Made by a program: the position numbers and the translations under genes | Notes under the pieces: generated by a model | Told to the model about the DNA's origin: nothing | Seen by the model: the letters and a program-made list of their open reading frames with translations, nothing else | Database searches by the model: none | Part shown: positions 1 through 64,000 of the stretch, piece after piece | Position numbering within the stretch: position 1 is the stretch's first letter | Layout: the number at the start of each line of letters is the position of its first letter | Assembly (NCBI RefSeq): GCF_020042345.1 | Contig: NZ_CP083387.1 | Location: forward strand, 4,154,001 to 4,218,000 | DNA length: 64,000 nt | Source of the DNA: Arachidicoccus terrestris | Lineage (GTDB): Bacteria > Bacteroidota > Bacteroidia > Chitinophagales > Chitinophagaceae | Direction of reading: 5' to 3'

Positions 1-660
1 ATTACCGAAAGCGGCAGCGATGGTGAAAAGATCCCCTACTTTGTCTAGTGCCTGATAAGCTTCGTATACTTCTTCCGGTTGTGTATATAATTTGGAGTTG
101 TCAATATGAGAATTATCCACACCGTCTTCTTCTCCACCAGTCACACCCAGTTCAATTTCAAGACACATCCCTAATGGCTGCATTCGTTTAAAGAATTCAA
201 CGGAAGTGGCAATATTTTCCTGCAAAGGCTCTTCACTGAGGTCAAGCATATGAGAGCTGAAAAGAGGCTGCCCTTTTTCTTTATTATATTGTTCGCCGGC
301 AGTGATCAGACCGTCTATCCAGGGTAACCATTTTTTTGCCGCATGGTCGGTATGAAGAATCACCGGAACGCCGTAATATTTGGCTACATTATGCACGTGA
401 AGTGCGCCGCTGATGGCGCCGCTGATATTGGCTTGCAGCTGATCATTAGGCATGCCTTTACCGGCAAAAAACTGTGCACCACCATTGCTAAATTGAATGA
501 TAACAGGAGAATTCACTTTTGCTGCTGTTTCCAATACAGCATTAATGGTATTTGTACCGGTTACGTTGACTGCAGGAAGGGCGAAGTTACCTGCCTTTGC
601 ATCACTGAATAAGGCAGCTACTTCTTCACCATATAAGACGCCTGCTCTGTACTTTGCCAT
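1..660 (-). CDS. fbaA: Class II fructose-bisphosphate aldolase (3' end outside window)
   Basis: Cleaves fructose 1,6-bisphosphate to dihydroxyacetone phosphate and glyceraldehyde 3-phosphate in cytosolic glycolysis and gluconeogenesis. The first 220 codons are visible, starting MAKYRAGVLYGEEV with ATG at 658-660; the C-terminus lies beyond the left edge. Seen in the sequence: the zinc and catalytic motif HTDH at residues 103-106 and the ELGVTGGEEDG segment near residue 170, both typical of the long FbaA-type class II enzymes. The next gene to the right is divergent and unrelated, so no operon partner is visible. The family call is secure. The missing C-terminus prevents a length comparison. 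Confidence 0.96.
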   Translation of the reverse strand, partial: MAKYRAGVLYGEEVAALFSDAKAGNFALPAVNVTGTNTINAVLETAAKVNSPVIIQFSNGGAQFFAGKGMPNDQLQANISGAISGALHVHNVAKYYGVPVILHTDHAAKKWLPWIDGLITAGEQYNKEKGQPLFSSHMLDLSEEPLQENIATSVEFFKRMQPLGMCLEIELGVTGGEEDGVDNSHIDNSKLYTQPEEVYEAYQALDKVGDLFTIAAAFGN

Positions 661-732
661 TGTTAAATTTTAATTTTGTTTGAATAATGTTTGAAATCCC
701 GGCAATTTACTGATGTTTTGCCAATTGACCAA

Positions 733-748
733 CCTAACTTGTGTTAGG
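733..748. repeat. Short inverted repeat in the fba/VWA intergenic region
   Basis: CCTAAC-TTGT-GTTAGG is a perfect 6-bp inverted repeat with a 4-nt loop, lying in the roughly 275-bp region between two divergent genes. It could be an operator or a small RNA hairpin. It lacks a U-run, so it is not a convincing terminator. Nothing else is recognisable between 661 and 935. Confidence 0.3.
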
Positions 749-935
749 AGATTGATGCTCAATGGATGACGAAAAATTTACTTACATGCAACCTCTTGGA
801 AACCGGATTGATGTATATTATTAATTCTCATTTGTTTAGATTTTACGAAAATTGGAGGTACTCAGGTTTTGACCCTATTGTTGATTCATAAAATCTGTGT
901 ACCTTACTGATCGATTTAGCAAGAACGTATATGTG

Positions 936-2036
936 ATGATGGAAGGCTTTAATTTTTCAAAATACGAACCAGAGGAAGGCAAGTCCAAGTTTGAGGAACT
1001 GTTGGATTTGTTTATGCAGCTCCTACCTTATACCAACGGAGATGCCGAGGAAACCCTGCGTTGGATGATGGAATTAGATAAACAGTTTCATCTGACAGAT
1101 GATAAATACGGCATGGGCGATTTTATTCAGGATTTGAAAGATAATGGCTATTTGAAAGAAGATCCTGCGATGGGTACATATGGTCTGACGGCTAAATCTG
1201 AACAATCCCTTCGACAAAGAAGCCTGGAGGAGATCTTCAATAAATTGAAAAAGTCCAAGGCAGGAGACCATCCGACCAAAAAGCCAGGTACCGGAGATGA
1301 AGTAAACCCGGATATCCGAAGCTATCAATTCGGGGATAAACTTGAGCAAATTGATTTTACGGAGAGCATCCGGACGGCACAGGTCAATCATGGTCTGGAA
1401 AGTTTCCGATTACAGGAAAGCGATCTGCAGATCCGTGAAACAGATTATAAAGCACAAACCTCGACTGTATTGATGATTGATATATCGCATTCCATGATCT
1501 TATATGGTGAAGACCGGATAACACCTGCCAAGAAAGTCGCTATGGCACTCAGTGAGCTGATTACGACCAAATATCCTAAGGATACCCTGGATATCGTTGT
1601 TTTTGGCAATGATGCCTGGACGGTAGAGATAAAGGACCTGCCCTATTTGCAGGTTGGCCCTTATCACACCAATACGGTAGCCGGCATAGAACTGGCAATG
1701 GATATACTACGCAGGAGAAAGAATGCGAATAAGAAGATCTTTATGATCACGGATGGTAAACCAACCTGCCTGAAAATAGGTGGGCGGTATTATAAAAACG
1801 CATTTGGTCTGGATCGGAAAATTACCAATAGATGTATCAACCTGGCTGTTCAGTGCAAGAAGCTGAAGATTGATATTACGACCTTTATGATCGCGTCAGA
1901 TCCTTATCTGCAGCAATTTGTGACAGAATTTACAGAAGCCAATCACGGTAAAGCATATTTTGCCAGTTTGGATAATCTCGGAGCTTTTATCTTTAAGGAT
2001 TTTGAAAGTGGTAAAAGACGCCGTATTTATGATTAA
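936..2036 (+). CDS. VWA domain-containing protein
   Basis: Cytosolic protein of about 366 residues with a C-terminal von Willebrand factor A domain. The N-terminal ~125 residues are helical and include LDKQFHLTDDKYGMGDF. The VWA domain has the metal-ion (MIDAS) motif as DISHSM, followed by the conserved threonine region and TDGKPT. No signal peptide is present, so this is not one of the surface VWA proteins. Such proteins often work with a MoxR/magnesium-chelatase-type AAA ATPase, but no such gene is in the window. A GTG at 897 in the same frame would add 13 residues; I prefer the tandem ATGs at 936/939, where MMEGFNFSKYEP begins. Substrate or process unknown. Confidence 0.85.
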   Translation: MMEGFNFSKYEPEEGKSKFEELLDLFMQLLPYTNGDAEETLRWMMELDKQFHLTDDKYGMGDFIQDLKDNGYLKEDPAMGTYGLTAKSEQSLRQRSLEEIFNKLKKSKAGDHPTKKPGTGDEVNPDIRSYQFGDKLEQIDFTESIRTAQVNHGLESFRLQESDLQIRETDYKAQTSTVLMIDISHSMILYGEDRITPAKKVAMALSELITTKYPKDTLDIVVFGNDAWTVEIKDLPYLQVGPYHTNTVAGIELAMDILRRRKNANKKIFMITDGKPTCLKIGGRYYKNAFGLDRKITNRCINLAVQCKKLKIDITTFMIASDPYLQQFVTEFTEANHGKAYFASLDNLGAFIFKDFESGKRRRIYD

Positions 2037-2160
2037 GCTGAGACCTGCATGGCCAGTTGACTGCCTTCATTGAGGTTCAGAAAAAGTTTTCCTTTATCTT
2101 TATGGTCAATGGGTAGCCTCAATGTTGTATATGTGCCGTTTAAAATCTTAATGTTATTGC

Positions 2161-3207
2161 ATGTTTTCATTTGCACTAAGAAAAATGGGTTATGGAATCT
2201 TCGTCCTGGTGGGTGTGGTGATTGTTGTCTTTTTCCTTTTTCAGGGATTTGGCGACCCTGCCAGACTGGTACTCGGCCAGACCGGTGACAGCGCGACTCT
2301 GGCAAATGTTCGCAAGGAGCTGGCGCTTGACCAACCTAAATGGAAGCAGTTTCTATTATATATTAATGATGTATCTCCTGTGGGAATAGCGACTCAGACC
2401 GAAATCAAGGAAAAGGGACTCAAAGGTTTTTTTGTCGGTGGAGATGTGAAAGTCGGCATCAAAGTACCTTATCTGAGAAGATCATATCAGAACCGGCGGC
2501 CGGTCATGGATATATTAATGGAAGCCCTGCCGGGTACAATGATCCTGGCCTTTTCGGCTATGATTTTTGCCACGGTCATTGGTATTCTGCTGGGGGTATT
2601 ATCTGCCATTAAACACAATACCTGGATGGATAGTTCGGCGGTTTTCGCCAGTGTGCTGGGCATTTCTGCCCCTTCATTTTTTATGGGAATCGTTATTGCC
2701 TATATATTCGGTTTTGTATTGCACCAATATACGGGACTGTTTATGACAGGAAGTTTATTTGATTATGATGTCATTGGCGGTAAGCATTTAGCGCTGCGCA
2801 ATCTGTGGTTGCCGGCTCTTACATTGGGCATTCGTCCCTTGGCCATTATTACGCAACTCACACGCAGCGCCATGCTGGATGTTCTTGGGAAGGACTATAT
2901 CAGAACGGCCTACGCTAAGGGGCTGCCTAAGAAAACAGTTATATGGAAGCATGCATTACCCAATGCATTAAACCCGGTGGCCACGGCCATTACGGGTTGG
3001 TTTGCTGAATTACTTGCCGGGTCTTTTTTCGTTGAGTTTATTTTTAACTGGAAAGGAATTGGAAAAACGACGGTTGACGCCCTGGAGAACCTGGATTTTC
3101 CGGTCGTAATGGGCAGTGTACTGATCACAGCTACTTTTTTTGTAGTGGTGAATATTTTGTCTGACCTTTTATATGCGGCCCTGGATCCGCGGGTCGAGAT
3201 TCATTAA
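2161..3207 (+). CDS. ABC transporter permease, DppB/OppB family
   Basis: Inner-membrane permease of the oligopeptide/dipeptide ABC importer type, 348 residues. The first membrane segment is residues 10-30 (YGIFVLVGVVIVVFFLF), followed by a periplasmic stretch, then at least five more segments. The cytoplasmic EAA loop that contacts the ATPase is seen as DYIRTAYAKGLPKKTVIWKHALPNALNP, the canonical BPD_transp_1 signature. The protein ends in DPRVEIH, as many DppB proteins do. No DppC, ATPase or binding protein is adjacent; the downstream gene is convergent. In Bacteroidota these permeases are often scattered, so partners may lie elsewhere. Substrate is not predictable. Confidence 0.9.
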   Translation: MFSFALRKMGYGIFVLVGVVIVVFFLFQGFGDPARLVLGQTGDSATLANVRKELALDQPKWKQFLLYINDVSPVGIATQTEIKEKGLKGFFVGGDVKVGIKVPYLRRSYQNRRPVMDILMEALPGTMILAFSAMIFATVIGILLGVLSAIKHNTWMDSSAVFASVLGISAPSFFMGIVIAYIFGFVLHQYTGLFMTGSLFDYDVIGGKHLALRNLWLPALTLGIRPLAIITQLTRSAMLDVLGKDYIRTAYAKGLPKKTVIWKHALPNALNPVATAITGWFAELLAGSFFVEFIFNWKGIGKTTVDALENLDFPVVMGSVLITATFFVVVNILSDLLYAALDPRVEIH

Positions 3208-3224
3208 CTCTTGGTTCCATGCGT

Positions 3225-4742
3225 TTAACGCCTATTTCCTGTTTTACGATGCAGGGATTTGATGTAAAGCAGGCGGTAGCCTGCAATCAGTAAGATCAAT
3301 ACTGTCAGCACACCTATGACCGTACTGGTATCCTTCGCACTTTTTCCTGCCCAGCCCATGAATTCATGTTTATGAAAAAAAGCAAAGATCAATGCGTCCG
3401 TTTGTTTAAAGGTATCCCCTTTTTTAACAAGAGAGCCTGAGGTTATGTCAACGAATAAAGTCTTGCTGATGCCTGGCCCGTATGAAACTTGCCAGACCGG
3501 TAGTATCTTATCGGAGAAATTATATTGCTCCGTAAAGTGCGTCAGATGCCGAAGCTGTGCAGTGTCGATTCTGTAGGTTTTGGAATCCTTGCCCCCTAAG
3601 GCGGAGGCAGCCATTAATGCCGCCATTTGCTTTTCACTGTAGCCTTTTAAGAGCGTATCTTTTACGGTGTAATAATCGCTAAAAGAATGCTCCTTTACCT
3701 CTTGTTCAAGCATTAAATCTTTCGTCTTCGTCTGTCGGGCGTATGGTTCAGTTTGCAGCCATAATTGCCCTTTTAACTGAAACAGGCTAATGCCTGCAAT
3801 GGATCTTGCGTTTGGAAGCTCTGTCAGGGTTGCCGGCAAACTTTCGGGAAGTTCAGCCGTAATGATCATTTCGTTTGTGACGGGCCGTATCTTGAATGGT
3901 GATCTGCCGTTTTGCAATGCGTGAATCAGGCCACTGAATGCCCAGGCCAGTAAGAAGAATGCGCCGGTGATGGCGGTTAGACGGTGCAGTCTCCTGGCCT
4001 TTATAAGTGGATGCGTTTTGTGGCGTTTGGCTTTTGTGGCGAAGGACAGGTATATGCCCAGGCTGGCAGTGAACAGAGTCAGCAGAAGAATCATAGCGAT
4101 GATGCCGGCTTTTAGCCTGGGCAGCCTGTCCATCCAGGACCATGTGTGAAACCAGCCAAAAAACCGGTTGAAGGCGGCCCTGTGGCGATCCAGTGCGAAG
4201 GCGAAGCGACTGTTATGTGTATCAACATAAATGGCGATCCGATCCGGGCGTAAGAAGGATACTTTGTATACAGGTAAAAGCCGGTTGACATAGGTATACT
4301 GATCGGTGTAATCATTGATCAGCTTGATGGATTGAATGGGTATGCCTGGATGTTTTGTTTTTCCCAGCAGAAAATGCCTGGCAAGACTTGCGGCGTATAA
4401 TTGATCTCCATTCAATAATTCACGCCCGTTTTGTATATTAAAGTACCTGGCTGCTTTTGTGGGTGCCGGCAATATCTGATAATACCAGGAAGTGTCCATG
4501 TGTATCAGGTGCACCTGACAGGCCTCGGCGATGGCTGCCTGCTGCAACAGTCTTTTTAAAGGAAAAGCATGCTGAAATACCGCTACCGGTATGTTGATAT
4601 CAGGACCGGCCTGTGTGGTTATCTGCGGACGGACACTCGTCATTAACGGATGCATGAGCCCACTGACCGCCCAAAGAAAAATTGGGACACCGATACAGGT
4701 ACTTAAGACACGGTGCATGCGATATAGATTTTTCCTTTTCAT
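3225..4742 (-). CDS. PepSY-associated membrane protein
   Basis: Inner-membrane protein of about 505 residues with PepSY_TM architecture. There are membrane segments near the N-terminus (TCIGVPIFLWAVSGLMHP), in the middle (AGIIAMILLLTLFTASLGIYL and AITGAFFLLAWAFSGLIHAL) and at the C-terminus (VIGVLTVLILLIAGYRLLY), with large periplasmic PepSY-like loops between. Histidines at membrane edges (MHRVLS, SGLMHP, RLHRLT, SGLIHA) suit haem or metal chemistry. It lies directly downstream of a TonB receptor; a start at 4769 would overlap that gene, whereas the ATG at 4742 leaves a 10-bp gap and yields MKRKNLYRMHRVL, the usual N-terminus. Family knowledge links such pairs to iron-siderophore or copper reduction and uptake; the substrate here is inference. 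Confidence 0.85.
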   Translation of the reverse strand: MKRKNLYRMHRVLSTCIGVPIFLWAVSGLMHPLMTSVRPQITTQAGPDINIPVAVFQHAFPLKRLLQQAAIAEACQVHLIHMDTSWYYQILPAPTKAARYFNIQNGRELLNGDQLYAASLARHFLLGKTKHPGIPIQSIKLINDYTDQYTYVNRLLPVYKVSFLRPDRIAIYVDTHNSRFAFALDRHRAAFNRFFGWFHTWSWMDRLPRLKAGIIAMILLLTLFTASLGIYLSFATKAKRHKTHPLIKARRLHRLTAITGAFFLLAWAFSGLIHALQNGRSPFKIRPVTNEMIITAELPESLPATLTELPNARSIAGISLFQLKGQLWLQTEPYARQTKTKDLMLEQEVKEHSFSDYYTVKDTLLKGYSEKQMAALMAASALGGKDSKTYRIDTAQLRHLTHFTEQYNFSDKILPVWQVSYGPGISKTLFVDITSGSLVKKGDTFKQTDALIFAFFHKHEFMGWAGKSAKDTSTVIGVLTVLILLIAGYRLLYIKSLHRKTGNRR

Positions 4743-4752
4743 TTTAATTCGT

Positions 4753-7173
4753 TTAAAAGTTATATGCAAGGCCTATGGCCAGTGTAAATGGATTGCCTGG
4801 ATTATAACTGTATCCATAAGAAGATTTAGTCGCAACATCGGCGTAATACTGGTCCAGCAAATTAAGGGCATGTGCCCAGAGCTCAGTTTTGCCCCACTGA
4901 TATCCCGCTCTTAGATTGATGACCCGGAATCCTTTATATCTCGTTGTATTGGCATCATCCATATAATAACGACCTACCTGCTGATATTCAAGACTCACAT
5001 GAAGACCTTTTATAAAATCCGGTCTGTAACTAATGACGCCGTTGCCAAGCCAGGCCGGAGCTGCCTGCATATGGTTGCCGTCAAGTACAACGGTGCCCTG
5101 TGTTTCTTCCCGGAACTTATGACTGGCTAGTGTGCCTCCCAGGCGCAGATCCCATTGATGGCCCGGCTTGTAACTGATACCCAGTTCCAGGCCTGTATGA
5201 CTGGTTTTGCCGGCATTTTTATTTTCTGAAGAACCGTCGTTATTACGTACCGATATGATTTCCCCAGTGCCATTCATTCGATAAAGGCTCCAGTCCAGGC
5301 GCATTTTACTTTTTTTAAGGCGCCACCAGCCTCCTATCTCATAGTTATGGAATACCTGTGGATCCAGGAAGGGGACCTTCACATTATTGAACAGCTCGGT
5401 CACCTGCGGTGGCACAAAGCCTTCTGCATAGTTTGCATAAAAACCTGCCTGTTTAAGGTTGTAATTCAAGCCTGCTTTCGGTGTCCAGTGATTAAACCGG
5501 ACCATTGAAGATGGTGCGCCACTGACTGCTGTGCTGTTCAGATGATTCTTGAAATCATAATCAAAGCGGTCATATCTGCCGGCTAAGGTTAATCTAAGCC
5601 CTGAAGCCAGATCCATTTGCCATTGTACAAAGGCTGCATAATTGTTGATGTCCGTATGATAATCTGTCAGTAGAGAGTCCGGACTATTGAAATGAATATA
5701 ATCGCCTGCGTTGTTTTTCCTAATGCTTATAAACTGTGCTTGGTACTGACTGGGGCTGATGTCAGCGTTCAAGCCCATAATAAGCACACTGTTCTGCCAT
5801 TTAAATTGTTGATGGTGCTGCAATAATCCCACGTAGCTTCTAAAGGCATTCATATTGATTTCACCGGAAGCGGATAAAGGGTCTGTTTTATTGTCTTTTA
5901 TCCGGTAGGAAGGATTCTGGCCGGTCTGATTACTGCGGTACATAAAAGAAAATTTTGTTGTTGCCTGCTGATTCCAGGCTTTTGTAAGGATTGAGCTTGT
6001 GCGAAAAGCTTTTACCTTCCTGTATGTAAATCTGTAATGACTGGTAAAATCTTTCTGTGCAAAGGCCAGACTGTCCAGTGAACCTGACATATCCGCGTAA
6101 TAGTCCACATAGGTGGCTTTGTTTTCCCAGCGTAGAGAAGGCGAGAATTGGTAAACACTGTTAAGTGTGAAAGCACTCTTATGAAAATCGCTATAATCTA
6201 TCGGGCCATTATGCCGGTTGGCATAATATCCGCTAAGTATTACCCCCAGTTTGCCAAAACTGTCACCTATTCGAACAGATGATTTTTTATAGCCGTTATT
6301 GTCCGCCTCTACCGTTAGTTTTCCCGACAGCTCAGGTGGCGCCGTGGCAGATATAAGATTGACTGCTCCGCCTATGGCTTCAGGGCCGTATTGCGCTGAT
6401 GCAGGACCTTTGAGCACTTCTATCCTGTTGGTAGCCGCCAGATTCATTTCGAGTAGCGCATTATGATTGTATAGGCCTGAAGCCCTGATTGGCATTCCGT
6501 CCTCTAAGTACAAAAACAGGCTTTTGGTGGTGATCGGCTGCCGGATACTCATTTCATGTTGTTCATTACCTAAATCTGCCATAAAAACGCCCGGAACCTG
6601 ATTGATCAATTGATTGATGCTTGTTGCTTTAGTGAGTGCTAATTGCAGGCTGTCCACGATGCCAATAGCTGCAGGTATATCGCTTCTATTTTGTCTGAAC
6701 CTGGCGGCAGTAACCAATACCTCAGCAAGGTTGTTGTCAGAGGGCGTGAGTTCAACGGTAATGGGCGCATTGACCTGGCCTTGGTCAAGGATAAATGTAG
6801 TAGTTTGATAGTTGACCGCAGATATGATGAGCGTGTCCTTTTGGATGCCACAGTCCTCATCCGGTTGCATATTGCAATAGCTTCCCGTCGATTTATATGG
6901 AATAATGAAACTTCCGTTGGCGCCGGAAATGCATTGACAGTTGTCCCCTTTTTCCTCACAGCAGCAACTTGTCTTAAATTGTATCGTAACGCCGACAATT
7001 GGCTGGCCTGTGTTACGATCGGTTACCCTTCCCCTAATTGGCTGTTGTGTGTCCTGAGCGGTTGTATCTTGCCCTGTAAGGACGGGTTGTGCTGATAATA
7101 TAATTGAAAATGACATCAGAATAGCAAAGAAAGTATATGAAAGTATAAGCCTGCATAGGGGTGAGCGGTTCAT
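4753..7173 (-). CDS. TonB-dependent receptor with Cys-rich carboxypeptidase-like N-terminal domain
   Basis: Outer-membrane active transporter of about 806 residues. Order of parts: signal peptide ending near LSAQ, a carboxypeptidase-regulatory-like domain (IRGRVTDRNTGQPIVGVTI), a plug domain (EVLVTAARFRQNRSDIP, RIEVLKGPASAQYGPEAIGGAVNLI), then a 22-strand-type barrel ending in a typical C-terminal strand (GNPFTLAIGLAYNF). Unusually, the first domain holds seven cysteines, including CCCEEKGDNCQC plus two more downstream, in a domain that normally has none or few. It probably forms an operon with the downstream PepSY protein. An in-frame ATG at 7203 would add 10 residues; the start at 7173 (MNRSPLCRLIL) gives the better signal peptide. 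Metal or metal-chelate uptake is inferred from context. Confidence 0.93.
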   Translation of the reverse strand: MNRSPLCRLILSYTFFAILMSFSIILSAQPVLTGQDTTAQDTQQPIRGRVTDRNTGQPIVGVTIQFKTSCCCEEKGDNCQCISGANGSFIIPYKSTGSYCNMQPDEDCGIQKDTLIISAVNYQTTTFILDQGQVNAPITVELTPSDNNLAEVLVTAARFRQNRSDIPAAIGIVDSLQLALTKATSINQLINQVPGVFMADLGNEQHEMSIRQPITTKSLFLYLEDGMPIRASGLYNHNALLEMNLAATNRIEVLKGPASAQYGPEAIGGAVNLISATAPPELSGKLTVEADNNGYKKSSVRIGDSFGKLGVILSGYYANRHNGPIDYSDFHKSAFTLNSVYQFSPSLRWENKATYVDYYADMSGSLDSLAFAQKDFTSHYRFTYRKVKAFRTSSILTKAWNQQATTKFSFMYRSNQTGQNPSYRIKDNKTDPLSASGEINMNAFRSYVGLLQHHQQFKWQNSVLIMGLNADISPSQYQAQFISIRKNNAGDYIHFNSPDSLLTDYHTDINNYAAFVQWQMDLASGLRLTLAGRYDRFDYDFKNHLNSTAVSGAPSSMVRFNHWTPKAGLNYNLKQAGFYANYAEGFVPPQVTELFNNVKVPFLDPQVFHNYEIGGWWRLKKSKMRLDWSLYRMNGTGEIISVRNNDGSSENKNAGKTSHTGLELGISYKPGHQWDLRLGGTLASHKFREETQGTVVLDGNHMQAAPAWLGNGVISYRPDFIKGLHVSLEYQQVGRYYMDDANTTRYKGFRVINLRAGYQWGKTELWAHALNLLDQYYADVATKSSYGYSYNPGNPFTLAIGLAYNF

Positions 7174-7609
7174 GATATAATTATTTTGTACAGTATAAGA
7201 CATAGGTTAGCCAGTACCATTAATTGCGTGTATTAACGGTGCGGAAGACGGAATGTGGCAGATGAAGCAATTAAACGCGCCGCGCTTTAAAGAAGCCCGT
7301 GAGATGGTTAAAAGCTGGCCGGAATGAACGCAGTGTCCATCAGACTACTTTGAATCTCCTTCTTTTAATAATGAATACAGCAGTAACATGTCTCTAGCCT
7401 ATAGTTTGTATAGGCGGGCATGATGAGCCATTAGATGCATAGTGAGAATATCTGCATCAGCCGAGTTGTATTTATTGTTTAATATACATATTCTGACGAC
7501 AGGTAAACTTCATAGCCATATTGTATACCAATAGCTATATTATTGCTGGCATAATACTGTAAACGGTGTAAGGTCCAGTACAAATTAAAGCGGGAGCCTG
7601 TGTATATAT
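7174..7609. other. Gap between the TonB receptor and the small Cys/His gene
   Basis: About 435 bp without a convincing gene. One minus-strand frame is open for about 55 codons (roughly 7489-7655) and reads like protein near its end (AIGIQYGYEVYLSSEYVY), but it has no ATG, GTG or TTG start and overlaps the gene upstream, so I do not call it. I see no Bacteroidota-type promoter box or terminator hairpin here. Confidence 0.4.
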
Positions 7610-7990
7610 TCAGGCAAATGCGGGTGGGTGGATCGTTTTGGCATAATAGGCCTGCTTACTGAACAGAACGGGAATGCCGTTTTGTGGTGTGAGCGATGTA
7701 ATATCACTAATTATAGGTAGTAAGTTATCTGTGCTAAAGAAAAATACAGCAGATTCAAAACTGACTTTTTTATCGGAATTTGGCTGATTGTGGTTGTGAT
7801 CCTCATCCTCATGCAGTTTCTTATCCAACTGACAATGACCATTACAGTGCATTTCCGGGCGATCTTTGTTGACGCAAAGGTTAGCGGCAACATAATCTTC
7901 ATTTACAAAAAATGTAGCTATGACCAGAAATTTATTAAAGACCTGGCAGTTAAGCAGTAGTATCAGAAATATGGTAACGCCTGTTTTTAT
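7610..7990 (-). CDS. Small exported Cys/His protein, apparent ATA start
   Basis: A 126-codon frame that I read by eye. It has a hydrophobic N-terminus (TGVTIFLILLLNCQVF), then NEDYVAANLCVNKDRPEMHC and NGHCQLDKKL, then a His/Asp stretch (HEDEDHNHN), and ends in IHPPAFA. From memory, this pattern (NLCxN-x3-P-x3-C-x-G-x-C-x-L-x-K and a terminal HPP) matches a widespread uncharacterised Bacteroidota family found near TonB/PepSY genes. The frame is closed by a stop at 7994-7996, leaving only AAC and ATA codons where ATG-AAA is expected, so initiation would be at ATA (7988-7990) or the gene is silenced. An internal ATG at 7852 would lose the whole export segment. Metal binding is inferred from the Cys and His residues. 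Confidence 0.6.
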   Translation of the reverse strand: MKTGVTIFLILLLNCQVFNKFLVIATFFVNEDYVAANLCVNKDRPEMHCNGHCQLDKKLHEDEDHNHNQPNSDKKVSFESAVFFFSTDNLLPIISDITSLTPQNGIPVLFSKQAYYAKTIHPPAFA

Positions 7991-8078
7991 GTTTTACTGA
8001 TTTGCCCGCAAAGTTAGGTCATACGAGCCTTCTGGCAAAAAAAATACTGCCTCATTTCTTGGAATTTAATATTGTGCC

Positions 8079-8771
8079 TTATTTCTTCCCTTTGCGGAAA
8101 ACCCACCAGATTTTTCTCGCAGTCGATTTGTGAATTCCAGGAGTGATTTTATCTAGGTTCTGTTCAGTTACCGGTAACCAGTATTTTGATTTTTTTTCTG
8201 CTTCTGTCCTAAAGTCTTTATAAACGTAAAAACCATTCTCATCCAACTCGCCTGTCAATACAATCTTTCTTGCTTCCAGTTGCATGAGCAGATCGGTTAT
8301 GCACTCTTCTAATAACGGAGACAAACTTTCAAGGTGCTTGTTTTGTTGATCGGCTGAAAGCGCTTGCCAGCCGCCGGCCGTATAACCCTTGGTGACCGGC
8401 TCTACGATCGAAAGCCCCATGCCCAGCCCCAGATCTCGCAGGAATTCGTAACCTCTACAATAGAGATCGTAAAATTCAGCCAGAATAGCCGGAAGCCTTT
8501 TGTTTTTCTGTTTTGCTTCCCTGAGCAGCCTGAGTAACTTGTATGTTTCAAAATCGCCTATGTCAATTTGTGTTTTAAGGAGTTTCCAAAGCGCATATTT
8601 GGTGCTTTTTTCTCTATAGTCAAGTGAAATTATTTCAAGATAATCTTCAGCCGACATGTATTGTTCCAACTCTTTATCTGCGTATAGCCACTGCTCAAAT
8701 TCGCTAAGTGAGATATCAGCTATGAGTACACTGTAAAATTTATTCTGTATGTATGTCGGCAGCGATAACAT
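8079..8771 (-). CDS. Hypothetical protein, 230 residues
   Basis: I do not recognise this protein. It is soluble, without signal peptide or membrane segments, mostly alpha-helical and rich in Leu, Glu and Lys. The N-terminus (LPTYIQNKFYSVLIADISLSEFEQWLY) and the phrase YLEIISLDY resemble the general style of small cytosolic immunity-like or SMI1-like proteins, but that is only an impression. The C-terminus is basic (KSTARKIWWVFRKGKK). It is followed 45 bp upstream on the same strand by the start-side neighbour at 8817, and no toxin gene is adjacent. The start is the only early ATG and the reading frame is intact, so the gene is likely real. Confidence 0.65.
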   Translation of the reverse strand: MLSLPTYIQNKFYSVLIADISLSEFEQWLYADKELEQYMSAEDYLEIISLDYREKSTKYALWKLLKTQIDIGDFETYKLLRLLREAKQKNKRLPAILAEFYDLYCRGYEFLRDLGLGMGLSIVEPVTKGYTAGGWQALSADQQNKHLESLSPLLEECITDLLMQLEARKIVLTGELDENGFYVYKDFRTEAEKKSKYWLPVTEQNLDKITPGIHKSTARKIWWVFRKGKK

Positions 8772-8816
8772 GGGTCTGTTGAAGTTTACCTTCCTGCAAA
8801 TATTTCAAACGGGGTA

Positions 8817-9551
8817 CTATTTAATTCCTTTTTCAATTTTGAATTTTTTATAGCAGTCTAAGATATATTGACCGAGGGTCAGATCCACCATGCCTTTCAT
8901 TTGCGCAAAGGAAGGGCGGTATTTTTTCATAAACTCTCTGATCAGTTCGTCATCCTGCATACCCGTGAGGTTGGCCACGAGCGTAGTGGTAAAGCGGGAA
9001 TTTATATATCCTTCCTGCTCGCTGGTTACAGCGAACTGCTGATAGCGTTTTTGCCGGTTCAGATAAGGTTGCCGGAATACATTGATAACAGAAGTTACAG
9101 GATGGAATGGATTGAATTTAGGTTTGGTGTAATCAAATATGTTTCCATATAATCTTCTTTTCTCCAGAGAATCTGTATGGTAGTTTCTGGCATTTATCCT
9201 GACATCTTCCAGTTCATTATAGTAGCTGTCATCATAAAACCCCGGATTTTGCAGATAGATATCGAACTTTTCCGGCGTGCTGATCAGGCCAATGGGATAT
9301 CGCATGACCTCCCGGCCTTTAAAGGAAACATATAATGTGTCATGATTTGGGTCACTGCTGCTTATCTGAAAAAAACCCGATTGATCCGAATACGTAGCCT
9401 GGCCCCGGGCGGTAGTGATCAACATAGAATCGACCGGTGACGTTGTTGTCCTGGCGCCATATACGTGTCCGCGAATAAGACGTTGTGCGTCAACCTTGAC
9501 TGAAAAGATGAATATTAAGATAAAAATATATATTATTCGGTTCAAACGCAT
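8817..9551 (-). CDS. Carboxypeptidase-regulatory-like domain protein, exported
   Basis: Exported protein of 244 residues. It has a signal peptide (RIIYIFILIFIFSVKVDAQ), then a beta-sandwich of the carboxypeptidase-regulatory-like type (RLIRGHVYGARTTTSPVDSMLITT ... SGFFQISS) over about residues 24-105, then a helical C-terminal half of unknown fold with many Tyr, Arg and Phe residues (NPFHPVTSVINVFRQPYLNRQKR). Proteins like this are common in Bacteroidota and sit in the periplasm or at the inner face of the outer membrane, often with unknown function. It is the first gene of a possible two-gene minus-strand pair with the unknown 230-residue protein. Confidence 0.75.
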   Translation of the reverse strand: MRLNRIIYIFILIFIFSVKVDAQRLIRGHVYGARTTTSPVDSMLITTARGQATYSDQSGFFQISSSDPNHDTLYVSFKGREVMRYPIGLISTPEKFDIYLQNPGFYDDSYYNELEDVRINARNYHTDSLEKRRLYGNIFDYTKPKFNPFHPVTSVINVFRQPYLNRQKRYQQFAVTSEQEGYINSRFTTTLVANLTGMQDDELIREFMKKYRPSFAQMKGMVDLTLGQYILDCYKKFKIEKGIK

Positions 9552-9743
9552 AGATTTTCTTGAGTTTACAAATATGCATCCAAATTAATGGATTCCCTGC
9601 AAGTGGATGTTAAAAATTTGGGAGTCTGTCCCCTCCTTTCAGTCAGCCGGCACATTCGTTTTTTTGAGTTAACCTACAGAGCATCAACCGATCTTACTAA
9701 ATTTCCTCCTTGTAAAAGCCGTATCTTTATCTTACAAATTATT

Positions 9744-10694
9744 ATGATACGATATATTTTACTGGTCCTGTTAGGCGGGTGTAGTTTTGGGATATTGTCC
9801 ACAATTGTTAAACTGGCTTATGCACACGGTTTATCGCTGGCCGATGTGACCAGCGCACAGGCTTATTTTGGCGCAGTTATTCTCTGGATGCTATTGATCA
9901 TATTTCAGAGAGGGCGATCGACCAAAAAACGTATACAGCCTGCTGCGAATCTAAGCACGACTTTGAAACTGATTTTTACCGGTATGGCCTCTGGCAGTAT
10001 CAGCCTTAGTTATTATAAATGTGTGGAGCAGATACCAGCGTCTATTGCCATTATATTGCTCATGCAATATACCTGGATATCCATTTTGTTGGAACGCCTG
10101 ATCTTTAAAATTCCCATTACCGGCCGTAAGTGGATATTCTTGCTTATAGTATTAATCGGAACCGTATTGGGTTCGGGTATTATTGGTTACAATAATGAGG
10201 TGCATTTAAGCCTGGTTGGTATAGGGTACGGACTATTGGCCGGCTTTTTTTATGCAGTCTTTGTGGTGGCCAATGGGTATGTCGGGAATCAGTTGCCGGC
10301 CATTGTCAAGAGTTCTTGGGTCATATTAGGGGTCGCGCTGATGATTATGGCTGTATTCCCTCCTTTCGGACAAATGCAAAAATTGGTTCGTACACAGGAA
10401 GTGACTGCGTATTTTTTGGATATCCTGCCTTATGGATTATTGCTGGGCTTTTTCGGTATGGTTTTACCGCCTCTGTTATTCGCCTATGCCATTCCAAAAG
10501 TCGGTGTTTCTCTGAGCAGTATTCTGGGGTCTGTAGAATTACCTACTGCTGCTCTTTGCGCCTACCTGATACTCGGTGAAAAGGTAAGTGTCTGGCAGCT
10601 CCTGGGCATATTGCTGATCCTGACAGCCATCATTATCATTAATATTCCTTCTTCTCAAAATACGGGGTTGAGGCCAAAGACAAATACAGGTTAA
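9744..10694 (+). CDS. EamA family (DMT) transporter
   Basis: Inner-membrane exporter-type protein of 316 residues with about ten membrane segments in two EamA repeats. The second repeat ends in the usual signature region (GSVELPTAALCAYLILGEKV) followed by a final membrane helix. Family members export amino acids and metabolites; the substrate cannot be predicted. An in-frame upstream ATG at 9588 would add 52 hydrophilic residues that do not belong to the family, so I choose ATG 9744 (MIRYILLVLLGGCSFG), which begins directly in the first membrane helix. The 3' end overlaps the convergent priA gene by 4 bp, with no room for a terminator. Confidence 0.9.
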   Translation: MIRYILLVLLGGCSFGILSTIVKLAYAHGLSLADVTSAQAYFGAVILWMLLIIFQRGRSTKKRIQPAANLSTTLKLIFTGMASGSISLSYYKCVEQIPASIAIILLMQYTWISILLERLIFKIPITGRKWIFLLIVLIGTVLGSGIIGYNNEVHLSLVGIGYGLLAGFFYAVFVVANGYVGNQLPAIVKSSWVILGVALMIMAVFPPFGQMQKLVRTQEVTAYFLDILPYGLLLGFFGMVLPPLLFAYAIPKVGVSLSSILGSVELPTAALCAYLILGEKVSVWQLLGILLILTAIIIINIPSSQNTGLRPKTNTG

Positions 10695-13297
10695 AGTGGA
10701 TCGATGTCTGCAGCAACTGTCACTCTCGCGAAGGCTTTCGTGGATTGGAGGCTCCCGATTTGTTGGTCAATGATACGCCTGCAATGTTGTAATTGCCCCG
10801 GCTCCTTAGGCACTTTGATCAGTATTTCCCAAAGATATTGCCCGCGTACCCGCTCAATCGGTGCGGGCGCCGGTCCCAAAACCTCTATGGACGCCAGTTG
10901 TCCTAAAACCTGTGAGACACGGCCCGCCGCTTCTCTGGCAATACCGCTTTCTCTATGCTTAAATACCAGCCTTATGAGTCTGGTGAAGGGCGGGTACCGA
11001 AAAGCTTTCCGATGGGCAAGTTCATCCTGATACATGGCTTCATAGTCGTGTGCTTTGACGTATTGCAATACCGGATGATAAACATTAGCTACCTGGATCA
11101 GCACGCGGCCTTTGCCATCTTTTCTACCGGCCCTGCCGCTTACCTGTTCCATTAACTGAAAGGCACGCTCTCCTACCCTAAAATCTGTGAAGTTAAGCAG
11201 TCCGTCTGCGTCCAGAATTCCCACCAGGCTAACATGCTCAAAATCGAGCCCTTTAACGACCATTTGCGTACCGATCAGTATATCAATTTTCTGTGACTCA
11301 AATAGTTGGATCATGGCGTCGTGGCTGTGCTTTCCCTTGACACTGTCATAGTCCATTCTGGCCACCCGTGCTTTAGGAAATAATGCCGCAACGGTTTCTT
11401 CAATCTGTTCTGTACCAAATTTTTTTCTTTGAAAATCATGATTACCACAGGCCGCACAGGTAGTGACTAAGGGGTATTCCGTGCCACAATAATGGCAGAC
11501 AAGCTTATTTCTCCCTTTATGGTAGGTAAGGGAGACCGCACAGTGTCGGCATTGGGGTATCCAGCCGCAGGTATTACAGACTTGATAGGGGGAATAGCCT
11601 CTTCTATTCTGGAATAGGATTATCTGTTTATGTGACTGTAAAGTGGCCCGGATCTGAAGTTCCAGTTCCGGAGAAATTAAAACAGGTCTGGGGATCTCTT
11701 TAGGCAGCAAGCTTAGGTTGTCCAGCTCGATAACGGGCATTGCAACGTTTTCGTAACGCTCTGTGAGATTGATCAAACCGTATTTGCCCTGTGTTGCATT
11801 ATAATAACTTTCCAGGGAAGGCGTTGCGCTTCCCAGCAAAACAGGGCAGTGTTCATATAAGGTGCCATAATAGATGGCGGCGTCTCTGGCATTATATCGG
11901 GGGGCAGGATCCTGTTGCTTATAGGAACTGTCGTGCTCCTCGTCAACAATGATCAGCCCCAGTTCTTTAAAGGGCAATAGCAAGGAGGATCTGGCCCCCA
12001 CAATGATCTGTACTTCATTTTTACGCACCTTTTCCCAAAGCTCAACTCTTTCATTGGCGTTGAACCTGGAATGATATACAGCTACATGACCTCCAAAATG
12101 ATGTTGTAACCTTCTTATGATCTGCGCGGTGAGCGCAATTTCCGGCAGCATATATAATACCTGCTTCCCGGCTCTGAGTGTCTCTTCCATTAACTTGAGA
12201 TAGAGATGCGTTTTTCCGCTGGCTGTTACTCCATGCAGGAGATGAACGTTCTTTTCCTGCATCGACACTTTTAGCTGATCATAGGCTTTTTGTTGGGGTT
12301 GCGTCAAAGAAAAATCCATTTCAATAAAAGGCGGCATCAAAGGCAGACGGGTAATGGACCGGGTCTGCGCTATTAGAATATTTTTATCCAGTAGCACTTT
12401 TAAGGTGCTGACAGAGGCTTCCGCTTTTTTTAGCAGTGCACTTTGCAATACATCTCCCTGCCCGAGTGCCATATGCCGGAGCAGCATCAGGATTTTTAAT
12501 TGTGCGGGAGCGCCCTTCCAGTTATTGAGCAAAGGTTCCAGATTATCGTCTTTTTGATAGTCCGGATGAAAACCGATAAAAACAGCTTTTTTTTCTTTAT
12601 ACTTTTCTTTCAGCGTTTCCTCAATATAACAAATGCCTTTATCGATCAGTCTTTTAACCACCGGATAGATGCTTCGGCCCTCTAGAATCTGCTGAACTTC
12701 AGGGAAACGGAGTGTTCCCTTTATTTGCAGTGCTTCTGCCAGCAAGAATTCTTCATCAGAAAAGTCAAGATCCAGGTCCTGGCTTTCTGCATCTTCTTCC
12801 AGATGGATAATACTTTCACTGGAGAGTTTAAAATTGGATGGCACGGAAGCTTGCATGACATCGCCTTGGCTGCATTGATAGTAATCTGCCATCCATTCCC
12901 AGAATTTGAGTTGTACAGGTGTGACAATCGCGGTCTTATCCAACAGGCTGTATATAGGTATAGGTGTAAAGCCTTCAGGTGCGTGCCGGAAGAGCCTTTT
13001 TATAACGCCGGTATATTTTTTGTTTCTCAAAGAGACCTCGCAACGAATACCTATGCGTGCGTCCTCTATCAGATAATCCGGGATTTCCCATGTATAATTT
13101 TGGGGTAGATGGAGCGGGATGATGATCTCGGCATATAGCCGGCTATCAGACCCCTTGACCGTCGCCGGTCCGGATAAATCTGGCGCAGGGATCTGACCTG
13201 CATTTTCGGTCTCTGTCGGGGCTTGGGCAGGCCGATCCACCGTTTTTGTGGGAATTGATTGCTTTTGCGCCCGAGGTTGCGGATCAAAATGACTCAT
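10691..13297 (-). CDS. priA: Primosomal replication protein N' (PriA helicase)
   Basis: Superfamily 2 DNA helicase that reloads the replisome at stalled forks, about 868 residues. In order: an N-terminal 3'BD domain, helicase motif I (GVTASGKTHLYLKL), the DEEHD Walker B box, GSATPS motif III, then the zinc-binding region with eight cysteines (CNTCGWIPQCRHC and CHYCGTEYPLVTTCAACG), and motif VI near SGRAGR. The first ~50 residues are a polar Pro/Gln/Thr-rich lead-in not found in short PriA proteins. The ATG at 13297 gives MSHFDPQPRAQ; an upstream in-frame ATG at 13366 is less likely. No dnaT or other primosome gene is adjacent. Confidence 0.96.
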   Translation of the reverse strand: MSHFDPQPRAQKQSIPTKTVDRPAQAPTETENAGQIPAPDLSGPATVKGSDSRLYAEIIIPLHLPQNYTWEIPDYLIEDARIGIRCEVSLRNKKYTGVIKRLFRHAPEGFTPIPIYSLLDKTAIVTPVQLKFWEWMADYYQCSQGDVMQASVPSNFKLSSESIIHLEEDAESQDLDLDFSDEEFLLAEALQIKGTLRFPEVQQILEGRSIYPVVKRLIDKGICYIEETLKEKYKEKKAVFIGFHPDYQKDDNLEPLLNNWKGAPAQLKILMLLRHMALGQGDVLQSALLKKAEASVSTLKVLLDKNILIAQTRSITRLPLMPPFIEMDFSLTQPQQKAYDQLKVSMQEKNVHLLHGVTASGKTHLYLKLMEETLRAGKQVLYMLPEIALTAQIIRRLQHHFGGHVAVYHSRFNANERVELWEKVRKNEVQIIVGARSSLLLPFKELGLIIVDEEHDSSYKQQDPAPRYNARDAAIYYGTLYEHCPVLLGSATPSLESYYNATQGKYGLINLTERYENVAMPVIELDNLSLLPKEIPRPVLISPELELQIRATLQSHKQIILFQNRRGYSPYQVCNTCGWIPQCRHCAVSLTYHKGRNKLVCHYCGTEYPLVTTCAACGNHDFQRKKFGTEQIEETVAALFPKARVARMDYDSVKGKHSHDAMIQLFESQKIDILIGTQMVVKGLDFEHVSLVGILDADGLLNFTDFRVGERAFQLMEQVSGRAGRKDGKGRVLIQVANVYHPVLQYVKAHDYEAMYQDELAHRKAFRYPPFTRLIRLVFKHRESGIAREAAGRVSQVLGQLASIEVLGPAPAPIERVRGQYLWEILIKVPKEPGQLQHCRRIIDQQIGSLQSTKAFARVTVAADIDPL

Positions 13298-13408
13298 AAT
13301 ACGATACTTAAACTGATATGGGCGAAGATAATCAAAGTTGACGCTACCCGAAAAAACCTGGCACAATCTCTCATAAAACGCTGTTTTGTGTTGTTAAAGC
13401 GACTTAAG

Positions 13409-13442
13409 TTGATGGATAACGATCTGATAAAGCTTATATTTG
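13409..13442 (+). promoter_or_regulatory. Candidate Bacteroidota promoter for the SGNH hydrolase gene
   Basis: TATATTTG at 13435-13442 matches the TAnnTTTG -7 box exactly. A TTG at 13409-13411 lies 23 bp upstream as a weak -33 element. The box is 22 bp before the ATG at 13465, which is a sensible distance for a short leader. Confidence 0.45.
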
Positions 13443-13464
13443 AGGATATATTAAAGAATATCTT

Positions 13465-14130
13465 ATGTTGAAAAAAGTATGGGGCATGTTGGCGTTGAGT
13501 CTATTGTTCCTAATGCCGGCAATGGGACAGTCAAACGCGTCGTTCAAAGGCGAAATCAATCAGTTTCTGCACAACGACAGTTTGAAAATGCCGCCTAAGG
13601 ATGCGATTTTGTTTATCGGCAGCTCCTCATTTAGAAAATGGACCGATGTGGCCAGATATTTCCCCGGATATACCATTATTAACAGGGGCTTTGGAGGGTC
13701 TCAATTGCCAAATCTGATCTATTATGCCGATAAAATCATCTATCCCTATCATCCACGGCAGGTGATTATTTACTGTGGTGAAAATGACTTTGATTATGAC
13801 AGATCCGTATCTGCTGATACTGTTTTTGAGCGGTTCCACACGCTCTTTGATATGATCAGAGAAAAGTTGCCCGAAACGAATATTGGTTTTGTCTCTATTA
13901 AATTCAGCCCCAGCAGGAAGTATGCCTGGGAGAAGATTAAAAAGGCCAATAGTCTCATCGAGGACTTTTTGGAAGAGCAGTCCAATGCCGAATATATCGA
14001 CATAACGAAACCGATGTTTGATAAAAACGGCAAGGCGATCACCACGCTTTATCTGGCTGACCAGTTGCATATGCGTCCGGCAGGATATGAAATCTGGAAA
14101 AAACAGATCCAGCCTTACCTACTCAAATAA
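13465..14130 (+). CDS. SGNH/GDSL-type hydrolase, exported
   Basis: Exported esterase or lipase-like protein of 221 residues. A signal peptide ends at MGQ (MLALSLLFLMPAMGQ). The SGNH blocks are visible: FIGSSSFRKW carries the nucleophile serine, NRGFGGSQ is block II, GENDFD is block III, and DQLHMRPAGYEIW holds the Asp-x-x-His pair of block V. Related Bacteroidota proteins act on acetylated glycans or phospholipids, but the substrate here is not known. It stands alone, with its own candidate promoter upstream and a strong bidirectional terminator immediately after the stop codon. Confidence 0.9.
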   Translation: MLKKVWGMLALSLLFLMPAMGQSNASFKGEINQFLHNDSLKMPPKDAILFIGSSSFRKWTDVARYFPGYTIINRGFGGSQLPNLIYYADKIIYPYHPRQVIIYCGENDFDYDRSVSADTVFERFHTLFDMIREKLPETNIGFVSIKFSPSRKYAWEKIKKANSLIEDFLEEQSNAEYIDITKPMFDKNGKAITTLYLADQLHMRPAGYEIWKKQIQPYLLK

Positions 14131-14150
14131 AAATAATATCATTAGAAAAT

Positions 14151-14185
14151 AAAATGGTCTGTCAAAAATGCTGACGGACCATTTT
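14151..14185. terminator. Bidirectional intrinsic terminator
   Basis: A 14-bp stem (14151-14164 with 14172-14185, one G-U pair) with a 7-nt loop, flanked by A-rich and T-rich ends on both strands. It lies between the convergent SGNH hydrolase and MATE genes and includes the MATE stop codon (14162-14164). Confidence 0.8.
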
Positions 14186-15490
14186 GTTAAAACGCTTATT
14201 TAGAAATAATGAGTTAAAGGATAGGCCCAGAATAAAGCCAATCCAGATGCCGGTGACACCAAAATCAAAGACAAAGGTGAGCAGACAGCCGATAGGCACG
14301 CCAAATACCCAATAGGCAGCCGCCATATAAATAGTGGGCATTCTTACGTCATTAATGCCCCGTAGACTTCCTACACCAATAGCCTGTGTTGCATCAGATA
14401 TCTGGAATACAGCTGCATAGAACATTAGAATGGAAGATAGGGCAATCACCTGGCTGTCATCGTTAAATATCTGAGATAAGGGTCTGCGTAATACAATAAA
14501 TGCCAAAGCGCAGATCACGCCATAAATAAGTCCTGAATAGAAGGTACTTTTCCCAATAGAACTGATCTCAGGCCAGTTTTTGCGCCCGAAGGCATTACTG
14601 ATCCTGATAGAACAGCCTTGGGCGAGTCCCAGGGAAACCATAAAGGTTAGCGATGCACACTGCAGCGCGATCTGATGTGCGGCCAGTTGAACTGCGCCCA
14701 ATGTACCCACAATGATACCGGATATGGCAAACGCCCCGGTTTCAATGCCCGCCTGCATGCCGCTGGGTACGCCAATTTTCAGAAGATCCCTGACGGACTG
14801 CCATTTTAATTTCCATTGATTTTTACGTACGGCCACATAGCGCTTAAAAAGCGGATGTGTAAAGAGCACCGTAATCATCGCCAGTAAGATAATAATACGT
14901 GTAATCAGCGTACCTAATCCTGCGCCAGTAAGCTCGAGCCGCGGCATTCCCCAGTTACCGAATATGAGCAGCCAGTTCAAAAATATATTGAGTGGCATGG
15001 CCAGCAGTGACAGGATCATGGCGGTTTTTGTCTTCTCAAGCCCGTCTGTGAATTGCTTAATAGACATAAACATCAGTGTCGGTACCACAGAAAATCCTAC
15101 TAACCTTAGGAACGGGACAGATAGCCTGGCGACTTCAGGGTCCTGGTCCAGATGAAATAAGATGTTTTTACCTAATTCGAGTAAGCCGCATATTGCCAGC
15201 GCAGCTATGGAGCAAAGAATAAAGCCATTATACAGGTAATGGGACACCTGCTGTCCGTCCTTTCTGCCGTGAGCTGCTGCTACTTTCTGTGAAATAGACA
15301 TGGTAAGCCCTATGCCAAACACAAAGGGGATCACCAGTACACTATTGACCAGTGCGGAAGCTGCCAGTTGTTTATAGCTGATGGATCCCACCATGGCAGA
15401 GTCGATCAGACCCAGAGACATCTGTGTCAGTTCGCCAAAAATGATGGGCGTGGACAATTTCCAGGTTTTTATGGCCTGTTGTTTCAGCAT
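14162..15490 (-). CDS. MATE family efflux transporter (NorM-like)
   Basis: Inner-membrane multidrug and toxin extrusion protein with twelve predicted helices in two MatE halves, about 442 residues. The N-terminus (TWKLSTPIIFGELTQMSLGLIDSAMVG) is typical of the NorM branch, which exports cationic drugs in exchange for sodium or protons. ATG 15490 gives MLKQQAIKTWKL; an in-frame ATG at 15538 would add 16 residues that form an unnecessary extra hydrophobic stretch, so I prefer the shorter form. No regulator is adjacent. Drug specificity cannot be read from the sequence. Confidence 0.92.
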   Translation of the reverse strand: MLKQQAIKTWKLSTPIIFGELTQMSLGLIDSAMVGSISYKQLAASALVNSVLVIPFVFGIGLTMSISQKVAAAHGRKDGQQVSHYLYNGFILCSIAALAICGLLELGKNILFHLDQDPEVARLSVPFLRLVGFSVVPTLMFMSIKQFTDGLEKTKTAMILSLLAMPLNIFLNWLLIFGNWGMPRLELTGAGLGTLITRIIILLAMITVLFTHPLFKRYVAVRKNQWKLKWQSVRDLLKIGVPSGMQAGIETGAFAISGIIVGTLGAVQLAAHQIALQCASLTFMVSLGLAQGCSIRISNAFGRKNWPEISSIGKSTFYSGLIYGVICALAFIVLRRPLSQIFNDDSQVIALSSILMFYAAVFQISDATQAIGVGSLRGINDVRMPTIYMAAAYWVFGVPIGCLLTFVFDFGVTGIWIGFILGLSFNSLFLNKRFNKMVRQHF

Positions 15491-15746
15491 AATGAATAAA
15501 TAAAAGGGCAGCAAAGCTAAAGCAATTTTTTTAATCAAATGGTTAAAATTTAAAGGTTTATGTAAATACGCCCCGAAAAATCTGCCCGGCCAGCGGGCAA
15601 CCGTATGCTGTAGTTGGTTGTATCTAAAAACCAGGTGAAGGCGAAAGTTATAGAACTGCTATAAATAACGGCTTTTCTGATGGCTACCCGGGCATCTACA
15701 CGGTAATTGCCTAAAAATCCGTAATTTGCCAGCGAAACAATCTTAT

Positions 15747-16490
15747 ATGTTTTCAACTTTTCTCACGGAATTCGGGAAGTATCTGATCATGCTCAAGACC
15801 ATGTTCTCCAGGCCCGAGAATTTCAAAATGTACTGGAAAGAGTTCATTAGTCAGTGCTATGAAATTGGGTTTGGGGCCTTGCCGATTGTACTGATTATCT
15901 CCATCTTTCTGGGTGCGGTGACCACCGTACAGACGGCTTATCAGTTGGTGAGTCCGCTGATTCCGCTTACGACTATTGCGCAGATTGTCAGAGACAGTAT
16001 TTTGCTGGAGCTCTCTCCTACGGTACTCAGTATTGTATTGGCAGGCGTTGTGGGCAGTAAGGTCGCCTCCGAACTGGGCAACATGCGCGTTTCAGAACAG
16101 ATTGACGCGCTGGAAATTATGGGGATTAATCCTTATTCCTATCTGGTGTTCCCGAAAATAGCTGCGTCTTTTATTATGATGCCTATCCTGGTCATGATCT
16201 CTTGTATCGTGGGAATTTGGGGCGGCAGGGTTGCCGGTGATTTTTCCGGCATCATTTCTCCTAATGTATTTGACAGAGGACTACGAATGGGTTTTAGTTC
16301 GTTTAACGTAGTATTTGCCATGATCAAAGCTTATACGTTTGCTTTTCTGATCAGCAGTATTTCTGCTTACTATGGTTATCATGTACGGGGAGGCTCTCTG
16401 GAAATCGGCAGGGCAAGTACCAAAGCAGTTGTAACAAGTTGTATTACGATATTGATTGCGGATTATATCTTGGCTGCCGTTCTGTTGTAG
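15747..16490 (+). CDS. MlaE family ABC transporter permease
   Basis: Inner-membrane permease of the phospholipid-trafficking Mla/MCE system, about 247 residues. The MlaE signature is clear: a short amphipathic N-terminus, then GFGALPIVLIISIFLGAVTTVQ, the conserved ELSPTVLSIVLAGVVGSKVASELGNM region and EQIDALEIMGINP. The last helix follows the glycine-rich GYHVRGGSLEIGRAST. In most genomes an MlaF-type ATPase and an MCE protein follow immediately. Here the next gene is a flavin reductase, so the permease is an orphan within this window. A TTG at 15726 could add seven residues; the ATG is preferred. Confidence 0.93.
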   Translation: MFSTFLTEFGKYLIMLKTMFSRPENFKMYWKEFISQCYEIGFGALPIVLIISIFLGAVTTVQTAYQLVSPLIPLTTIAQIVRDSILLELSPTVLSIVLAGVVGSKVASELGNMRVSEQIDALEIMGINPYSYLVFPKIAASFIMMPILVMISCIVGIWGGRVAGDFSGIISPNVFDRGLRMGFSSFNVVFAMIKAYTFAFLISSISAYYGYHVRGGSLEIGRASTKAVVTSCITILIADYILAAVLL

Positions 16491-16582
16491 GTATGCCTTC
16501 AACATCGCTGGCCGGCGCTATAGTTATCCCGGTTATTTTTCCCGAAGACCTTTTCGGTGACGATTATTAAAACAAAAAGACA

Positions 16583-17575
16583 TTGGAAACATTAGATATT
16601 TTGATTGTCGGTGCGGGTCCTATTGGACTTACCTGTGGCATTGAGGCCAAAAAGGCCGGATTGAATTATTTGATCATTGAAAAGGGGGCCTTGGTTAACT
16701 CTCTGTTTAACTATCCTATTTTCATGACCTTTTTCTCCACAGCCGACCGGCTGGAAATTGGCGGATTGCCATTTATGTGCCTGGCGCCTAAGCCTGGCCG
16801 TCAGGAGGCCCTGGAATATTACCGGCAGGTAACCCATTATTTTGGCCTCCACGTGCATCTCTATGAAGAGGTAAAACAAATTCAAAAAGAGGCGGACGGA
16901 AGTCAATCATTATTTCTGGTGGAAACATCAAAGGGGGACTATCAGGCGAGAAAAGTGATTATTGCTACAGGATTTTATGATGTACCGATTTATATGGATA
17001 TACCCGGTGAGAACCTACCCAAGGTGCATCATTACTATAAGGAAGCGCATCCCTATGTCATGGAGAAAACGCTGGTTGTCGGCGCCAATAATTCAGCAGT
17101 TGACGCCGCTCTGGAAATCTGGCGCAAAGGCGGCGATGTTACAATGCTGATCCGGGGTAATGAGATAGGTAAAAGGGTCAAATATTGGGTCAAGCCCGAT
17201 ATTGAAAACCGGATTGCCGAAGGCAGCATTAAAGCTTATTTTGAATCGGAATTATTGGAGATCGGGGAAAAAGAAGTTGTGTTGAAGGACAGAGAGGGCC
17301 AGGTCGTTACGATTCCCAATGATTACGTGCTGGCCATGACCGGATTCAGACCGGATTTTGATATGCTACGCCGTTTCGGGATTAAGATCGACGAACCTAA
17401 TGCCTGTCTGCCTGATCATGACCCGGAAACCATGGAGACTAATATTGAAGGTCTCTACCTGGCCGGCGTTGTTTGTGGTGGACTGAACACACATAAGTGG
17501 TTTATTGAGAATTCGCGTGTACATGCGGAAAAGATTGTCCGTAGAGTAGCTGCCCTACTGAAAGCATCAAAATAA
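16583..17575 (+). CDS. ypdA: YpdA-type putative bacillithiol disulfide reductase
   Basis: Flavin- and NADPH-dependent oxidoreductase of 330 residues, fitting the YpdA family, which reduces oxidised bacillithiol in Firmicutes and some Bacteroidota. The FAD-binding motif GAGPIG is at residues 10-15, the NADP-binding motif VGANNSAVDAA is mid-protein, and the second FAD-contact region is GLYLAGVVCGG. There is no CxxC pair like that of thioredoxin reductase, which is the feature that separates YpdA. Translation appears to start at TTG (METLDILIVGAG), since no ATG lies before the dinucleotide-binding fold. Whether this organism makes bacillithiol cannot be seen here. Confidence 0.88.
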   Translation: METLDILIVGAGPIGLTCGIEAKKAGLNYLIIEKGALVNSLFNYPIFMTFFSTADRLEIGGLPFMCLAPKPGRQEALEYYRQVTHYFGLHVHLYEEVKQIQKEADGSQSLFLVETSKGDYQARKVIIATGFYDVPIYMDIPGENLPKVHHYYKEAHPYVMEKTLVVGANNSAVDAALEIWRKGGDVTMLIRGNEIGKRVKYWVKPDIENRIAEGSIKAYFESELLEIGEKEVVLKDREGQVVTIPNDYVLAMTGFRPDFDMLRRFGIKIDEPNACLPDHDPETMETNIEGLYLAGVVCGGLNTHKWFIENSRVHAEKIVRRVAALLKASK

Positions 17576-17591
17576 CCGGGTGAATCTAAAA

Positions 17592-17637
17592 AGAAAAACG
17601 AAGTGGTCAACCTGAAAGTAAGTCACTTCGTTTTTCT
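17592..17637. terminator. Bidirectional intrinsic terminator
   Basis: A perfect 14-bp stem (17592-17605 with 17624-17637) with an 18-nt loop. A5 on one side and T5 on the other let it work in both directions, between convergent ypdA and maeB. Confidence 0.85.
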
Positions 17638-17657
17638 GTTCGGGACGATTTACTGCC

Positions 17658-20000
17658 TTATTTAATCAATCCCATAGTGGTTTTTAACTTTGTCCAGTAT
17701 CCTGACTCCAATAATGCTTTATTGGAATGCCCGGCGCATTTAAGCTGTGCGTCCAGTACAGCAATGTTGGCCATATTGACAATATTGCGAACAGAGCTTC
17801 CCAACTGTAATACATGTACAGGTTTTTTTAGCCCTAAAAGGATTGGGCCGATCAGTTCTGCACCCCCTACTTCTTTTAGGAGGTTATAGGCGACGTTCCC
17901 TGCTGTCAGGTTCGGGAAGATTAAAGTGTTGACATCTTTATCCACCAGTGAGCTAAATCCATAGTTTTCCTTTAATACCTCTTTATTGAAAGGCAACCAG
18001 GCTTGCATCTCTCCATCTACTACCAGATCCGGATTTTTTTCTTTGACAATTCTGGTAGCCTCTGCAACCAACCTGGCCTCTGCTGAGGGGTTACTGCCAA
18101 AGTTACTATAACTCATCATGGCGATATGTGGTGTGATATTAAAATTACCTATCTCCCTAGCCACCATTAAGGTGATATCCGCCAGCTCTTCGGCCGTCGG
18201 GTTGAAATTAATGGTCGTATCTGCCAGGAACAAAGGTCCTTTCTTTGTCAGCAGCAGATACATACCGGCGATCTTCTTAACACCGTCTTCAACACCAATT
18301 GTCTGTAACGCAGGGCGGATGGCGTCTGCATAATTTTTGGTCAAACCGGAGATCATGGCATCGGCCTCTCCCATTTCTACCATCATACAGCCAAAGTAGT
18401 TTCGGTCCCGCATCAGTTTTTTGCTCTCATAGTTGTTAATACCCTTGCGCTGCCTTTTGGCAAAAAATGCTTCTGCAAATTTCAGGCGTGTAGACTCCAG
18501 CGCCGGATCTCTGGAATCTACGATCGGAAACTCATCGATATTAATGCCATTTTCTTTGGCAATAGTCTCAATCTTGTTTTTTTCACCCAGTAAGATGGGA
18601 TAGCAGATACCATCTTCGTAGGCGATGGAAGCAGACTTAAGGATTTTCTGATTGTCTGCTTCTGCAAAAACAATTCTTTTAGGATTACGGCGCACCTGAC
18701 CACCGATGGCCCGAATCACCTGGTTATCCAGCCCTAGACGTTTATTGAGTTCCACTTTATACCCATCCCAGTCAGTGATCGGGCTTCTGGCAACTCCACT
18801 GGCAATGGCTGCTTTGGCCACGGCGGGAGAAACGGTTGCCAGCAGCCTGGGGTCCAGCGGTTTGGGAATAATATAATCTGGTCCAAAAATAATATTCTTC
18901 TGGGCATAGGCCATGGTAACGATATCCGGCACGGGTGTCTTGGCCAGTTCGGCTAATGCTTTTACGGCAGCCAGCTTCATTTGCTCATTGATCTGTGTAG
19001 CCCGGACATCCAGTGCTCCTCTGAAAATATAGGGAAAGCCGAGTACATTATTGACCTGATTAGGGTAATCGCTCCTGCCGGTGGCCATAATCAGGTCATC
19101 GCGAACGGCTTTTGCTGCTTCATAGGAGATTTCCGGTGTTGGGTTGGCCATAGCAAACACGATAGGCCTGGTGTTCATGGTCGCCACCATCTCGGGCTTC
19201 AAAACGTTGGGGGCACTCAGGCCGATGAACACGTCAGCACCTTTCATGGCATCTGCCAACGTAAGACCAGCATCATCCACCGCAAATTTCGCGCGGATTT
19301 CTCCCAGATCGGTACGTCCTTTATGGAGTACACCGTCAATATCAAAAATGGTAAAGTTTTCGTATTTAGCGCCCAGTGCTACATAGATCTGTACACAGGC
19401 AACAGCAGCGGCACCGGCACCACTGACGACAAACCTGGAATCTGCAATATTTTTTTGCTGAATTTCCAGGGCATTGAGCAGGGCCGCTCCACTGATGATA
19501 GCCGTGCCATGCTGATCATCATGCATCACCGGAATACTGAGCTGTTCTTTTAAGTGCTTTTCAATATAGAAGCATTCAGGAGCTTTGATATCTTCCAGGT
19601 TGATACCGCCAAAAGTGGGCTCCAATGCTTTAACGATCTGGACGAATTTTTCCGGATCAGTTTCATTAATCTCGATGTCAAATACATCAATGTCTGCGAA
19701 GATTTTAAATAAGACGCCTTTTCCCTCCATGACAGGTTTGCCGGCAACGGCTCCGATATTGCCCAGGCCGAGTACAGCGGTCCCATTACTGATAACGGCC
19801 ACCAGGTTCCCCTTTGCCGTATATTTGTAAGCATCTTCCGGATTGCGATGGATTTCCATGCAAGGCTCGGCGACACCGGGACTATAAGCTAATGAAAGGT
19901 CTCTTTGTGTTTTGGCTTCTTTGGTGGGGACTACCTCGATTTTGCCCGGGCGGCCCTTGCTGTGATAAAGAAGGGCGTCCTGTTTCTTAGCATCTGACAT
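17658..20000 (-). CDS. maeB: NADP-dependent malic enzyme fused to a phosphotransacetylase-like domain
   Basis: Converts malate to pyruvate and CO2 with NADP, supplying NADPH. About 780 residues in the MaeB layout: malic enzyme N domain ([35 protein letters not shown]), NAD-binding domain ([12 protein letters not shown]), then from about residue 440 a phosphate acetyl/butyryl-transferase-like domain ([20 protein letters not shown]) that in the family has a regulatory rather than catalytic role. The ATG at 20000 gives [23 protein letters not shown], the standard N-terminus; a farther ATG at 20054 is rejected. It stands alone, with a terminator downstream. A possible promoter (TTTG-N18-TACCTTCG) reads leftwards from 20055 to 20026. 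Confidence 0.96.
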
Positions 20001-20025
20001 AATTAGATTATATATATTGTAGGGA

Positions 20026-20055
20026 CGAAGGTATAAAAAGCGGTAAATAACCAAA
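20026..20055 (-). promoter_or_regulatory. Candidate promoter for maeB
   Basis: On the minus strand, TTTG (20052-20055), an 18-bp spacer and TACCTTCG (20026-20033) resemble the Bacteroidota -33/-7 pair, with one mismatch in the -7 box. It lies about 26 bp before the preferred maeB start. Confidence 0.35.
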
Positions 20056-20103
20056 AAAAAAGAATGAATTTTAGCGGTTTGTTTCTTTTTGACCTTCAGC
20101 TTT

Positions 20104-21288
20104 TTAGCTCACCGACGCCTGCGTGCCTAACCAAGCCATCATCGCCATGCCGGTTTTAATAGCCGACTCATCTACGTCAAAGTGTGGCGTATGGACATTA
20201 TGGACGATACCGCGGGCTTCATTACGTACGCCTAAACGGTAAAAACAGCCAGGGATCAGCTGTGTATAATGCCCAAAATCCTCCGCTCCCATTCTCAGTT
20301 CTGTTTCCTCTACATTTGCTGCACCGATTAACTCTTCCGCCAGATGCCTACAGTTGTCGGTTAAAGCAGCCTGATTATTGACAGAAGGATACCCTACATC
20401 GATATGAACATCAACAGAAGCGCCCATGGAGGTCACAAGTCCAACAGCCATTTTTTTGATGAGCTCATGCGCTTTATAACGCCAAGTCTCATCCATGGCT
20501 CTGAAGGTGCCTTTTAACGCCACTTCAGCAGGGATGACATTTGTGGTATGCCCCCCCTGAAAGGAACAGATGGATAAAACGGAAGGCGAAAAAGGATCGC
20601 AGTTTCTGCTGATCAGTTTTTGCAGGCTGACGATCAGTTCTGATGCAATAAGAATGGTATCTGCCGTCAGATGTGGTGCGGCCGCATGACCGCCTTCTGA
20701 GCGGATCGTTATATAAATCTCATCGGCGCTGGCCATAACGCGGCCACTTCTGAAGCTTAGCTTTCCAGCGGGCAGCCCCGGATGCACGTGAAGGCCTATA
20801 ATGCCTTGCGGTGCCGGGTGTTCAAGGACGCCTTCTTTAATCAGCAGACTGGCGCCGCCCGGATTGCGTTCCTCTCCTGGCTGGAATATCAATTTGACAG
20901 TTCCCTCCCACTGGTCCCTGGTTTCCCTGAGAATTCTGGCAGCACCTAATAAACAGGTCGTGTGCACGTCATGGCCACATCCGTGCATGACACCTTTATT
21001 TTGAGAAACATAAGAGACTTCATTGGCTTCTGTAATTGGCAACGCATCCATATCGGCTCTTAGCGCGATGACTCGGCTACCAGGGTTCTTCCCTTCTACC
21101 AGCCCTATAACGCCGGTTCCGGCCATTACCTGAAATGGGATATGATAAGTATCGAGTTTTTCCTGAACAAATCTGGATGTCTCAAATTCCTGATAACTTA
21201 ATTCGGGATGGGCATGCAGGTGTCTGCGTATATCTATAAACTCATTGTGATACGTTTCGGCGAGTTCTTCTATCTTTTTTTTCAACAT
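20104..21288 (-). CDS. M20 family amidohydrolase (N-acyl amino acid hydrolase type)
   Basis: Cytosolic metallo-amidohydrolase of 394 residues from the AmaA/HipO-like branch of peptidase family M20, which cleaves N-acyl groups from amino acids. Metal and catalytic motifs are seen: RRHLHAHPELSYQE near residue 25, ALRADMDALPI, GCGHDVHTTCLLGAA with the metal-binding HDVH, GEERNPGG carrying the catalytic acid pair, GLHVHPGLPAG, and HTPHFDVDESAI at the C-terminus. The dimerisation domain sits in the middle (SEGGHAAAPH). It may share a transcript with deoC, whose stop is 22 bp before this start. Substrate specificity is unknown. Confidence 0.92.
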   Translation of the reverse strand: MLKKKIEELAETYHNEFIDIRRHLHAHPELSYQEFETSRFVQEKLDTYHIPFQVMAGTGVIGLVEGKNPGSRVIALRADMDALPITEANEVSYVSQNKGVMHGCGHDVHTTCLLGAARILRETRDQWEGTVKLIFQPGEERNPGGASLLIKEGVLEHPAPQGIIGLHVHPGLPAGKLSFRSGRVMASADEIYITIRSEGGHAAAPHLTADTILIASELIVSLQKLISRNCDPFSPSVLSICSFQGGHTTNVIPAEVALKGTFRAMDETWRYKAHELIKKMAVGLVTSMGASVDVHIDVGYPSVNNQAALTDNCRHLAEELIGAANVEETELRMGAEDFGHYTQLIPGCFYRLGVRNEARGIVHNVHTPHFDVDESAIKTGMAMMAWLGTQASVS

Positions 21289-21310
21289 AGTAAAAGGTTG
21301 AACATTTTAA

Positions 21311-21979
21311 TTAACTTTTTTGCAGATTTTGCGGATGGGTTACGATGGCCACACTTGCACTGCAGCCCAACCGGGTTGCACCTGCATCAACCAGATCTTT
21401 TGCGAACCCGTAATCCCGGATGCCGCCTGAGGCCTTAATGCCCATGCCCCGGGGCAAATTAGCTTTAAATAATTGTACGGCATGAACACTGGCACCTTTT
21501 TCTGCATAGCCGGTGGAGGTTTTAAGGTAGTCGATATCCCCTGCGCCATATAACTGACAGCATTTAATGATCTCATCATCGGTCAGTACACCGCTTTCAA
21601 TAATGATCTTCAGCGTTTTGTTTTCCTTTTTGATAACCGGCATTAAATGATTGAGTTCGTTTGCCAAATAAGTCCAGTCCTGGTTTTTCAGGGCGATCAG
21701 ATTAATAACCAGGTCTAATTCTTCAGCACCGTCAACCATTGCTAAGACAGATTCCGCGATCTTGGCTTCAATAGCGTTATAGCCAAATGGGAAGCCAATG
21801 ACGGTGCTTACTTTGACGGGACAATCCTTTAAAAGGTTACTGGCCATTTTGACAAAGGGCGGTGGAATGCAAACTGCCGCAAAGCTGTACTCTATGGCCT
21901 CCTTACAGCATTTTTCCACATCCGTGACCAGGGTTGTGGGTTTTAAAATTGTATGATCGATTAAATGATTAAGTTCCAT
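21311..21979 (-). CDS. deoC: Deoxyribose-phosphate aldolase
   Basis: Splits 2-deoxyribose 5-phosphate into acetaldehyde and glyceraldehyde 3-phosphate in nucleoside salvage. About 222 residues, the standard length. The Schiff-base lysine lies in DIDYLKTSTGY and the second active-site lysine in GIKASGGIRD, both in the usual TIM-barrel context; VIGFPFGYN is also conserved. ATG 21979 gives MELNHLIDHTILKPTT. The farther ATG at 22009 would overlap the SUI1-like gene and is rejected. It lies in a tight minus-strand run with the SUI1-like gene (16-bp gap). Confidence 0.95.
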   Translation of the reverse strand: MELNHLIDHTILKPTTLVTDVEKCCKEAIEYSFAAVCIPPPFVKMASNLLKDCPVKVSTVIGFPFGYNAIEAKIAESVLAMVDGAEELDLVINLIALKNQDWTYLANELNHLMPVIKKENKTLKIIIESGVLTDDEIIKCCQLYGAGDIDYLKTSTGYAEKGASVHAVQLFKANLPRGMGIKASGGIRDYGFAKDLVDAGATRLGCSASVAIVTHPQNLQKS

Positions 21980-21995
21980 GGAAAACGCTTTATAG

Positions 21996-22343
21996 TTATT
22001 TACCGGCAATTTTTGTTCCTGAAAAACCTTCTTTGATCAGCCATCCCAGCACTTTTTCTCTTTGATCTCCCTGGATAATGATCTCTCTGTCCTTTACAGC
22101 ACCACCGGTACCCAGGAAATTCTTCAGCTTTTTGCCGAGTTCTTTCAGATCTGCTTCATGGCCACTAAATCCCTTAATAACAGTAGCGGCTTTGCCGCCT
22201 CTGTTTTTGGTTTCCAGCCATATGCGCAGTTTCTGTATGTTAGCAGCAGGTGTCTGCGTATCTTCTTCTGGCGCATCCATTTTAAAATCAGGATCTGTAC
22301 TATATACGTATCCGTTTTGGAAATCTCTTTTACTTTTAGCCAT
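21996..22343 (-). CDS. SUI1/YciH-like translation initiation factor
   Basis: Small basic protein of 115 residues. The SUI1 (eIF1-like) fold covers about residues 40-110: LRIWLETKNRGGKAATVIKG, FLGTGGAVKDREIIIQGDQR and a C-terminal GWLIKEGF. In E. coli YciH and relatives, such proteins influence the accuracy of start codon selection in vitro. The N-terminal 35 residues are polar and poorly conserved. It is flanked by deoC and nadC in what looks like one minus-strand unit, though the functions are unrelated. This is a reliable family assignment; its physiological role in Bacteroidota is not settled. Confidence 0.9.
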   Translation of the reverse strand: MAKSKRDFQNGYVYSTDPDFKMDAPEEDTQTPAANIQKLRIWLETKNRGGKAATVIKGFSGHEADLKELGKKLKNFLGTGGAVKDREIIIQGDQREKVLGWLIKEGFSGTKIAGK

Positions 22344-22374
22344 TTGGATTCTTTTCTTTCCGGTTAAGTTAGAA

Positions 22375-23226
22375 CTATTTTTCCATTTCTGCTTTCAGAC
22401 TCAGATCCACACTTTTGGCCTGGTGGATGAGTCCGCCGACGCTGACATAATCTACGCCGGTATCAGCATACTGGCGGACCGTATTAAGATTAATGCCGCC
22501 ACTGGCTTCTGTCTCAAACCGGTGGTCAATTAATGTAAGCGCTTTTGAAAGTTCTGCAGGTGTAAAATTATCCAACATGACCCTGAATACCTTATGCTCT
22601 CCTACTTTAATGACTTTACGAATATCTTCCAGGCTCCGGGTCTCTACTTCAATTTTGAGCGGCAAGCCAGTTGTGACGATATATTGATGGGCCCGGTTGA
22701 TTGCCTGTTCGATGCCTCCGGCGTAATCGATATGATTGTCCTTAAGCATGATCATGTCATAGAGCCCAAAGCGGTGGTTGAGCCCTCCACCTATACGGAC
22801 AGCCTCCTTTTCCAGTACCCTGAAATTAGGTGTCGTTTTACGGGTGTCCAGAATCTTCGTATGATATCCTTCCAGTATATCTGCATACGCTCTGGTCAGC
22901 GTCGCAATCCCACTCATACGCTGCATGCAATTCAGTACCAGCCTTTCACAACTGAGAATCGTATGTACATGCGCGCTGACTTCAAAGGCTATTTCTCCGT
23001 TGACCATCTTTTCTCCGTCTTTCTTATACGGGAAAAATTGACAACTATTTTCCATTTTGCGGAAGATGATCTCTGCCACCTCCATTCCAGCCAGAATACC
23101 GTCTTGTTTAATTTTAAGCAAGGCCTTTCCCTTAGCCTCTTTGGGGATACAGCTCAGTGTGGAATGATCCCCGCTTCCAAGATCTTCTCTTAAAGCTTCT
23201 TCTATCAAATGATCTATATGTAGCAT
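22375..23226 (-). CDS. nadC: Nicotinate-nucleotide pyrophosphorylase (carboxylating)
   Basis: Converts quinolinate and PRPP to nicotinate mononucleotide, CO2 and pyrophosphate in NAD synthesis. 283 residues, the normal length. Visible family signatures: EDLGSGDHST near residue 14, CERLVLNCMQRMSGIAT, DTRKTTPNFRVLEKEAVRIGGG (substrate-binding lysine and arginines), HRFGLYDMIMLKDNH, and EASGGINLNTVRQYADTGVDYVSVG. nadA and nadB are not in the window. It precedes the SUI1-like gene by 31 bp on the same strand. Confidence 0.96.
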   Translation of the reverse strand: MLHIDHLIEEALREDLGSGDHSTLSCIPKEAKGKALLKIKQDGILAGMEVAEIIFRKMENSCQFFPYKKDGEKMVNGEIAFEVSAHVHTILSCERLVLNCMQRMSGIATLTRAYADILEGYHTKILDTRKTTPNFRVLEKEAVRIGGGLNHRFGLYDMIMLKDNHIDYAGGIEQAINRAHQYIVTTGLPLKIEVETRSLEDIRKVIKVGEHKVFRVMLDNFTPAELSKALTLIDHRFETEASGGINLNTVRQYADTGVDYVSVGGLIHQAKSVDLSLKAEMEK

Positions 23227-23263
23227 GTAAAAATTGTATTATTGTTTGTAGAAGTGAATTCGC

Positions 23264-24163
23264 CTAGCCCACCAGCGCAGCAGCACCAAATACGCCTGCG
23301 CTGTCTCCTAAAAGTGGTTTAAGGATAGGAACTTCCACTTTATCATTAAAAATATAGGACGCGAGCCTTTCTCTCCCTTTGGTATAGAGACTATCAATAT
23401 TACCTACACCACCGCCGATTACTATTGCATCGGGATCCAGAATATTAATGACCACCGAAAGCGCTTTGCCAAACTGTTCGTACAGTCGTTCCATGGTAGC
23501 GGCAGCATGGGTGTCATGTTGCTGGTCTTCGGTGATCTGCCTGAGCAGTTTTTTCTTACCCGTCTGTTCAAAATAAAATCTTTCCAGAGAGGGGCCGGCA
23601 ATAACGGTTTCTACACATCCCGTCTTGCCGCAATAACAGGGGCCGCCGGTTAAATCCAGAAAATTATGTCCCCATTCGCCGCCTATGCCGTGTTTGCCTT
23701 CTAGTATCTTGCCGTCAACGACGATGCCTCCGCCCACTCCCGTGCCCATAATAATCCCGAATACCGTTCTGGCACCCGGGGCCTGTTGTTTGACTACTCC
23801 TAAATGGGCTTCTGCCAGGGCGAAACAATTGGCATCGTTGGCCATCTTAACCGGAATTTGCAATTTTGCTTCCAGATCAGCCAGTAAAGGCCTGTCATTG
23901 AGCGCAGTGGAATTACAGTTTTTCATGGTCTGGCTGCCCGGATCCAGGACACCAGGTGTACAGATACCGATTTTTTCGGGCGCCATACCTGAAGCCTTTT
24001 TGAGCAGCGCCAATACCTCCGCGATCCTGTCGATAATATGATCATAACCTTTTTCGCCCTCCGTCGGAATTCTTTGGCGCACGATGGGTGTGGTGTCTTC
24101 CAGGGAAGATAAAATAACGCCTTCTATTTTAGTGCCGCCCAAGTCTATTCCCCAAATCGCCAT
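23264..24163 (-). CDS. ROK family sugar kinase (glucokinase-like)
   Basis: ATP-dependent sugar kinase of 299 residues in the ROK family. The N-terminal phosphate-binding loop is GIDLGGTKIEGV, the ATP/sugar region is IMGTGVGGGIVVDGKI, and the structural zinc motif is WGHNFLDLTGG followed by CYCGKTGCVE. A second glycine loop is AIVIGGGVGN. No HTH domain is present, so it is an enzyme and not a repressor. Glucose or N-acetylmannosamine are common substrates in the family; I cannot decide between them. It starts the minus-strand run that continues into nadC. Confidence 0.9.
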   Translation of the reverse strand: MAIWGIDLGGTKIEGVILSSLEDTTPIVRQRIPTEGEKGYDHIIDRIAEVLALLKKASGMAPEKIGICTPGVLDPGSQTMKNCNSTALNDRPLLADLEAKLQIPVKMANDANCFALAEAHLGVVKQQAPGARTVFGIIMGTGVGGGIVVDGKILEGKHGIGGEWGHNFLDLTGGPCYCGKTGCVETVIAGPSLERFYFEQTGKKKLLRQITEDQQHDTHAAATMERLYEQFGKALSVVINILDPDAIVIGGGVGNIDSLYTKGRERLASYIFNDKVEVPILKPLLGDSAGVFGAAALVG

Positions 24164-24655
24164 ATAATACGGTTTTAGTACTCAAAATTTGCCCAAATAT
24201 AACACCAATTCCTGAAAAGGCACGATGAAGTGACTCACGATAAATAATGGGCAGGTTGTTTTACCTGGCAGGTGTTTTTGGTATAAGCCCCGTTCTATTT
24301 TGCGCCTTTGCCTCAATATTTAAATGTGGGAAAAATGTCTATTTTTCCCAATTATTCTGGGCAGTCTCTACGATACACGTCAGTACTGCATTTCAGAGGT
24401 GTATAAATTGTCTAAACTATGTTCCCTGAAGTTTGGTCAAGGCAGGCTGTTTTACTATTTTGCATTCGTTATCAGTTGTGAATCGGGCGCTGAAAATAAT
24501 CCTGGAAGGTTGGCCATTAAAACAGATTGTTTAACCATGAAGCATTTTGCGAATGATCACGCTTGTTAATTTATAAGACATTTCGAGTGGCTGCGCAGCT
24601 ATTTAGAAATTTTAATTTTAATCTGCCTGGTGCTTGCCGGGTACAAAATACATTT
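24164..24655. other. Gene-free region with a 10-bp palindromic hairpin
   Basis: About 490 bp separate two divergent genes. The only clear structure is a perfect inverted repeat, TGGGAAAAAT-GTCT-ATTTTTCCCA, at 24327-24350. No U-run follows it, so it is not a standard terminator. Short open frames in this stretch have no family features and start at weak codons. I see no RNA gene I can name. Confidence 0.5.
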
Positions 24656-25681
24656 ATGTCAGAAATAAAAGGGGATGGAGTGCCTTATGGCGCACCTGTG
24701 TCCGGTCATGTAAGGTCAGTGATGGCCGACGAGACCTTTTCTAAAGCGCCTATAGACCGGGTGATACAGGATATCCGGGGTGGGGAAAACCCATTTGTTG
24801 ATATCAAGAAAAAGTTCGGATTCAGAAGAGCCTTTTGTACCGCGGACGGTGTGCCGGAGCTCATTGGGCTGCTAAATTCAGTCATCCGCAAAGGTGAGCC
24901 GCTGATCGAACAGCTGTATCCCTTTAGTGTTCATGATATCGGTCAGGCCGACGCTGAGTGCCTGGCTGTTTACGATTTTTATGGGAAAGATCAGCTGGGC
25001 CGGGTCATTGCAGTAGACATGCAGGATGACCCTGTACTCAATATAAAGTTTAGAAGTAATTATTATGCCTGCAGGGCACTTAAAGCACTCTGTTTGTCGC
25101 AATTCGACTATGAGTATGACCAGGTCGGGGTATTGAGCTTTTTGTTTATAGGTGATAGATTGGATATCCGGCCCGGATCGCCGGTGGTCCGTCATTATAT
25201 ACAGGCGGATGAAGTGGATAAGAAGAGCCAAATCGGGGGTATTACCCTTACGACTGTTGAACTGGGTTATTTTGATATACGCTCCGGTGATATTGCGGAA
25301 AAGGACACGTATCTGTATTTGTTAAAACGAATGGGCAGTTTGACAAGCGTGCCCGGCCGGTTTGCAGGTGAGCGATTCCGATCGCTTTTTGACAGAGTAC
25401 GGATTGATCATTTCAAATATGGAGAAGCATTCAGATACCTGGCTCATCTGAAAGCGGAAGAATTAAAGTTTCTGGAAATTACGCACCACGAAATCAAAAC
25501 CGCAAGGTTTGTTAAGGAACTAACCACTAAAAGAACGACTGAGAAGGTTAAGGCTGCCTGCAAGGAAGAATTTGCAAATACATTAATGGCTTATACAAAT
25601 TTTGATATAGAACAGGTTGCTAAGTTAACCGGCCTGCCTGTGGAAAAGGTGTCTGATCTTAAGCAGGAAGGGCAGTTTTGA
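24656..25681 (+). CDS. PD-(D/E)XK nuclease family protein (Rpn/transposase-like)
   Basis: About 341 residues, similar in layout to the Rpn or PDDEXK_2 family, which includes recombination-promoting nucleases related to transposase fragments. The likely start of the fold is NPFVDIKKKFGFRRAF, then GVPELIGLLNSVI. The expected catalytic pattern, Asp followed by (E)xQ, appears as AVYDFYGKDQLGRVIAVDMQ, in which the usual glutamate is aspartate. The C-terminal half is helical with repeated Lys/Glu (KTARFVKELTTKRTTEKVK), typical of the family. ATG 24656 (MSEIKGDG) is chosen over a TTG at 24563. No terminal repeats or target duplication are visible, so it is a lone gene and not an insertion sequence. 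Confidence 0.7.
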   Translation: MSEIKGDGVPYGAPVSGHVRSVMADETFSKAPIDRVIQDIRGGENPFVDIKKKFGFRRAFCTADGVPELIGLLNSVIRKGEPLIEQLYPFSVHDIGQADAECLAVYDFYGKDQLGRVIAVDMQDDPVLNIKFRSNYYACRALKALCLSQFDYEYDQVGVLSFLFIGDRLDIRPGSPVVRHYIQADEVDKKSQIGGITLTTVELGYFDIRSGDIAEKDTYLYLLKRMGSLTSVPGRFAGERFRSLFDRVRIDHFKYGEAFRYLAHLKAEELKFLEITHHEIKTARFVKELTTKRTTEKVKAACKEEFANTLMAYTNFDIEQVAKLTGLPVEKVSDLKQEGQF

Positions 25682-25768
25682 TACTTAATTTTAATAATAA
25701 AGAGCCAATATGTTTTCATCAGCTCCTTTATCAAAGTCAGTAATAAGCCGAACTGAAAAATCTTATTT

Positions 25769-26098
25769 TTAGTCGATTCCGAAAAAGATTTCCCGTTCCA
25801 TTTGAATGTTCAGGTACTCATAAAATTCCACGGGATTGAAGCCGATCCGGATATGCTCAGCTTGAACAAGCTGTTTGGCCTGTTTGAGGAAATCTTCGTT
25901 TTGCCATACAGCAAGGGTGATAACGGTGGCACTGCCATGATTGTCGGTGGTTTGAAAGGCTTCACCTCTCCGATAGCCCGGCAATTTGCTGACAAATAGC
26001 CTGTTGCTGTTCATACGGGCGCTGAATGTTGCGAGCGATTTTTGTGGTACGGTAAACCTGTCCATAAAATAAACGTTGTGTTGTTCTTTGTTGTCCAT
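25769..26098 (-). CDS. Antibiotic biosynthesis monooxygenase-like (ABM) protein
   Basis: Small cytosolic protein of about 109 residues that fits the dimeric alpha-beta barrel ABM fold. The core reads VYFMDRFTVPQKSLATFSARM, then LPGYRRGEAF, then ATVITLAVWQNEDFLKQAKQLV. Family members bind haem or oxidise aromatic substrates without cofactors, but many are uncharacterised. ATG 26098 gives MDNKEQHNVYF; an upstream ATG at 26152 would add 18 basic residues of no clear purpose. The AraC-type regulator upstream on the same strand may control it. Confidence 0.7.
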   Translation of the reverse strand: MDNKEQHNVYFMDRFTVPQKSLATFSARMNSNRLFVSKLPGYRRGEAFQTTDNHGSATVITLAVWQNEDFLKQAKQLVQAEHIRIGFNPVEFYEYLNIQMEREIFFGID

Positions 26099-26231
26099 TG
26101 TAGGTTTTCTGATAATTGTCGCACGGAGGCGCACGGATACACCGGCCGGCAAAATGAATAATGCGATACTAAATATTAATTACGCAAATTTCACAACGTG
26201 TCAGCATATATCATTGTAAAAAATCAGGGAT

Positions 26232-27011
26232 CTACCAATAGCGGGCAGTCTTGAAAAATTCTGTTGGGGCCTGTCCGGTAAAAGTCTTGAAAGTTCTGTT
26301 GAAATGGGGCTGATCATAAAATCCGTTTTCAAAGGCAATGTCTAATATGGCCGGATTTTTTTGATATTGCGAGATGACAGCCTGCATTTTAATGATCTGA
26401 GAGAACTGCTTTGGCGTGGCTCCTGTGGTTTTCCTAAAGCGTTTTTCAAAAGCGTCCTGACTAATATATAGATCTTTGATCAGTTCTTTAATTCTGATAT
26501 GTCCGTTTGCCTGGTCAATTTTGGCAATTGCCTCGGTTACAAGCGGATCCTGCTTTCGGACTATAAGTTTGGATATCAGAAATTGCTCAATTGCCTTGAT
26601 TTGTCTGGAATGATCCGATACAGATTGCAATTGTTCATCCAGGATTGAGAGATCTGTTTGGGCAAAATAAGTATCCAGCGAAGTGCTGTGGTTGTATAAT
26701 TCATGCATCTCTGGCTTGTAAAAGGCGGAGATGCCGGACTGTTTGAAAAGAACAATGATCGTCGTTGTTTTTGGTGCATAGCCGATTAACCTGAAAGCGT
26801 TTCGCATGCCGGAGATAGTCATGGAAGGCAATAACTGATTTTCTGTCCCCTCTATATAAGCTACCTCGCCGCGGATCCTGAATGCCATGGCAAAAGCGGT
26901 ATCAGGCAATACACGATTGATCTGTCCCTCCTGGCTGTTAATGACAAGAATTGATCGGACGAAAGGGATGAGTTCAATGGTAGGGATATATTTTTTTATT
27001 GTCACGGACAA
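26232..27011 (-). CDS. AraC family transcriptional regulator
   Basis: DNA-binding regulator of 259 residues. The C-terminal HTH_18 domain holds both helix-turn-helix units: IRIKELIKDLYISQDAFEKRF and ILDIAFENGFYDQPHFNRTF, followed by KTFTGQAPTEFF, the AraC signature end. The N-terminal ~150 residues form a DUF6597-type sensing domain (YIPTIELIPFVRSILVI, LPDTAFAMAFRIRG). The first codon is TTG at 27009-27011 (MSVTIKKY), with a GTG two codons later as an alternative; no ATG is available. The effector and targets are unknown, and the adjacent monooxygenase-like gene is a plausible target. Confidence 0.88.
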   Translation of the reverse strand: MSVTIKKYIPTIELIPFVRSILVINSQEGQINRVLPDTAFAMAFRIRGEVAYIEGTENQLLPSMTISGMRNAFRLIGYAPKTTTIIVLFKQSGISAFYKPEMHELYNHSTSLDTYFAQTDLSILDEQLQSVSDHSRQIKAIEQFLISKLIVRKQDPLVTEAIAKIDQANGHIRIKELIKDLYISQDAFEKRFRKTTGATPKQFSQIIKMQAVISQYQKNPAILDIAFENGFYDQPHFNRTFKTFTGQAPTEFFKTARYW

Positions 27012-27176
27012 CTATCTGTTTTTAAGAGAATTAAAGAGATAATCCTGCCCCGTTGCAGATTGGATCATGACCGACAGGCTGCTAATATTCAAAATTAATA
27101 CATTTTTTATAAGGAAACCATGTATCGCCTGACTTCTTTGAAGCCCGAGGGGCCTGATTGAAGAAATGCCAAATTC

Positions 27177-27217
27177 TATCTTTGACATCTGCTTGTCGAT
27201 TCCCTGAATTATCTTTG
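27177..27217 (+). promoter_or_regulatory. Two TATCTTTG boxes before the ABC-F gene
   Basis: TATCTTTG occurs at 27177-27184 and again at 27210-27217, both exact TAnnTTTG boxes. The second ends only 4 bp before the ATG at 27222; if it is used, the mRNA would be nearly leaderless. Neither has a good TTTG at the standard 19-20 bp distance. Confidence 0.4.
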
Positions 27218-27221
27218 CGGA

Positions 27222-29129
27222 ATGCATTATTTATCTGCCGAGGGGCTTACCAAGAGTTATGGAATCATACCATTATTTAAGAATATTTCTTTTCATATCA
27301 ATGAAGGGGATAAAATAGGCCTGATTGCCCGAAATGGAGTGGGTAAAAGTACATTATTGAAAATCCTGGCGGGCAGGGAGACGCCCGATGAAGGTAAGCT
27401 ATGGATACACAAAGACGTCAAAGTAGCTTTATTTGAACAACAGCCCGCCTTTGATGAAAATGGATCAATTCTGGACAATGTGCTCCATGAAGCGCATCCT
27501 GTCATTCAGGCGATCCGCGGTTATGAAGCAGCTGTGGAAGCAGAGGATGCAGATCAGCTGGCGATGGCTTTTCAGCTCATGGACGAAGTTGGCGGCTGGT
27601 CATTTGATGCTAAAGTGGGGCAGATATTTGCCAAACTGAATATCAGGCAGCACCACCAGAAGGTATCAACGCTGAGCGGGGGGCAGCGCAAAAGAGTGGC
27701 ACTTGCCAGAACTTTGATTGACATCGGGTTTGAACCCGGGCATACGCTGCTTATGATGGATGAACCCACCAATCATCTGGATGTAGAAATGATTGAATGG
27801 CTGGAGCATTATCTGAATCAGGAAAAAGTGACATTATTGCTTGTCACCCATGATCGTTATTTTCTGGATGCTGTCTGTGATGAGATCTGGGAATTGGACC
27901 GTTCGGATATACAGGTGTATCGTGGTGATTATGAATATTATATGGAAGCAAAGGCAGCCCGTGTAGAGAGCGAACAGGCCAGTATCGAAAAGGCACGCAA
28001 TACGTATAGAAAGGAATTGGAATGGATGCGCAAGCAACCCAAGGCCAGGACGACCAAGAGTAAATCCAGGCAAGACAATTTTTATAAGGTAGCAGAAAAA
28101 GCCGGTCAGAAAATAGAGGACAACCAAATGCAACTCGAGGCAAAAATGACCAGGCTGGGCGGTAAGGTTGTGGAGCTGAAAAAGGTATATAAAAGTTATG
28201 GGGACCGAAAAATTATTCAGGGTTTTGATTATACGTTCTCCAAAGGGGAAAGAATAGGTATTGTCGGTAAAAACGGCGCAGGTAAGTCCACTCTCCTCAA
28301 TATAATACAACAGATCGAAACAGCCGATAGCGGCAAGATCAATATTGGAGAAACCGTCGTCTTCGGCAATTTCTCCCAGCAGGGACTGGAAATAAAAGAG
28401 AATGTACGGGTGATAGAATATGTTAAATCCATAGCGGAAAGCTTTCCGCTGGCTGGAGGCGGATCACTCTCCGCAGCACAGTTCCTTGAACTTTTTCTAT
28501 TCCCCGGGGATAAACAGTATACATTTATTGAATCGTTGTCCGGAGGCGAAAAAAAGAGGCTTCAATTGCTGACGATTCTTTTCAGAAACCCCAATTTTCT
28601 CATCCTGGATGAACCTACCAATGATCTGGACCTGCCTACCCTCTCAGTTCTGGAAAATTTCCTGATAGATTATCAAGGCTGTATCCTGATCGTGTCGCAT
28701 GACCGGTATTTTATGGACCGTCTGGTCGATCATCTGTTTGTTTTTGAAGGAGACGGGCAGATACGGGATTTTCCAGGTAACTATTCCCAGTATAGGATCT
28801 GGCAAAAGCAGGAAGAGGCCAGGGCGAAATTGCTAAGCGACCCAAAAGAACCCAAAAAACAGCCGTCATCTGTGCCCGTGACGGGCAATGACGTAAAGAA
28901 TGAAAAAGGTATGAAAAAGCCTTCTTATAAAGAAAAACGGGAATTTGAGCAGTTGGAGAAAGAAATCGCCGAACTGGAAACCGAAAAGACGGGTTTGGAA
29001 GAAGCGCTTGGTAACGGCAATCTTGAATTCGAACAGTTAAGCGTTCACAGCAAACGAATCGCAGAGATCATCGCTTTATTGGAAGAAAAAGAACTTAGGT
29101 GGCTGGAACTCAGTGAGTTAATGGAGTAG
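27222..29129 (+). CDS. ABC-F family ATP-binding protein (Uup-like)
   Basis: Soluble protein of 635 residues with two ABC ATPase domains and no membrane segments. Domain 1: GLIARNGVGKSTLL (Walker A), LSGGQRKRVALARTL (signature), LLMMDEPTNHLD (Walker B). Domain 2: GIVGKNGAGKSTLL, LSGGEKKRLQLLTIL, FLILDEPTNDLD. Between them is the ABC-F linker with charged helices (EKARNTYRKELEWMRKQPKAR). The C-terminal ~90 residues form a charged coiled coil, as in Uup, which acts on branched DNA or on ribosomes. ABC-F proteins bind the ribosomal E site; antibiotic protection is possible but not indicated. Confidence 0.93.
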   Translation: MHYLSAEGLTKSYGIIPLFKNISFHINEGDKIGLIARNGVGKSTLLKILAGRETPDEGKLWIHKDVKVALFEQQPAFDENGSILDNVLHEAHPVIQAIRGYEAAVEAEDADQLAMAFQLMDEVGGWSFDAKVGQIFAKLNIRQHHQKVSTLSGGQRKRVALARTLIDIGFEPGHTLLMMDEPTNHLDVEMIEWLEHYLNQEKVTLLLVTHDRYFLDAVCDEIWELDRSDIQVYRGDYEYYMEAKAARVESEQASIEKARNTYRKELEWMRKQPKARTTKSKSRQDNFYKVAEKAGQKIEDNQMQLEAKMTRLGGKVVELKKVYKSYGDRKIIQGFDYTFSKGERIGIVGKNGAGKSTLLNIIQQIETADSGKINIGETVVFGNFSQQGLEIKENVRVIEYVKSIAESFPLAGGGSLSAAQFLELFLFPGDKQYTFIESLSGGEKKRLQLLTILFRNPNFLILDEPTNDLDLPTLSVLENFLIDYQGCILIVSHDRYFMDRLVDHLFVFEGDGQIRDFPGNYSQYRIWQKQEEARAKLLSDPKEPKKQPSSVPVTGNDVKNEKGMKKPSYKEKREFEQLEKEIAELETEKTGLEEALGNGNLEFEQLSVHSKRIAEIIALLEEKELRWLELSELME

Positions 29130-29170
29130 ATCCGGCTGCTGGTCCATGGCGTATTTTCGCGATTTCAGGC

Positions 29171-29201
29171 TTTGTCAAAGGCGAAAATAGCCTTACCTTT
29201 G
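29171..29201 (+). promoter_or_regulatory. Promoter of prfC
   Basis: TTTG at 29171-29174, a 19-bp spacer and TACCTTTG at 29194-29201 match the Bacteroidota promoter consensus exactly. The prfC ATG lies 18 bp after the -7 box, so the 5' leader would be about 10 nt. Confidence 0.7.
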
Positions 29202-29219
29202 CGGGCTATTTACAGAGCG

Positions 29220-30812
29220 ATGAAATACGAAAAAGAAATTAACCGGCGTAAAAGCTTCGCCATCATCTCCCATCCGGATGCGGGCAAAACAACGCTAACT
29301 GAAAAATTCCTGTTATTTGGCGGAGCGATTCAAACCGCTGGTGCTGTTAAGAGCAACAAAATAAAAAAACACGCGACATCTGACTTTATGGAGATCGAGC
29401 GTCAGCGTGGTATTTCCGTGGCAACTTCAGTGATGACCTTTGAATACAAGGATTTTCTGATTAACTTGCTTGACACACCCGGTCATAAAGACTTTGCGGA
29501 AGATACCTATCGGACATTGACGGCTGTGGATAGTGTTGTTCTGGTCGTAGACAGCGTGAACGGTGTGGAAGACCAGACCAGAAGGTTGATCGAAGTCTGC
29601 CGCATGCGCGATACACCAGTTATCGTATTTATCAATAAAATGGACCGGGACGGAAAGAACCGCTTTGATCTGCTGGAAGAGATTGAAAAAGAGTTAAAGC
29701 TGACCCTGCATCCCATGACCTTCCCCATTAATAGCGGTAAGGACTTTAAAGGGGTGTATAACCTTAGGGAGAAGAATCTGGTATTGTTCACGCCTGGTAC
29801 AAAGGCGGATAGTGAAAGCGTAGTAATTGCTGATCTCGCTGATCCGGTTCTGGATAAAAAACTGGGATCCAAAGACGCGGATACGCTTCGCGAAGATGTC
29901 GAGTTAATAGATGGTGTTTATGGTGAGCTGGATACAGAGGCTTATCTGAACGGTCAGGTTGCGCCCGTATTCTTTGGCAGCGCGGTCAATAACTTCGGCG
30001 TGAAAGAAATGCTGGATACTTTTATTGATATTGCGCCCGTTCCCCGCAACAGATCAACTACTTTGCGCGAAGTCAGCGCAGGAGAAGATAAATTCAGTGG
30101 TTTTGTGTTTAAGATACATGCAAACCTGGACCCCAAGCATCGTGACCGTATTGCTTTTCTAAGGGTTTGTAGCGGGAGATTTGAGCGTAATAAATATTAT
30201 AAACATGTACGCCTTGGCAAGGATATCCGGTTTAGCAACCCATATAGCTTTATGGCCCGCAGCAAGGATATCATTGAAGATGCCTATCCGGGCGATGTAG
30301 TGGGTCTTTTTGATACCGGAAACTTTAAAATAGGTGATACACTGACTGAGGGTGAGAAATTCTATTTTACGGGTATTCCTTCTTTCTCCCCGGAAATTTT
30401 TAAAGAGCTGGTCAATAAGGATCCTATGAAAACCAAGCAGATGGAAAAAGGGATTGCCCAACTGACAGATGAGGGCGTTGCCCAGTTATTTACCCAGTAT
30501 GGTGGCACGAAAAAGATCATTGGCTGTGTGGGTGATCTTCAATTTGAGGTGATCCAATACCGTTTATTACAGGAGTACGGCGCTTCTGTAGAATTTAGAA
30601 CCCTTCCTTTTTATAAGGCTTGCTGGCTTACCTGTAAGGATGAAAAAATCCTGGAAGACTTTATGCGCTTCAAACAACAGAATACCGGTGAAGATAAAGA
30701 TGGCAATCCGGTTTATCTTGCCCAGAGTGAATGGTTCCTTAATACGGAGATTACCAATAATCCGGATATTGAATTTCACTTTTCAAGCGAGGTGCAGGGG
30801 CCTGAAGCCTAG
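29220..30812 (+). CDS. prfC: Peptide chain release factor 3
   Basis: Ribosomal GTPase that removes RF1/RF2 after peptide release. 530 residues, almost the same as the 529 typical of RF3. G-domain motifs are all present: [19 protein letters not shown] (G1), [12 protein letters not shown] (G2), [14 protein letters not shown] (G3) and NKMDRDG (G4), then domain II and the RF3 C-terminal domain ([12 protein letters not shown]). The ATG at 29220 gives [17 protein letters not shown] at 29172 is rejected because it sits inside the promoter. RF3 presence varies among Bacteroidota, so this is informative for classification. Confidence 0.97.
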
Positions 30813-30824
30813 TCGTTTTTGGAT

Positions 30825-30842
30825 TAGCTGGGCAACCAGCTA
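30825..30842 (+). terminator. Possible weak terminator after prfC
   Basis: TAGCTGG-GCAA-CCAGCTA, a 7-bp stem with a GNRA tetraloop, begins 12 bp after the prfC stop. No U-run follows, so it may stabilise the mRNA end rather than terminate transcription. Confidence 0.3.
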
Positions 30843-30907
30843 TAACTTGACTCCCAGAGCAGTTGGTTTACGTTATCTGTGGTCGGCTGTTAATTTACTG
30901 CCTATCA

Positions 30908-31597
30908 TTAATCCATCCTGATCGCCTTGAACTCGCTCTTACTGCCCATAAATACATTGTAATCGACATTGCCTTGTATACCGTTGATCCTGTAATTATT
31001 GCTTTTTTGCCAGAAAATACAGTCACATGCCGGTTTAGATTGATAGCTGGCAATCCAGAGCTTATATTCCTTGGGTAAGCCGCTTTTTAAATACTGATTA
31101 AAAAGCATACAATCCGTATATATAACGGGCCTTACACCTATCTCTTTCTCAACTGTAGTTAAGAATGTCGTAACCTCCCGGACTACTGCACTGACAGAAG
31201 GCATAGGGCGAATCCATTCAATATCTAATACTGGCGGTAAATCTCCTTTCCTGAGTTTAGCGGTCCGAATAAAATGTAAAGCCTGACGAATGCCCGGAGA
31301 GGTAAAAGAGAAAAAATGGTAAGCTCCGGATACGATTTCATGTTTGCGTGCCTGGACTCTGTTGTCTTCGTAGGTGGCGTCACTATGGGTGCTGCCTTCT
31401 GTGGCTTTAAAATAGATAAAATCCGGCTCTTTGGCAGCGATCTGTTTCCAGTTGATACTTCCCTGATGATGGGAAATATCCAGCCCCCAGATGCCATTAC
31501 CTGACTGTGCAGATACAGATGACGTACCAATGAACAAAAACATTAAAACCAGACCGGACAGTGTTAAATTAAAAAGTGCGGTTCGCTTTTTGGTCAT
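30908..31597 (-). CDS. Glycoside hydrolase family 25 lysozyme-like protein
   Basis: Exported muramidase of about 229 residues. A signal peptide (TALFNLTLSGLVLMFLFIGTSSVSAQ) precedes the GH25 barrel. Catalytic region: GLDISHHQGSINW with the first aspartate, YFKATEGSTHSD, and LPPVLDIEW with the Asp-x-Glu pair, then IYTDCMLFNQYL and LWIASYQ. It cleaves N-acetylmuramic acid to N-acetylglucosamine bonds in peptidoglycan, perhaps for cell wall turnover or attack on neighbours. ATG 31597 gives MTKKRTAL; a longer frame from 31726 runs through a terminator and is rejected. Confidence 0.92.
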   Translation of the reverse strand: MTKKRTALFNLTLSGLVLMFLFIGTSSVSAQSGNGIWGLDISHHQGSINWKQIAAKEPDFIYFKATEGSTHSDATYEDNRVQARKHEIVSGAYHFFSFTSPGIRQALHFIRTAKLRKGDLPPVLDIEWIRPMPSVSAVVREVTTFLTTVEKEIGVRPVIYTDCMLFNQYLKSGLPKEYKLWIASYQSKPACDCIFWQKSNNYRINGIQGNVDYNVFMGSKSEFKAIRMD

Positions 31598-31652
31598 ATA
31601 TACTGTTTTGATGGTATAATTGCCTGCTTTGTTACAAAAAACCTGCCATGAA

Positions 31653-31682
31653 AAAGGCATACTTTTTTTGGAGTATGCCTTT
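31653..31682 (-). terminator. Intrinsic terminator of metZ
   Basis: A perfect 11-bp stem (AAAGGCATACT paired with AGTATGCCTTT) with an 8-nt loop, followed on the minus strand by a T-run. It lies 44 bp after the metZ stop and before the lysozyme start. Confidence 0.8.
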
Positions 31683-31725
31683 AATGCGGATGCTTTATAA
31701 AAATAAATGCGCGGATCTTCTTGCA

Positions 31726-32904
31726 CTAGATTTTAGCGAGCGCCTGTTCGATATCAGCAATGATGTCATCAGGATGCTCCAGGCCAACAGAAATCCGGAT
31801 CAGGCCCGGCGTAATACCCACCCTTGCCCTTTCTTCATCGGTAAGCTTGGAGTGCGTCGTACTGGCCGGATGAGAAGCAATACTCCTTGAATCTCCTAAA
31901 TTGGGTGTCAGCGATAAAAGCTCCAGGCTGTCCATGAATCTGGCTCCTGCCTGTACACCGCCCTTGATCTCAAAACAAACGATACCCCCTCCTGCTTTCA
32001 TTTGTTTTTTTGCAATTTCGTATTGAGGATGGCTGGGCAGGAAAGGATATTTAACCCATTCCAGTTTTGGATGTTTTTCCATTTTCTCAGCCAGTTGTAA
32101 AGCGCTAGCCGAATGCCGGTCAATACGAATGGCCAATGTTTCCAGACTCTTGCTAAGTACCCAGGCATTGAATGCTGAAAGTGCCGGGCCGGAGTTGCGG
32201 CAGAATAAGTAAATTTCGTTGATCAATTCCTTTTTGCCTACAACCACACCACCCAGAACCCGGCCCTGACCGTCCATCCATTTAGTAGCAGAGTGCAGAA
32301 CGATATCTGCGCCAAAATCTACAGGTGTTTGTAATATCGGCGTGGCGAAACAGTTGTCAACATTGAAGATAACTCCATGCTTTTTGGCCAGCTGGCCAAC
32401 CGCTTCCAGATCTACCAGTTCTAACTGAGGGTTGGTGGGGGTTTCAAGGTAGATCATTTTAGTATTTGGGCGGATCTCTTTTTCCCAGCTGCTGACATCA
32501 TCAGCGGGAACAAACGTATATTCAATACCAAATTTATCTAAAAATTTAGTAACGACTGTTACTGTGCCGCCAAAGATAGAACGGCAACAAAGCAGGTGAT
32601 CTCCTGCTTTTAAAAGCGCCATAAAAGAACTGAATACAGCAGCCATGCCACTTGCGACGGCGTATCCTGCCTCACATTTTTCCATGGCCGCAACTTTTGC
32701 GGCAAATTCATCCACATTGGGATTGCTATATCTGCTGTAAATATTATCGTCGGTTTCACCGGCAAAAGCTGCCCGCATATCGTCGGCTTTGTCAAAAACA
32801 AAGCTGCTAGTCAGGAAAACAGGAACGGCATGTTCGTGTTGGGAGGTCGTCGGCGTCTGCAGACGGATGGCCTGGGTTTCAGGATGTAATTTTTTATTTG
32901 ACAT
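31726..32904 (-). CDS. metZ: O-succinylhomoserine sulfhydrylase / trans-sulfuration enzyme
   Basis: PLP-dependent cytosolic enzyme of 392 residues from the Cys/Met metabolism family, most like MetZ, which makes homocysteine from O-succinylhomoserine and sulfide. PLP lysine is in SATKWMDGQGRVLGGVVVG; other signatures are YSRYSNPNVDEFAAKVAAME, ASGMAAVFSSFMALLKAGD and TPTNPQLELVD. The C-terminus has SLGDSR-type residues as NLGDSRSIASHPASTTH and ISVGLEHPDDIIADI. Cystathionine gamma-synthase is close in sequence and cannot be fully excluded. No other met gene is adjacent; an OsmC gene lies upstream. Confidence 0.88.
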   Translation of the reverse strand: MSNKKLHPETQAIRLQTPTTSQHEHAVPVFLTSSFVFDKADDMRAAFAGETDDNIYSRYSNPNVDEFAAKVAAMEKCEAGYAVASGMAAVFSSFMALLKAGDHLLCCRSIFGGTVTVVTKFLDKFGIEYTFVPADDVSSWEKEIRPNTKMIYLETPTNPQLELVDLEAVGQLAKKHGVIFNVDNCFATPILQTPVDFGADIVLHSATKWMDGQGRVLGGVVVGKKELINEIYLFCRNSGPALSAFNAWVLSKSLETLAIRIDRHSASALQLAEKMEKHPKLEWVKYPFLPSHPQYEIAKKQMKAGGGIVCFEIKGGVQAGARFMDSLELLSLTPNLGDSRSIASHPASTTHSKLTDEERARVGITPGLIRISVGLEHPDDIIADIEQALAKI

Positions 32905-32976
32905 GTACTATTTAAAATTATGCGTATAATGATTAAATGCTGTTGGTGTGTGGCGGCTGTAGCCCGCATGAAGGGA

Positions 32977-33402
32977 TTATTGCCCGTTCAAGACTAGTTC
33001 ATAACGGATAGTCGCACCGGCGGCACGTAACGTTGCAGCCACAGAACAGTACTTATCCAAAGAAAGATCGATCGCCTTTTTAGCGCTTACTCTGTCCACG
33101 TCTCCGTCGATCATGAAAGTAATGAAGATCTCTTTCCAAAGAGAAGGCTCTTTGTCCGCCTCTCGTTCTCCATTAACGGTCACTTTATAATCGCTGATCT
33201 GCTGTTTTCTCTTTTTAAGGATTTGAAGCACATCTATACTGGCGCAGCCTGCGAGTGCATTGAGGAGCAATTGCATGGGCCGGGCCCCATATCCTTCACC
33301 TCCCATCTCTGGTTTGGTGTCCATTTTGGTGATTATTCCGTTCTCATCAATGGAATCAAAGGCAAAATGCTGACCGGCGCGGATTAATTCTATTTGGGCC
33401 AT
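32977..33402 (-). CDS. OsmC family peroxiredoxin-like protein
   Basis: Cytosolic protein of 141 residues in the OsmC/Ohr fold. The two active-site cysteines are visible in NALAGCASIDVLQIL (about residue 53) and DKYCSVAATLRAAG (about residue 118). It reduces organic peroxides in characterised relatives, using dithiol donors. The short spacer (72 bp) to metZ suggests a possible shared transcript linking sulfur metabolism and oxidative stress, but this is inference. A thioredoxin gene on the other strand starts 190 bp away. Confidence 0.9.
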   Translation of the reverse strand: MAQIELIRAGQHFAFDSIDENGIITKMDTKPEMGGEGYGARPMQLLLNALAGCASIDVLQILKKRKQQISDYKVTVNGEREADKEPSLWKEIFITFMIDGDVDRVSAKKAIDLSLDKYCSVAATLRAAGATIRYELVLNGQ

Positions 33403-33543
33403 AATTGATCTATTTGGAGGGCAAAATTAGGTATAAAAGTGACACAATGATCCTGCCGGAAGAAATTTATGCCTTTCTGTCACTCAATTGTTATAATATA
33501 TGTCGCGTTCGTGCCAAAAGAGCTTACAATCCAAAATTGGAGT

Positions 33544-33551
33544 TATCTTTG
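33544..33551 (+). promoter_or_regulatory. -7 box before trxA
   Basis: TATCTTTG is an exact TAnnTTTG box located 41 bp before the thioredoxin ATG. No TTTG sits at the standard distance upstream, so activation or a weak -33 element is possible. Confidence 0.5.
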
Positions 33552-33592
33552 TATTTCAATCTAGTAATTATTCAACCTTAAATTAAAAAGTT

Positions 33593-33910
33593 ATGGCTTT
33601 AGAATTTACCGACGCCAACTTCCAAAATGAAGTGATTGCAAACGATAAATTAACCGTTGTGGATTTTTGGGCAGAATGGTGCGGGCCATGTCGCGCAATC
33701 GGGCCTGTTGTTGAAGAACTGGCCAAAGAGTATGAAGGACAGGTAAAGGTAGGCAAACTCAATGTCGATAATAATCCGGATGTCAGTGTAAAATATGGCA
33801 TTACTTCTATTCCTGCTATTCTCTTTATTAAAAACGGGGAAGTCGTTGACAAACAGATCGGCGCCGTTCCTAAATCCGTTTTGGATCAGAAAATTAAAGC
33901 CCATCTTTAA
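33593..33910 (+). CDS. trxA: Thioredoxin
   Basis: Small cytosolic disulfide reductase of 105 residues, the standard length. The redox motif WCGPCR is preceded by VVDFWAEWCG, and the cis-proline is in TSIPAILFIKNGEVV. It uses NADPH through a thioredoxin reductase, which is not in this window. It is a single-gene unit with its own promoter box and a strong terminator. Confidence 0.97.
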   Translation: MALEFTDANFQNEVIANDKLTVVDFWAEWCGPCRAIGPVVEELAKEYEGQVKVGKLNVDNNPDVSVKYGITSIPAILFIKNGEVVDKQIGAVPKSVLDQKIKAHL

Positions 33911-33947
33911 TTTTGCTTAAGTGCCCCATATAAATAGCACAACCAAC

Positions 33948-33976
33948 AAAAAAGTACAGCATTGCTGTACTTTTTT
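33948..33976 (+). terminator. Intrinsic terminator of trxA
   Basis: A perfect 13-bp stem, AAAAAAGTACAGC paired with GCTGTACTTTTTT around a 3-nt loop, 37 bp after the trxA stop. The T-run continues after the stem. It could also act for the opposite strand. Confidence 0.85.
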
Positions 33977-34069
33977 GTTTTCAGGCAGCATTGGCTCAAA
34001 ATAAGAGCATGCAATTGTTAAAATCCTTCCACGAAGCACTTTACTTTAAGGAAGTAAGTTGATATTGTT

Positions 34070-35659
34070 TTATGCGCTTCTTTTTTTACTGACAGCAGGC
34101 TTAGCGATACCCTTGTTTTTGCGGCTGGCCAGATATCTTTCTCTTAATACCTTCTGTACCGGAACTTTCCGGATTTTGCTTTCCAACCAGGACTGAATAT
34201 CCAGATACATGAACGATCGGGTTTCCAGTGAGTTTTTCTCTAACTTGTCCAGTTGTTCCTTAAGGGCTTTAAAGGCGGCCAGCATACGGCCCGGAGATAG
34301 TTTAAAAGATTTTTTAAGAAACACAAATATCGCTTCTTCTACTACGTTCAGGTTTTTCATATTAGCCATATAGCGATAAACAGATTTCAGCAGATATTCC
34401 AGAAGCTCCATATTGCCCAGTTCGTAATGGGCGATCAAGTGCAGCAGCCGGGCATAGCATTGCAGATCAGTTCTAAGATCAGATTTTTGATGAATAATCT
34501 TATTGAGGTAATCAATACAGCTTCCGTTATCGCCACTGCCAAAATACAAACAGGCAATTTTGTAATAAAAGACCAGTACCCGGTGCGTATCCAGATGGGT
34601 TTTGTATTCAGTGAGTTTTTCTTCAATCAATGGGATGAGTTCAATACCTTTCGTAAAGGTGCCTTCCAGAAAATGGCGATTAATCTCTGCTGTATACAGG
34701 TACATAAAAACCTGTATTTTAATGTTGACACTGCTATAGGCTATTGGCTTTTGACTAAAGGCTTCAAATACCTGCAATACCTCTACGAATTTATCATGAT
34801 TATTGGTGTCAAAATGTGCACTGAGCAGGTTGTGCATGGCCTTTACAAAAAGAACAGGTTCTACGTCCTGCATAGAAGGTTCTTTGATAAATAAATCGAA
34901 CCATTTCTGGGTATAACGATAGAACATGCGCAGGTCTTGCAAAATAAAATGATACCAGCAATGAGCCTGATAATAATGCATTTTAGCATAAAAGGTTAAA
35001 TGCTGTTCCTGTATTTCGGGTAAATTGGTCTTAAAGAACAGTTGGACGGCCAGAACATCCTTTTGATCTCTGGCATGTCCCATTTTAATATACCAGCCAT
35101 ACATTTGCAAAGCCAGATTGGATAGCTGATTTTGTTGGGTGATCTTACCCGTAACCTGATTGACCGCTTCAGAGAGTTGCTCAGCTCTGTCTTGCATACT
35201 TCTGGTGACATGCAATAACTCAATTTTCTTGGAGAGCTCCAGTGCCAGCAATAGTGATACATGCTGATGATAAAGGGTAGCCTGCTGCTTGATCTTTTCC
35301 AGTGTTTTCAGACTCTGGATATAAAGTCCCTTGCTGTATAGAATACGGGCATGAGCCATTTGCTCATTGAGCCACATTTCCAGATTACTGTCATCTTTCA
35401 GGAGTCTGAGTGACGAGAGTATCTGTCTGGACAGATGTGCCTTCATATTGGAAAGCTGCTGCTTTTTCAGGGACTTATTTTTACGCAGCAGCACCGTTTC
35501 GTCATATTCCTCCATTTTATCAAAAGCATCAAACAACTGCACGATCTTCAGGTCTTCCGCGCCTGAAGATCGCTTGATAAAAAGTTTAAAATGGCGTTTT
35601 TCACTCTTTTCCAGCGATTTAACCAGCTGAAAAAGCTCGTCATTTCTTCGATTGGGCAT
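34070..35659 (-). CDS. Conserved-looking helical-repeat protein of unknown function
   Basis: A cytosolic, almost wholly alpha-helical protein of about 529 residues without signal peptide or membrane segments. The N-terminal part is highly charged (MPNRRNDELFQLVKSLEKSEK, LLRKNKSLKKQQLSNMKAHL). The middle and C-terminal parts look like TPR-type helical repeats, for instance GLYIQSLKTLEKIKQQATLY and YFGSGDNGSCIDYLNKII. The tail is very basic (RYLASRKNKGIAKPAVSKKRSA). I cannot name a function. The style is familiar from unnamed proteins in Chitinophagaceae, but I have no proof. ATG 35659 is chosen over 35692, which adds a short hydrophobic lead. It is divergent from leuA. Confidence 0.75.
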   Translation of the reverse strand: MPNRRNDELFQLVKSLEKSEKRHFKLFIKRSSGAEDLKIVQLFDAFDKMEEYDETVLLRKNKSLKKQQLSNMKAHLSRQILSSLRLLKDDSNLEMWLNEQMAHARILYSKGLYIQSLKTLEKIKQQATLYHQHVSLLLALELSKKIELLHVTRSMQDRAEQLSEAVNQVTGKITQQNQLSNLALQMYGWYIKMGHARDQKDVLAVQLFFKTNLPEIQEQHLTFYAKMHYYQAHCWYHFILQDLRMFYRYTQKWFDLFIKEPSMQDVEPVLFVKAMHNLLSAHFDTNNHDKFVEVLQVFEAFSQKPIAYSSVNIKIQVFMYLYTAEINRHFLEGTFTKGIELIPLIEEKLTEYKTHLDTHRVLVFYYKIACLYFGSGDNGSCIDYLNKIIHQKSDLRTDLQCYARLLHLIAHYELGNMELLEYLLKSVYRYMANMKNLNVVEEAIFVFLKKSFKLSPGRMLAAFKALKEQLDKLEKNSLETRSFMYLDIQSWLESKIRKVPVQKVLRERYLASRKNKGIAKPAVSKKRSA

Positions 35660-35748
35660 AGTAATAATCAATTTACCAAACCCTTGATACATGCGGGTTT
35701 AGGCACTACAAAGCTACGTTTTTCACCGTAGATTCCGGTATAATTTGA

Positions 35749-35780
35749 TTTGATTGTAAACAAAGCACTAAATACATTTG
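35749..35780 (+). promoter_or_regulatory. Promoter of the leu operon
   Basis: TTTG at 35749-35752, a 20-bp spacer and TACATTTG at 35773-35780 fit the Bacteroidota promoter consensus. The mRNA leader to the leuA ATG would be about 90 nt. A second TACATTTG at 35810-35817 has no -33 partner at the right distance and lies inside an inverted repeat. Confidence 0.65.
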
Positions 35781-35812
35781 AAAAATAAAGAAAAACGATC
35801 ACAAAAACTTAC

Positions 35813-35853
35813 ATTTGTTTGTTTAAAAGTACATATACACATAACAAACAAAT
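35813..35853 (+). repeat. Inverted repeat in the leuA leader
   Basis: ATTTGTTTGTT (35813-35823) is perfectly repeated in inverse as AACAAACAAAT (35843-35853), an 11-bp stem with a 19-nt loop, 21 bp before the leuA start. It has no U-run, and no Leu-rich short reading frame is seen nearby, so it is not an obvious attenuator. It may be an operator or a leader hairpin. Confidence 0.45.
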
Positions 35854-35874
35854 TAATTAAATAACGCTAAGATT

Positions 35875-37023
35875 ATGTCTGGACAAAAAATTGATATTTT
35901 TGACACAACCCTCAGAGATGGCGAACAAGTACCTGGTTGTAAACTCAATACAACTGAAAAAGTTAAATTGGCACTTGAGCTCGAATTGCTGGGTGTAGAT
36001 ATTATTGAAGCAGGTTTTCCAATTTCCAGCCCTGGTGATTTTCAATCAGTTGAGCAGATTGCAAAAGCAGTGAAGGAGGCGACCGTCTGCGGTCTGACCA
36101 GAGCCGTGCAAAAAGATATTGAAGTAGCCGCCGAAGCGCTGAAACCCGCCAGGAGACCCCGGATTCATACCGGAATTGGTTCTTCTGATAACCACATCAA
36201 ATATAAATTCAATACCACCCGCGAGAAGATCGTGGAACGTGCTGTCGCAGCCGTAAAGCTGGCCCGCAACCTGGTGCCGGATGTTGAATTTTATGCTGAA
36301 GACGCCGGACGGGCTGACATTCAGTTTCTGGCACAGCTGATTGAGGCTGTAATTGCAGCCGGGGCTACTGTTGTCAATATCCCCGATACAACTGGTTTTT
36401 GCCTGCCGCATCAGTATGCGGAAAAGATCGGCTATCTGGTAAACAATGTAAAAGGGATTGAGCATGCGACTATTTCCTGTCATTGTCATAATGACCTGGG
36501 GCTGGCTACCGCCAATTCCCTGGCAGGCGTGATTGCCGGTGCCCGTCAGATTGAATGTACCATCAATGGCATCGGAGAGAGAGCCGGTAATACTTCTTTG
36601 GAAGAAGTGGCTATGGCGATCAAAAAGCATCCGGAACTGGGCCTGTATACAAATATTGAAAGCACCCGTCTGCATGGTTTGAGCAAGCAGGTTTCTGACA
36701 CGATGCGTATGCCCGTGCAGCCCAATAAAGCCATTGTGGGCGACAACGCTTTTGCCCATTCTTCCGGTATACATCAGGATGGTTTCTTGAAGGAGGCGAC
36801 TACCTATGAAATCATTGATCCGCTGGAAGTAGGCGCGGACATTTCAAAAATTGTTCTTACGGCCAGAAGCGGCAGAAGTGCTTTGGCATATCGCTTCAAA
36901 AAACTGGGCCATGACTTTACTCGGGACCAGGTAGATGTTCTCTATGAAAGGTTCCTGATTGTGGCCGATGAGAAAAAAGAAGTGACGGATGAAGATCTGG
37001 CTGCTTTAGCAAGTGCGCTTTAA
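35875..37023 (+). CDS. leuA: 2-isopropylmalate synthase, short form without the regulatory domain
   Basis: First committed step to leucine: condenses acetyl-CoA and 2-oxoisovalerate. Only 382 residues, against about 510 for the E. coli enzyme. The HMGL-like TIM barrel is complete: [13 protein letters not shown] at the N-terminus, the metal-binding [18 protein letters not shown] and [17 protein letters not shown], then a subdomain with [10 protein letters not shown] and [14 protein letters not shown]. The protein ends where the LeuA dimerisation and leucine-binding domain would begin. So feedback inhibition by leucine, if any, must act differently. Homocitrate or citramalate synthase activity is less likely, given leuCD and leuB follow. 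Confidence 0.93.
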
Positions 37024-37078
37024 AAATTTTGTAATTCTATTCAAATTCCATTCTATATAATTTAAGCAGTGAAGTGAT

Positions 37079-38479
37079 ATGAGCAAGAAAACATTATTCG
37101 ATAAAATCTGGGACACACACGAAGTGAAAAAAATCCAAGACGGTCCCTCCGTTTTATATATCGACCGCCATTTTATTCATGAAGTGACTAGCCCACAGGC
37201 TTTTAAAGGCCTGGAAAAAAGAGGATTGCCGGTCTTCAGACCTAAACAGGTTGTTGCTACAGCTGACCATAATGTCCCTACCTTACATCAGGAGCTTCCC
37301 ATTAAGGAAGAATTAAGCCGTATTCAGGTACAGACCTTAAAGGATAATTGTGCTAAGTTTGGTATTGAACTGTATGGTCTGGGCCATCCTTTCCAGGGCA
37401 TTGTGCATGTGATCGGGCCTGAACTGGGAATCACCCAACCAGGTTCCACGTACGTATGCGGGGATAGCCATACCAGCACACATGGAGCCTTTGGTTCCAT
37501 CGCTTTTGGTATCGGAACCAGTGAAGTAGAAATGGTATTGGCTACACAGTGCCTGTTACAAAGTAAACCTAAACTCATGCGTATCTCTGTTGATGGGCAG
37601 TTGGGTAAAGGTGTGAGTTCAAAGGACATTGTTCTTTATATATTATCTCAGATATCAGCCAGTGGCGCCACAGGCTATGCAGTGGAGTTTGCCGGAAGTG
37701 CGATCCGGGCGTTGAGCATGGAAGCCCGTATGACCATTTGCAATATGAGTATTGAGATGGGAGCCCGTTGTGGTATGATCGCTCCTGATGAAACAACATT
37801 TGCCTATGTAAAAGGTCGTAAGTTCGCTCCCGAGGGAGCCGACTGGGATAAAAAGCTTGCACAGTGGCGGCAGCTGTTCTCGGATGACGATGCGGCCTTT
37901 GATAAAGAATATCACTTTAAAGCAGAGGATATCGAACCGATGATTACCTATGGTACCAATCCAGGCATGGGTATCGGCGTTACCGGCCATGTACCTGAGC
38001 TCAGTGAAATTGATCCACGTGATAAAGCTGCATTTGAAAAATCCATTCAATATATGGGGTTGGCCGCCGGTGAAAATATTATGGGGCATCCTGTAGATTA
38101 TGTGTTCATCGGTAGCTGTACCAATTCCCGCATCGAGGATCTGCGTCAGGTAGCGGCCTTTGTAAAAGGAAAACAAAAGGCGCCCGGGGTGACCTGTTGG
38201 GTTGTTCCAGGAAGCAAGCAAGTGGAAGCACAGGCGAAGCAGGAAGGGATCGATAAGATTCTGGAGGCAGCGGGATTCCAGCTGCGTCAGCCAGGATGCA
38301 GTGCCTGCCTGGGTATGAATGAGGATAAGATTCCGGCCGGCAAATATTGTATCTCTACTTCTAATAGAAATTTTGAAGGTCGTCAAGGGCCTAATGCCCG
38401 TACAATGCTGGCAAGCCCGTTGATGGCTGCAGCCGCAGCGGTAACCGGTAAAGTATGTGACGTCCGAGAACTGGTTTAA
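37079..38479 (+). CDS. leuC: 3-isopropylmalate dehydratase large subunit
   Basis: Aconitase-family subunit of 466 residues, which with LeuD converts 2- to 3-isopropylmalate via 2-isopropylmaleate. The [4Fe-4S] cysteines are in [16 protein letters not shown] and GCSACLGMN; other signatures are [12 protein letters not shown] and [20 protein letters not shown]. Length and all iron ligands are normal. It lies 55 bp downstream of leuA in the leu operon. Confidence 0.97.
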
Positions 38480-38528
38480 ATCATTTCCGTCATTCAAAAT
38501 TTTTTAAGCACCTTAATCAGAAATAGTC

Positions 38529-39125
38529 ATGAGTAAAGCAATTAATCATATAAATTCTACCGTGGTTCCATTGAACCTCGAAAACATTGATACGGATCAG
38601 ATCATTCCCGCCCGTTTTCTAAAGGCAACCAGCCGTGAAGGTTTCGGCGAAAACCTTTTCAGAGACTGGCGTTTTGAAAACAATGATCCTGACCAACCTA
38701 AAAAGGACTTTGTGCTGAATAGCCCGATTTATTCAGGTAAGATCCTGGTTGCCGCCAAGAATTTTGGATGCGGATCTTCCAGGGAGCATGCTGCCTGGGC
38801 CATTAAGGACTACGGCTTTGATGTTGTGGTCAGTAGTTTCTTTGCGGATATATTTAAGAATAATGCCCTGAACAACTTTTTGGTGCCGGTAACGGTAAGT
38901 GAAGAATTTCTTCAGAAAATATTTATAGCTGTAGAAAACGATCCTAAAACAGAGCTGTCCGTGAGCGTTGAAAATCAAACCATTACCATTGAAGCCACCG
39001 GCGAGAAGGAAAGTTTTGATATCAACCATTATAAAAAGGATTGCCTGCTGAATGGGTTCGACGATATTGATTACCTGCTCAATATGCGGGATGAAATCAC
39101 CGCTTTCGAACAGGCGCGTAATTAA
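38529..39125 (+). CDS. leuD: 3-isopropylmalate dehydratase small subunit
   Basis: Partner of LeuC, 198 residues. It carries the swivel-domain signatures [14 protein letters not shown] at the N-terminus and [22 protein letters not shown] in the middle, and the N-terminal IDTDQI motif that contacts substrate. Normal length. It lies 49 bp after leuC. Confidence 0.97.
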
Positions 39126-39178
39126 TTGCAGGTAAAATCAGTTCATTCAGTTAATTATAAAACCTTAAATCGTTAATT

Positions 39179-39952
39179 ATGCAGGAAGAGACGATCAGCT
39201 GGAATGCCCGTTTATACGATGAGCAGCATCATTTTGTCTCAGATTTTGGCCAGGACTTGGTGGCACTGCTGGCACCTGCAGCAGGAGAAAAGATTCTGGA
39301 CGCGGGGTGTGGTACCGGTACACTGGCAAGTGAGATTGCCAGCCGGGGGGCAACCGTATCGGGCATAGACCTCTCCCCTGCCATGATCGAAAAAGCGAAG
39401 GCTGCTTATCCTGGCATTTCTTTTCAGGTAGCAGATCTGACGGATTTTGATCTGGGGCGTACTTTCGACGCTGTTTTTTCCAATGCCACTTTGCATTGGG
39501 TAAGACCACCAGAGGCAGCGCTTCTATGCATTCACAAACATTTAGTGCCTGGCGGACGTTTTGTCCTGGAAATGGGCGGTTATAGAAATGTGGCCCATAT
39601 TATCGAGGCCATCATGCATGCCCTGGATGATGCAGGATATTCTGCAGAGGCCAGAAGACCAGGCAGTTGGTATTTCCCCTCTGTTGCGCAATATACCCTG
39701 CTTTTAGAACAGCAGGGGTTTGAAGTGCAGCTGGTGCATTATTTTGAACGACCGACCAGACTCAACGGCCTGGATGGAATGGCTAAGTGGATCGAAATGT
39801 TTGGCTTGTATTTATTTGAGGGAATAGACGGTGCGGCAGTAGAAGAACTGATCCAGGCGGCTGTTGAAAAGCTCCGGCCTACGCATTTTAAAGACGGTCA
39901 GTGGTGGGCAGATTATAGACGACTTAGAATAAAAGCAAAGAAGTTAGCGTGA
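39179..39952 (+). CDS. Trans-aconitate methyltransferase-like SAM enzyme inside the leu operon
   Basis: Class I SAM-dependent methyltransferase of 257 residues. Motif I is ILDAGCGTGTLASEIA, motif II SGIDLSPAMIEKAKAA, then VFSNATLHWVRPPEAALL and PGGRFVLEMGG, a pattern close to trans-aconitate methyltransferase (Tam), which has the same NAxLxW phrase. In yeast the related enzyme TMT1 methylates trans-aconitate and 3-isopropylmalate. Its place between leuD and leuB, 53 bp after leuD, suggests that it acts on isopropylmalate, isopropylmaleate or their trans isomers. That is inference. The stop codon overlaps the next start by 4 bp. Confidence 0.85.
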   Translation: MQEETISWNARLYDEQHHFVSDFGQDLVALLAPAAGEKILDAGCGTGTLASEIASRGATVSGIDLSPAMIEKAKAAYPGISFQVADLTDFDLGRTFDAVFSNATLHWVRPPEAALLCIHKHLVPGGRFVLEMGGYRNVAHIIEAIMHALDDAGYSAEARRPGSWYFPSVAQYTLLLEQQGFEVQLVHYFERPTRLNGLDGMAKWIEMFGLYLFEGIDGAAVEELIQAAVEKLRPTHFKDGQWWADYRRLRIKAKKLA

Positions 39953-41463
39953 ACGAACCAACCATCATATTAAACGAAGTAAAACTGACAAGACCAGGCG
40001 GTTTCAGCCTGCAGCATCTCAGTCTTGAATTACCTGCAGGAGCGCACCTTGTTGTCACCGGCCCGTCCGGATCGGGTAAGACTTCGCTGGGTATGGCTTT
40101 GGCAGGTAAGTTATTTGTTACCGGTTTGTTAGAAATTAGGCCGTTAAATGAAAATGCGTCTGGCAAAAAAAATCAGATGGTGGATCAGCGCTATGAGATA
40201 AAAAACAGAAGTAATACGGTAGATGGCTACTATCAGCAGCGCTATAACAGCCTCGATAATGAGGATGCATATACAGTTATGGAGGAGCTTTTGTTGATAC
40301 AGGATGATCCGGAGCTGATCAAGGAACATTTAAATGATTTTAATATCGGCTATTTAGCAGATAAGACGATGCTTACGCTTTCCAGTGGAGAGCATAAACG
40401 TTTTCAACTGGTGAAAATGTTGTTAAGTCCTGCGCCGATTGTAATACTGGATGAACCTTTTGTGGGACTCGATGTGCAGGCCAGGGGCGCATTAAACAAA
40501 ATGCTGGAAAAATTGGCACTAAAAGGCATACAGATCATTACACTTACGGGCGCCAGAGAACATTTTCCCGAAATAGCGACACATATTCTGGAACTGCAGA
40601 AGGGTAATGTGGTGTATTTTGGTGAGATCACCGGCTATGAACCAGGCTTTCAGCCTGAGGTCGCCAACTATGATCTTGCCCCGCTCACCCTGCAAAGAGC
40701 AGACAGGAAGGCAGAAGCGCCACAGGCCATCGTTAAAATGGTGGACCTGCATATCAGCTATTCTGATAAAATAATCTTTGAAAAACTGAACTGGACAGTG
40801 AAGCCAGCAGAACGATGGTTGCTCAAAGGACCTAATGGTGCCGGAAAATCAACTTTGCTTAGCCTGGTATACGGTGATAACCCTAAGGCTTATGCCAATC
40901 AGATTTATCTATTTGATAAAAGAAGAGGCACGGGTGAAAGTATTTGGGATATTAAAAAGCGGATGGGTTATGTATCACCGGAGTTACATGCTTTCTTTGA
41001 TAAGAACATTTCTTGTTTTTCTGCGGTTGCCAGTGGGTATTGTGACACGATGGGGTTGTACAGAAAATTAAATGAGCAAGAGACAAATCAGGTAGATGCC
41101 TGGTTAAAGACCCTTGATCTCACTGCTATCCGGGATAAAAAGCTTTCCCAGATATCAACAGGCCAACAGCGATTGATTATGCTGTTACGCGCCTTTATCA
41201 AGAGCCCGCCATTACTGATCCTGGATGAACCCTGTCAGGGGCTGGATCAGTGGCAAACGGAGGCCTTCGTACGGCTGGTGGAGGACTATTGTCTAAGGAC
41301 TGGGGCGACATTGATTTATATCAGCCACTATGCCAGTGAGATTCCATCCGTTGTATCACAGGTTATGGAACTGCAGGGAGATGGTAAAGGTGGGTATAGG
41401 ATATATGAAGCGAACAGAACGACTCAGGCTTTAAAGGAACAGCAAATGCTGGCAGCAACCTGA
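39949..41463 (+). CDS. Tandem ABC ATPase, ModF-like, without a membrane partner
   Basis: Soluble protein of 504 residues with two ABC domains. Domain 1: VTGPSGSGKTSLGMALAG, LSSGEHKRFQLVKMLLS, IVILDEPFVGLD. Domain 2: LKGPNGAGKSTLLSLVYG, ISTGQQRLIMLLRAFI, LLILDEPCQGLD. The layout matches ModF/PhrA-like proteins of unclear role, not ABC-F, because the long charged linker is missing. It starts with GTG overlapping the methyltransferase stop (GTGA, 39949-39952), so the two are likely translationally coupled. No permease is nearby. Its presence between leuD and leuB is unexplained. Confidence 0.85.
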   Translation: MNEPTIILNEVKLTRPGGFSLQHLSLELPAGAHLVVTGPSGSGKTSLGMALAGKLFVTGLLEIRPLNENASGKKNQMVDQRYEIKNRSNTVDGYYQQRYNSLDNEDAYTVMEELLLIQDDPELIKEHLNDFNIGYLADKTMLTLSSGEHKRFQLVKMLLSPAPIVILDEPFVGLDVQARGALNKMLEKLALKGIQIITLTGAREHFPEIATHILELQKGNVVYFGEITGYEPGFQPEVANYDLAPLTLQRADRKAEAPQAIVKMVDLHISYSDKIIFEKLNWTVKPAERWLLKGPNGAGKSTLLSLVYGDNPKAYANQIYLFDKRRGTGESIWDIKKRMGYVSPELHAFFDKNISCFSAVASGYCDTMGLYRKLNEQETNQVDAWLKTLDLTAIRDKKLSQISTGQQRLIMLLRAFIKSPPLLILDEPCQGLDQWQTEAFVRLVEDYCLRTGATLIYISHYASEIPSVVSQVMELQGDGKGGYRIYEANRTTQALKEQQMLAAT

Positions 41464-41512
41464 TCAACATAATAAAATTTAATTAAAAGAACAGAATTTA
41501 AAAATATCAATA

Positions 41513-42634
41513 ATGAAAAAGAATATTACGGTTATTCTGGGTGATGGCATAGGACCGGAAGTGACGGAACAATCTATCAAGATTTTAAACGCTGTTGGCG
41601 AGCAGTTTGGTCATGAGTTTACCTATGATTATCAGTTAATGGGTGCTGTCGCCATCGATGAGACAGGCAATCCCCTGCCGGACGCAACCATTGAATCCGC
41701 CCTGAAAAGTGATGCGGTGCTCTTTGGCGCCATAGGACATCCTAAATATGACAATGACCCCTCGGCCAAAGTACGCCCAGAGCAAGGTCTGTTAAAGTTA
41801 CGGAAGTCTTTACAGTTATATGCCAATATCCGCCCTGTGATCACCTACCCTGCGCTCAATCATCTGTCTCCCCTGAAGCCGGAGAAAATGGAGGGTGTGG
41901 ACTTTGTGATCTTTAGAGAACTTACCGGCGGTATTTATTTTGGAGAGAAAAAGGTAAACGAAGAGAAAACAGAAGCTTCTGATCTGTGCAGCTATACTAA
42001 ACCCGAAATTGAGCGGATCGCTCACCTGGCTTTCCAGTATGCCGGTCGGCCAGAGCGCAGGAAGAAACTGACACTGGTTGATAAAGCCAATGTACTGGAA
42101 ACTTCGCGCCTTTGGCGTAAAGTGGTGCAGGATATCGCACCGTCTTATCCGGACATCAAAGTAGATTATATGTTTGTTGACAATGCTTCAATGCAGATCA
42201 TTGTCAATCCCAAGCAGTTCGATGTCGTGCTGACGGAGAATATGTTCGGTGATATTATCAGTGATGAGGCCAGCGTACTGAGTGGTTCCCTGGGACTGTT
42301 GCCTTCTTCTTCTGTAGGAACCGGCACTGTTTTATTTGAACCGATTCATGGTTCTTATCCACAGGCCGCGGGCAAAGATATCGCTAATCCTATTGGCTCC
42401 ATACTTAGTGCGGCTATGATGCTGGAACATTTTGGCATGAATGAGGAAGCGGCGCTGGTCAGAAACGCTGTCGCCTGGACATTGGCCCAGGGATTTGTAA
42501 GCCAGGATATTGACGCCGTCAATAATTATGGTACCAGCGTGATCGGAGATTTGATCAAAGATTTTATCGAACAGAAAATTCCAGCAGATGTCAATAAGAA
42601 ATCTGTTGAATTAGGTAAATCTACGATTATCTAA
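41513..42634 (+). CDS. leuB: 3-isopropylmalate dehydrogenase
   Basis: Oxidises 3-isopropylmalate to 2-oxoisocaproate with NAD. 373 residues, normal. Signatures: VILGDGIGPEVTEQSIK, LLKLRKSLQLYANIRPV, the substrate loop FRELTGGIYFGEK, VDNASMQIIVNPKQFDVV and the metal-binding TENMFGDIISDEASVLSGSLGLLPS. It ends the leu operon and is followed by a terminator. Confidence 0.97.
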   Translation: MKKNITVILGDGIGPEVTEQSIKILNAVGEQFGHEFTYDYQLMGAVAIDETGNPLPDATIESALKSDAVLFGAIGHPKYDNDPSAKVRPEQGLLKLRKSLQLYANIRPVITYPALNHLSPLKPEKMEGVDFVIFRELTGGIYFGEKKVNEEKTEASDLCSYTKPEIERIAHLAFQYAGRPERRKKLTLVDKANVLETSRLWRKVVQDIAPSYPDIKVDYMFVDNASMQIIVNPKQFDVVLTENMFGDIISDEASVLSGSLGLLPSSSVGTGTVLFEPIHGSYPQAAGKDIANPIGSILSAAMMLEHFGMNEEAALVRNAVAWTLAQGFVSQDIDAVNNYGTSVIGDLIKDFIEQKIPADVNKKSVELGKSTII

Positions 42635-42646
42635 GTTCAGATAATC

Positions 42647-42675
42647 AACGCTGGGAAAAATATTTTTTCAGCATT
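42647..42675 (+). terminator. Terminator of the leu operon
   Basis: An imperfect inverted repeat, AACGCTGGGAAAAAT against ATTTTTTCAGCATT, 13 bp after the leuB stop, followed by a T-rich stretch (42677-42697). One C-A mismatch and G-U pairs are in the stem. Confidence 0.6.
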
Positions 42676-42706
42676 GTTCTTTGTTTTGATTTTTTTTCTA
42701 CATTTG
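42674..42706 (+). promoter_or_regulatory. Candidate promoter of the ilv leader
   Basis: TACATTTG at 42699-42706 matches the -7 box exactly. A TTG at 42674-42676 is 22 bp upstream as a weak -33 element. Transcription would start about 42713, roughly 25 nt before the leader peptide. Confidence 0.5.
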
Positions 42707-42737
42707 TTTCACGTTACCGTTATAACGTTATTATCTG

Positions 42738-42851
42738 TTGAAAACAAGTGTAAAAAATATAATCCCGGTCATCGCCCTAAATAATGTCATTATTGTGGTG
42801 GTCGTCATTATTTCCTTTTTCCGAGGAAGTGGTAATGGATTTGTTTTGTGA
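42738..42851 (+). CDS. ilv operon leader peptide, Ile/Val/Leu-rich
   Basis: A 37-codon reading frame beginning with TTG (42738-42740) and ending with TGA. It is not a protein of function but a translation sensor. It opens with KTSVKN, then residues 8-25 read IIPVIALNNVIIVVVVII, in which 14 of 18 are Ile, Val or Leu, and ends SFFRGSGNGFVL. The upstream in-frame stop at 42723-42725 leaves only CTG or TTG as possible starts, which explains why gene finders would miss it. Ribosome stalling at these codons would allow the antiterminator (42825-42833 with 42878-42886) to form, so that ilvDBN-C is expressed when branched-chain amino acids are scarce. Confidence 0.85.
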   Translation: MKTSVKNIIPVIALNNVIIVVVVIISFFRGSGNGFVL

Positions 42852-42910
42852 CACACGAGCAAAATAAAATATTGAAAACCACTTCCCTATCAGGAGGTGG
42901 TTTTTTCTTT
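42825..42910 (+). promoter_or_regulatory. ilv attenuator: antiterminator and terminator elements
   Basis: Three segments compete. GGAAGTGGT (42825-42833, inside leader codons 30-32) pairs perfectly over 9 bp with ACCACTTCC (42878-42886) to form the antiterminator. The same ACCACTTCC, extended as AAAACCACTTCC from 42875, pairs with GGAGGTGGTTTT (42893-42904) over 12 bp with one G-U to form the terminator, with a 6-nt loop and a U-run ending near 42906. The leader stop at 42849-42851 is 26 bp before the terminator stem. Confidence 0.85.
42875..42906 (+). terminator. Attenuator terminator upstream of ilvD
   Basis: Twelve-base-pair stem with one G-U pair, 6-nt loop and a T6 tail, as described for the attenuator. 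It lies 80 bp before the ilvD start and would stop transcription when the leader peptide is translated without stalling. Confidence 0.85.
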
Positions 42911-42986
42911 CAGGCCGGGTTTGATAACAGCGTTAAGCATATTCACGTAAAATATATTATTCAAAAAAGTTGTAAAGCATTAAAAA

Positions 42987-44699
42987 ATGGAGCCAAATCT
43001 CAATAAATATTCTAAAAACCTTACCCAGGATGAAACGCAACCTGGTGCCCAGGCGATGTACTATGCCATTGGTATGAAAGATGAAGACTTAGACAAAGCG
43101 CAAGTCGGTATCGCTGCCATGGGATGGGATGGTAATCCCTGTAATATGCATTTAAATGATTTAGCAACAGACGTCAGGGAGAGTGTAAATGCTTCCGGCC
43201 TTGTCGGGCTGCGGTTTTATACCATCGGGGTTAGTGATGGAATGGCCAATGGAACAGATGGCATGCGCTATAGTCTGGTTAGCCGTGATGTTATCGCCGA
43301 TAGTATTGAGACGAATGCAGGGGCACAGTATTATGACGGCCTTATTACCATCCCTGGATGTGATAAGAACATGCCAGGCTCTATAATGGCAATGGCCAGG
43401 CTGAACCGGCCGTCTCTGATGCTTTACGGTGGAACGATTGCGCCGGGGCACTATAAAGGTGAAGATTTAAATATCGTTTCTGCATTTGAAGCCTTGGGTC
43501 AGAAAATTGCCGGTAATCTGGATGAAGCAGATTTTAAAGGAATTGTCCAACATGCTTGTCCGGGTGCAGGTGCCTGTGGGGGCATGTATACCGCTAATAC
43601 GATGGCCAGCGCCATTGAGGCACTGGGTATGAGCCTGCCCTACTCTTCCTCTAATCCTGCATTGAGTGAAGAAAAGAAAAAAGAATGTGAAGCTGCTGGC
43701 GCTGCTATCCGGCTGCTGCTGGAAAAAGATATTAAGCCTTCCGATATTATGACGCGTAAGGCCTTTGAAAATGCCATGACCGTTATTATGGCACTGGGCG
43801 GCAGCACCAATGCGGTCCTACATATGATCGCTATTGCCAGAACGGCTAAAGTACCTTTGACGCAAGACGATTTTCAGCTGATCAGTGATAAAGTACCTAT
43901 GCTGGCTGACTTTAAACCCAGCGGTAAATACCTGATGGAAGATCTGCACCAGTATGGCGGAACACCTGCGGTGATGAAGTATCTGCTTTCTAAAGGATTG
44001 TTACACGGTGACTGTCTGACTGTTACCGGTAAGACGGTTGCAGAGAACCTGGCTGACGCGCCGGATCTGGATTTTGAAAAACAGGATATTATCCATTCTT
44101 TGGACAATCCGATCAAAGCTACAGGGCACTTACAAATACTCTATGGTAACCTGGCAGAAGATGGCAGTGTGGCCAAGATCACCGGTAAGGAAGGTGAAAG
44201 ATTTGAAGGTACCGCCAGGGTATTTGACGGTGAAGCTCATTTGATTGAAGGCCTTGCCTCTAAAAGAGTACATGCAGGTGATGTAGTGGTCATCCGTTAC
44301 AGTGGACCGGTAGGTGCTCCTGGCATGCCTGAAATGCTGAAGCCGACGGGCGCAATTATCGGTGCTGGTCTGGGTAAATCAGTGGCACTGATAACAGACG
44401 GTCGTTTCAGTGGCGGTACGCACGGATTTGTCGTAGGGCATATTACGCCCGAAGCCCATAAAGGCGGTCTGATCGCTCTTGTAGAAGATGATGATATTAT
44501 TGAAATTGATGCGGTGAATAATAAAATTGTATTAAAAGTCGCTGAAGAGGAGATTGAGCGTCGACGCAAAGCATGGAAACAACCACCTTTAAAGGTCTCT
44601 TCAGGGGTGTTGTATAAATACGCTAATACTGTGGCCTCCGCTGCATATGGTTGTGTAACTGATGAGCTGGAGGAGGATCTTAAAAGAGACAATAAATAG
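42987..44699 (+). CDS. ilvD: Dihydroxy-acid dehydratase
   Basis: Iron-sulfur enzyme that dehydrates dihydroxy acids to the 2-keto acids of valine and isoleucine. 570 residues, normal. Cluster cysteines are in [11 protein letters not shown] and [18 protein letters not shown]; the C-terminal half carries [13 protein letters not shown] and [20 protein letters not shown]. First gene of the ilv operon, directly downstream of the attenuator. Confidence 0.97.
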
Positions 44700-44734
44700 A
44701 AACAAATCATTTATCATACATAAAAAAGACTCAA

Positions 44735-46474
44735 ATGGATACGCTTGATGTAAAAGAAGCCGCCGCACCCCAGACGGAAAAATCCACAACACTTAACGGC
44801 AGTCAGGCGCTGCTGGAAGGATTGCTTGTTGAAGGGGTAACAACAATATTTGGCTATCCGGGTGGAGCGATTATGCCCATCTATGACGCCTTATATGACT
44901 ATCATGACAAGCTGGAGCATATACTGGTACGCCACGAGCAGGGTGGCATACACGCCGCGCAGGGCTATGCCCGCAGTTCTGGTAAAGTGGGGGTGGTCTT
45001 TGCAACAAGCGGTCCGGGTGCAACGAATCTGATCACAGGTATCGCCGATGCGATGATCGACAGCACTCCACTGGTATGTATTACAGGACAGGTATTTGCA
45101 CACTTGTTGGGTACGGATGCCTTTCAGGAAACAGATGTCGTGAATATTACGGCGCCGGTTACAAAATGGAATTATCAGGTAACGGATGCAACTGAGATTC
45201 CCGGTGTGCTTGCCAAGGCCTTTCATATTGCCCGAACTGGCAGACCCGGTCCGGTACTGATTGACATTACAAAAAATGCACAGATCCAAAAGTTTGAATA
45301 CGCAGGTTATGAGCCTTGTAACCATATCCGTAGTTACCGTCCTGCACCTAAAGTACGCAAATCCTATATAGAACAGGCTGCCAGGCTGATCAATGAGGCA
45401 AAGAAGCCTTTTGTTCTATTCGGTCAAGGCGTGATTCTGGGAGAAGCAGAAAAAGAATTTAAGGCTTTTATTGAAAAAACGGGCCTGCCTGCCGCCTGGA
45501 CTATTCTGGGAGAAAGTGCGATTCCATCTGATCATTACCTCAATGTTGGCATGTTGGGCATGCATGGAAACTATGCGCCCAATGTACTGACCAACGAGTG
45601 TGATGTGTTGATCGCTGTAGGCATGCGTTTTGACGACCGGGTTACCGGACGCCTGGATAAATATGCCAAACAGGCAAAAATCGTTCACCTCGATATTGAT
45701 CCGGCAGAGATTGATAAAAACGTACAGAGCACAGTTCCGGTTTGGGGCGATTGTAAAGAAACCCTGCCAATGATTACGGCACTTCTGGAAGAAAAAGACC
45801 ACAGGCAGTGGTTGGCCAAATTTCGTGAACTGGAACAGCAGGAAATTAAAGAAGTCATCGAGCCTGAATTAAATCCCGCAGGAGACGTGATGTCGATGGG
45901 CGAAGTGATCAAAGTACTCAATGAACTGACTGGTGGTGAAGCCATTATTGTTACTGACGTTGGACAGCATCAGATGGTGGCCTGTCGTTATGCTGATTTC
46001 AAGCAGTCTCGCAGCAATATAACTTCCGGCGGCCTGGGTACCATGGGCTTTGGTCTGCCGGCAGCGATCGGAGCCAAATATGGTGCACCAGACAGGACTG
46101 TTGTCGCTATATGCGGCGACGGTGGCCTGCAGATGACCATCCAGGAATTTGGAACAATTATGCAGTTTGGAGCGGATGTTAAGACGCTGATATTGAATAA
46201 TCATTTTCTGGGAATGGTGCGTCAGTGGCAACAACTCTTTAACGATAAACGATACTCTTTTGTAAATATTACTTCTCCGGATTTTGTCAAAGTAGCGGAA
46301 GGTTACGGTATTGCCGGCAGGAGTATTGATCAGCGTGCCGATCTGCGCACGGCACTCAAAGAAATGCTGGATCACAAAGGGGCATATGTTCTGGAAGTAA
46401 TGGTGGGTAAAGAAAATAATGTATTCCCGATGGTTCCACAAGGATGCAGTGTAAGTGAAATTCGCTTAAAATAA
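44735..46474 (+). CDS. ilvB: Acetolactate synthase large (catalytic) subunit
   Basis: ThDP enzyme of 579 residues that makes acetolactate and acetohydroxybutyrate from pyruvate. ThDP site: HEQGGIHAAQGYARSSGKVG with the catalytic glutamate, and GDGGLQMTIQEFGT followed by NNHFLGMVRQWQ. The FAD-binding region is in GMRFDDRVTGR. The N-terminal ~20 residues before LEGLLVEGV are a polar extension. It lies 35 bp after ilvD. Confidence 0.97.
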   Translation: MDTLDVKEAAAPQTEKSTTLNGSQALLEGLLVEGVTTIFGYPGGAIMPIYDALYDYHDKLEHILVRHEQGGIHAAQGYARSSGKVGVVFATSGPGATNLITGIADAMIDSTPLVCITGQVFAHLLGTDAFQETDVVNITAPVTKWNYQVTDATEIPGVLAKAFHIARTGRPGPVLIDITKNAQIQKFEYAGYEPCNHIRSYRPAPKVRKSYIEQAARLINEAKKPFVLFGQGVILGEAEKEFKAFIEKTGLPAAWTILGESAIPSDHYLNVGMLGMHGNYAPNVLTNECDVLIAVGMRFDDRVTGRLDKYAKQAKIVHLDIDPAEIDKNVQSTVPVWGDCKETLPMITALLEEKDHRQWLAKFRELEQQEIKEVIEPELNPAGDVMSMGEVIKVLNELTGGEAIIVTDVGQHQMVACRYADFKQSRSNITSGGLGTMGFGLPAAIGAKYGAPDRTVVAICGDGGLQMTIQEFGTIMQFGADVKTLILNNHFLGMVRQWQQLFNDKRYSFVNITSPDFVKVAEGYGIAGRSIDQRADLRTALKEMLDHKGAYVLEVMVGKENNVFPMVPQGCSVSEIRLK

Positions 46475-46500
46475 CTGCAGGCAATAAAGATTTGTAAGAA

Positions 46501-46529
46501 AGCAGCATCAAAACAGCTCGCATGCTGCT
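46501..46529 (+). repeat. Hairpin between ilvB and ilvN
   Basis: AGCAGCAT (46501-46508) is inversely repeated as ATGCTGCT (46522-46529), an 8-bp stem with a 13-nt loop. It includes an in-frame ATG at 46522 that could start ilvN; the true start at 46546 lies downstream and outside the stem. Confidence 0.4.
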
Positions 46530-46545
46530 CATAAAAAAGAAAACA

Positions 46546-47193
46546 ATGAAAAATCAAGCATCCATCAAATATGCACCGGCCGCAGACAGCAGCAGTGCTC
46601 CACATCAGAAAAAAGAATTTACAATTTCTGTGTTTACGGAAAACCAGATCGGCCTGCTCAATCGCATTGCCATTATGTTTTCCAGGCGTAAGATTAATGT
46701 AGAAAGCCTGAATGTCTCTCCCACTGAGATTGAAGGTATCTCACGCTTTACCATTGTCATTACAGAAGTGGAGGACGTTGTCAGTAAACTCAACCGACAG
46801 ATAGAAAAGCAGGTTGAGGTGCTTAAATCGTACTACAATGTCAATGAAGATATTGTCTGGCAGGAACTGGCCATGTATAAGGTTCCTACCAATGTGATCT
46901 CTGAAAAAGCTAAAGTAGAACGGCTGCTTCGTGAATACGGCGCACAGGCAGTTGCCATACGCAGCGACTATACGGTTTTTGAGACGGTTGGTCACCGGGA
47001 AGAAACCGAAGGCCTGCTGAATGCGTTGGCACCTTATGGCCTCATTGAGTTCGTGCGTAGCGCCCGGGTTGCCATTATTAAGGATAGTGAAGGATTCCAT
47101 GCTAAATTAAAAGAATTTGAACAACACGAACCTTCTCAGGAAGTCATTGAGAATGAGTACCTGGATAAAAGAGATGACGTGTTCACCATGTAA
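46546..47193 (+). CDS. ilvN: Acetolactate synthase small (regulatory) subunit
   Basis: Regulatory partner of IlvB that binds valine. About 215 residues, longer than the ~95 of E. coli IlvN and similar to the IlvH class. The first ACT domain (FTISVFTENQIGLLNRIAIMFSRRKINVESL) covers about residues 27-100, and the second, ALS-specific domain (YGAQAVAIRSDYTVFETVG) follows. An in-frame ATG at 46522 exists but lies in a hairpin; ATG 46546 gives MKNQASIKYAPAADSSS. Confidence 0.93.
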   Translation: MKNQASIKYAPAADSSSAPHQKKEFTISVFTENQIGLLNRIAIMFSRRKINVESLNVSPTEIEGISRFTIVITEVEDVVSKLNRQIEKQVEVLKSYYNVNEDIVWQELAMYKVPTNVISEKAKVERLLREYGAQAVAIRSDYTVFETVGHREETEGLLNALAPYGLIEFVRSARVAIIKDSEGFHAKLKEFEQHEPSQEVIENEYLDKRDDVFTM

Positions 47194-47210
47194 AAAAATA
47201 AATCAGACCT

Positions 47211-47729
47211 ATGCAAACAGATATAACACTTGCTTATCTACGGAAAACCAGACAGTTATTTCTCGGGATGATGGATGACCTTTCGTTAGGGCAGCTCAAT
47301 CAGATTCCTGAAGGCTTTAATAACAATATTATCTGGAATCTGGGACATATAGCAGTAAGTACACCCGGACTTTGCTATATTCGCAGTCAGGTTAAGCCTG
47401 AGACGGAATTGCCGTTTCCTGGTCGTTTTGGAAAAGGGAGTCGTCCGGAAGTGGAAGCCACGGCTGAGGAGGTGGAGGAGATTAAAAAATTCTTGGTCAG
47501 CAGTCTGGATCAGATTGAGACTGATATCCATGCCGGCGTGTTTACAGAGCTGTTTCCATTCGCGACGGATACGTATCAGATTCCGATGGATAGTATTGAA
47601 AATACACTGAATTGCTGCCTGGCCCATGAAAATCTGCACCTGGGAATTGCTAAGGCGCAGAAGGCAGTGATATTAAATGCCGGGAAGGTTAAAAAAGAAC
47701 AGAGCGAAAGCAAGATATCTTTAAATTAA
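47211..47729 (+). CDS. DinB-like protein within the ilv operon
   Basis: Soluble four-helix-bundle protein of 172 residues, DinB/YfiT type. The expected three metal histidines are placed at WNLGHIAVS and in AHENLHLGIA. DinB-family enzymes in some bacteria are thiol-dependent transferases; many are uncharacterised. It lies 17 bp after ilvN and about 120 bp before ilvC, so it is co-transcribed. A link to branched-chain metabolism is unproved. Confidence 0.8.
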   Translation: MQTDITLAYLRKTRQLFLGMMDDLSLGQLNQIPEGFNNNIIWNLGHIAVSTPGLCYIRSQVKPETELPFPGRFGKGSRPEVEATAEEVEEIKKFLVSSLDQIETDIHAGVFTELFPFATDTYQIPMDSIENTLNCCLAHENLHLGIAKAQKAVILNAGKVKKEQSESKISLN

Positions 47730-47850
47730 ACAATGTCGGACGTATAACCGCGTAAATAAAGGCTCCAATTAAGGGATGAGCCCAGTGACGGGTAAACAAA
47801 AATTTTTCGAAACAAAAATTAGATCAGAAAAAAACAAAAAACTAGAAACA

Positions 47851-48897
47851 ATGGCAAAATTGAACTTTGGCGGTGTTGAAGAAAATGTGGTAACCCGCGA
47901 AGAATTTCCTCTGGCGAAAGCGCAAGAGGTGCTGAAAAATGAAACAGTAGCCGTTATCGGTTATGGAGTACAAGGTCCTGGCCAGGCACTGAATCAAAGA
48001 GATAATGGTATCAACGTAATCGTCGGTCAGAGAAAAGACTCTAAAAGCTGGGATAAAGCTGTGGCTGATGGATTTGTTCCTGGTGAGACCCTTTTTGATA
48101 TTGAGACTGCACTCGAAAAAGGAACTATTATCTGTTATTTGTTAAGTGATGCTGCCCAGATCGAACTGTGGCCTACTGTAAAAAAACACCTGACTGCAGG
48201 CAAAGCCTTATATTTCTCTCACGGCTTTGGCATTACTTTCAATGAGCAGACCGGTATTGTTCCACCGGCTGATGTAGATGTATTTCTGGTAGCGCCTAAA
48301 GGATCCGGTACTTCACTGCGCCGTATGTTCCTGCAAGGCCGCGGATTGAACAGCTCCTATGCCATTTATCAGGACGCCACCGGTAAAGCCTATGAAAGAG
48401 TGATCGCATTGGGGATCGCAGTAGGAAGTGGATACTTGTTTGAAACAGATTTCAAAAAAGAAGTATTAAGCGATCTTACCGGAGAAAGAGGCACACTCAT
48501 GGGCTGTATCCAGGGTATTTTTGCTGCACAGTATCAGGTACTGCGCGAAAAAGGCCATATGCCTTCGGAAGCCTTCAATGAAACTGTAGAAGAGTTAACG
48601 CAATCTCTGATGCCATTAGTCGCAGAAAACGGCATGGACTGGATGTATGCCAACTGTTCTACTACGGCTCAACGTGGTGCTTTGGATTGGTGGAAAAAGT
48701 TCCGCGATGCTACTTTGCCCGTATTCAATGATCTATATGAGAGCGTTGCAACTGGTAAAGAATCCCAGCGTTCTATTGATTCCAACAGTCAGAAAGATTA
48801 TCGTGAGAAACTGGATGCAGAATTAAAAGAACTGCGTGAAAGTGAATTATGGCAGGCTGGTAAGACCGTAAGAAGTCTGAGGCCTGAAAATAACTAA
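47851..48897 (+). CDS. ilvC: Ketol-acid reductoisomerase (NADP-type, class I)
   Basis: Isomerises and reduces acetolactate to dihydroxyisovalerate. About 348 residues, the short class I form. The Rossmann motif is AVIGYGVQGPGQALNQRDNG; the catalytic metal-binding region has KKEVLSDLTGERGTLMG and later YANCSTTAQRGALDW. An in-frame ATG at 47776 would add 25 basic residues; ATG 47851 gives MAKLNFGGVEENVVTREE, preferred. It ends the ilv operon. Confidence 0.97.
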   Translation: MAKLNFGGVEENVVTREEFPLAKAQEVLKNETVAVIGYGVQGPGQALNQRDNGINVIVGQRKDSKSWDKAVADGFVPGETLFDIETALEKGTIICYLLSDAAQIELWPTVKKHLTAGKALYFSHGFGITFNEQTGIVPPADVDVFLVAPKGSGTSLRRMFLQGRGLNSSYAIYQDATGKAYERVIALGIAVGSGYLFETDFKKEVLSDLTGERGTLMGCIQGIFAAQYQVLREKGHMPSEAFNETVEELTQSLMPLVAENGMDWMYANCSTTAQRGALDWWKKFRDATLPVFNDLYESVATGKESQRSIDSNSQKDYREKLDAELKELRESELWQAGKTVRSLRPENN

Positions 48898-48921
48898 TGG
48901 CTAATTAATAGTTTATCATAG

Positions 48922-48977
48922 AAAGGCTGCCCGACAGATCAAATATTATATTGATTTCAATGACGGCAGCCTTTTTT
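48922..48977 (+). terminator. Terminator of the ilv operon
   Basis: AAAGGCTGCC (48922-48931) pairs perfectly with GGCAGCCTTT (48965-48974). The loop contains a smaller AT-rich hairpin, and a T6 run follows. It separates ilvC from ilvA. Confidence 0.8.
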
Positions 48978-48988
48978 GATTATAAGAA

Positions 48989-49018
48989 CTGGCAACACAC
49001 TGAATGTATTATTGCCAG
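48989..49018 (+). repeat. Inverted repeat upstream of ilvA
   Basis: CTGGCAA and TTGCCAG form a 7-bp inverted repeat with a 16-nt spacer, about 70 bp before the ilvA start. No U-run or leader peptide is visible. It may be an operator or mRNA hairpin. Confidence 0.3.
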
Positions 49019-49085
49019 AACGAAAGCAGAAAGCCATACGACTATTTGCGATAAAAGAAGCAGAACATATTTAATGTAAAATATA

Positions 49086-50318
49086 ATGCAAATTGATTTT
49101 GAAGGGGCAGCCGCCAGATTAAAGTCTGTTGTCAACAGAACGCCATTACAGCTAAATGAAGGTCTGTCCAAAATATATGATTGTCAGGTATATCTGAAAA
49201 GAGAAGATCTGCAAAGAGTACGTTCCTATAAGATTCGTGGTGCCTACAATATGATTAGCACGCTGCCCGAAGAAATACGAGCCCAGGGAGTGGTTTGCGC
49301 CAGTGCGGGTAACCATGCACAGGGCTTTGCTTTTAGCTGTAACACGCTAAAAATTAAAGGAGTGGTTTTTATGCCCAGCATCACTCCTAAACAAAAAATT
49401 ACACAGACAAGAATGTTCGGCGGACCAGACCTTGAGATTATTCTTACAGGAGATACTTTTGATGACTGTGCCGCAGCCGCCAGAATATATACCCAGGAAC
49501 ATCATATGACCTTTATTCCGCCTTTTAATCATGAAAAAATCATTGAGGGTCAGGGAACAGTCGCTATAGAGATCCTGGAAGATCTCCAGGATATTGATTA
49601 TGTATTTGTGCCTGTTGGCGGAGGCGGACTGGCAGGTGGTGTGGGGTTATATTTTAAAGAACATTCTCCGGAAACCAAAATCATTGGCGCTGAGCCTGAA
49701 GGAGCGGCTTCAATGACTGCTGCGCTTCAGGCAGGCGAACCCGTAACTCTGGATACAATTAACCGCTTTGTTGACGGTGCTGCTGTTAAGCGGATCGGTG
49801 ATCTAAACCTGATAGCCTTTCAGGAGATTAAAGGAAAACCCACACTTGTGCCGGAAGGGAGGATCTGTTCTACCATTCTGGATCTTTACAACAGAGATGC
49901 GATTGTGGCTGAGCCAGCCGGTGCTTTATCGATCGCGGCGCTAGAAGATTTTAAAGAAGAAATTAAGGGCAAGAAAGTCGTATGTATTGTCAGTGGCAGT
50001 AACAATGATATCGATCGTATGCCGGAAATCAAAGAACTTTCTTTACAATATGAAGGCCTGAAGCATTATTTTCTGATAGGGTTCTCTCAGCGACCAGGTG
50101 CACTTAGAGAATTCCTGAATCTGGTGCTGGGCCCGACCGATGATATTGCCCGATTTGAGTATCTGCATAAGACCAATAAAGAGCACGGCACGGCACTTGT
50201 GGGCATTGAGCTATTGAATAAGGAAGATTATGTACCCCTTATCCAAAGAATGCAGGAACATAATATCAATTATACAGAGCTCAATAAGGATGATACGCTG
50301 TTTAACTTCCTGGTCTGA
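49086..50318 (+). CDS. ilvA: Threonine ammonia-lyase (threonine dehydratase)
   Basis: Converts threonine to 2-oxobutyrate, the start of isoleucine synthesis. 410 residues. The PLP lysine lies in RSYKIRGAYNMI, the phosphate loop is PVGGGGLAGGVGLY, and ASAGNHAQGFAF is conserved. The C-terminal ~85 residues form a regulatory ACT-like domain (FLIGFSQRPGALREFLNLVL), which suggests isoleucine feedback. One regulatory domain is present instead of the two found in E. coli IlvA. Confidence 0.96.
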   Translation: MQIDFEGAAARLKSVVNRTPLQLNEGLSKIYDCQVYLKREDLQRVRSYKIRGAYNMISTLPEEIRAQGVVCASAGNHAQGFAFSCNTLKIKGVVFMPSITPKQKITQTRMFGGPDLEIILTGDTFDDCAAAARIYTQEHHMTFIPPFNHEKIIEGQGTVAIEILEDLQDIDYVFVPVGGGGLAGGVGLYFKEHSPETKIIGAEPEGAASMTAALQAGEPVTLDTINRFVDGAAVKRIGDLNLIAFQEIKGKPTLVPEGRICSTILDLYNRDAIVAEPAGALSIAALEDFKEEIKGKKVVCIVSGSNNDIDRMPEIKELSLQYEGLKHYFLIGFSQRPGALREFLNLVLGPTDDIARFEYLHKTNKEHGTALVGIELLNKEDYVPLIQRMQEHNINYTELNKDDTLFNFLV

Positions 50319-50353
50319 TCATTTTGCATTTAGTCGTCACAAAAAAAGCGGAT

Positions 50354-50959
50354 ATGGAAAGCAAGAAAGTTGGGGAAACGGAAAAACAGAAGTTGGCCGC
50401 AGGGAAACTCTATAATGCGGGATTGGATCTCCAGTTACAATCTGAGCTCCTGCGGGCAAAGCAGCTTTGTTTTAATTATAATCAAACACCGCCGCTTGAT
50501 AAAGAGAAACGGTTAAATATTCTGTATCAGTTGCTTGGCAAACTAGGTTCGGCCCCGGTAATCGAACAGCCTTTTTACTGTGATTACGGCTATAATATAG
50601 AGATTGGGGATTATTTTTACTCAAACGTGAACCTTGTCATACTGGACTGTGCAAAAGTCAGTTTTGGTGACCACGTATTTGTTGCCCCGAACTGCGGTTT
50701 TTATACAGCCGGCCACCCGTTGGACAAACTGCAGCGGAACAGCGGGCTGGAATTCGGACACCCCATCCGTGTTGGTAATGACGTCTGGATCGGCGCGCAA
50801 GTGGCTGTATTGCCCGGAGTCACCATCGGTGATGGTGCAGTGATCGGCGCCGGCAGCGTCATCACCAAAGATATTCCATCTGGAGTGCTGGCCGCTGGCA
50901 ACCCATGTAGGGTAATTAGAGAGATCACCTCCGATGATAAGGAGAAGTATAGGAATTGA
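50354..50959 (+). CDS. Maltose/galactoside O-acetyltransferase family protein
   Basis: Trimeric hexapeptide-repeat acetyltransferase of about 201 residues, like Maa or LacA, moving acetyl from acetyl-CoA to sugars. The N-terminal helical lead (KLYNAGLDLQLQSELLRAKQL) and the repeat core (IGDYFYSNVNLVILDC, VAPNCGFYTAGHPLD with the catalytic histidine, IGAQVAVLPGVTIGDGAVIGAG) are clear. A TTG at 50324 would add ten residues; ATG 50354 is preferred. It starts 35 bp after the ilvA stop, so it could be co-transcribed. Confidence 0.88.
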   Translation: MESKKVGETEKQKLAAGKLYNAGLDLQLQSELLRAKQLCFNYNQTPPLDKEKRLNILYQLLGKLGSAPVIEQPFYCDYGYNIEIGDYFYSNVNLVILDCAKVSFGDHVFVAPNCGFYTAGHPLDKLQRNSGLEFGHPIRVGNDVWIGAQVAVLPGVTIGDGAVIGAGSVITKDIPSGVLAAGNPCRVIREITSDDKEKYRN

Positions 50960-50986
50960 GAAACATTGCATGTAGATCGGTAATGC

Positions 50987-51027
50987 AAAAAAAGAGGAAG
51001 CCTCGCTCCAGGGCGCCCTCTTTTTAA
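50987..51027. terminator. Bidirectional terminator between the acetyltransferase and rnpB
   Basis: AAAAAGAGG (50989-50997) pairs with CCTCTTTTT (51017-51025), with partial GC pairing inside the loop. A-run and T-run on opposite sides fit termination of both converging transcripts. Confidence 0.65.
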
Positions 51028-51044
51028 CCTCATTGTAAAAAATA

Positions 51045-51411
51045 CTATAAACCTCGTAAGCCGGATTCTGTTTCTACACTATCATTTATCTGCCCAAAGC
51101 ATTACTGCTTTGGTGTAGCTGTCTACCCCATCGGGTTGCCTCGTTACAAAAACAAGGCATCGAACGGGCCGCTCTCAACCCCGACTATATGTGACATTGC
51201 AGCGCTTAAGGCTTACCCCGCAGGGCTATTACTAACCCTGCCCGTACGCTCTTACCATACGTTTTCACCCTTACCTGAATCCAGGCGGTTATTTTCTGTG
51301 GTGCTGGCTGTGATCAGTTTACTGACCCCCGGCATTTCACCGGTAAGCTGCCCTATGCTGTCCGGACTTTCCTCGACATGTAAATCATGCCGCGATAGCG
51401 CGGGTTTATAG
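51045..51411 (-). ncRNA. rnpB: RNase P RNA (bacterial type A)
   Basis: Catalytic RNA that trims the 5' ends of tRNA precursors. On the minus strand the hallmark GAGGAAAGTCCGGAC is near the 5' end, and near the 3' end the sequence includes GAATCCGGCTTACGAGG. The ends pair as P1: CTATAAACC at 51403-51411 with GGTTTATAG at 51045-51053. The length, about 367 nt, is normal. A -7 box (TACCTTTG) sits 6 bp before the 5' end, and a terminator hairpin follows the 3' end. Protein-like frames in this region are not genes. Confidence 0.95.
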
Positions 51412-51416
51412 CATTG

Positions 51417-51424
51417 CAAAGGTA
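51417..51424 (-). promoter_or_regulatory. -7 box of rnpB
   Basis: Minus-strand TACCTTTG is an exact TAnnTTTG box ending 6 nt before the inferred 5' end of the RNase P RNA, which supports both the promoter and the RNA end. No clear TTTG is seen at the -33 position. Confidence 0.65.
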
Positions 51425-51460
51425 GGATCTTTTAGCCGGCTTATTGTGCAGCCGGTTATA

Positions 51461-52060
51461 TTATTTGTGCGGCGCATTCTTTAAAAAGCGGGCCCTGACA
51501 GAAGCTGCCTCCTTATCCGACATCTGCGAGGTCTTTTTTAATACGCTGATAAAATAATCGACTTCCGATGGTTGTGCGGGACATCCCATGTTTTGCCCAT
51601 TGGCTTTATTATTCGGATCATCCGTGTGGAATTTGGAGTCTGCCAGAAGCTTGCCGTCGGGGGAAAAGATCAGCCAGTAAGGAATACCTGACTCTCCACC
51701 ACCATATTCTTCCAGCATTTTCTGGGCGCCCGGATTTTCCAGGGCAACATTGGCGCCGTTCTCCATAACTGTCAGATGTTCAATAACAAAGTTTTTATCA
51801 AAATAATCCTTACAGCCTGGGTCTTGAATAGAAGCATCCATTTTTTTACACCAGCCACACCAGGAGGCATGGAAAATGACCAGGACATTCTTGTTTTCAG
51901 CTGCGGCTCTGGCTTTCGCTGCTGTCATAATTTCATCGGCGGAAGCAGGGGCGGCAGCTTTGGATTGCTGTGCCTGGCTTTTACCGGAGGTGCCAACAAA
52001 AAATAATGCCATTAGTAGAGAAAGGGTCCAATTCCCAATCAATGCGTACTTTTTCATCAT
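51461..52060 (-). CDS. Exported thioredoxin-like protein
   Basis: Protein of 199 residues with a signal peptide (IGNWTLSLLMALFFVGTSGKSQAQ) and a thioredoxin-like fold. The active site is WCGWCK in FHASWCGWCKKMDAS, as in the periplasmic thioredoxin_7/DUF255-like families. Two more cysteines lie in DPGCKDYF and NMGCPAQ. It probably reduces or forms disulfides in the periplasm; the electron donor is not known. Start at 52060 (MMKK); the second ATG is an alternative. Confidence 0.85.
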   Translation of the reverse strand: MMKKYALIGNWTLSLLMALFFVGTSGKSQAQQSKAAAPASADEIMTAAKARAAAENKNVLVIFHASWCGWCKKMDASIQDPGCKDYFDKNFVIEHLTVMENGANVALENPGAQKMLEEYGGGESGIPYWLIFSPDGKLLADSKFHTDDPNNKANGQNMGCPAQPSEVDYFISVLKKTSQMSDKEAASVRARFLKNAPHK

Positions 52061-52127
52061 GGGTCTGTTTTTAGTTATTACTTGCTTTAGTCGTTAAAAT
52101 TAGGACTATTTTTTTATTTGGAGTTAT

Positions 52128-53372
52128 CTAGGCAAATTCAAGCACCGTGATTTCGGGGAGAATACCTACTCTGCCGGGGTAGCCCAAAAATCCATAGCCT
52201 CGATTGACATAAAGGTATTGATCACCTTCCTGATAAAGGCCTGCCCATTGTTTATACATATACTGAATGGGGCTCCATTTTAAATGTGGAAGTTCTACGC
52301 CAAACTGCATACCATGGGTGTGTCCAGCCAACATCAAGTCTATTCGTCCATACTTTGGCCGGACTTCTGCATCCCAATGGCTCGGGTCATGACTCATCAG
52401 TATTTTAAAGGGGATATCTTCTGTACCCCTATAGGCAAGATCCAACCGGCCGTATTTAGGAAAATGTCCCTTAGCTCCCCAGTTTTCAATGCCGATCAAT
52501 GCCAGCTTTTGGCCGTCTTTTTCAAAGATCTTATTTTCATTCATCATCAGCCGCCAACCCATATGGGCATGGACTTGCTTCAGATCTTCAAGATTAGCTG
52601 CTTTTTCCGCCGCAGAATCCCAATGGGCATAATCACCGTAATCATGATTGCCCAGTGTACTATATACGCCCATAGGTGCCTTCAGCCGGCTAAACAGATC
52701 CTTATAGTTATCCATCTCCGTAGCCTTGTCGTTGACCAGATCTCCTGTAAAGAGGATCATGTCCGGTTTTTCGCGGAGCACCATTTCCACTCCGCGTGAA
52801 ACAGCCGGTTTATTCGCAAAGCTGCCGCTGTGGATATCACTTAGCTGAATGATCTTGAGACCTTTAAATGCTTCGGGAAAATTTTTAAAGCGAAGTCTGA
52901 CCCGTCTGACCCGGTAATTATACTTATTGGTCATACCATACATAAAGACGCCCAGAAAGCCACCGCCCAAGACCATCCCCAGCCAGACCAGAAAGGTTGA
53001 GCGCGGGATTTTTTCCTGTAATTCTCTGGCTGCTTCTGATTTAGCAGGTGCGAGCCGGCGAACCGTCCAAAACAACCCCCGACGGGTTTCGTCGATAAGT
53101 AAAATGACCAGGGTCAGCAGCTTTGCAACCAGAATACCAACAAGAACGGTAATCAGGTAACGCCGAATGGTTTCTTCTACCGCTCCCAGAAAAAACAGAC
53201 TGACAATACTTAGAAAACTAATACCCCAATGAATGGAAAATATGGTAAGCCGCGTTTTTGGGCCATAGTTCTGCGTAATAAAACGTAATACAAAATACAG
53301 ATAGGTGTCAACTAATATGATAAGAAGGGCCAGGATTATCCTGACATGTAAAAATCTATACATTTTGCGCAT
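52128..53372 (-). CDS. Membrane-anchored metallophosphoesterase
   Basis: 414 residues. Three to four N-terminal membrane segments (IILALLIILVDTYLYFVLRFI, IHWGISFLSIVSLFFLGAV and others) precede a calcineurin-like phosphoesterase domain from about residue 155. Metal motifs: QLSDIHSGSF, FTGDLVND, TLGNHDYGDY and AGHTHGMQF. It resembles YkuE/LpxH-like phosphodiesterases that act at the membrane. The substrate is unknown. It stands alone on the minus strand. Confidence 0.9.
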   Translation of the reverse strand: MRKMYRFLHVRIILALLIILVDTYLYFVLRFITQNYGPKTRLTIFSIHWGISFLSIVSLFFLGAVEETIRRYLITVLVGILVAKLLTLVILLIDETRRGLFWTVRRLAPAKSEAARELQEKIPRSTFLVWLGMVLGGGFLGVFMYGMTNKYNYRVRRVRLRFKNFPEAFKGLKIIQLSDIHSGSFANKPAVSRGVEMVLREKPDMILFTGDLVNDKATEMDNYKDLFSRLKAPMGVYSTLGNHDYGDYAHWDSAAEKAANLEDLKQVHAHMGWRLMMNENKIFEKDGQKLALIGIENWGAKGHFPKYGRLDLAYRGTEDIPFKILMSHDPSHWDAEVRPKYGRIDLMLAGHTHGMQFGVELPHLKWSPIQYMYKQWAGLYQEGDQYLYVNRGYGFLGYPGRVGILPEITVLEFA

Positions 53373-53474
53373 TTAAAAAGGGTATATTTCCCTTGTTGGT
53401 CTATCAAATTTAATGGCTTAAGCGCAGAAAAGGCAAGTTTGAAATGTTATAATCCTTCTTTTCGGTAAATGTTC

Positions 53475-53494
53475 TGTGAAACATTGTGAAACAT
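53475..53494. repeat. Tandem repeat of TGTGAAACAT
   Basis: Two perfect head-to-tail copies of TGTGAAACAT, about 24 bp before a -7 box (TATATTTG at 53518-53525) of the UPF0173 gene. The unit contains GTGAAACA, half of the classical parS palindrome. It may be an operator for the next gene. Confidence 0.55.
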
Positions 53495-53517
53495 TCGGCG
53501 AAATCACCTACAAAAAT

Positions 53518-53525
53518 TATATTTG
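53518..53525 (+). promoter_or_regulatory. -7 box of the UPF0173 gene
   Basis: TATATTTG matches TAnnTTTG exactly and lies 39 bp before the ATG at 53565. No good -33 element is visible; the tandem repeat upstream may be an activator site instead. Confidence 0.5.
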
Positions 53526-53564
53526 CTAACCTGAGTGATCAGATAATCAGTAAAATTCAATCAT

Positions 53565-54245
53565 ATGCAACTCACCTATTATGGCCACGCCAGTTTTTCA
53601 GTGGTAATTAATAATAAACATATTCTTTTTGATCCTTATATTACAGGAAACCCCGCTGCTAAGGGTATAAATCCGGATGATTTGAAGGCAGATTATATTC
53701 TGGTGACCCATGGTCACGGAGATCATGTTTCTGACCTCATTGCGATTGCCAAAAGAACCGGCGCGAAGGTTATTGCCGGGGCAGAAATCGCGGATTGGTT
53801 GAATGCCAAAGGAATAGAAAATGTACATCCCTTAAATCAAGGCGGTTTTGTTGATTTTGAGTTTGGGGAACTCAGAGCAGTGAACGCCATCCATTCTTCC
53901 GGGTTGCCAGACGGAACTTACGGGGGGAATCCCTTAGGTTTTGTCATTAACACGCCAGAGGGCAATTTTTATGCAGCGGGCGATACCGCCCTTACGATGG
54001 ATATGCAGCTTATCCCTTACTGGTCTACGCTTGATTTTGCATTACTGCCTATTGGCAGCAACTACACGATGAGTGCAGCCGATGCGGTGATCGCCGCTGA
54101 TTTTATTAAATGTAACAAAATAGTGGGCATCCATTATAATACATTTGATATCATTAAAATAGACGCTGCCGCCGCCAAGGCTTTATTCGAGAAAGCGGGC
54201 AAAACCCTGTTGTTACCCGAGGCAGGGACAACAATTGACATTTAG
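53565..54245 (+). CDS. UPF0173 metal-dependent hydrolase (metallo-beta-lactamase fold)
   Basis: Cytosolic hydrolase of 226 residues. The family signature is MQLTYYGHASFSV at the N-terminus and the metal-binding VTHGHGDHVSDL, followed by AINAIHSSG-like AVNAIHSSGLPDG and YAAGDTALTMDM. The substrate is unknown for most members. It is the gene just before the parAB block, and a hairpin begins 3 bp after its stop. Confidence 0.93.
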   Translation: MQLTYYGHASFSVVINNKHILFDPYITGNPAAKGINPDDLKADYILVTHGHGDHVSDLIAIAKRTGAKVIAGAEIADWLNAKGIENVHPLNQGGFVDFEFGELRAVNAIHSSGLPDGTYGGNPLGFVINTPEGNFYAAGDTALTMDMQLIPYWSTLDFALLPIGSNYTMSAADAVIAADFIKCNKIVGIHYNTFDIIKIDAAAAKALFEKAGKTLLLPEAGTTIDI

Positions 54246-54247
54246 AC

Positions 54248-54279
54248 TGTTCCACGAAGCTGGATTGCCACGTGGAACA
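54248..54279. repeat. Split parS-like inverted repeat
   Basis: TGTTCCACG (54248-54256) and CGTGGAACA (54271-54279) are the two halves of the palindrome TGTTCCACGTGGAACA, a known parS form, separated by 14 nt. The right side alone, CCACGTGGAACA, keeps 12 of the 16 palindrome bases. It lies 92 bp upstream of parA. It may be a ParB site or a simple terminator of the previous gene. Confidence 0.5.
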
Positions 54280-54314
54280 CCCAATTTTACTTATTAAAAT
54301 CATCAAATAGATTC

Positions 54315-54344
54315 TTTAACTTCCCGATTGAAATACTATCTTTG
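54315..54344 (+). promoter_or_regulatory. Candidate promoter of parA
   Basis: TTTA (54315-54318), an 18-bp spacer and TATCTTTG (54337-54344) resemble the Bacteroidota promoter. The parA ATG is 27 bp downstream. Confidence 0.5.
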
Positions 54345-54370
54345 AACGGATAAATTTATTTTTATAATAT

Positions 54371-55171
54371 ATGGCAAGAATCATTGGCGTAGCCAATCAA
54401 AAAGGCGGTGTGGGGAAAACCACCACCGCTATAAACCTAGCAGCCAGCTTTGCTGTGCTGGAATTCAAGACATTATTAATTGATGCGGACCCTCAGGCTA
54501 ATAGTACAACTGGTATTGGCTTTGATTTACATAATATTACCACCAGTCTGTATGACGTGATGGTAAATGAGACGCCAGCCAGCGAGGTAATCCTCAAAAG
54601 CGATGTTCCTTTTTTGGATCTGATCCCCTCTCATATCGATCTGGTTGGCGCAGAAATCGAGATGATCAACTCACCTAACAGGGAGAATGTGCTTAAAAAG
54701 GTATTGGAACCCGTGGCCGATGATTATGATTTTATCATTATTGACTGTTCACCTTCTCTGGGCCTGATTACTGTAAATTCTCTGGTGGCCGCTAACAGTG
54801 TAGTAGTGCCGGTTCAGTGTGAGTTCTTTGCCCTGGAAGGCTTAGGTAAGCTTCTGAATACCATTAAGATCGTACAGAACCGGCTGAATCCTGATCTTGA
54901 AATCGAGGGTATTCTGATGACCATGTATGATGGAAGACTCCGGCTCAGCAATCAGGTGGTCAGTGAAGTGCGCAGGCATTTTGATGAATTGGTGTTTGAT
55001 ACGATCATTCATAGAAATACGAGGTTGAGCGAAGCACCCAGCTTCGGTAAGCCGGTCGTATTATATGATTCTGACTCTAAGGGGGCCATTAATTACCTGA
55101 ATCTGGCCAAAGAGGTATTGCAGAAAAACAACATGACCAAAATACCCCAAAAGAAAAAGATTATTAAATAA
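54371..55171 (+). CDS. parA: Chromosome partitioning ATPase ParA (Soj)
   Basis: DNA-binding Walker ATPase of 266 residues that segregates chromosome origins together with ParB. The deviant Walker A is NQKGGVGKTTTAINLAASF, Walker B is YDFIIIDCSPSLG, and VVPVQCEFFALEGL is conserved. No N-terminal HTH, so it is the chromosomal Soj type. It is followed by parB after about 110 bp that include a hairpin. Confidence 0.96.
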   Translation: MARIIGVANQKGGVGKTTTAINLAASFAVLEFKTLLIDADPQANSTTGIGFDLHNITTSLYDVMVNETPASEVILKSDVPFLDLIPSHIDLVGAEIEMINSPNRENVLKKVLEPVADDYDFIIIDCSPSLGLITVNSLVAANSVVVPVQCEFFALEGLGKLLNTIKIVQNRLNPDLEIEGILMTMYDGRLRLSNQVVSEVRRHFDELVFDTIIHRNTRLSEAPSFGKPVVLYDSDSKGAINYLNLAKEVLQKNNMTKIPQKKKIIK

Positions 55172-55197
55172 GGTATGGGCTTAGATCAGCAGTTCTG

Positions 55198-55228
55198 CAG
55201 CACCGGACCGCCATCGGCGGTTTTGCTG
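55198..55228 (+). repeat. Hairpin between parA and parB
   Basis: ACCGCC-ATC-GGCGGT with an outer stem CAGCA/TGCTG forms a stable hairpin in the parA-parB gap, with TTT after the inner stem. It may tune the ratio of ParA to ParB or cause partial termination. Confidence 0.4.
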
Positions 55229-55280
55229 TAAGATAACCTGGAAAGCACCTGAAAACGGAACATAACAACTATTATTAGGT

Positions 55281-56255
55281 ATGGCAACATCGAAATCAAA
55301 AACAGGTCTAAACTTGAATACAAATACAAAAACTAAGCCCAAACAGGGAAAAGAGGCTTTGGGTAAGGGTATTCGTTCTTTGCTGGATAATATTCATGCG
55401 GACCTCAAGACAACTTCTGGTAACCTAAATCCTAAGGTGGTGGAAGAAGCCACCACCTCGCTCAGAATTCCTGTAGGGGAAATCGAAGTCAATCCCAGGA
55501 ACCCCAGAAATGATTTCGATGAAAAGGCGCTTCAGGAATTGGCTGCCTCTATTACCATTCATGATATCATTCAGCCGTTAACTGTCAGCAAGTTGTCTTC
55601 CGGTAAATACAGGTTGATTGCAGGAGAAAGAAGGTTCAGAGCGGCCAAGATCGCCGGTCTTAAAGATGTGCCGGTCTATATCAGAAATGCCGATGACGGA
55701 GAAATTCTTGAATTGGCGCTTTTGGAAAACCTGCAGCGTGAAGATCTTAACGCTATTGAAATTAGCCTGAGCTATCAGCGTATGATGGATGAGTTGGGCT
55801 ATACACAGGAACAGGTTGCCGAACGTATGGGTAAAGAAAGAAGTACAGTCGCTAACTACATTCGTCTACTGAAATTACCGCCTGATGTACAGCTAGCCGT
55901 TAGGTTTGGAATCATCAGCATGGGACATGCACGTGCGCTGATCAGCCTTGATCTGGTAGACAAGCAACTCTATGCTTTTAAAGAAATTAAAGAAAAAGGA
56001 CTGAGCGTACGGCAAACTGAAGCATTGGTCCGGCAGATGCAAAATGAAGGTAGCGGTATAGATAAGCCGAAGGCGTCTGCGACCAGCAGCCTGCCTCCTG
56101 CCTATAAAAAGATACAGGACCAGCTGGCTTCTCATTTTGGAACCAAAGTAAAGCTGGCGCATAGTAAAAAAGGCAATGGCAGTATACTTATTGAATATTA
56201 TTCTTTGCAGGAATTGAACAAACTACTAGACACGATGAATGTTCAAGTGGGATAA
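55281..56255 (+). CDS. parB: Chromosome partitioning protein ParB (Spo0J)
   Basis: 324 residues. N-terminal CTPase domain with GERRFRAAKIAGL and ENLQREDLNAIEIS, then an HTH (YTQEQVAERMGKERSTVANYIRLL) that binds parS, and a C-terminal dimerisation domain (ILIEYYSLQELNKLLDTM). The first ~35 residues are basic and low in complexity, as in ParA-interacting tails. It is 6 bp from the next gene, so one operon. Confidence 0.96.
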   Translation: MATSKSKTGLNLNTNTKTKPKQGKEALGKGIRSLLDNIHADLKTTSGNLNPKVVEEATTSLRIPVGEIEVNPRNPRNDFDEKALQELAASITIHDIIQPLTVSKLSSGKYRLIAGERRFRAAKIAGLKDVPVYIRNADDGEILELALLENLQREDLNAIEISLSYQRMMDELGYTQEQVAERMGKERSTVANYIRLLKLPPDVQLAVRFGIISMGHARALISLDLVDKQLYAFKEIKEKGLSVRQTEALVRQMQNEGSGIDKPKASATSSLPPAYKKIQDQLASHFGTKVKLAHSKKGNGSILIEYYSLQELNKLLDTMNVQVG

Positions 56256-56261
56256 AGATTT

Positions 56262-57176
56262 GTGATGCAGCAAAATTCACCATTTTACTTTTTTCATACA
56301 CCGGGGCATACACCGGCCGTAGTTAAGGAGAAGCCAGGAACAGAGGTAAATACGAGATTCATACTCCTGATTTTTCTTATTGCCACATATTTCACGTTTG
56401 GTTTTATTATAAGTGCCTGCGCGCAGGCGGTAGACACTGCTGCAAACAAAAGCGTCGTTGATACGTTCCCAAAAAATAAGAATGAAGCATTGCCTGTAAC
56501 AACAGCACCGGCATCTGCTGCACCGTCAACAACGCCATTATCATCTGTAATACAAGATACTGCCAGGGTAGATACTTCGGGTGTAAAACCGGACAGTACC
56601 TTACAGCAAGCACTGAAGCCGTTTTCCTTGAGACTCCCCGGAAGTAAAGAGCATACACCTAAAGGCGCTACGATCCGGTCCCTGATTTTACCGGGATGGG
56701 GGCAGGCATATAACCATGAATATTGGAAAGTGCCGCTGGCGGTGGCTGCGGTTGGGATTCCGATCTATCTTTTTATAGACAATAGTAAAGAATATAACGC
56801 GGCCAGGCAGGCCTATAGCGTGGTGTTTGAGGAAATGCCTGTCGTTTCAGGTGGTAAAGGGAAATTGGACCCCACTAAATTTGCACAAATCGATCAGAAA
56901 TTCCAGGATGCCTATAACCGGTATAAGGAAGTAGGGGGAAACTACGTTACCAATTTTCTTTCTACTGTTCAGAACTACAGAAATACTTTTCGCCAATATC
57001 GGGACTACTCTATCGTTGCTGCAGTGCTTGGCTGGGGATTACAGATCGCAGATGCGACCGTCTTTGGGCATTTGCATGGGTTTGATGTAAGTGATGACCT
57101 TAGCATGAAAGTGCGTCCGGTGTATTTTCAGTATGCGAGAATACCGGGTATTGGTTTGAGTTTTTCTTTTAAGTAG
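56262..57176 (+). CDS. DUF5683 domain protein
   Basis: Membrane-associated protein of 304 residues. An N-terminal membrane segment (RFILLIFLIATYFTFGFIISACAQ), a Ser/Thr/Pro/Ala-rich linker (about residues 65-125), then DUF5683 with GATIRSLILPGWGQAYNHEYWKVP and a following membrane helix (LAVAAVGIPIYLFI). This family sits next to parB and dapB in many Bacteroidota; its role is unknown. The cysteine in the first helix could be a lipobox (ISAC), a weak hint. Confidence 0.85.
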   Translation: MMQQNSPFYFFHTPGHTPAVVKEKPGTEVNTRFILLIFLIATYFTFGFIISACAQAVDTAANKSVVDTFPKNKNEALPVTTAPASAAPSTTPLSSVIQDTARVDTSGVKPDSTLQQALKPFSLRLPGSKEHTPKGATIRSLILPGWGQAYNHEYWKVPLAVAAVGIPIYLFIDNSKEYNAARQAYSVVFEEMPVVSGGKGKLDPTKFAQIDQKFQDAYNRYKEVGGNYVTNFLSTVQNYRNTFRQYRDYSIVAAVLGWGLQIADATVFGHLHGFDVSDDLSMKVRPVYFQYARIPGIGLSFSFK

Positions 57177-57234
57177 AAAATTTAGATTAGCAAAGGCTCT
57201 TAGGTATCCTATAAACAAAAAAAATTAAGCGCTC

Positions 57235-57954
57235 ATGAAAATTGCATTAATCGGATATGGTAAAATGGGACATGCCATTGAAGAGATCGCGGTGGCAAAA
57301 GGCCATGAAATTGTACTTAAAATCAATATTGATAATACGGAAGAGTTTACATCTCAATCAATCAAACAGGCAGATGTAGCCATTGAATTTACCGGCCCGG
57401 ATACAGCCCTTGGCAATATTTTGAAGTGTATTGAAAACGGCGTGCCGGTCGTCTCCGGCTCTACCGGCTGGCTGGATAAATGGTCCGAAGTGGAAGGAGC
57501 TGTTAAGGAAAATGAGGCCGCATTCTTATATAGCAGCAATTATTCTATCGGCGTAAACCTGTTTTTTGAAGTCAATAAGTATTTGGCGCGCCTGATGAAA
57601 GATTACCCCGACTATGATGTAGAAATGGAAGAAATCCATCATACACAGAAAAAAGATGCGCCTTCTGGTACAGCCATCAGCCTGGCCGAGCAAATACTGG
57701 AAAACCTGCCTCGTAAAAAAGGCTGGATCAATGAAGCTGCTCATAATGCAGAAGAACTCGCTATTATCTCTAAAAGAATCGATCCGGCTCCCGGTACTCA
57801 TGTTGTTACGTATAAAAGCGATATCGATGATATAGAGATCAAGCACACGGCACATAACCGTAAAGGATTTGCCTCCGGCGCCGTTGTTGCCGCAGAATTC
57901 CTGGAAAACAGAAAAGGCATTTATTCCATGCGGGACGTACTGTTTGGCGGTTAA
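57235..57954 (+). CDS. dapB: 4-hydroxy-tetrahydrodipicolinate reductase
   Basis: Lysine and diaminopimelate pathway enzyme of 239 residues, slightly short, as in Bacteroidota. Nucleotide motif GYGKMGHAI; substrate region SSNYSIGVNLFFEVNKYLA; catalytic EIHHTQKKDAPSGTAISLAEQI. It may be co-transcribed with parAB-DUF5683. Confidence 0.96.
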   Translation: MKIALIGYGKMGHAIEEIAVAKGHEIVLKINIDNTEEFTSQSIKQADVAIEFTGPDTALGNILKCIENGVPVVSGSTGWLDKWSEVEGAVKENEAAFLYSSNYSIGVNLFFEVNKYLARLMKDYPDYDVEMEEIHHTQKKDAPSGTAISLAEQILENLPRKKGWINEAAHNAEELAIISKRIDPAPGTHVVTYKSDIDDIEIKHTAHNRKGFASGAVVAAEFLENRKGIYSMRDVLFGG

Positions 57955-58013
57955 CAGTAAACGAATCAAGTCATCATCATTAAACAAAATATCTAAAACG
58001 CAAATCAATTATC

Positions 58014-59408
58014 ATGATTTCCCCAGAACTCTTGGAGGCCTTCACCGGTATTGTCGGAGCAGATAATGTCCTGACAGATGAAGAGTCAAGATCCAATTAC
58101 GGCCATGACGAGACAGAAAGATTACTATATCTTCCCTGGGTCGTTTTAAAACCTGAGACGACTGATCAGATCAGTCAGATCATGCGACTCTGTAATACGC
58201 ATACAATACCTGTTACTCCAAGAGGTGGTGGAACAGGTCTGAGTGGCGGGGCGCTGCCAAATCTGGGCGGTGTTTTGCTGTCTACAGAAAGACTCAATAA
58301 GATCCTCTCCATTGACGAACGCAATCTGCAGGTGACTACGGAACCGGGCGTCATAACTGAAGTCCTGCAATCGGCTGTAAAGGAAAAGAACCTGTTCTAC
58401 CCCCCTGATCCCAGTAGTAAAGGCTCCTGTTTCATAGGTGGGAATATTGCTGAAAACAGTGGCGGTCCCAAAGCCGTTAAATACGGCGTTGTAAAAGATT
58501 ACGTGCTCAATCTGGAAGTGGTACTCCCTTCAGGTGAAGTGATCTGGACCGGATCCAATGTATTGAAAAACTCTACCGGTTATAACCTGACGCAATTGAT
58601 GGTCGGCAGTGAAGGGACACTGGGTATTGTGACCAAGATCGTTTTAAAATTGATTCCGCTTCCAAAATATGATTTGCTAATGCTCGCCCCTTTTGCCAGC
58701 GTCGAAAAGGCCAGCGAGGCAGTGAGCGCCATTTTCAGAGCCGGATTTACCCCAAGCGCATTAGAGCTCGTAGAAATCAATGCGCTTAAGATCGTCAGCG
58801 AAATGGTGGATAGTCATAGCCTGCCGGTATCCGATGACATTGAAGCACATCTGATCATAGAGGTGGATGGCAACAATATGGACGTACTAATGCAGGAAAT
58901 GGAAGAGATATCCGTGTTGTTAGCGGATTTTGACGCGGGAGAGATCTTTTTTGCAGAAGATGCACAACAGAAAGAAGAACTCTGGAAGTTACGTCGCAGG
59001 GTGGCTGAAGCGGTGAAAATGCAGGGCTATACTATTGAAGAAGATACTGTGGTGCCACGGGCAGAACTGCCAAAGTTGATTAAAGGTGTAAAAGCACTTG
59101 GTAAGCAGCATGATTTTAAAGTGGTTTGCTATGGACATTCTGGAGATGGCAATCTGCATATCCGTATTAATAAAGAAGGCCAGCCCAATAGTTTTGAAAA
59201 TCCGGAAATGACTGCGGTTTTAGAAGATTTATTTAAGCTGGTACATAAACTGGGCGGTACCATCAGCGGAGAACACGGCATTGGCCTGATCCAGAAAAAA
59301 TATATGCCGATCGTCTTTAATGATGCTCAGCTGAATTTGATGCGAGGTATAAAAAAGGCATTTGATCCAAATAATATTCTCAATGCGGGTAAAATCTTTG
59401 ATCTTTGA
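58014..59408 (+). CDS. FAD-binding oxidase, GlcD/D-lactate dehydrogenase type
   Basis: 464 residues. FAD_binding_4 domain: PRGGGTGLSGGALPNLGG, YPPDPSSKGSCFIGGNIAENSGG, GSEGTLGIVTKI. The FAD-linked oxidase C-terminal domain: CYGHSGDGNLHIRI and SGEHGIGLIQKKY. Typical substrates are glycolate or D-lactate. No GlcE or GlcF iron-sulfur partner is adjacent, so it may act as a single subunit. A 12-bp inverted repeat spans its stop codon. Confidence 0.92.
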   Translation: MISPELLEAFTGIVGADNVLTDEESRSNYGHDETERLLYLPWVVLKPETTDQISQIMRLCNTHTIPVTPRGGGTGLSGGALPNLGGVLLSTERLNKILSIDERNLQVTTEPGVITEVLQSAVKEKNLFYPPDPSSKGSCFIGGNIAENSGGPKAVKYGVVKDYVLNLEVVLPSGEVIWTGSNVLKNSTGYNLTQLMVGSEGTLGIVTKIVLKLIPLPKYDLLMLAPFASVEKASEAVSAIFRAGFTPSALELVEINALKIVSEMVDSHSLPVSDDIEAHLIIEVDGNNMDVLMQEMEEISVLLADFDAGEIFFAEDAQQKEELWKLRRRVAEAVKMQGYTIEEDTVVPRAELPKLIKGVKALGKQHDFKVVCYGHSGDGNLHIRINKEGQPNSFENPEMTAVLEDLFKLVHKLGGTISGEHGIGLIQKKYMPIVFNDAQLNLMRGIKKAFDPNNILNAGKIFDL

Positions 59409-59425
59409 TCAAGGGTTTTACCCGC
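59385..59425 (+). repeat. Long inverted repeat across the oxidase stop codon
   Basis: GCGGGTAAAATC (59385-59396) pairs with GGTTTTACCCGC (59414-59425) over 12 bp with one G-U. The stop codon is in the 17-nt loop, which itself contains TTGATCAA. No U-run follows. It may protect the mRNA or affect expression of the next gene, 24 bp downstream. Confidence 0.5.
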
Positions 59426-59448
59426 TACACGCAAAAGTTGAACTGAAT

Positions 59449-60135
59449 ATGAAACAAAATAGCAGAAGATTCTTCAAGAAAGCATCACTGTTCTTGATGG
59501 CCGCTCTCGCTCTCATAGGTTTGAGTGTGAATTATACCTATGCCCAGTATCAAAATGACAACGGGTATGATAGTGGGAATGATTACGAAGTGCAGTCGCC
59601 GGTCCGCGGGCAAAGGCAGCAGAAATTTCGGCATTATTTTGTCGGGGGTAACTTCCTGGCTTCCTTTGGCGATGGTGGCGGCGCCTTCGGCCTCAACCCG
59701 TCTATTGGTTATTCCCTGAATCAGTATGTAGACGTGGGGGTAGGCTTTAACGCGGTCTATAACTATAATAAGGATTACTATTATGGCGGTAAATGGCGCA
59801 CCTGGAATCTGGGTATAGCTCCTTTTGCCAGGGTATATCCTGTGGATTTTCTGTTTTTTGAAGCGTCTTTTGAAGAGAATTTTATTAGCTCCAGATATAT
59901 CGACAAGGAAGGTGTAAAGAGCGACCGACAGAATGCCTCTGCGCCGAGCCTGATCGGTTCTATCGGGTATGTGCAGAGAATTTACGGGCAATCCAGCTTC
60001 TTTTTTAGCGTGGGTATGGATTTCTTAAATAATAAGAACTCTCCTTATCGCGAAAATTATTATGATGGAGGCGGTACACTACGCTCCCGTCCTACGGCAA
60101 TTATCAGGACCGGGTTTAATATTAATCTTTGGTAA
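59449..60135 (+). CDS. Outer-membrane beta-barrel-like protein
   Basis: Exported protein of about 228 residues. A signal peptide (KKASLFLMAALALIGLSVNYTYAQ) is followed by a polar, Tyr/Asn/Gly-rich region and then alternating strands (HYFVGGNFLASFGDGGGAFGLNPSIGYSLNQYVDVGVG) with a terminal strand ending RTGFNINLW. Aromatic last residue and strand pattern fit small OmpA-like or porin-type barrels. ATG 59449 is used. Function unknown. Confidence 0.75.
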   Translation: MKQNSRRFFKKASLFLMAALALIGLSVNYTYAQYQNDNGYDSGNDYEVQSPVRGQRQQKFRHYFVGGNFLASFGDGGGAFGLNPSIGYSLNQYVDVGVGFNAVYNYNKDYYYGGKWRTWNLGIAPFARVYPVDFLFFEASFEENFISSRYIDKEGVKSDRQNASAPSLIGSIGYVQRIYGQSSFFFSVGMDFLNNKNSPYRENYYDGGGTLRSRPTAIIRTGFNINLW

Positions 60136-60155
60136 GCATATTCAGGCGTCTAATT

Positions 60156-60698
60156 TCACACAAGAACATGGTCGTCTAGCTGATATATTTCTTTCAGATT
60201 CCTTCCCAAACCATCATAATCCAGACCATACCCCACAACAAACTTATTAGGGATTGAAAAGCAGAGATAGTCGATCTTGACAGGATGTGTTGTTGCTTCC
60301 GGTTTATTCAACAGGGCTGCCAGTTTAATGGATGCAGGACTCTGGTGTTCCAATTGCGGTAAAAAGCTGCTCAGTGTTTTGCCGGTGTCTACAATATCTT
60401 CAATAATAATGACGTGCCTGCCATTGATATCCGTATCCAGTCCGATGGCGGTCAATACATTACCCGTTGATTTGGTGCCTGAGTATGATGCCAGCTTAAT
60501 AAAGGAAATCTCTGCATCGATGGTTAATTCTTTGAACAGGTCACTGGCAAACATAAAGGCTCCGTTCAGAATAGCTATAAATAATGGCTTTTTATCTGCG
60601 TAATCCTTAGAGATGCCTGCTGCCATTACTTTTATCTTCTCCTTGATTTGTGCTTCCGAAAGGTAAGGGATGAAACTTTTATCGTGTATCTGAACCAT
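60156..60698 (-). CDS. hpt: Hypoxanthine phosphoribosyltransferase
   Basis: Purine salvage enzyme of 180 residues that makes IMP and GMP from bases and PRPP. PRPP motif IIIEDIVDTGKTLSSF, and the KIDYLCFSIPNKFVVGYGLDYDG region contacts the base. Normal length. It faces the outer-membrane protein gene tail to tail with about 20 bp between. Confidence 0.95.
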   Translation of the reverse strand: MVQIHDKSFIPYLSEAQIKEKIKVMAAGISKDYADKKPLFIAILNGAFMFASDLFKELTIDAEISFIKLASYSGTKSTGNVLTAIGLDTDINGRHVIIIEDIVDTGKTLSSFLPQLEHQSPASIKLAALLNKPEATTHPVKIDYLCFSIPNKFVVGYGLDYDGLGRNLKEIYQLDDHVLV

Positions 60699-60786
60699 AA
60701 TCTGTGTCTATCGTTTAATTAAATTGACTATCGCTGTACTTAATGGACAAACCATACAGCGCTTTTCTGCTCACTACTGATGGCTG

Positions 60787-61869
60787 CTATTTTGACAAAG
60801 TTTGTAAAGCTGCCGGCGCCTTGCCTCTTAAATATACTTTTTGCCCTGCCGCCAAGGGGGTCTCTGCGGCTGTCTTATTATAACTCACAAGGCTTTTCAA
60901 AGCGACTCCTTGTGAAGCTGCAATTTCCTTAAGTGTCTGGCCGTATTGGCTATTGATATATTCCTTTTGGCCTTTCCTGGGCCTTTTCTCCAGATAGATC
61001 AATTGACCCGGCGAAAGTACCGCGGTGGGGCCCAGATCGTTTAAAGTAAGTAGCTTATGAAAATTGAGATGATTTTTGGATGCCAGGGCCATAAGCGATA
61101 CACCTTTTGGGGCATAAACGACCTTAGTTTGATTAATGCTAAAGGGTGCTACCGGATAACTTGGTGCCTGAACCATTGTTTGTGCCACCCGCATCGTAGG
61201 CGGATTATCCGGGCGATGGGTAGCTACTTCAGCTCTTTTTTTGCTGTCGTCAGCATCTATTGAAAGCTCTTTGATCGCTTCAGATGAGTATGGCTGATCT
61301 GCTTTGGCAATTCTGTCTGTTGGATTGTCATCGTTTTTCATTTTATTAAGGGCCAGGTCGGTATAGCTCTCCAGGTTATAGGTTTCAATTAATTTGATCA
61401 GACTTTGTGGATAATTTCTTTCTGTGGCATAGCCTGCTTTTTTCAGCCCATACGCCCATCCCTTATAATCCGTTGGATTGAGTAAAAATAAATCCTGATA
61501 ATAAGGACGGTGTTTTAAGAAATCAGAGTGGTCTCTATACGAATCTGCAACACTGGGGTAAACCCTAAAGCACTCTCCTCTTCTGTCGTCATCATGATAG
61601 GTCTTCTCTCCTACCCATTCGGATTTGCACTTGATACCAAAATGGTTATTCGAAGCTTTGGCAAGGGAGCTTTCTCCACAACCCGACTCTAAAATTGCCT
61701 GAGCGAGTGTTATGGAAGCTGGCACACCGGTTCGGATCATTTCTGAGACGGCCAGGGACTGATAGCGCTGTATATATGCCTCTACACGAGGGTTCTGATT
61801 TTGACCTCGTACTATGCTACCGGTCAGCAATATCAGGATAAATGGCATCAACAGGGAGGATTTTCTCAT
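60787..61869 (-). CDS. Glucosaminidase with two LysM-type repeats
   Basis: Exported peptidoglycan hydrolase of 360 residues. Signal peptide (LLMPFILILLTGSIVRGQ), then a glucosaminidase (FlgJ/Mannosyl-glycoprotein endo-beta-N-acetylglucosaminidase) domain with ASITLAQAILESGCGESSLAKASNNHFGIK, which holds the catalytic glutamate, then a polar linker, and near residues 250-355 two LysM-like repeats (VVYAPKGVSLMALASKNHL and QYGQTLKEIAASQGVALKSLV). It cuts glycan strands and is probably held to the wall by LysM. Its ATG overlaps the stop of the O-methyltransferase by 4 bp. Confidence 0.92.
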   Translation of the reverse strand: MRKSSLLMPFILILLTGSIVRGQNQNPRVEAYIQRYQSLAVSEMIRTGVPASITLAQAILESGCGESSLAKASNNHFGIKCKSEWVGEKTYHDDDRRGECFRVYPSVADSYRDHSDFLKHRPYYQDLFLLNPTDYKGWAYGLKKAGYATERNYPQSLIKLIETYNLESYTDLALNKMKNDDNPTDRIAKADQPYSSEAIKELSIDADDSKKRAEVATHRPDNPPTMRVAQTMVQAPSYPVAPFSINQTKVVYAPKGVSLMALASKNHLNFHKLLTLNDLGPTAVLSPGQLIYLEKRPRKGQKEYINSQYGQTLKEIAASQGVALKSLVSYNKTAAETPLAAGQKVYLRGKAPAALQTLSK

Positions 61870-62516
61870 GATTTCTTTTTAATCATTAATAAGCCGTCTC
61901 GCACGCTCAGTAATACTTGCTCCGATCTGGGGTCTTTAGCAACATGGTCATTGAAAGCCTGGATTGCTTTGGCGCTTTTACCTTTGGTCGGGGTCTCAAA
62001 TATCTGTCCGTGAAACAGCACATTGTCTACCAGTATAATACCTTTTGGGCTCAGCCTTTCCATTACGAGTTCATAATAATCGATATAACCGGTTTTGTCG
62101 GCATCGATAAACACTAAATCCCATTTGTAATTCAGTGTAGGTATGGTTTCCACGGCATTTCCCCGGTGCAAATATATTTTATTTTTATGGATACTTCTGT
62201 CGAAATATGATTGCGCAAGTCCGGCGTCTTCTTCTCTTAACTCCAGTGTATGCAATTCACCTTGCCCGGTTAAGCCCTCAGCCAGGCAAAGTGCACTATA
62301 ACCGGTAAAAGTGCCGATCTCAAGAATATATTGTGGTTGCAGCATTTGGCTCAAAAAGGAAAGCAGCCTACCCTGTACATGGCCGCTGATCATGTGCGGT
62401 TGACTATGGTTGGCATAAGTTTCTTTTTCTATTTCCTGCAAGAGCGGATCCGCAGGGGTGGTCATTTGATCGGTAAACTGTTCTACGGTTGGATGAATCA
62501 AGTCCATAGTTATCAT
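61866..62516 (-). CDS. O-methyltransferase (family 3, SAM-dependent)
   Basis: 216 residues, similar to catechol/caffeoyl-CoA O-methyltransferases. SAM motif ILEIGTFTGYSALCLAEGL; DLVFIDADKTGYIDYYELV carries the metal-binding aspartates, and GIILVDNVLFHGQI follows. It is translationally coupled to the glucosaminidase gene (ATGA overlap). The substrate is unknown and the pairing is not explained. ATG 62516 (MITMDLIHP) or the ATG three codons later may be used. Confidence 0.9.
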   Translation of the reverse strand: MITMDLIHPTVEQFTDQMTTPADPLLQEIEKETYANHSQPHMISGHVQGRLLSFLSQMLQPQYILEIGTFTGYSALCLAEGLTGQGELHTLELREEDAGLAQSYFDRSIHKNKIYLHRGNAVETIPTLNYKWDLVFIDADKTGYIDYYELVMERLSPKGIILVDNVLFHGQIFETPTKGKSAKAIQAFNDHVAKDPRSEQVLLSVRDGLLMIKKKS

Positions 62517-62595
62517 TGTTATAGTAGGATATAGCCTTTACTGTTATTGTACTATTCCTTTTTATATATCTATATGTGGGGCCAAATCTTATTCC

Positions 62596-64000
62596 CTATA
62601 TTCTGTCCGGCTGGCTGCCATGCAGGCCTGCGGATTCCCAGTCTTCGCTCTTGGATGGAGACGAGAAAAGCCACAATCCCAGCCAGGTAAGTCCGCCATT
62701 AATAATAATCAGTTCCAGGCCGATTCTGAATTCGCCAAAAATATGTGCCTGGTTATAGTCGATCAACAGGCAGATCAGGGGAGCTGCAAAACAGATATAA
62801 GGTACAAACCCGTCCCGAACCTTTCTTTTTGTAAAGATACCAAAAGCAAATAAACCCAGCAAAGGTCCATAAGTATATGTGGCCATTTTCAAAATGACAC
62901 CGATCATGGAGTTGTCATTGATAACTTTAAAAACCAACACGAGGATCAGAAAACTGAAAGCGACCCATAAATGTACTTTCTTGCGGATAGATTGTTGTTT
63001 TGCCGTATCCCATTTATCCTGTCTTTTCATACCCAGGATATCGATACAGATCGAAGACGTTAGTGCGGTCATGGCACCATCGGCACTTGGAAATAAGGCG
63101 GAGATCAAGGCGATCAGAAATATAATACCAATTGCCGTGGGCATATGTTCCAGGGCAATGGTCGGAAATAACAGATCACCCGAGGCTGCGAGCTGTTCTC
63201 TTTCGCCATATAAATGGATCAGCCCTCCCATGTAAAGAAACAGTGTAATAACGATCAGGATAATAACCGAAAGTGTTACCATATTTTTCTGAGAATCCTT
63301 CAGATTGCTTACCGAAATGCTTTTCTGCATCATCTCCTGATCGATCCCTGTCATGGTAATCGTTATGAAAGCCCCGGCCAGTATCTGTTTGACAAAATAG
63401 TTTTTATCATTAAAATCCAGCCCGAATACCCGGGACAGCCCTTTGTCATGCATAGCTGTCAGGCTATCTGTTATATTCATATCCATATGGTAAAGCATAT
63501 AGATACTGCATATGATAAGCCCGGCCAGCATACAAGTAGTTTGCAGGGTATCAGTCCAGACGATGGTTTTAACACCACCTTCATATGTGTAAAGTATGAT
63601 CATGACCAGGATGATCAGGGTGGTAAACCAAAATGGGACATGCAGTTGATCCAAAATGATCTTTTGCAGGATAATGACCACAAGGTAGAGCCTGGCTGTT
63701 GCGCCCACCCATCTCGAGACGATAAAAAACAGAGAACCGGTTTTATAGGAAGCCATGCCCATCCGGGTACGAAGGTACCCGTATATGGAAGTGAGCTTTA
63801 AGCGATAGTAAAGCGGCAACAGTATAAAAGCAATAGCAATATAGCCAATTACATAGCCTAAGGTGATCTGGAGGTAACCGAAGGCATCATGGCCCACAGC
63901 ACCCGGCACACTGACAAATGTAACGCCGCTCAGTGAGGTGCCGATCATCCCGAACGCAACCAGCATCCAGTTACTGCTTCTGTTACCGATAAAAAAAGAG
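62596..64000 (-). CDS. Sodium:solute symporter (5' end outside window)
   Basis: Inner-membrane transporter of the SSS family, at least 467 residues visible, with the N-terminus cut by the right edge. Residues reading SFFIGNRSSNWMLVAFGMIG are in frame upstream of the internal ATG at 63966, so that ATG is not the start. SSS signature SGVTFVSVPG and membrane helices continue to the C-terminal LTWLGLWLFSS. Solute not predictable; bacterial members move sugars, proline or sialic acid with sodium. Confidence 0.88.
   Translation of the reverse strand, partial: SFFIGNRSSNWMLVAFGMIGTSLSGVTFVSVPGAVGHDAFGYLQITLGYVIGYIAIAFILLPLYYRLKLTSIYGYLRTRMGMASYKTGSLFFIVSRWVGATARLYLVVIILQKIILDQLHVPFWFTTLIILVMIILYTYEGGVKTIVWTDTLQTTCMLAGLIICSIYMLYHMDMNITDSLTAMHDKGLSRVFGLDFNDKNYFVKQILAGAFITITMTGIDQEMMQKSISVSNLKDSQKNMVTLSVIILIVITLFLYMGGLIHLYGEREQLAASGDLLFPTIALEHMPTAIGIIFLIALISALFPSADGAMTALTSSICIDILGMKRQDKWDTAKQQSIRKKVHLWVAFSFLILVLVFKVINDNSMIGVILKMATYTYGPLLGLFAFGIFTKRKVRDGFVPYICFAAPLICLLIDYNQAHIFGEFRIGLELIIINGGLTWLGLWLFSSPSKSEDWESAGLHGSQPDRI

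Follow-up and report, generated by a model that had tools for sequence, protein, structure and literature searches.

A probable isoleucine- and valine-sensing transcription attenuator before ilvD in Arachidicoccus terrestris and its relatives in the Bacteroidota

What controls the branched-chain amino acid genes of Arachidicoccus terrestris is the question raised by a leader element on the plus strand between leuB, which ends at position 42634, and ilvD, which starts at position 42987 of the window (the whole stretch of 64,000 nucleotides of contig NZ_CP083387.1 that was analysed). The first downstream gene, ilvD (42987–44699, plus strand), encodes dihydroxy-acid dehydratase (NCBIfam TIGR00110, above cut-off). 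It is followed on the same strand by ilvB (44735–46474), an ilvN-like gene (46522–47193), a gene for a DinB_2 family protein that stands within the run of ilv genes between the ilvN-like gene and ilvC (47211–47729), ilvC (47776–48897) and ilvA (49086–50318). These five genes (44735–50318, plus strand) probably form the rest of the ilvD operon and are probably cotranscribed with it. The names leuA, leuC, leuB, ilvD, ilvB, ilvC and ilvA were taken from NCBIfam, with ilvB, ilvC and ilvA likewise above cut-off; the ilvN-like gene missed the NCBIfam cut-off, with a score of 112.3 against 119, and was named from Pfam (ALS_ss_C, above cut-off). By these gene names, the element precedes branched-chain biosynthesis genes, the location expected of an attenuator.

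The C-terminal domain of LeuA binds leucine. The leuA product of the window (35875–37023; 382 aa) covers only approximately the first 380 of the 494–516 positions of bacterial LeuA models and, judged from this alignment, seems to be without its C-terminal domain. Elsewhere in the window, a bacterial RNase P RNA of class A was found on the minus strand (51041–51411; Rfam RF00010, 235.7 bits).

We consider it very probable that the element is a classical ribosome-mediated transcription attenuator before ilvD, sensing isoleucine and valine. The anatomy of the sequence, its conservation, covariation and a computed switch point were observed; that the promoter is used, the leader translated, the ribosome stalled and transcription terminated, and which amino acids are the signal, is deduced from them.

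The leader frame runs from a TTG start through 37 codons to a TGA stop codon at 42849–42851 (42738–42851, plus strand), and a homologous frame is present in the five other members of the genus. It encodes the peptide LKTSVKNIIPVIALNNVIIVVVVIISFFRGSGNGFVL, in which 14 isoleucine, valine or leucine residues were counted in residues 8–25; the coordinates and counts of this frame in a first-pass annotation of the sequence hold. Codons 17–25 (42786–42812, plus strand), reading V I I V V V V I I, are the putative control codons. The frame, the translation of which is predicted, is thus rich in codons for the product of the operon.

Downstream of these codons, the window contains an antiterminator and an intrinsic terminator which are mutually exclusive. 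Segment 2 (GGAAGTGGT, 42825–42833, plus strand) forms the 5' arm of the outer antiterminator helix within codons 30–32 and is the exact complement of segment 3 (ACCACTTCC, 42878–42886, plus strand), which serves both as the 3' antiterminator arm and as part of the 5' terminator arm; this is the 9-bp perfect pairing that the annotation had described. In the fold, the intrinsic terminator hairpin (42874–42906, plus strand) pairs 42874–42886 with 42893–42905 around a loop at 42887–42892 and is followed by a U-run to approximately 42906. Its stem has 13 pairs, two of them G-U, while the 12-pair stem noticed earlier contains one G-U. The antiterminator consists of 9 + 4 outer pairs and 10 inner pairs, with a folding energy of -21.3 to -21.5 kcal/mol versus -17.8 kcal/mol for the terminator. 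Two further structures had been missed: an inner antiterminator helix beside the stop codon (42840–42868, plus strand; 42840–42849 with 42859–42868), the 5' arm of which ends at 42849, where the stop codon begins, and a 1:2 (protector) hairpin within the Ile/Val codons (42802–42838, plus strand; arms 42802–42817 and 42823–42838; -12.0 kcal/mol). The fold of 42800–42912 had an energy of -36.3 kcal/mol (z -3.73) and that of 42820–42888 an energy of -21.5 kcal/mol (z -4.72); in both cases, none of 200 shuffles folded as stably. Sequence and folds agree with the annotation that frame, antiterminator and terminator lie in the right order before ilvD.

The effect of the ribosome was computed with a folding model in which the RNA was exposed to 42888, the ribosome footprint was unpaired, the RNA behind the ribosome was kept and pairing across the ribosome was either allowed or forbidden; the model is one of equilibrium, without kinetics and without a shuffled control. 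The probability of pairing between segments 2 and 3, P(2:3), was 0.87–0.98 with the A-site at codons 16–25 (0.96–0.98 at codons 17–24 and 0.87 at codon 25), 0.42–0.54 at codon 26 and 0.00 at codons 27–37. At the stop codon it was 0.26 or 0.00, depending on the version of the model. Codons 11–15, three of which are V, I and L, gave 0.18–0.47. With the ribosome at codons 1–9, P(2:3) was 0.95–0.98, and without a ribosome the antiterminator formed at 0.97 despite the 1:2 hairpin of -12.0 kcal/mol, which weighs against the attenuator reading; what distinguishes the Ile/Val run is therefore the fall that follows it, high values being found elsewhere as well. By this equilibrium computation, the antiterminator is favoured with the ribosome on the control codons and the terminator with the ribosome at the stop codon.

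The annotation had also remarked that a ribosome at the stop codon may not completely cover segment 2, given its position upstream. This worry is eased by two observations. The window has two extra codons (6 nt) beside segment 2 which are missing in the five genus relatives, so that segment 2 lies 6 nt nearer to the stop codon in these relatives, and since the inner helix touches the stop codon, a ribosome there should melt this helix even without covering 42825–42833. What remains of it is the P(2:3) of 0.26 at the stop codon in one version of the model.

The element would then work as follows. RNA polymerase would start just past the promoter box at 42699, with ribosomes following it along the leader frame from 42738. 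When Ile-tRNA or Val-tRNA is scarce, the ribosome would stall at codons 17–25, covering segment 1 and leaving segment 2 free; segments 2 and 3 (42825–42833 with 42878–42886) could then pair, with the inner helix continuing the pairing, and the terminator would be blocked, so that ilvD and the later genes would be transcribed. When both Ile-tRNA and Val-tRNA are plentiful, the ribosome would reach the stop codon and cover or melt segment 2 and the inner helix, upon which segment 3 would pair with segment 4 and transcription would end near 42906.

The promoter box in this scheme had been overlooked in the annotation. The putative promoter, TTTG ... TACATTTG (42680–42706, plus strand), has a -7 box of the type TAnnTTTG at 42699–42706, which is of the Bacteroidota type and begins 39 nt before the TTG; TACATTTG is present in all six members of the genus. 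Within a stretch of 120 nt upstream of the leader, TAnnTTTG was found in 21 of 35 related loci (aligned as described below) versus 2 of 35 on the opposite strand of the same stretch, and downstream of the terminator in none of the 35. Taking as start the last ATG at least 20 codons before the stop codon, the box begins 14–43 nt before the ATG in the 22 loci having both; in two of these, an additional box lies at 94 and 119 nt. If transcription is estimated to start approximately a dozen bases past the beginning of the box, several leaders would have a 5' UTR of no more than a few bases. PMC7366714, the source of the promoter consensus used here, reports that approximately 3.7% of the 5' UTRs of B. 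thetaiotaomicron are shorter than 10 nt and that classical Shine-Dalgarno sequences are missing from the mRNAs of the phylum; it also mentions long 5' UTRs with sORFs reminiscent of leader peptides and describes post-transcriptional control in Bacteroidota as little known. The element offers a testable amino-acid switch in a phylum without classical Shine-Dalgarno mRNAs. The TTG of the window is an ATG at the same position in the other five genus genomes, and the TTG start may be weak.

Frame and hairpins were found before ilvD in all six genus genomes examined. A loose detector, the input of which omitted L007–L009, matched 47 of 86 ilvD loci and gave no hit in the other 39. The leader of L002 was missed by this detector and added by eye. 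Together with 31 of the 47 matched loci and the leaders nearest to ilvD in L069, L076 and L079, it makes up an alignment of 35 rows. Five loose-detector loci, L030, L074, L075, L087 and L089, which we take to resemble the end of the ATP synthase epsilon gene, were left out of the alignment, as were L050, L053, L060, L065, L068, L072, L084 and L085. Two rows were counted although misplaced, i.e. that of the window (beside segment 2, with its 6-nt insertion) and that of L017 (in segment 2). Because a terminator and I/L/V codons were required by the detector from which most rows come, both features are present by construction. The alignment of relatives, which had been proposed as a check, kept the leader frame and its Ile/Val codons; the position before ilvD or ilvE is likewise conserved among relatives.

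When the folding model was applied to the 35 loci, counting any pairing of segment 3 with RNA well upstream, the maximum within the Ile/Val run was at least 0.6 in all 35 loci, and the mean was 0.78 in the run versus 0.13 at the stop codon. At the stop codon the value was below 0.3 in 29 of the 35 loci, and in 30 when either of two alternative footprints was used. Values of at least 0.3 were found in six loci: the window (0.64), L003 (0.37) and L005 (0.65), which all belong to the genus, and L014, L018 and L020.

Most genus rows of the alignment carry GGAAGTGG and CCACTTCC, and most family rows carry GGAGG-GG and CCGCCTCC. In the terminator, 89.6% of the cells were paired and 33 cells had changed on both sides (0 of 500 shuffles), and the covariation score was 0.348 versus 0.133 for shuffled alignments (0 of 500) and at most 0.149 for slid ones. 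Changes on both sides occurred in 5 of its 8 pairs, which was reached by 40 of 500 shuffles. In the antiterminator, 82.9% of the cells were paired (0 of 500 shuffles), 7 cells had changed on both sides and the score was 0.143 versus 0.099 shuffled (0 of 500) and at most 0.103 slid. The number of antiterminator pairs changed on both sides (2; 280 of 500 shuffles) and that of further pair types (8; 420 of 500) showed no excess over shuffles. At one antiterminator pair, 28 of the 35 rows have G-C and 5 have A-U; all five A-U rows are from the genus and may represent a single event. The three pairs of the second antiterminator helix fail in 10–11 of the 35 rows. For the four-pair core of the 1:2 hairpin, 90.7% pairing (37 of 500 shuffles) and a score of 0.245 (23 of 500) were found in the 35 relatives. 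As the shuffles ignore the kinship of the rows, none of these shuffle counts is a probability. Segments 3 and 4 covary strongly, and segments 2 with 3 and 1 with 2 covary weakly. Compensatory changes, which the annotation had suggested looking for, are therefore clear in the terminator arms and present but weak in segment 2, where few changes on both sides occurred. The combination that the annotation had named as refuting, relatives with neither covariation nor a conserved frame, was not observed. Its proposal that a Bacteroidota ilv operon could be controlled by attenuation in response to Ile and Val, a matter of inference as far as regulation itself is concerned, gains support from the conserved frame, the position and the covariation.

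Three other readings of the element were weighed. The hairpin lies between leuB and ilvD and could be a mere terminator of the upstream leu genes, with the Ile/Val frame ahead of it by chance; terminators with a U-run alone are common, the window containing 9 terminator-like places on one strand and 8 on the other. However, a promoter-like box stands between leuB and the hairpin, and frame, segment 2 and position recur among relatives. Scanning both strands of the window for terminators with an I/L/V-rich frame ahead gave five rows; the element scored 10/12 I/L/V, and the other four rows (three places) had 7/12, equal to the threshold. A strict detector yielded 27 sense rows in 22 of 89 loci (837,730 bases), one of which, in L074, looks false, versus no antisense rows, and the loose detector gave 52 hits versus 4 on the opposite strand. 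A chance association of this kind is hardly credible. We attach equally little credence to the idea that the product of the frame is a small, hydrophobic membrane protein active in itself. The leader peptide is hydrophobic, and the absence of any matching Pfam family is neutral here, but the RNA pairs fall inside its codons and its composition is unusual. In the last 20 codons of 35 leaders, I + V made up 49.1% and L 5.4%, with D or E at none of 700 positions, versus 21.5% I + V and 16.5% L in 70 hydrophobic stretches of 20 residues from six long open frames of the window, some of which are not genes. ATT accounted for 161 of 194 Ile codons in the leaders versus 70 of 168 in these stretches. 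Since the rows were picked for I/L/V codons, the one informative feature is how these split into Ile/Val and Leu; unlike part of the I/L/V share, the scarcity of Leu is no product of this selection. As a feature of the sequence, the split speaks for isoleucine and valine as the sensed amino acids and disfavours a membrane peptide.

Independence of translation, as in a riboswitch, a T-box or a protein-bound leader, would fit the mutually exclusive hairpins and the antiterminator that the model folds without a ribosome, and Rfam at low stringency gave 19 rows at the element. All 19, including PyrR (25.8 bits, E 0.14, gathering 54) as well as Phe_leader (20.6 bits, E 0.39, gathering 55), were below gathering score and were rejected. 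At gathering score, no Rfam family matched the element, whether in the window or in the 10 related loci that were scanned; the lone hit in these loci, Flavo-1, lay elsewhere in L079, off the element. Nearly all conserved columns, moreover, fall in codons, segments 2–4 and the U-run, with one in the spacer. We regard a mechanism independent of translation as very unlikely and retain ribosome-mediated attenuation.

A covariance model, R1, was built from the 35 loci, and it matches 82 of 147 genomes of the family at E ≤ 1e-5. At E ≤ 0.01 it matched 103 of 147 genomes, some perhaps of the same species as training loci and those near E 0.01 doubtful, and 44 of 147 had no match. R1 found one place in each of the six genus genomes; as all six were in its training set, the new information is only that a second place is absent. 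Among the best-scoring 30 family loci, leuB adjoins the match in 29 and ilvD lies on the other side within the locus in 28. In the class, 12 of 295 genomes matched at E ≤ 1e-4, of which nine do not belong to the family. A survey of the class for ilvD (E ≤ 1e-200) found it in 41 of 197 genomes (42 places), and 40 of the 42 regions were taken, those of the own genome and G273 being omitted. Hits were obtained in 22 of the 40 regions in sense versus 2 in antisense, and in 6 versus 0 when an exact complement of the antiterminator close to the stop codon was also required; the survey is suggestive only, since L142 and L135 are seemingly chance hits and five f13 regions seemingly contain another hydrophobic peptide. 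In a number of relatives, an ilvE-type gene lies between the attenuator and ilvD; by similarity, this gene is present in 12 of 14 loci, with an attenuator hit ahead of it in 11; its name was checked on one locus, L120 (NCBIfam). In the genome of the window, the sole match to the ilvE-type gene has 38% identity and is far away. In genome G009, the gene behind the R1 match (L114) has 32% identity to the protein adjoining leuA in the window (34070–35692, minus strand), and the region upstream of the ilvD of this genome (L131) gave no detector hit; possibly the element moved.

In E. coli, the attenuators of ilvGMEDA (ilvL) and ilvBN (ivbL) combine a leader peptide rich in branched-chain residues with alternative hairpins. 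The element shares with them this type of leader, the alternative hairpins and the ilv genes, a likeness by anatomy. Different from these attenuators, the leaders in the Chitinophagaceae have mostly Ile and Val codons with little Leu, and the window has a TTG start and a promoter box of the Bacteroidota type. The abstract of Vitreschak et al. 2004 is said to name the Bacteroidetes/Chlorobi among predicted attenuators, reportedly of the same kind and in the same phylum. In the open literature, no paper on ilv attenuators of Bacteroidota was found, most subscription papers lying outside the search. PMC10272879 describes the ilvB-II, ilvB-OMG (reported in various phyla) and Leptospira ilvB motifs, with a uORF rich in branched-chain codons; going by this description, they have the same type of uORF, come from comparative work outside E. 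coli and stand before ilvB, whereas the present loci stand before ilvD or ilvE. The kind of attenuator is long known, although it has received little study in this phylum, many members of which carry it; less ordinary are its wide spread without a matching Rfam family, the start of the leader close behind the promoter box and the occurrence of two attenuators in series before ilvE.

Such series were seen in four Chryseobacterium loci (L060, at 3600–3990, L068, L084 and L085), each with two terminators behind I/L/V-rich frames, followed by ilvE, ilvD, ilvB, ilvN, ilvC and ilvA; for the first attenuator of L084 the detector took another frame, and the Ile/Val frame was identified by eye with the help of related loci. 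The TACATTTG box of L060 and L085 ends 4 nt before the first ATG. In Flavobacterium L065 (3560–3960) one attenuator was found by the loose and the second by the strict detector, and the class locus L170 had two sense hits. Tandem attenuators that respond to ATP and proline are described for Salmonella mgtCBR in PMC3641672; two leader frames in series are likewise present in the Chryseobacterium and Flavobacterium relatives, not in the window, but both frames of these relatives are Ile/Val-rich. We can imagine, while leaning slightly against it, an old and phylum-wide Bacteroidota system, the attenuator of the window included, in which near-leaderless, non-Shine-Dalgarno uORFs would sense Ile and Val; in tandem before ilvE in some Flavobacteriales, read-through would be the product of two decisions and give a steeper response to starvation.

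Leaders of other composition were also encountered. In Pedobacter L069, L072, L076 and L079, a Leu-rich leader with a conserved terminator precedes ilvE at approximately 3.1–3.9 kb, and L069, L076 and L079 also have an Ile/Val leader directly before ilvD. The R1 match in L130, one of the nine outside the family, is a Thr/Ile-rich leader (..MTINNTTIITIITTGKYFGGK..) with a terminator near 1540 on the minus strand; it precedes an aspartate kinase-like gene with AA_kinase and ACT domains, without ilv genes, and resembles a thr attenuator.
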